From: Candidatus Methanocorpusculum equi
GTDB taxonomy: Archaea > Halobacteriota > Methanomicrobia > Methanomicrobiales > Methanocorpusculaceae
Length of the DNA stretch: 6,260 bases
NCBI GenBank assembly: GCA_018065685.1
Contig: JAGHSU010000034.1
Span: 1 to 6,260, forward strand
Direction of reading: 5' to 3'
Positions 1 through 6,260 of this stretch are shown in pieces (the stretch's first letter is position 1; the number at the start of each line of letters is the position of its first letter). The notes beneath the pieces were generated by a model. That model did not search any database. It was not told the origin of the DNA and worked only from the letters and a program-made list of their open reading frames with translations. Position numbers and translations under genes: made by a program.

Positions 1-27
1 AGTCCTCTTTTCAGGGATGAAACCTGC

Positions 28-43
28 CCCGGAGTAAACCGGG
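28..43 (+). promoter_or_regulatory. leader hairpin upstream of small peptide gene, copy 1
   Basis: CCCGG and CCGGG form a 5-bp stem around the six-base loop AGTAAA, ending 22 nt before the ATG at 66. The copy 2 leader has the same element (5093-5108 on the minus strand), where the outer C-G pair is replaced by T-A. Pairing is therefore kept while the bases change. A weak AGGA (53-56) lies between hairpin and start. The promoter is outside the window to the left. A role in translation control is inference. Confidence 0.5.
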
Positions 44-65
44 TAACAAATCAGGACAGATCACA

Positions 66-170
66 ATGTCTTCAAATTTAGTACTCTTAATTTGCACGAT
101 AGTCATGACTATCCTGCAAATTGTTCACAGTATATGTGAACTCGCCGATCGGATGAATAAAAAGAGATGA
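66..170 (+). CDS. small hydrophobic membrane peptide (putative type I toxin-like), copy 1
   Basis: This is a 34-residue ORF starting MSSNLVLLICTIVMTILQ and ending in a charged tail (ELADRMNKKR). Residues about 5-24 are hydrophobic enough for one membrane segment; the C-terminus is basic, as in many type I toxin peptides. It is supported as a gene because a paralogue (4958-5065, minus strand) shares about 16 of 34 residues, including ICT, V, ILQI, H, E and NK(K/R)R, and the two loci share their leader hairpin, terminator and downstream RNA. AGGA at 53-56 is a possible ribosome site. The stop codon lies inside the terminator hairpin. Codons 4-8 are perfectly complementary to the RNA at 1835-1965. 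That RNA would have been immediately downstream before a 1.6-kb transposon-like element inserted between them. No family name is recognised. Toxicity is inferred from layout and composition; a small membrane regulator is an alternative. Confidence 0.72.
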   Translation: MSSNLVLLICTIVMTILQIVHSICELADRMNKKR

Positions 171-195
171 CAGGAATTTTCCTGTCATCTTTTTT
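165..195 (+). terminator. terminator hairpin overlapping the copy 1 peptide stop codon
   Basis: AGATGACAGGAA (165-176) pairs perfectly with TTCCTGTCATCT (179-190) and a T-run follows to 195. The TGA stop (168-170) is inside the left arm. Copy 2 has an equivalent hairpin with different bases, supporting selection for the structure. Confidence 0.85.
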
Positions 196-204
196 ACCGG
201 CGAG
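196..204. repeat. target-site duplication, left copy (ACCGGCGAG)
   Basis: The nonamer ACCGGCGAG directly abuts the outer end of the left terminal inverted repeat and recurs at 1792-1800 outside the right one. This is the signature of a transposition event. Confidence 0.88.
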
Positions 205-218
205 GGCTTTGCTCGTTT
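205..218 (+). repeat. left terminal inverted repeat
   Basis: GGCTTTGCTCGTTT matches the reverse complement of 1778-1791 at all 14 positions. Confidence 0.88.
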
Positions 219-347
219 TTAGGTTTTTAATATATTAAAAACGAGCAGGAGGGTTTCTAAACGAGCAGATACCCTTAAAAACGAGCAGAGAACGAAACCC
301 TATTTCCGTATTCGTTAATTGCCTTACGAGTACGGACTTTACGAGCA
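211..347. repeat. left-end iteron array (ACGAGCA motifs)
   Basis: One inverted site (GCTCGTTTTTA, 211-221) is followed by direct sites at 236-248 (TAAAAACGAGCAG), 258-268 (TAAACGAGCAG), 276-288 (TAAAAACGAGCAG) and a weaker one at 338-347 (TTTACGAGCA). The ACGAGC cores begin at 241, 261, 281 and 341, that is 20, 20 and 60 bp apart, placing them on one face of the helix. The inverted site and 236-246 also form a perfect 11-bp inverted repeat around an AT-rich centre. They are probably protein-binding sites for the mobilising recombinase. Confidence 0.8.
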
Positions 348-368
348 TTTTTTTAGAGTTACTCTGAA

Positions 369-544
369 ATGGAGAGTAAGGAGGATTTCAGCACGACGTT
401 ACCGATAAGGTTGTGAAACCTCTTGGCGCGACCTCTGGATGCGTGTATGTTTCTGCTTTTTGGATTGGTGAAAAAATGTTTTACTCGAAGAGCCGATTGA
501 AGAACAGGACGATTAACTTTTTTGATGGTGTGGATTACGCTTAA
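369..544 (+). pseudogene. DUF2080-like transposon-associated small protein, frameshifted
   Basis: An ATG at 369 reads MESKEDF and then stops after 15 codons. A -1 shift near 389 opens a frame that runs to the TAA at 542-544 and includes VTDKVVKPLGATSG, then CVYVSAFWIGEKM. The pattern K-V-x-P-x-G-x-(S/T)-(S/G)-x-V-Y-V-x3-W-(I/V)-G resembles the short archaeal DUF2080/COG3466 proteins annotated as transposon-encoded. That assignment is from memory of the family pattern, not a search. Joined, it would be about 58 residues, within the family's usual size. No good start exists in the second frame before GTG at 413. Either it is a decayed gene or it uses frameshifting; decay is simpler. A 7-bp hairpin (359-365 with 373-379) overlaps the presumed start. 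The 3' end runs into the promoter of the next gene. Confidence 0.45.
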
Positions 545-549
545 ATATA
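541..549 (+). promoter_or_regulatory. TATA box for the 570 gene
   Basis: TTAAATATA is centred 25 nt upstream of the in-frame ATG at 570, so transcription would begin at or next to that start codon. This decides the choice of 570 over the ATG at 522, which would lie upstream of the promoter. Confidence 0.65.
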
Positions 550-569
550 CAAAAAAACACCATGAATAC

Positions 570-1046
570 ATGGTAAGAACAATACATGAAGGGGGAGCGT
601 TTACATTCCCAGAATCCAAACTGTCAATTAATAAACCACTTTCGCCAAATTGTCTTTTAGGATTACATGAAGGGACTACTTTCGTTTTAAAAGTGTTAAA
701 ACCTGTTGAGATTGTTTTTCAAAGAAACAATGGATTTCCAAATTCCACATCTGATTTTGACGCATTCGATGTGTTTCTATTTGATAAGAAAGGACTTTCG
801 CGCGTAGGAATAGAATCTGCGGATAATCTTTCTACAATAATAAAACACGGTGTGCAGAAACAAACACTGTTTTCAAACCCCGTAGTAAACTGTATTTCGA
901 GTGAAGATTACGAATCTATTTTAGAGGATGCCGGAGGAATGTTATACGGACGCAGATGTAGAGTCCCCTCTCAGAAAAAATCGTCTGTCAAAATTGTTCG
1001 GAAACCTGTAAGAAAACCTGCTGTAAAACGGCAGACCAGAAAATAA
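570..1046 (+). CDS. unrecognised 158-aa cargo protein with basic C-terminus
   Basis: The product begins MVRTIHEGGAFTFPESKLSI. I do not recognise the family. The first ~120 residues look like a compact mixed alpha/beta domain with a hydrophobic stretch (TTFVLKVLKPVEIVFQ) and an acidic/aromatic run (DFDAFDVFLFDKKG). The last ~28 residues (from about SQKKSSVKIVRK) are strongly basic and proline-containing, a likely nucleic-acid-contacting or disordered tail. No signal peptide or membrane segment is visible. The frame stays open upstream to an ATG at 522, but the TATA box at 541-549 makes 570 the better start, on a leaderless transcript. It sits inside the transposon-like element, is AT-richer than the flanking SRP genes, and is followed by an oligo-T terminator before an independent promoter for the next gene. 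It is therefore cargo or an accessory mobility factor of unknown role. Confidence 0.7.
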   Translation: MVRTIHEGGAFTFPESKLSINKPLSPNCLLGLHEGTTFVLKVLKPVEIVFQRNNGFPNSTSDFDAFDVFLFDKKGLSRVGIESADNLSTIIKHGVQKQTLFSNPVVNCISSEDYESILEDAGGMLYGRRCRVPSQKKSSVKIVRKPVRKPAVKRQTRK

Positions 1047-1054
1047 CTTTTTTT
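1047..1054 (+). terminator. oligo-T terminator after the 570 gene
   Basis: T7 at 1048-1054 comes immediately after the TAA stop (1044-1046). Oligo-T alone can terminate archaeal RNA polymerase. No stem is evident. Confidence 0.5.
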
Positions 1055-1064
1055 CAAGGGTTAC

Positions 1065-1073
1065 TTTTAAATA
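1065..1073 (+). promoter_or_regulatory. TATA box for the 1096 gene
   Basis: TTTTAAATA is centred about 27 nt upstream of the ATG at 1096 and no Shine-Dalgarno lies between them, implying a leaderless transcript. The spacing matches that of the 570 and 5572 genes. Confidence 0.6.
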
Positions 1074-1095
1074 CACCGCTTGGGATTTCTATTGT

Positions 1096-1574
1096 ATGTC
1101 TACATTAAACGAAATTAATAGAGCGAGACAGTGCATTAATCAATGCAACGCTATTAGAATTAAAGATAGAAATGGAAATGTTGTCATATTTTGGATAAAA
1201 AATCCATCGGACAATAAATGGTATTCCGCAGATGTCAATGAAAAACGGGAGAAGTTGTAAAATTACAAGGGCTTGCAAACACGGATACTATCGCTGAAAT
1301 GATGGTTGAGTATAAAGAGTATGGATATTCAGTAGATACTAATTATATCGAATTCTCATTTGACAGAATGAGCGAATTATCAAAATCTTTTAAACATCAT
1401 CCGATAACACGTTATGGTGTGAACTATAATTATCGTGAGGCAGATGACCCATCTACGAGAAAAGCTCAATCTGGAGATTATTCTACCACCGAGAGATTTC
1501 ATGGAAAGCGCACGCACGTACCTAAGAAAAGTCTTGCTGACACGTTTGATAAAAACTTCAGAAAGATGCTTTAA
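1096..1574 (+). pseudogene. unrecognised cargo gene broken by a -1 frameshift at an A5 run
   Basis: From ATG 1096 the frame reads MSTLNEINRARQCINQ and on through FWIKNPSDNKWYSADVNEK, then stops at 1258-1260 after 54 residues. A -1 shift at the A-run 1241-1245 continues as TGEVVKLQGLANTDTIAEMM and runs open to TAA 1572-1574. The joined protein would be about 159 residues. The junction (NEK then TGEVVKL) reads as a natural beta-hairpin, so the two halves belong together. An ATG at 1299 gives a 91-residue ORF, but it is only the distal part. The cause may be a lost A, a homopolymer sequencing error, or slippage of tRNA-Lys on AAA-A; no downstream pseudoknot was identified. The C-terminal half is rich in charged and aromatic residues (YNYREADDPSTRKAQ). 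The family is not recognised. Confidence 0.62.
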
Positions 1575-1577
1575 CCA

Positions 1578-1586
1578 CCCCCCCCC
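1578..1586. repeat. poly-C tract (C9)
   Basis: Nine consecutive C residues lie just after the stop at 1574 and before a T4 run. Such a tract is prone to length variation and sequencing error; it is outside coding sequence here. Confidence 0.9.
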
Positions 1587-1592
1587 TTTTCA

Positions 1593-1626
1593 GACTTACT
1601 CTCCAATTACGAGTAAGTCATTTTTT
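1593..1626 (+). terminator. stem-loop terminator after the 1096 gene
   Basis: GACTTACTC (1593-1601) pairs perfectly with GAGTAAGTC (1611-1619) and is followed by T6 (1621-1626). It lies about 20 nt after the distal stop. Confidence 0.75.
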
Positions 1627-1699
1627 CCCTCCTCTCTGGCTGTAGAAAACGGCTTCCAGCCTGTGCCCTGTAATTCTGCTCTTTTTATGTTGTTCGTTA

Positions 1700-1720
1700 A
1701 TTCCTATCGAAGATAGGAAT
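1700..1720. repeat. perfect 9-bp hairpin next to the right iteron array
   Basis: ATTCCTATC (1700-1708), loop GAA, GATAGGAAT (1712-1720). It touches the first right-end iteron. TTCGTTAATT just upstream (1693-1702) also occurs at 311-320 near the left array, so both subterminal regions share this decamer. Confidence 0.6.
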
Positions 1721-1786
1721 AAACGAGCAGATGGGTTAATTAACGAGCAAGCCCCTTAAAAACGAGCAGATGGGAATAAACGAGCA
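1720..1786 (+). repeat. right-end iteron array (ACGAGCA motifs)
   Basis: Four direct sites: TAAACGAGCAG (1720-1730), TAACGAGCA (1741-1749), TAAAAACGAGCAG (1757-1769), TAAACGAGCA (1777-1786). ACGAGC cores start at 1723, 1743, 1762 and 1780, spaced 20, 19 and 18 bp. The last site is part of the terminal inverted repeat. Confidence 0.82.
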
Positions 1787-1791
1787 AAGCC
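1778..1791 (-). repeat. right terminal inverted repeat
   Basis: AAACGAGCAAAGCC is the exact reverse complement of 205-218. Confidence 0.88.
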
Positions 1792-1800
1792 ACCGGCGAG
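1792..1800. repeat. target-site duplication, right copy (ACCGGCGAG)
   Basis: Identical to 196-204 and immediately outside the right terminal inverted repeat. Confidence 0.88.
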
Positions 1801-1814
1801 GAAAGGTTTATCTT
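1801..1814 (+). promoter_or_regulatory. promoter of the structured RNA, copy 1
   Basis: GAAAGGTTTATCTT fits a BRE-like purine run plus a TATA box. The same 13-14 bases occur in copy 2 (4900-4913, minus strand), and in both copies GGTTTATC starts exactly 30 nt before the conserved ATGTAAC that opens the RNA. The spacer between them is not conserved, as expected for a promoter and its start site. Confidence 0.72.
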
Positions 1815-1834
1815 CTTTTACATCCCATTATGTT

Positions 1835-1965
1835 ATGTAACTTTGTTACCAGACTGGTTCCCTGAACTGGTTTGTTATCAAGAGTACTAAATCGGAACGC
1901 TGGTGCTGTCCCGGAAGTTGTGACCCGGGACAACAGGTACCGCGTTTTTGGTGACGGGCTTTTTT
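1835..1965 (+). ncRNA. structured antisense-like RNA, copy 1 (putative antitoxin RNA)
   Basis: The boundaries are inferred from the promoter spacing and the T6 at 1960-1965. Hairpin 1 is GTAAC/GTTAC (1837-1849). Hairpin 2 is GTTC/GAAC (1857-1867). Hairpin 3 has AACGC (1896-1900) closing with GCGTT (1942-1946) and an upper stem GTCCCGG/CCGGGAC (1908-1914 with 1925-1931). The unpaired gap between hairpins 2 and 3 contains AAGAGTACTAAAT (1880-1892), the exact reverse complement of 76-88 in the copy 1 peptide gene. The paralogue at 4751-4879 is about two-thirds identical by eye, with changes concentrated as paired substitutions in stems and in the pairing segment. Minus-strand ORFs over this region are not coding: a 2-nt length difference between copies breaks their shared frame. 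Confidence 0.75.
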
Positions 1966-2100
1966 GTGAGTATAATTTACGGCAACGGCAGTGTTCGCAC
2001 TGCGTATAAGAAAGAAGCAAAACCAACCGGGCACCTCTTTTTTACGGGAATACCTGTCCGGAGTCACAATCTATCTCTCATCTGCACGCAAACAGAGAGA
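1966..2100. other. intergenic stretch before ftsY with one strong hairpin
   Basis: There is no convincing gene. GCAGTG-TTCG-CACTGC (1988-2003) is a perfect 6-bp stem with a four-base loop, and T-runs lie near 2038-2043. ACCTGTCCGGAGT (about 2052-2064) resembles the copy 1 peptide leader (ACCTGCCCCGGAGT), and ATCTGCACG (about 2080-2088) matches a segment inside the copy 2 peptide gene, which could mean a decayed third copy. This is weak. Confidence 0.35.
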
Positions 2101-2101
2101 A

Positions 2102-2109
2102 TTTTATAG
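2102..2109 (+). promoter_or_regulatory. TATA box of the ftsY-srp54 operon
   Basis: TTTTATAG lies about 31 nt upstream of the ATG at 2137, after a purine-rich AGAGAGA that could serve as BRE. The leader would be only a few bases long. The AT-rich AATATATA at 2121-2128 is too close to the start to be the TATA box. Confidence 0.55.
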
Positions 2110-2136
2110 AGTGCACGCAAAATATATACATACTAT

Positions 2137-3282
2137 ATGTTTGAAGCGTTAAAAAAGAAACTCGGACTCGGAAAGAAAAAGAAACAGGAGGAGCTCCCGG
2201 AGACCGGAGGAGCCGCTGCAGAGGATATTCTTGAAGAAACCCCGGTCACTGCAGAGCCTGCGGCATCGGATGATACTGCATCCGCTCTCTCTGCTGCGCC
2301 GCAGAAGACCGCATCTCCTGCGTCTGCCGCTCCTGCATCAGCGGCCGCTCCCGCAGAAGAACCGGAAGAAGAGGATGACGGGGAGAGTTCAGGCGGTGTC
2401 TTATCAAAACTGAAAAGCCTCATCGTCGACCACAAGGTCACCCTTTCAGACAAGGCAATCGATGACGCGCTCACCGACCTCCAGATGGTCCTTCTCGAAT
2501 CGGATGTAGCATATCCGGTAACGGAAGCGATCGTCGCGTCCATGAAAGAGGAGCTTTCCGGAAGCAAGAAGAAGATGTTTTCCTCCTCGGAAAAAGTAGT
2601 AACCGATGCCTTAAAGCACGCAATTGAGAGTGTGCTCGGGACCGGTTTCGACCTCCCCGCCTATATCAATACGCATGAAAAGCCGGTCAAAATCCTCTTC
2701 ACCGGCGTGAACGGAACAGGAAAAACCACCTCTGTTGCAAAAATAGCGGCATATCTGCAGAGTCAGGGATTTTCCGTTGTGGCAGGAGCGGGAGACACCT
2801 TCCGTGCAGGGGCAATCGAGCAGCTGCGTGTTCACTGCGACCGTCTCGGGGTAAAGCTCATTGCACACCAGGAAGGAGCGGACCCCTCTGCAGTCCTCTA
2901 TGATACCGTTGAATATGCAAAGGCCCATCAGACTGATGTTGTGCTGGCAGATTCCGCGGGAAGATTCCACAACCGTGCGAACCTGATGAGTCAGCTCGAT
3001 AAAATCAAGCGTGTTATGAAGCCCGACCTGGTCTTCTACGTGGACGAGGCTGTTGCCGGAAACGATGCGGTGATTCGTGCCGAGGAGTTTGAAAAGACGG
3101 TCTCAACTGACGGTGTCATTCTTACAAAGGTCGATATGGACCCCAAAGGAGGGGCAGCAATCTCTATTGCCTACACCATCGGAAAGCCGCTGGTGTTCCT
3201 CGGCGTGGGACAGGAGTACACGGATATGAGGCCGTTTACGCCGTCGCTTATCATTGATGAAATCTTCGGGGAGGAGAAATAA
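2137..3282 (+). CDS. ftsY: signal recognition particle receptor FtsY
   Basis: SRP-family GTPase at the cytoplasmic membrane that binds the SRP54-ribosome complex and hands nascent membrane proteins to the translocon; paired GTP hydrolysis resets both partners. It is 381 residues. An N-terminal basic amphipathic helix (MFEALKKKLGLGKKKK) is the likely lipid anchor. Residues ~20-87 form an A/P/E/S-rich acidic linker, then the helical N domain (~88-180). The G domain has the P-loop GVNGTGKTT (190-198), DTFRAGAIEQL (220-230), DSAGR (272-276; commonly DTAGR), GND (308-310), TKVD (330-333) followed by KGGAAIS, and GVGQEY near the C-terminus. No membrane segment is present. The start follows a TATA box with almost no leader and no Shine-Dalgarno. 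The stop codon overlaps the srp54 start by one base. Intact and typical; the only minor variation is Ser for Thr in the G3 motif. Confidence 0.97.
   Translation: MFEALKKKLGLGKKKKQEELPETGGAAAEDILEETPVTAEPAASDDTASALSAAPQKTASPASAAPASAAAPAEEPEEEDDGESSGGVLSKLKSLIVDHKVTLSDKAIDDALTDLQMVLLESDVAYPVTEAIVASMKEELSGSKKKMFSSSEKVVTDALKHAIESVLGTGFDLPAYINTHEKPVKILFTGVNGTGKTTSVAKIAAYLQSQGFSVVAGAGDTFRAGAIEQLRVHCDRLGVKLIAHQEGADPSAVLYDTVEYAKAHQTDVVLADSAGRFHNRANLMSQLDKIKRVMKPDLVFYVDEAVAGNDAVIRAEEFEKTVSTDGVILTKVDMDPKGGAAISIAYTIGKPLVFLGVGQEYTDMRPFTPSLIIDEIFGEEK
3268..3276 (+). promoter_or_regulatory. Shine-Dalgarno of srp54 inside the ftsY 3' end
   Basis: GGGGAGGAG ends 5 nt before the ATG at 3282, supporting that start and translational coupling to ftsY. 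It contrasts with the leaderless genes elsewhere in the window. Confidence 0.8.
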
Positions 3283-4607
3283 TGGGAATGGATTCACTCT
3301 CGTCATCCTTAAAGGATGCCTTACGAAAGCTTGCCGGAAAAACAATCATTGACCGTGCGGCAGTTGATGAGCTGGTAAAAGACCTGCAGCGTGCGCTTCT
3401 GACAGCCGATGTCAATGTAAAGCTTGTGATGCAGCTTTCGCAGCGGGTAAAGGCCCGTGCGCTTGATGAGGAGCTTCCAAAAGGCATCAACGCCCGCGAG
3501 CATGTGCTGCGGATTGTCTATCAGGAGCTGGTCTCCCTCGTAGGGCGCGAAGCAGAGTTTTCCTTAAAGCCGCAGAAGATTTTAATGGCAGGTCTGCAGG
3601 GTTCAGGTAAGACCACGACGACCGGAAAGCTCTGCCGCTACTTCCAGAGAAAGGGTATGAAGGTCGGGGCAATCGGGGCCGATAACTTCAGACCCGGTGC
3701 GTATGCCCAGCTTTCGACGCTTTGTAACAAGATTAATGTCCCCTGCTACGGCGACCCGAAGGAAAAAGACGCGGTAAAGATTGTAAAAGACGGTCTTGCG
3801 GCGCTAAAGGATGTGGAGGTCATCATCGTCGATACCGCAGGACGTCACGCACTCGAGGATGATTTAATCGAGGAGATAACGCAGGTTAATGAGTTCTTAA
3901 AGCCGGACCACCGCTGGCTTGTGCTCGACGCGGCAATCGGTCAGGCTGCCCGCGAGCAGGCGAGACGCTTCCACGAGGCAATCGGCATCGACGGGGTTAT
4001 CATTACAAAGATGGACGGTACCGCAAAAGGCGGAGGAGCGATGTCTGCGGTCTCCGAGACGGAGTCGGGTATCGTCTTTATCGGGAGCGGAGAAACCATC
4101 GAGGACCTGGAGAAGTTCGAGGCAAACGGATATATCTCGCGTCTCCTTGGAATGGGTGACCTGAAGGCACTTGTCGAAAAGGCCGAGGAGACCATTAAGG
4201 CGGAAGACGTCGATGTCAATAAGATGCTTCGCGGGAAGTTCACGCTCAATGACATGTATAAGCAGCTTGAGGCGGTGCAGAAGATGGGCCCCTTAAAGCA
4301 GGTGATGTCGATGCTTCCGCTCGGCGGAGCAAAGCTTCCGGAGGGTGCCCTGGATGATGCAGGTGCGAAGATGAAGCACTTCCGTATTATCATGGATTCG
4401 ATGACGCCTGAGGAGCTTGAGGACCCGTCCCTGATTAACACGTCGAGGATGATGCGTGTTGCGAAGGGGTCCGGGACGTCTGTGGATGATGTGCGGGATC
4501 TGATGAAGTATTACAAGATGATGCAGAAGACCCTGAAAGGGTTTAAGGGCAACCGTATGATGATGGGTAAGATGATGAAGCAGATGCAGAAGCAGGGGAT
4601 GGGGTAA
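3282..4607 (+). CDS. srp54: signal recognition particle 54-kDa GTPase SRP54 (Ffh)
   Basis: Cytoplasmic GTPase that binds 7S RNA and the signal sequence of nascent chains and docks with FtsY. It is 441 residues, normal for archaeal SRP54. The helical N domain is ~1-95. The G domain has GLQGSGKTT (104-112), DNFRPGAYAQL (134-144; Asn where Thr is usual), DTAGR (184-188), LDAAIGQ (215-221) and TKMDGTAKGGGA (242-253). The M domain is ~310-441: methionine-rich, with the RNA-binding helix-turn-helix around INTSRMMRVAKGSG (385-398) and ending in a Met/Lys-rich helix (MMMGKMMKQMQKQGMG). The start is set by the strong Shine-Dalgarno and the one-base overlap (TAATG) with ftsY, the partner gene. A short G/C hairpin with T-runs follows. 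There is no sign of damage or transfer. Confidence 0.97.
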   Translation: MGMDSLSSSLKDALRKLAGKTIIDRAAVDELVKDLQRALLTADVNVKLVMQLSQRVKARALDEELPKGINAREHVLRIVYQELVSLVGREAEFSLKPQKILMAGLQGSGKTTTTGKLCRYFQRKGMKVGAIGADNFRPGAYAQLSTLCNKINVPCYGDPKEKDAVKIVKDGLAALKDVEVIIVDTAGRHALEDDLIEEITQVNEFLKPDHRWLVLDAAIGQAAREQARRFHEAIGIDGVIITKMDGTAKGGGAMSAVSETESGIVFIGSGETIEDLEKFEANGYISRLLGMGDLKALVEKAEETIKAEDVDVNKMLRGKFTLNDMYKQLEAVQKMGPLKQVMSMLPLGGAKLPEGALDDAGAKMKHFRIIMDSMTPEELEDPSLINTSRMMRVAKGSGTSVDDVRDLMKYYKMMQKTLKGFKGNRMMMGKMMKQMQKQGMG

Positions 4608-4648
4608 GGTCCCCTCGTTTTTATCCGGCGTCTGTTTTTTGTTTTTTT
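4601..4648 (+). terminator. terminator after srp54
   Basis: GGGG (4601-4604) pairs with CCCC (4611-4614) across the stop codon, followed by T5 (4618-4622), T6 (4635-4640) and T7 (4642-4648). Multiple T-runs are typical of archaeal termination. Confidence 0.7.
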
Positions 4649-4683
4649 AATTGGGTGTGTTCTGCGGGTTGTTGTAACTCTCA

Positions 4684-4705
4684 GTGCTCTTTGTCGTAAA
4701 GCCGG
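4684..4705. repeat. 22-bp direct repeat, left copy
   Basis: Begins GTGCTCTTTGTC and ends TAAAGCCGG. It matches 5497-5518 with one difference (G at 4696, A at 5509). The two copies bracket the copy 2 peptide/RNA cassette, 813 bp apart. Origin unknown; it is too short for a confident att-site call. Confidence 0.7.
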
Positions 4706-4750
4706 TGGGCTGCGGCTTGAAACTGCTGCTGTGGAAAACAAAGAACAAAC

Positions 4751-4879
4751 AAAAGAGCAAATCACCAAACGTGGGTACTCGTGTGTCCCGGGCTACCACC
4801 TCCGGGGCAGTACACACGTTCCGAACTAATTTTAACCAACAAATCCGTTCAGAGAACGAATCAGGTAACGAAGTTACAT
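4751..4879 (-). ncRNA. structured antisense-like RNA, copy 2 (putative antitoxin RNA)
   Basis: Inverted paralogue of 1835-1965, about 129 nt from the conserved ATGTAAC to a T4 run. On the minus strand, hairpin 1 is GTAAC-TTC-GTTAC (4877-4865) and hairpin 2 is CGTTC-TCT-GAACG (4858-4846), one pair longer than in copy 1. Hairpin 3 spans 4820-4768: AACGTG closes with CACGTT, and the upper GCCCCGG faces CCGGGAC. GTTAAAATTAGTTCG (4836-4822) is complementary to CGAACTCATTTTAAC in the copy 2 peptide mRNA at 14 of 15 positions, at the same place in RNA and target as copy 1 but with different bases. The ORF on the opposite strand (4684-4881) is a by-product. Confidence 0.75.
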
Positions 4880-4899
4880 GATATTATTGATTCTAAAAA

Positions 4900-4913
4900 G
4901 AGATAAACCTTTC
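4900..4913 (-). promoter_or_regulatory. promoter of the structured RNA, copy 2
   Basis: On the minus strand GAAAGGTTTATCTC, identical to the copy 1 promoter except the last base, again exactly 30 nt before the conserved ATGTAAC. Confidence 0.72.
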
Positions 4914-4933
4914 CCAACCGGAGCGCAGAACAG

Positions 4934-4962
4934 AAAAGACAACAGGGAAAATCCCTGTTATC
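4934..4962 (-). terminator. terminator hairpin overlapping the copy 2 peptide stop codon
   Basis: On the minus strand GATAACAGGGA (4962-4952) pairs with TCCCTGTTGTC (4948-4938) through one T-G wobble, followed by TTTT. The TAA stop (4960-4958) is in the left arm. Its position matches the copy 1 hairpin, with a different sequence. Confidence 0.82.
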
Positions 4963-5065
4963 TTCTCTTGTTCCTAATCGATCCGATTTCACGCAAAGCG
5001 TGGATTATCTGCAGAATAGCGGATACTGCCGTGCAGATAGTTAAAATGAGTTCGTTAACCGGCAT
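4958..5065 (-). CDS. small hydrophobic membrane peptide (putative type I toxin-like), copy 2
   Basis: A 35-residue ORF reading MPVNELILTICTAVSAILQ, then IIHALREIGSIRNKRR. One predicted membrane segment covers about residues 5-24, followed by a basic tail. It is paralogous to 66-170 (ICT, V, ILQI, H, E and NK/RR conserved; one codon longer near the N-terminus). GGAAGG upstream (5081-5075 on the minus strand) is a plausible ribosome site. The leader is about 80 nt if the TATA at 5169-5179 is used, and contains two hairpins. The stop codon lies within the terminator stem. Its RNA partner follows directly downstream in the same orientation with its own promoter: the intact arrangement that the transposon-like element broke in copy 1. 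The plus-strand ORF at 4878-5177 is antisense and has no such support. Function inferred, not shown. Confidence 0.72.
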   Translation of the reverse strand: MPVNELILTICTAVSAILQIIHALREIGSIRNKRR

Positions 5066-5092
5066 GGGTAGATGCCTTCCTGTATTTTTTCA

Positions 5093-5108
5093 TCCGGTTG
5101 TATCCGGA
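5093..5108 (-). promoter_or_regulatory. leader hairpin upstream of small peptide gene, copy 2
   Basis: On the minus strand TCCGG-ATACAA-CCGGA, ending 27 nt before the start codon. It corresponds to 28-43 with the outer pair changed from C-G to T-A. Confidence 0.5.
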
Positions 5109-5144
5109 GCATGCACTGCCGTTCAAAATGAACGGAGTACATGC
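5109..5144 (-). repeat. long imperfect hairpin in the copy 2 leader
   Basis: CCGTTCA pairs with TGAACGG around AAA (5119-5135) and extends outward with GCATG(C)ACT against AGTACATGC, with one mismatch and one bulge. It lies between the inferred transcription start (about 5145) and the conserved CCGG hairpin. Whether copy 1 has an equivalent cannot be seen, because the window starts too close. Confidence 0.55.
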
Positions 5145-5168
5145 GGGGGATATGTATGTTACTTACGG

Positions 5169-5179
5169 AATAAATAATT
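5169..5179 (-). promoter_or_regulatory. probable TATA box for the copy 2 peptide transcript
   Basis: On the minus strand AATTATTTATT, the best AT-rich candidate upstream of the peptide. It would start transcription near 5145 and give a leader of about 80 nt. Confidence 0.4.
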
Positions 5180-5215
5180 AATCAATCAAAAACACGATTT
5201 TTTATGAAAAAAGTG

Positions 5216-5241
5216 GTGACAAAATGTCACATTTTTGTCAC
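5216..5241. promoter_or_regulatory. operator-like cluster of TGTCAC half-sites
   Basis: GTGACA-AAA-TGTCAC (5216-5230) is a perfect inverted repeat, and a further direct TGTCAC follows at 5236-5241. It lies about 40 bp upstream of the copy 2 peptide TATA box, between two divergent promoters. This fits a dimeric regulator site; the regulator is unknown. Confidence 0.5.
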
Positions 5242-5299
5242 AATTTATGTATCATGCAGGATGCAGGGGCCCGAAAATCCGGTGTCTGCTGACAAATGT

Positions 5300-5326
5300 G
5301 TGCCAAAAAGATGTACATTTTGGCAC
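5300..5326. promoter_or_regulatory. 27-bp operator-like palindrome
   Basis: GTGCCAAAA (5300-5308) and TTTTGGCAC (5318-5326) are perfect inverted repeats separated by nine bases, about 33 bp upstream of the TATA box at 5359. It could be a regulator site or an RNA hairpin; no T-run follows directly. Confidence 0.5.
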
Positions 5327-5358
5327 GGATTTTTGCGGGAGAAAAGCATAAACCAGAC

Positions 5359-5368
5359 GGTTTTATAA
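5359..5368 (+). promoter_or_regulatory. TATA box of a very short transcription unit
   Basis: GGTTTTATAA is a good archaeal TATA box. Transcription would begin near 5390 and meet a hairpin terminator at 5397-5424. Confidence 0.5.
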
Positions 5369-5381
5369 GCTGAATGTTTGA

Positions 5382-5424
5382 TTGCAGGCAGATATGTCCT
5401 GCAAATCATGTGCAGGATTTTTTT
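5382..5424 (+). terminator. terminator hairpin with a competing upstream stem
   Basis: TCCTGC (5397-5402) pairs with GCAGGA (5412-5417), followed by T7 (5418-5424). The same segment can instead pair upstream: TTGCAGG (5382-5388) with CCTGCAA (5398-5404). The two stems exclude each other, as in attenuators. The inferred start near 5390 would leave out part of the upstream arm, so only the terminator is well supported. Confidence 0.5.
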
Positions 5425-5438
5425 GGTGTTTTGTGTGA
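5394..5438 (+). CDS. possible 14-residue CxxC micro-peptide
   Basis: ATG at 5394 reads MSCKSCAGFFWCFV and stops at 5436-5438. The ATG is about 30 nt after the TATA centre, so it could be leaderless. Three cysteines including CKSC are notable, but the codons coincide with the terminator hairpin, so the ORF may be incidental. Confidence 0.2.
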   Translation: MSCKSCAGFFWCFV

Positions 5439-5496
5439 CGGATGCTTTTTATTTTTCCATGTTTTTTCTGCCGCTTTCTCTGCCAGTTGGTCTTGG

Positions 5497-5518
5497 GTGC
5501 TCTTTGTCATAAAGCCGG
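5497..5518. repeat. 22-bp direct repeat, right copy
   Basis: Begins GTGCTCTTTGTC and ends TAAAGCCGG; one mismatch to 4684-4705. It lies just upstream of the promoter of the 5572 gene. Confidence 0.7.
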
Positions 5519-5540
5519 GAGGAACCACGTATGCTTTACG

Positions 5541-5549
5541 TTAAATAGC
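5541..5549 (+). promoter_or_regulatory. TATA box for the 5572 gene
   Basis: TTAAATAGC is centred about 27 nt before the ATG at 5572, with no Shine-Dalgarno between them: a leaderless transcript. Confidence 0.5.
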
Positions 5550-5571
5550 TGATATGCCAAATAGATAAGCA

Positions 5572-6172
5572 ATGGTTATAACAGGGGAAAGGAGTTTTGA
5601 GGAATTACATACTCTGGCACTCACAGCGGCAAGGAATATTCATCTTCAGGACGAAGTTGAGCACGGACGAAGTATAGATAAGTACGGGACGATTAGGAAA
5701 TTTTCCGGAGATAAAGACGGGGTATACATAGACGTCACAGAGGACACACGAATTATTGTTCACAATCATCGCCAGTCAGAGACTGGCTCACGGCTCACGA
5801 TTCGCTGCACTCATCCCTCGCCACCCTCACGAATTTAAAGCCCCGAATACATTTTCAGGATATGATGTTTACAATTTTTTAGCGAACAGACAGTTGTGTG
5901 AATCCATTGTCTGCGGATATGGATATTATTTTTATTTGAAGAGGGGGACGTTTATGAGGAGCCCGATGGAGGTGAAAAACAGCCTGGAAAGACTCTATCA
6001 GGAGGTAATAAGAAAAGTGGGGGATACGTATGCAGCAGATCCTTCAAACCAGCACAAGTCCCTAAAATTCCGGACAAAAGAGCTTAACATACTGTTTGAA
6101 GCCGAGTTTCATAATGAACTGACAAAAGAGCTTGGAAGGAAAGGATTATTATATGGGAGAGTTAAATTATAA
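5572..6172 (+). pseudogene. JAMM/MPN metallopeptidase-like protein, disrupted by a 49-bp insertion
   Basis: The first frame (MVITGERSFEELHTLALTAA and on) stops at 5836-5838 after 88 residues. The second frame, one base forward, is open from before 5830 to TAA 6170-6172. Deleting 49 bp between the TCGCCA repeats at 5769-5774 and 5818-5823 fuses them into a 183-residue protein reading IIVHNHRHPHEFKAPNTFSG at the join. The restored H64-x-H66 ... S79-x-x-D82, with E30 (EHG) upstream, fits the JAMM zinc motif seen in RadC-like and phage head-associated MPN domains (family knowledge; Arg replaces the common Pro after HNH). A YGYYFYLKRG strand follows, then a helical charged C-terminal region (~105-183) that is not recognised. 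Substrate unknown: an isopeptidase or peptidase role is possible. The downstream ORF starts 4 nt after the stop. As sequenced, the product is truncated right after the first metal-binding histidines. Confidence 0.68.
5769..5823. mobile_element. 49-bp insertion flanked by TCGCCA direct repeats
   Basis: TCGCCA at 5769-5774 and 5818-5823 are 49 bp apart. The intervening sequence contains a 7-bp hairpin (GCCAGTC-AGA-GACTGGC, 5771-5787) and is of different composition from the host gene. It is too short to encode anything. A miniature palindromic repeat element or a templated insertion is possible. Confidence 0.6.
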
Positions 6173-6175
6173 AGC

Positions 6176-6260
6176 ATGACACGCATCAGACTATGTTCCG
6201 GTCGGGGATTGGCGTTTACCGAGGATGAGGTGAAAAAGCTCTTTGAAAACAAAGAGAAGG
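6176..6260 (+). CDS. start of an unrecognised ORF, runs off the window
   Basis: ATG at 6176 reads MTRIRLCSGRGLAFTEDEVK and stays open to the window end (28 complete codons). It begins 4 nt after the stop of the 5572-6172 gene, in a shared transcription unit. There is no good ribosome site; the nearest purine run is about 18 nt upstream. The fragment is too short to assign a family. It may be co-transcribed with, and functionally tied to, the JAMM-like gene. Confidence 0.5.
   Translation, partial: MTRIRLCSGRGLAFTEDEVKKLFENKEK

Follow-up and report, generated by a model that had tools for sequence, protein, structure and literature searches.

Predicted type I toxin-antitoxin-like cassettes of Methanocorpusculum with small RNAs matched to their own peptide mRNAs

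The question raised by this locus is why the linker of a small predicted RNA should match the start of the peptide gene that lies beside it, and why a paralogous cassette should keep that match at the same place with different bases. The window (the whole stretch of DNA that was analyzed, 6,260 nucleotides) is taken from a contig that forms part of an archaeal draft genome of 1.15 Mb (~71% complete), and a profile scan of its ORFs places ftsY and srp54 on the contig. Two cassettes are present in the window, copy 1 on the plus strand and copy 2 on the minus strand, and their sequences make it quite probable that they are type I toxin-antitoxin-like units in which the RNA would pair across the translation start of its own mRNA and silence no other.

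Each cassette has the same order of elements on one strand, with a leader carrying a CCGG..CCGG hairpin, a start-codon hairpin and an ORF of 34-35 codons, followed 3′ of the ORF by a terminator-like hairpin with a T run, a TATA-like box and a predicted RNA of ~135 nt with three hairpins; the 5′ and 3′ ends given for the RNAs are inferred ends in all cassettes. Copy 2 is intact, and all of its features lie on the minus strand. The mRNA folds place the upstream leader hairpin CCGG..CCGG at 5093-5108, and local folding gives a start-codon hairpin at 5061-5076 (GGCAU-CUACCC-AUGCC) with a loop at 5066-5071 that pairs with the loop of hairpin 3 in the RNA. The peptide ORF, taken from the ORF list, spans 4958-5065 and encodes 35 amino acids (MPVNELILTICTAVSAILQIIHALREIGSIRNKRR) comprising a hydrophobic segment and a basic tail, and a terminator-like hairpin with its T run is seen by eye at 4935-4963. 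A putative TATA-like box (GGGAAAGGTTTATCT) for the RNA gene is located at 4901-4915, and comparison of the upstream regions by eye shows such a box at similar spacing before the RNA gene in all 10 complete cassettes described below. The small RNA is predicted at 4748-4881 by two covariance models, scoring 127.9 bits with R1, which was built from four copies including copy 2, and 27.8 bits (E 0.0024) with R2, which was built without it. Hairpin 3, defined by folds and by the loop pairing, occupies 4769-4819 with the apical loop AGGUGGUAGC at 4792-4801. The linker between hairpins 2 and 3 (4822-4838) is termed the guide on the basis of pairing energies, gapless pairing, shuffles and a position scan, and its target, from pairing energies and gapless pairing, is at 5038-5054 (coding nucleotides 12-28).

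Copy 1 has the same components on the plus strand. An upstream leader hairpin CCCGG..CCGGG (28-43) is apparent in the mRNA fold and the sequence letters, and a start-codon hairpin (53-72) with the loop GAUCACAA at 59-66 is given by the local fold and the loop match. The ORF at 66-170, from the ORF list and the peptide features, encodes a peptide of 34 amino acids (MSSNLVLLICTIVMTILQIVHSICELADRMNKKR), and a terminator-like hairpin with a T run (165-194) and a putative TATA-like box of the RNA gene (1801-1815) are both assigned by eye. The small RNA is predicted at 1833-1968 (ends inferred) by covariance models and pairing energies and scores 33.5 bits with R2, which was built without copy 1. 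Pairing energies and gapless pairing place the guide at 1877-1892 and its target at 76-91 (coding nucleotides 11-26), and hairpin 3 (1895-1946; folds and loop pairing) carries the apical loop AAGUUGUGAC at 1915-1924.

The copy 1 cassette is split by an inserted element of 1587 bp (205-1791, no strand assigned) with 14-bp terminal inverted repeats, lying past the peptide ORF and ahead of the predicted RNA promoter and flanked by a 9-bp target duplication, ACCGGCGAG, at 196-204 and 1792-1800. A relative of the copy 1 cassette in the genome G027 is uninterrupted and lacks the element. The left end of the element reads GGCTTTGCTC(G/C)TTTTT, AAACGAGCA motifs are repeated at both ends, and small ORFs within it (522-1046, 1096-1260 and 1299-1574) have no credible family matches. 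The same relative place is occupied in two cassettes of a second kind (class II, below), G020:C39 (L111, 1634 on) and G021:C3 (L107, minus strand, 1634 on), as judged from the left end only. Two further likenesses between the window and the G027 locus were seen by eye: TGTCAC/GTGACA-like stretches and AAAAAGATGTACATTTTGGCAC lie upstream of copy 2 (window 5211-5335) and of the G027 cassette (L010 1650-1770), and a REP-like stretch around GAATCGTGAGCCGTGAGC and GACTGGCG, common to both genomes, lies near the cassettes (window 5770-5822, L010 1555-1615).

The original prediction for copy 2, that CGAACTCATTTTAAC (5054-5040, minus strand) pairs with GTTAAAATTAGTTCG (4836-4822) at 14 of 15 positions, is borne out when the letters are read directly. 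The register is also as it had been described, with the A of the ATG at 5065 placing position 5054 at coding nucleotide 12 and the copy 1 site starting at nucleotide 11. The longest gapless pairing in copy 2 extends over 17 positions, with 15 Watson-Crick pairs and one G-U pair (mRNA nucleotides 12-28, RNA nucleotides 44-60 from the inferred 5′ end), and that of copy 1 has 15 Watson-Crick pairs in 16 positions (mRNA nucleotides 11-26, RNA nucleotides 45-60). The two copies had been said to cross-pair poorly, and the computed energies agree, with -18.1 and -18.2 kcal/mol for the cognate pairs versus -12.2 and -13.8 kcal/mol for the cross pairs. A search for the 17-nt copy 2 target with up to two mismatches in its own draft (~71% complete) gives no place other than the guide and the cognate peptide gene. 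Copy 2 alone would not be proof because 30 of 2000 guides shuffled by dinucleotide pair equally well with its mRNA; the strength of the pairing case lies in the whole cassette set.

A BLAST search of the family and the order with the RNA as query gives matches only in G000 and G027, with two RNA copies in G027, and covariance models were therefore needed. R1, made from the window's two copies and the two of G027, identifies further copies in G014, G020 and G021 when run over 231 genomes of the order; reading and rescanning of the loci gave two more, and R2 added G022 and one more copy each in G014 and G021. The complete cassettes of this kind (class I) number 10, namely the window's two, G027a, G020a-c, G021b, G021c, G022 and G014d, and are found in six of 25 Methanocorpusculum genomes, many of which are incomplete drafts. 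Credible matches to the RNA models are confined to this one genus among the 231 order genomes searched, and covariance matches in other genera (G184, E 0.6; G200, E 0.39) were too weak to be accepted. A profile of the 10 peptides run over the same genomes returns the same 10 peptides at E ≤1.6e-15 with the next match at 6.6e-4, and the weak peptide matches that other genera of this order gave (E 0.005-0.1), most of them within 105-amino acid frames, were not taken as relatives. The class-level search covered 232 genomes, apparently the same set as for the order, and the search beyond these was an exact-pattern scan. Over the genome collection the pattern of the second sequence group gave eight stretches, six of them in Methanocorpusculum, and those in a Clostridia bin and a WOR-1 bin were set aside as lacking covariance model support. 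Viral contigs gave no matches to pattern one and four to pattern two, and R1 recovered there only a 28-position partial match in L055 (15 bits, E 0.096). None of the Rfam antitoxin families scored above its gathering score in the window; the only match, STnc400 (24.5 bits versus a cut-off of 80), lies at 155-296 on the minus strand, off the RNAs.

Five RNA copies lack a complete adjacent peptide gene: G027b, which is at a contig end, G021a, G014a, G014b and G014c. G014a and G014b are shorter RNAs without a clear guide, and the guide of G021a and G014c has no other target with up to two mismatches in either draft, except for one two-mismatch place in G014. RNA copies without an adjacent class I ORF are seen at L025 676-822 (minus strand), L027 691-832 (plus strand) and L026 725-849 and 1646-1770 (minus strand). 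Such copies are possibly solo antitoxin RNAs.

In all 10 complete cassettes, the eight additional ones together with the window's two, codons 3-9 of the ORF are complementary to the linker that precedes hairpin 3 of the cassette's own RNA, at the same register and over 12-22 gapless positions; the shortest pairing, that of G020c, resumes past a bulge. For a 10 × 10 energy matrix the guide was defined by position, as the 26 nt before hairpin 3, and paired with mRNA positions -30 to +60, the five RNA-only copies being left out. The cognate mean is -22.0 kcal/mol and the noncognate mean -11.3 kcal/mol, the cognate pair is the strongest in nine of the 10 rows and nine of the 10 columns, and the cognate energy sum is reached by none of 200,000 permutations. 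Taken cassette by cassette, 0 to 30 of 2000 shuffled guides match the real pairing. Among cassettes within a genome, all seven cognate pairs (-18.1 to -26.4 kcal/mol) are stronger than all 10 cross pairs (-7.1 to -13.9 kcal/mol). The sole exception in the matrix concerns row G020a and column G022, where the G020a guide gives -20.5 kcal/mol on the G022 mRNA, from the genome of a different species, versus -19.1 kcal/mol on its own, so that specificity is tightest among cassettes sharing a genome.

A scan by position, in which complementarity was computed in 7-nt cells as cognate minus noncognate, ranks the diagonal of the guide first (RNA -22 to -5 before hairpin 3 against mRNA about +9 to +25). 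Its z value is 5.8 for all 10 cassettes and 8.1 for the seven cassettes of the second sequence group. Cells elsewhere reach z values of up to 3.9 and 4.9, respectively, and the guide thus stands out by its run of neighboring cells as well as by its height. In the plain complementarity sum there are other diagonals of similar height, for example RNA -1 to +15 against mRNA +58 to +72, which we take to be conserved sequence meeting conserved sequence; these drop behind the guide once the noncognate pairs are subtracted. Comparison of copy 1 with G027a illustrates where the cassettes differ. The aligned RNA guides are identical at nine of 17 positions, compared with 12 of 13 in hairpin 1 and 43 of 51 in hairpin 3, and the mRNA targets are 58% identical, compared with 90% for the rest of the ORF. 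In the computed ensembles the guide nucleotides are only partly unpaired, with means of 0.25-0.65.

A second contact between the two molecules is suggested by the region from -14 to +9 of the mRNA, which folds as a hairpin in all 10 cassettes with a loop that holds or borders the start codon. The changes in the stem preserve pairing (AGGACA/UGUCUU, AGACA/UGUCU, GGACA/UGUCC and GGCAU/AUGCC). In a control the mean local energy of this hairpin ranks 19th of 128 windows, so its stability alone is not special. Between this loop and the apical loop of hairpin 3, five to six contiguous Watson-Crick pairs can form in all 10 cassettes, for example UCACAA with UUGUGA, UCAUCA with UGAUGA, CUACC with GGUAG and AUACCA with UGGUAU, and similarly in others. 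The pair count is matched by 23 of 100,000 permutations and the energy by 21 of 100,000, or by 519 of 100,000 when the seven distinct loop/leader types are used. The register, which shifts by at least one base, is looser than that of the guide, and the statistical case is weaker too, with a modest scan signal (z about 3). It is likely to be real, although not settled, on these comparisons. The loop-loop contact goes beyond the claims of the original prediction, as do the RNA-only copies and the cross-fit of G020a with G022.

A second peptide family, with SREIRLWYQLLKKK-like tails, was reached through weak peptide-profile matches (L066, L098-L126). From 43 profile matches 22 loci were taken up, two of them without downstream sequence and two missed by the motif filter. 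At E ≤1e-4 these class II peptides occur in seven of the 231 order genomes, all Methanocorpusculum, and a single genome has up to 13 profile matches, some of them weak. The RNA downstream of the class II peptides is another scaffold than that of class I. On eight loci of class II or of a third kind (L090-L097), R2 identifies no RNA at seven and gives a partial match of 13.6 bits (E 0.99) at the eighth.

Among 18 class II loci that were not chosen for pairing, 14 have complementarity of 16-22 nt at one register, formed by RNA positions +81 to +104 after the stop codon and mRNA positions -4 to +19 from a conserved Ile codon. The pairing over the 18 loci is reached by none of 100,000 permutations. 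Per-locus shuffles as good as the real sequence number 0-2 of 100, three of the 14 passing loci being matched by 1-2 of 100. In the matrix of the unselected 18 loci, three of which are near-identical copies, the cognate is the row best in 13 of 18 and the column best in 14 of 18; a matrix result of 12 of 12 applies to loci picked for a high cognate score. Of the four misses, two have the left end of an inserted element behind the ORF, one has a truncated peptide and in one the frame runs on. Three further loci, the two missed by the filter and G020:C54, pair at about the same register, G022C138 weakly (one of 100 shuffles), which brings the total to 17 of 21. The claim that selection maintains cognate-specific pairing is thereby supported by the 10 of 10 class I cassettes, by the position scan and by the second RNA scaffold.

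A match between a leader loop and an RNA loop also co-varies in class II, with 0 of 100,000 permutations as good for 12 cassettes and 10 of 100,000 for nine distinct types; these loops were read by hand from folds, among loci with good guides. By eye, the class II RNA has a CACCTCC-like stretch facing GGAGGTG in the mRNA. Several class II ORFs have a strong GGAGGTG-like stretch and no in-frame AUG, GUG or UUG at the usual distance (for example, L099 1480-1520), and an Ile codon (AUA, AUC or AUU) is at the expected start in six aligned ORFs, the sequences being cut at that codon. A non-AUG start in class II ORFs is a possible reading of these sequences. A third kind of peptide cassette (L094, L096 and L097) has SREIREW-like peptides and, in some, a GCATCYGCGGAGTTGTGACCGC-like hairpin downstream; start-region pairing is clear in one of four loci of this kind, and no pairing is claimed for it.

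The class I peptides of 34-35 amino acids have one hydrophobic stretch and a basic tail in all 10 cassettes, with a best mean Kyte-Doolittle value of 1.3-2.5 for the stretch. In the second sequence group, the segments predicted to lie in the membrane have only moderate hydrophobicity (mean 1.3-2.2). The pN/pS ratio over 15 pairs of six group-B cassettes, a set that leaves out the most divergent member, G020c, is 0.20 for codons 10-34 and 0.47 for codons 2-9, and the ORF thus looks translated, with the target region changing faster. The single hydrophobic stretch and basic tail resemble type I toxins in sequence. Searches of Pfam, NCBIfam, PADLOC and PHROGs with the two window peptides and six of the 10 give no credible toxin match, the best profile match being a PHROG of unknown function (E 0.011). 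Helix covariation in the RNA has a score of 0.288 in the first group, reached by none of 500 shuffles, which supports the fold, and of 0.217 in the second group, reached by 44 of 500, which gives it weak support.

The anatomy of the cassettes, the two matched sites, their co-variation and the weak cross-pairing within genomes are present in the sequences themselves, and we infer transcription, repression and peptide toxicity. A kissing contact would form first, between the apical loop of hairpin 3 and the loop of the mRNA start-codon hairpin, and pairing of the guide with about codons 3-9 would follow. The two contacts lie in antiparallel order on both molecules and together would cover the mRNA from just upstream of the AUG to codon 9, keeping ribosomes off, so that initiation would be blocked. 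Without the RNA the peptide would be released and, once inserted in the membrane, would slow the cell down or kill it. In paralogous cassettes guide and target would drift together, and each RNA would thus guard its own message.

The same pairing and cognate specificity could also belong to a regulatory or stress membrane peptide that is held down by a dedicated RNA and is not a toxin. This is unlikely but deserves weight, as the peptides have no family match to known toxins and their toxicity is itself deduced; however, the multiple paralogues per genome, the patchy presence (six of 25 genomes) and the RNA-only and broken copies would suit an addiction-type module better. It is improbable that the RNA activates translation by opening the start-codon hairpin. 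All 10 mRNAs do have this hairpin, but a complex with the guide on about codons 3-9 and the loop contact up to the AUG would cover the initiation region, and in class II the RNA faces the GGAGGTG of the mRNA. CreTA-like toxin-antitoxin pairs are Cas-dependent and have CRISPR repeats and Cascade genes beside the pair. The fixed scaffold with a variable guide of 15-20 nt might recall such an RNA, one that directs a protein effector (for example, a Cas complex) to a target marked by the match, but the scanned ORFs of the window include no cas-like gene, the match is antisense to the mRNA start and the second contact is loop to loop, which leaves this reading with very little probability. Complementarity without a pairing function, as a product of chance or a leftover of inverted duplication, is almost certainly not the explanation, for although shuffles can equal copy 2 taken singly, the energy matrix, the guide shuffles, the position scan and the class II replication reject it, guide and target diverge together in all 10 cassettes and again beside a second scaffold, and an unselected leftover would decay and lose its match.

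Silencing of a toxin by its own RNA is the preferred reading, and the features of type I systems can be compared with it. Several results weigh against this reading: the peptides match no known toxin family, the loop contact is looser than the guide and its mRNA hairpin is of ordinary stability, five RNA copies have no complete peptide neighbor, the guides are only partly unpaired, four of 18 class II loci miss, and the second sequence group shows moderate hydrophobicity and weak helix covariation. All 10 class I cassettes have a small (<60 amino acids) hydrophobic peptide gene, and antisense complementarity to the mRNA of the putative toxin is present in 10 of 10 class I and 17 of 21 class II loci. 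The closest likeness in organization is with ZorO-OrzO and ZorP-OrzP of Escherichia coli, for which paralogous adjacent sRNAs with 18-19 nt of complementarity are reported to act on the cognate only, via a short variable region (PMC3919570). Shared features are a small hydrophobic peptide (29 amino acids in Zor/Orz), an adjacent separate sRNA gene and cognate-only paralogous pairs; the Zor/Orz systems differ in being bacterial, with divergent genes, pairing in the 5′ UTR and two paralogues (PMC3919570). Unlike Zor/Orz, the Methanocorpusculum cassettes have the peptide and then the RNA on the same strand, pairing at AUG-proximal codons, a predicted loop-loop contact and a series of at least 10 members. 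Ibs-Sib of E. coli, as outlined in PMC4147584, is similar in having several copies per genome and two recognition domains, TRD1 over the coding sequence and TRD2 over the initiation site, but Sib is encoded opposite ibs and its complementarity is automatic. In Methanocorpusculum the RNA gene is elsewhere on the same strand, and the two sites must co-evolve if they are to stay matched. TisB/IstR-1, ShoB/OhsC and DinQ/AgrB also have an RNA gene that is not opposite the toxin gene and is complementary to part of the toxin mRNA, and differ in being bacterial, with divergent genes and a target in a long 5′ UTR (outlined in PMC4147584).

MsoT1/MsoA1 of Microcystis is a type I system from outside the classical phyla that was likewise found via small-peptide features, and is cyanobacterial; the same paper lists type I systems as reported only from Proteobacteria, Firmicutes, Tenericutes and now Cyanobacteria (PMC12390103). 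Among methanogens, sRNA162 of Methanosarcina mazei has two domains and both cis- and trans-encoded mRNA targets, but its named target is a transcription factor mRNA and not a dedicated peptide partner (PMC3510493). A paper on the archaeal antisense transcriptome refers to archaeal systems of type II (PMC6523106). Among the matches listed, no title or abstract opening names a type I system from archaea, in a search with subscription papers and preprints outside its scope.

A broader reading, held somewhat less firmly than that of the window cassettes and still regarded as likely, is that these would be the first type I toxin-antitoxin systems of Archaea. They would form an expanding family of membrane-peptide toxins in Methanocorpusculum, each silenced by a private RNA through a hypervariable guide and a kissing contact at the start-codon hairpin. 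These RNAs would be built on two or more scaffolds that look unrelated, and selection would keep them orthogonal within a genome. The guides would supply ready candidates for orthogonal antisense regulation in archaea. The natural series of matched and mismatched RNA pairs would make directly testable the long-standing question of how toxin-antitoxin specificity changes without killing the host. If the reading is true, the 10 class I cassettes of Methanocorpusculum and its class II loci, of which at least 17 pair, bring RNA-silenced toxins to a second domain of life.
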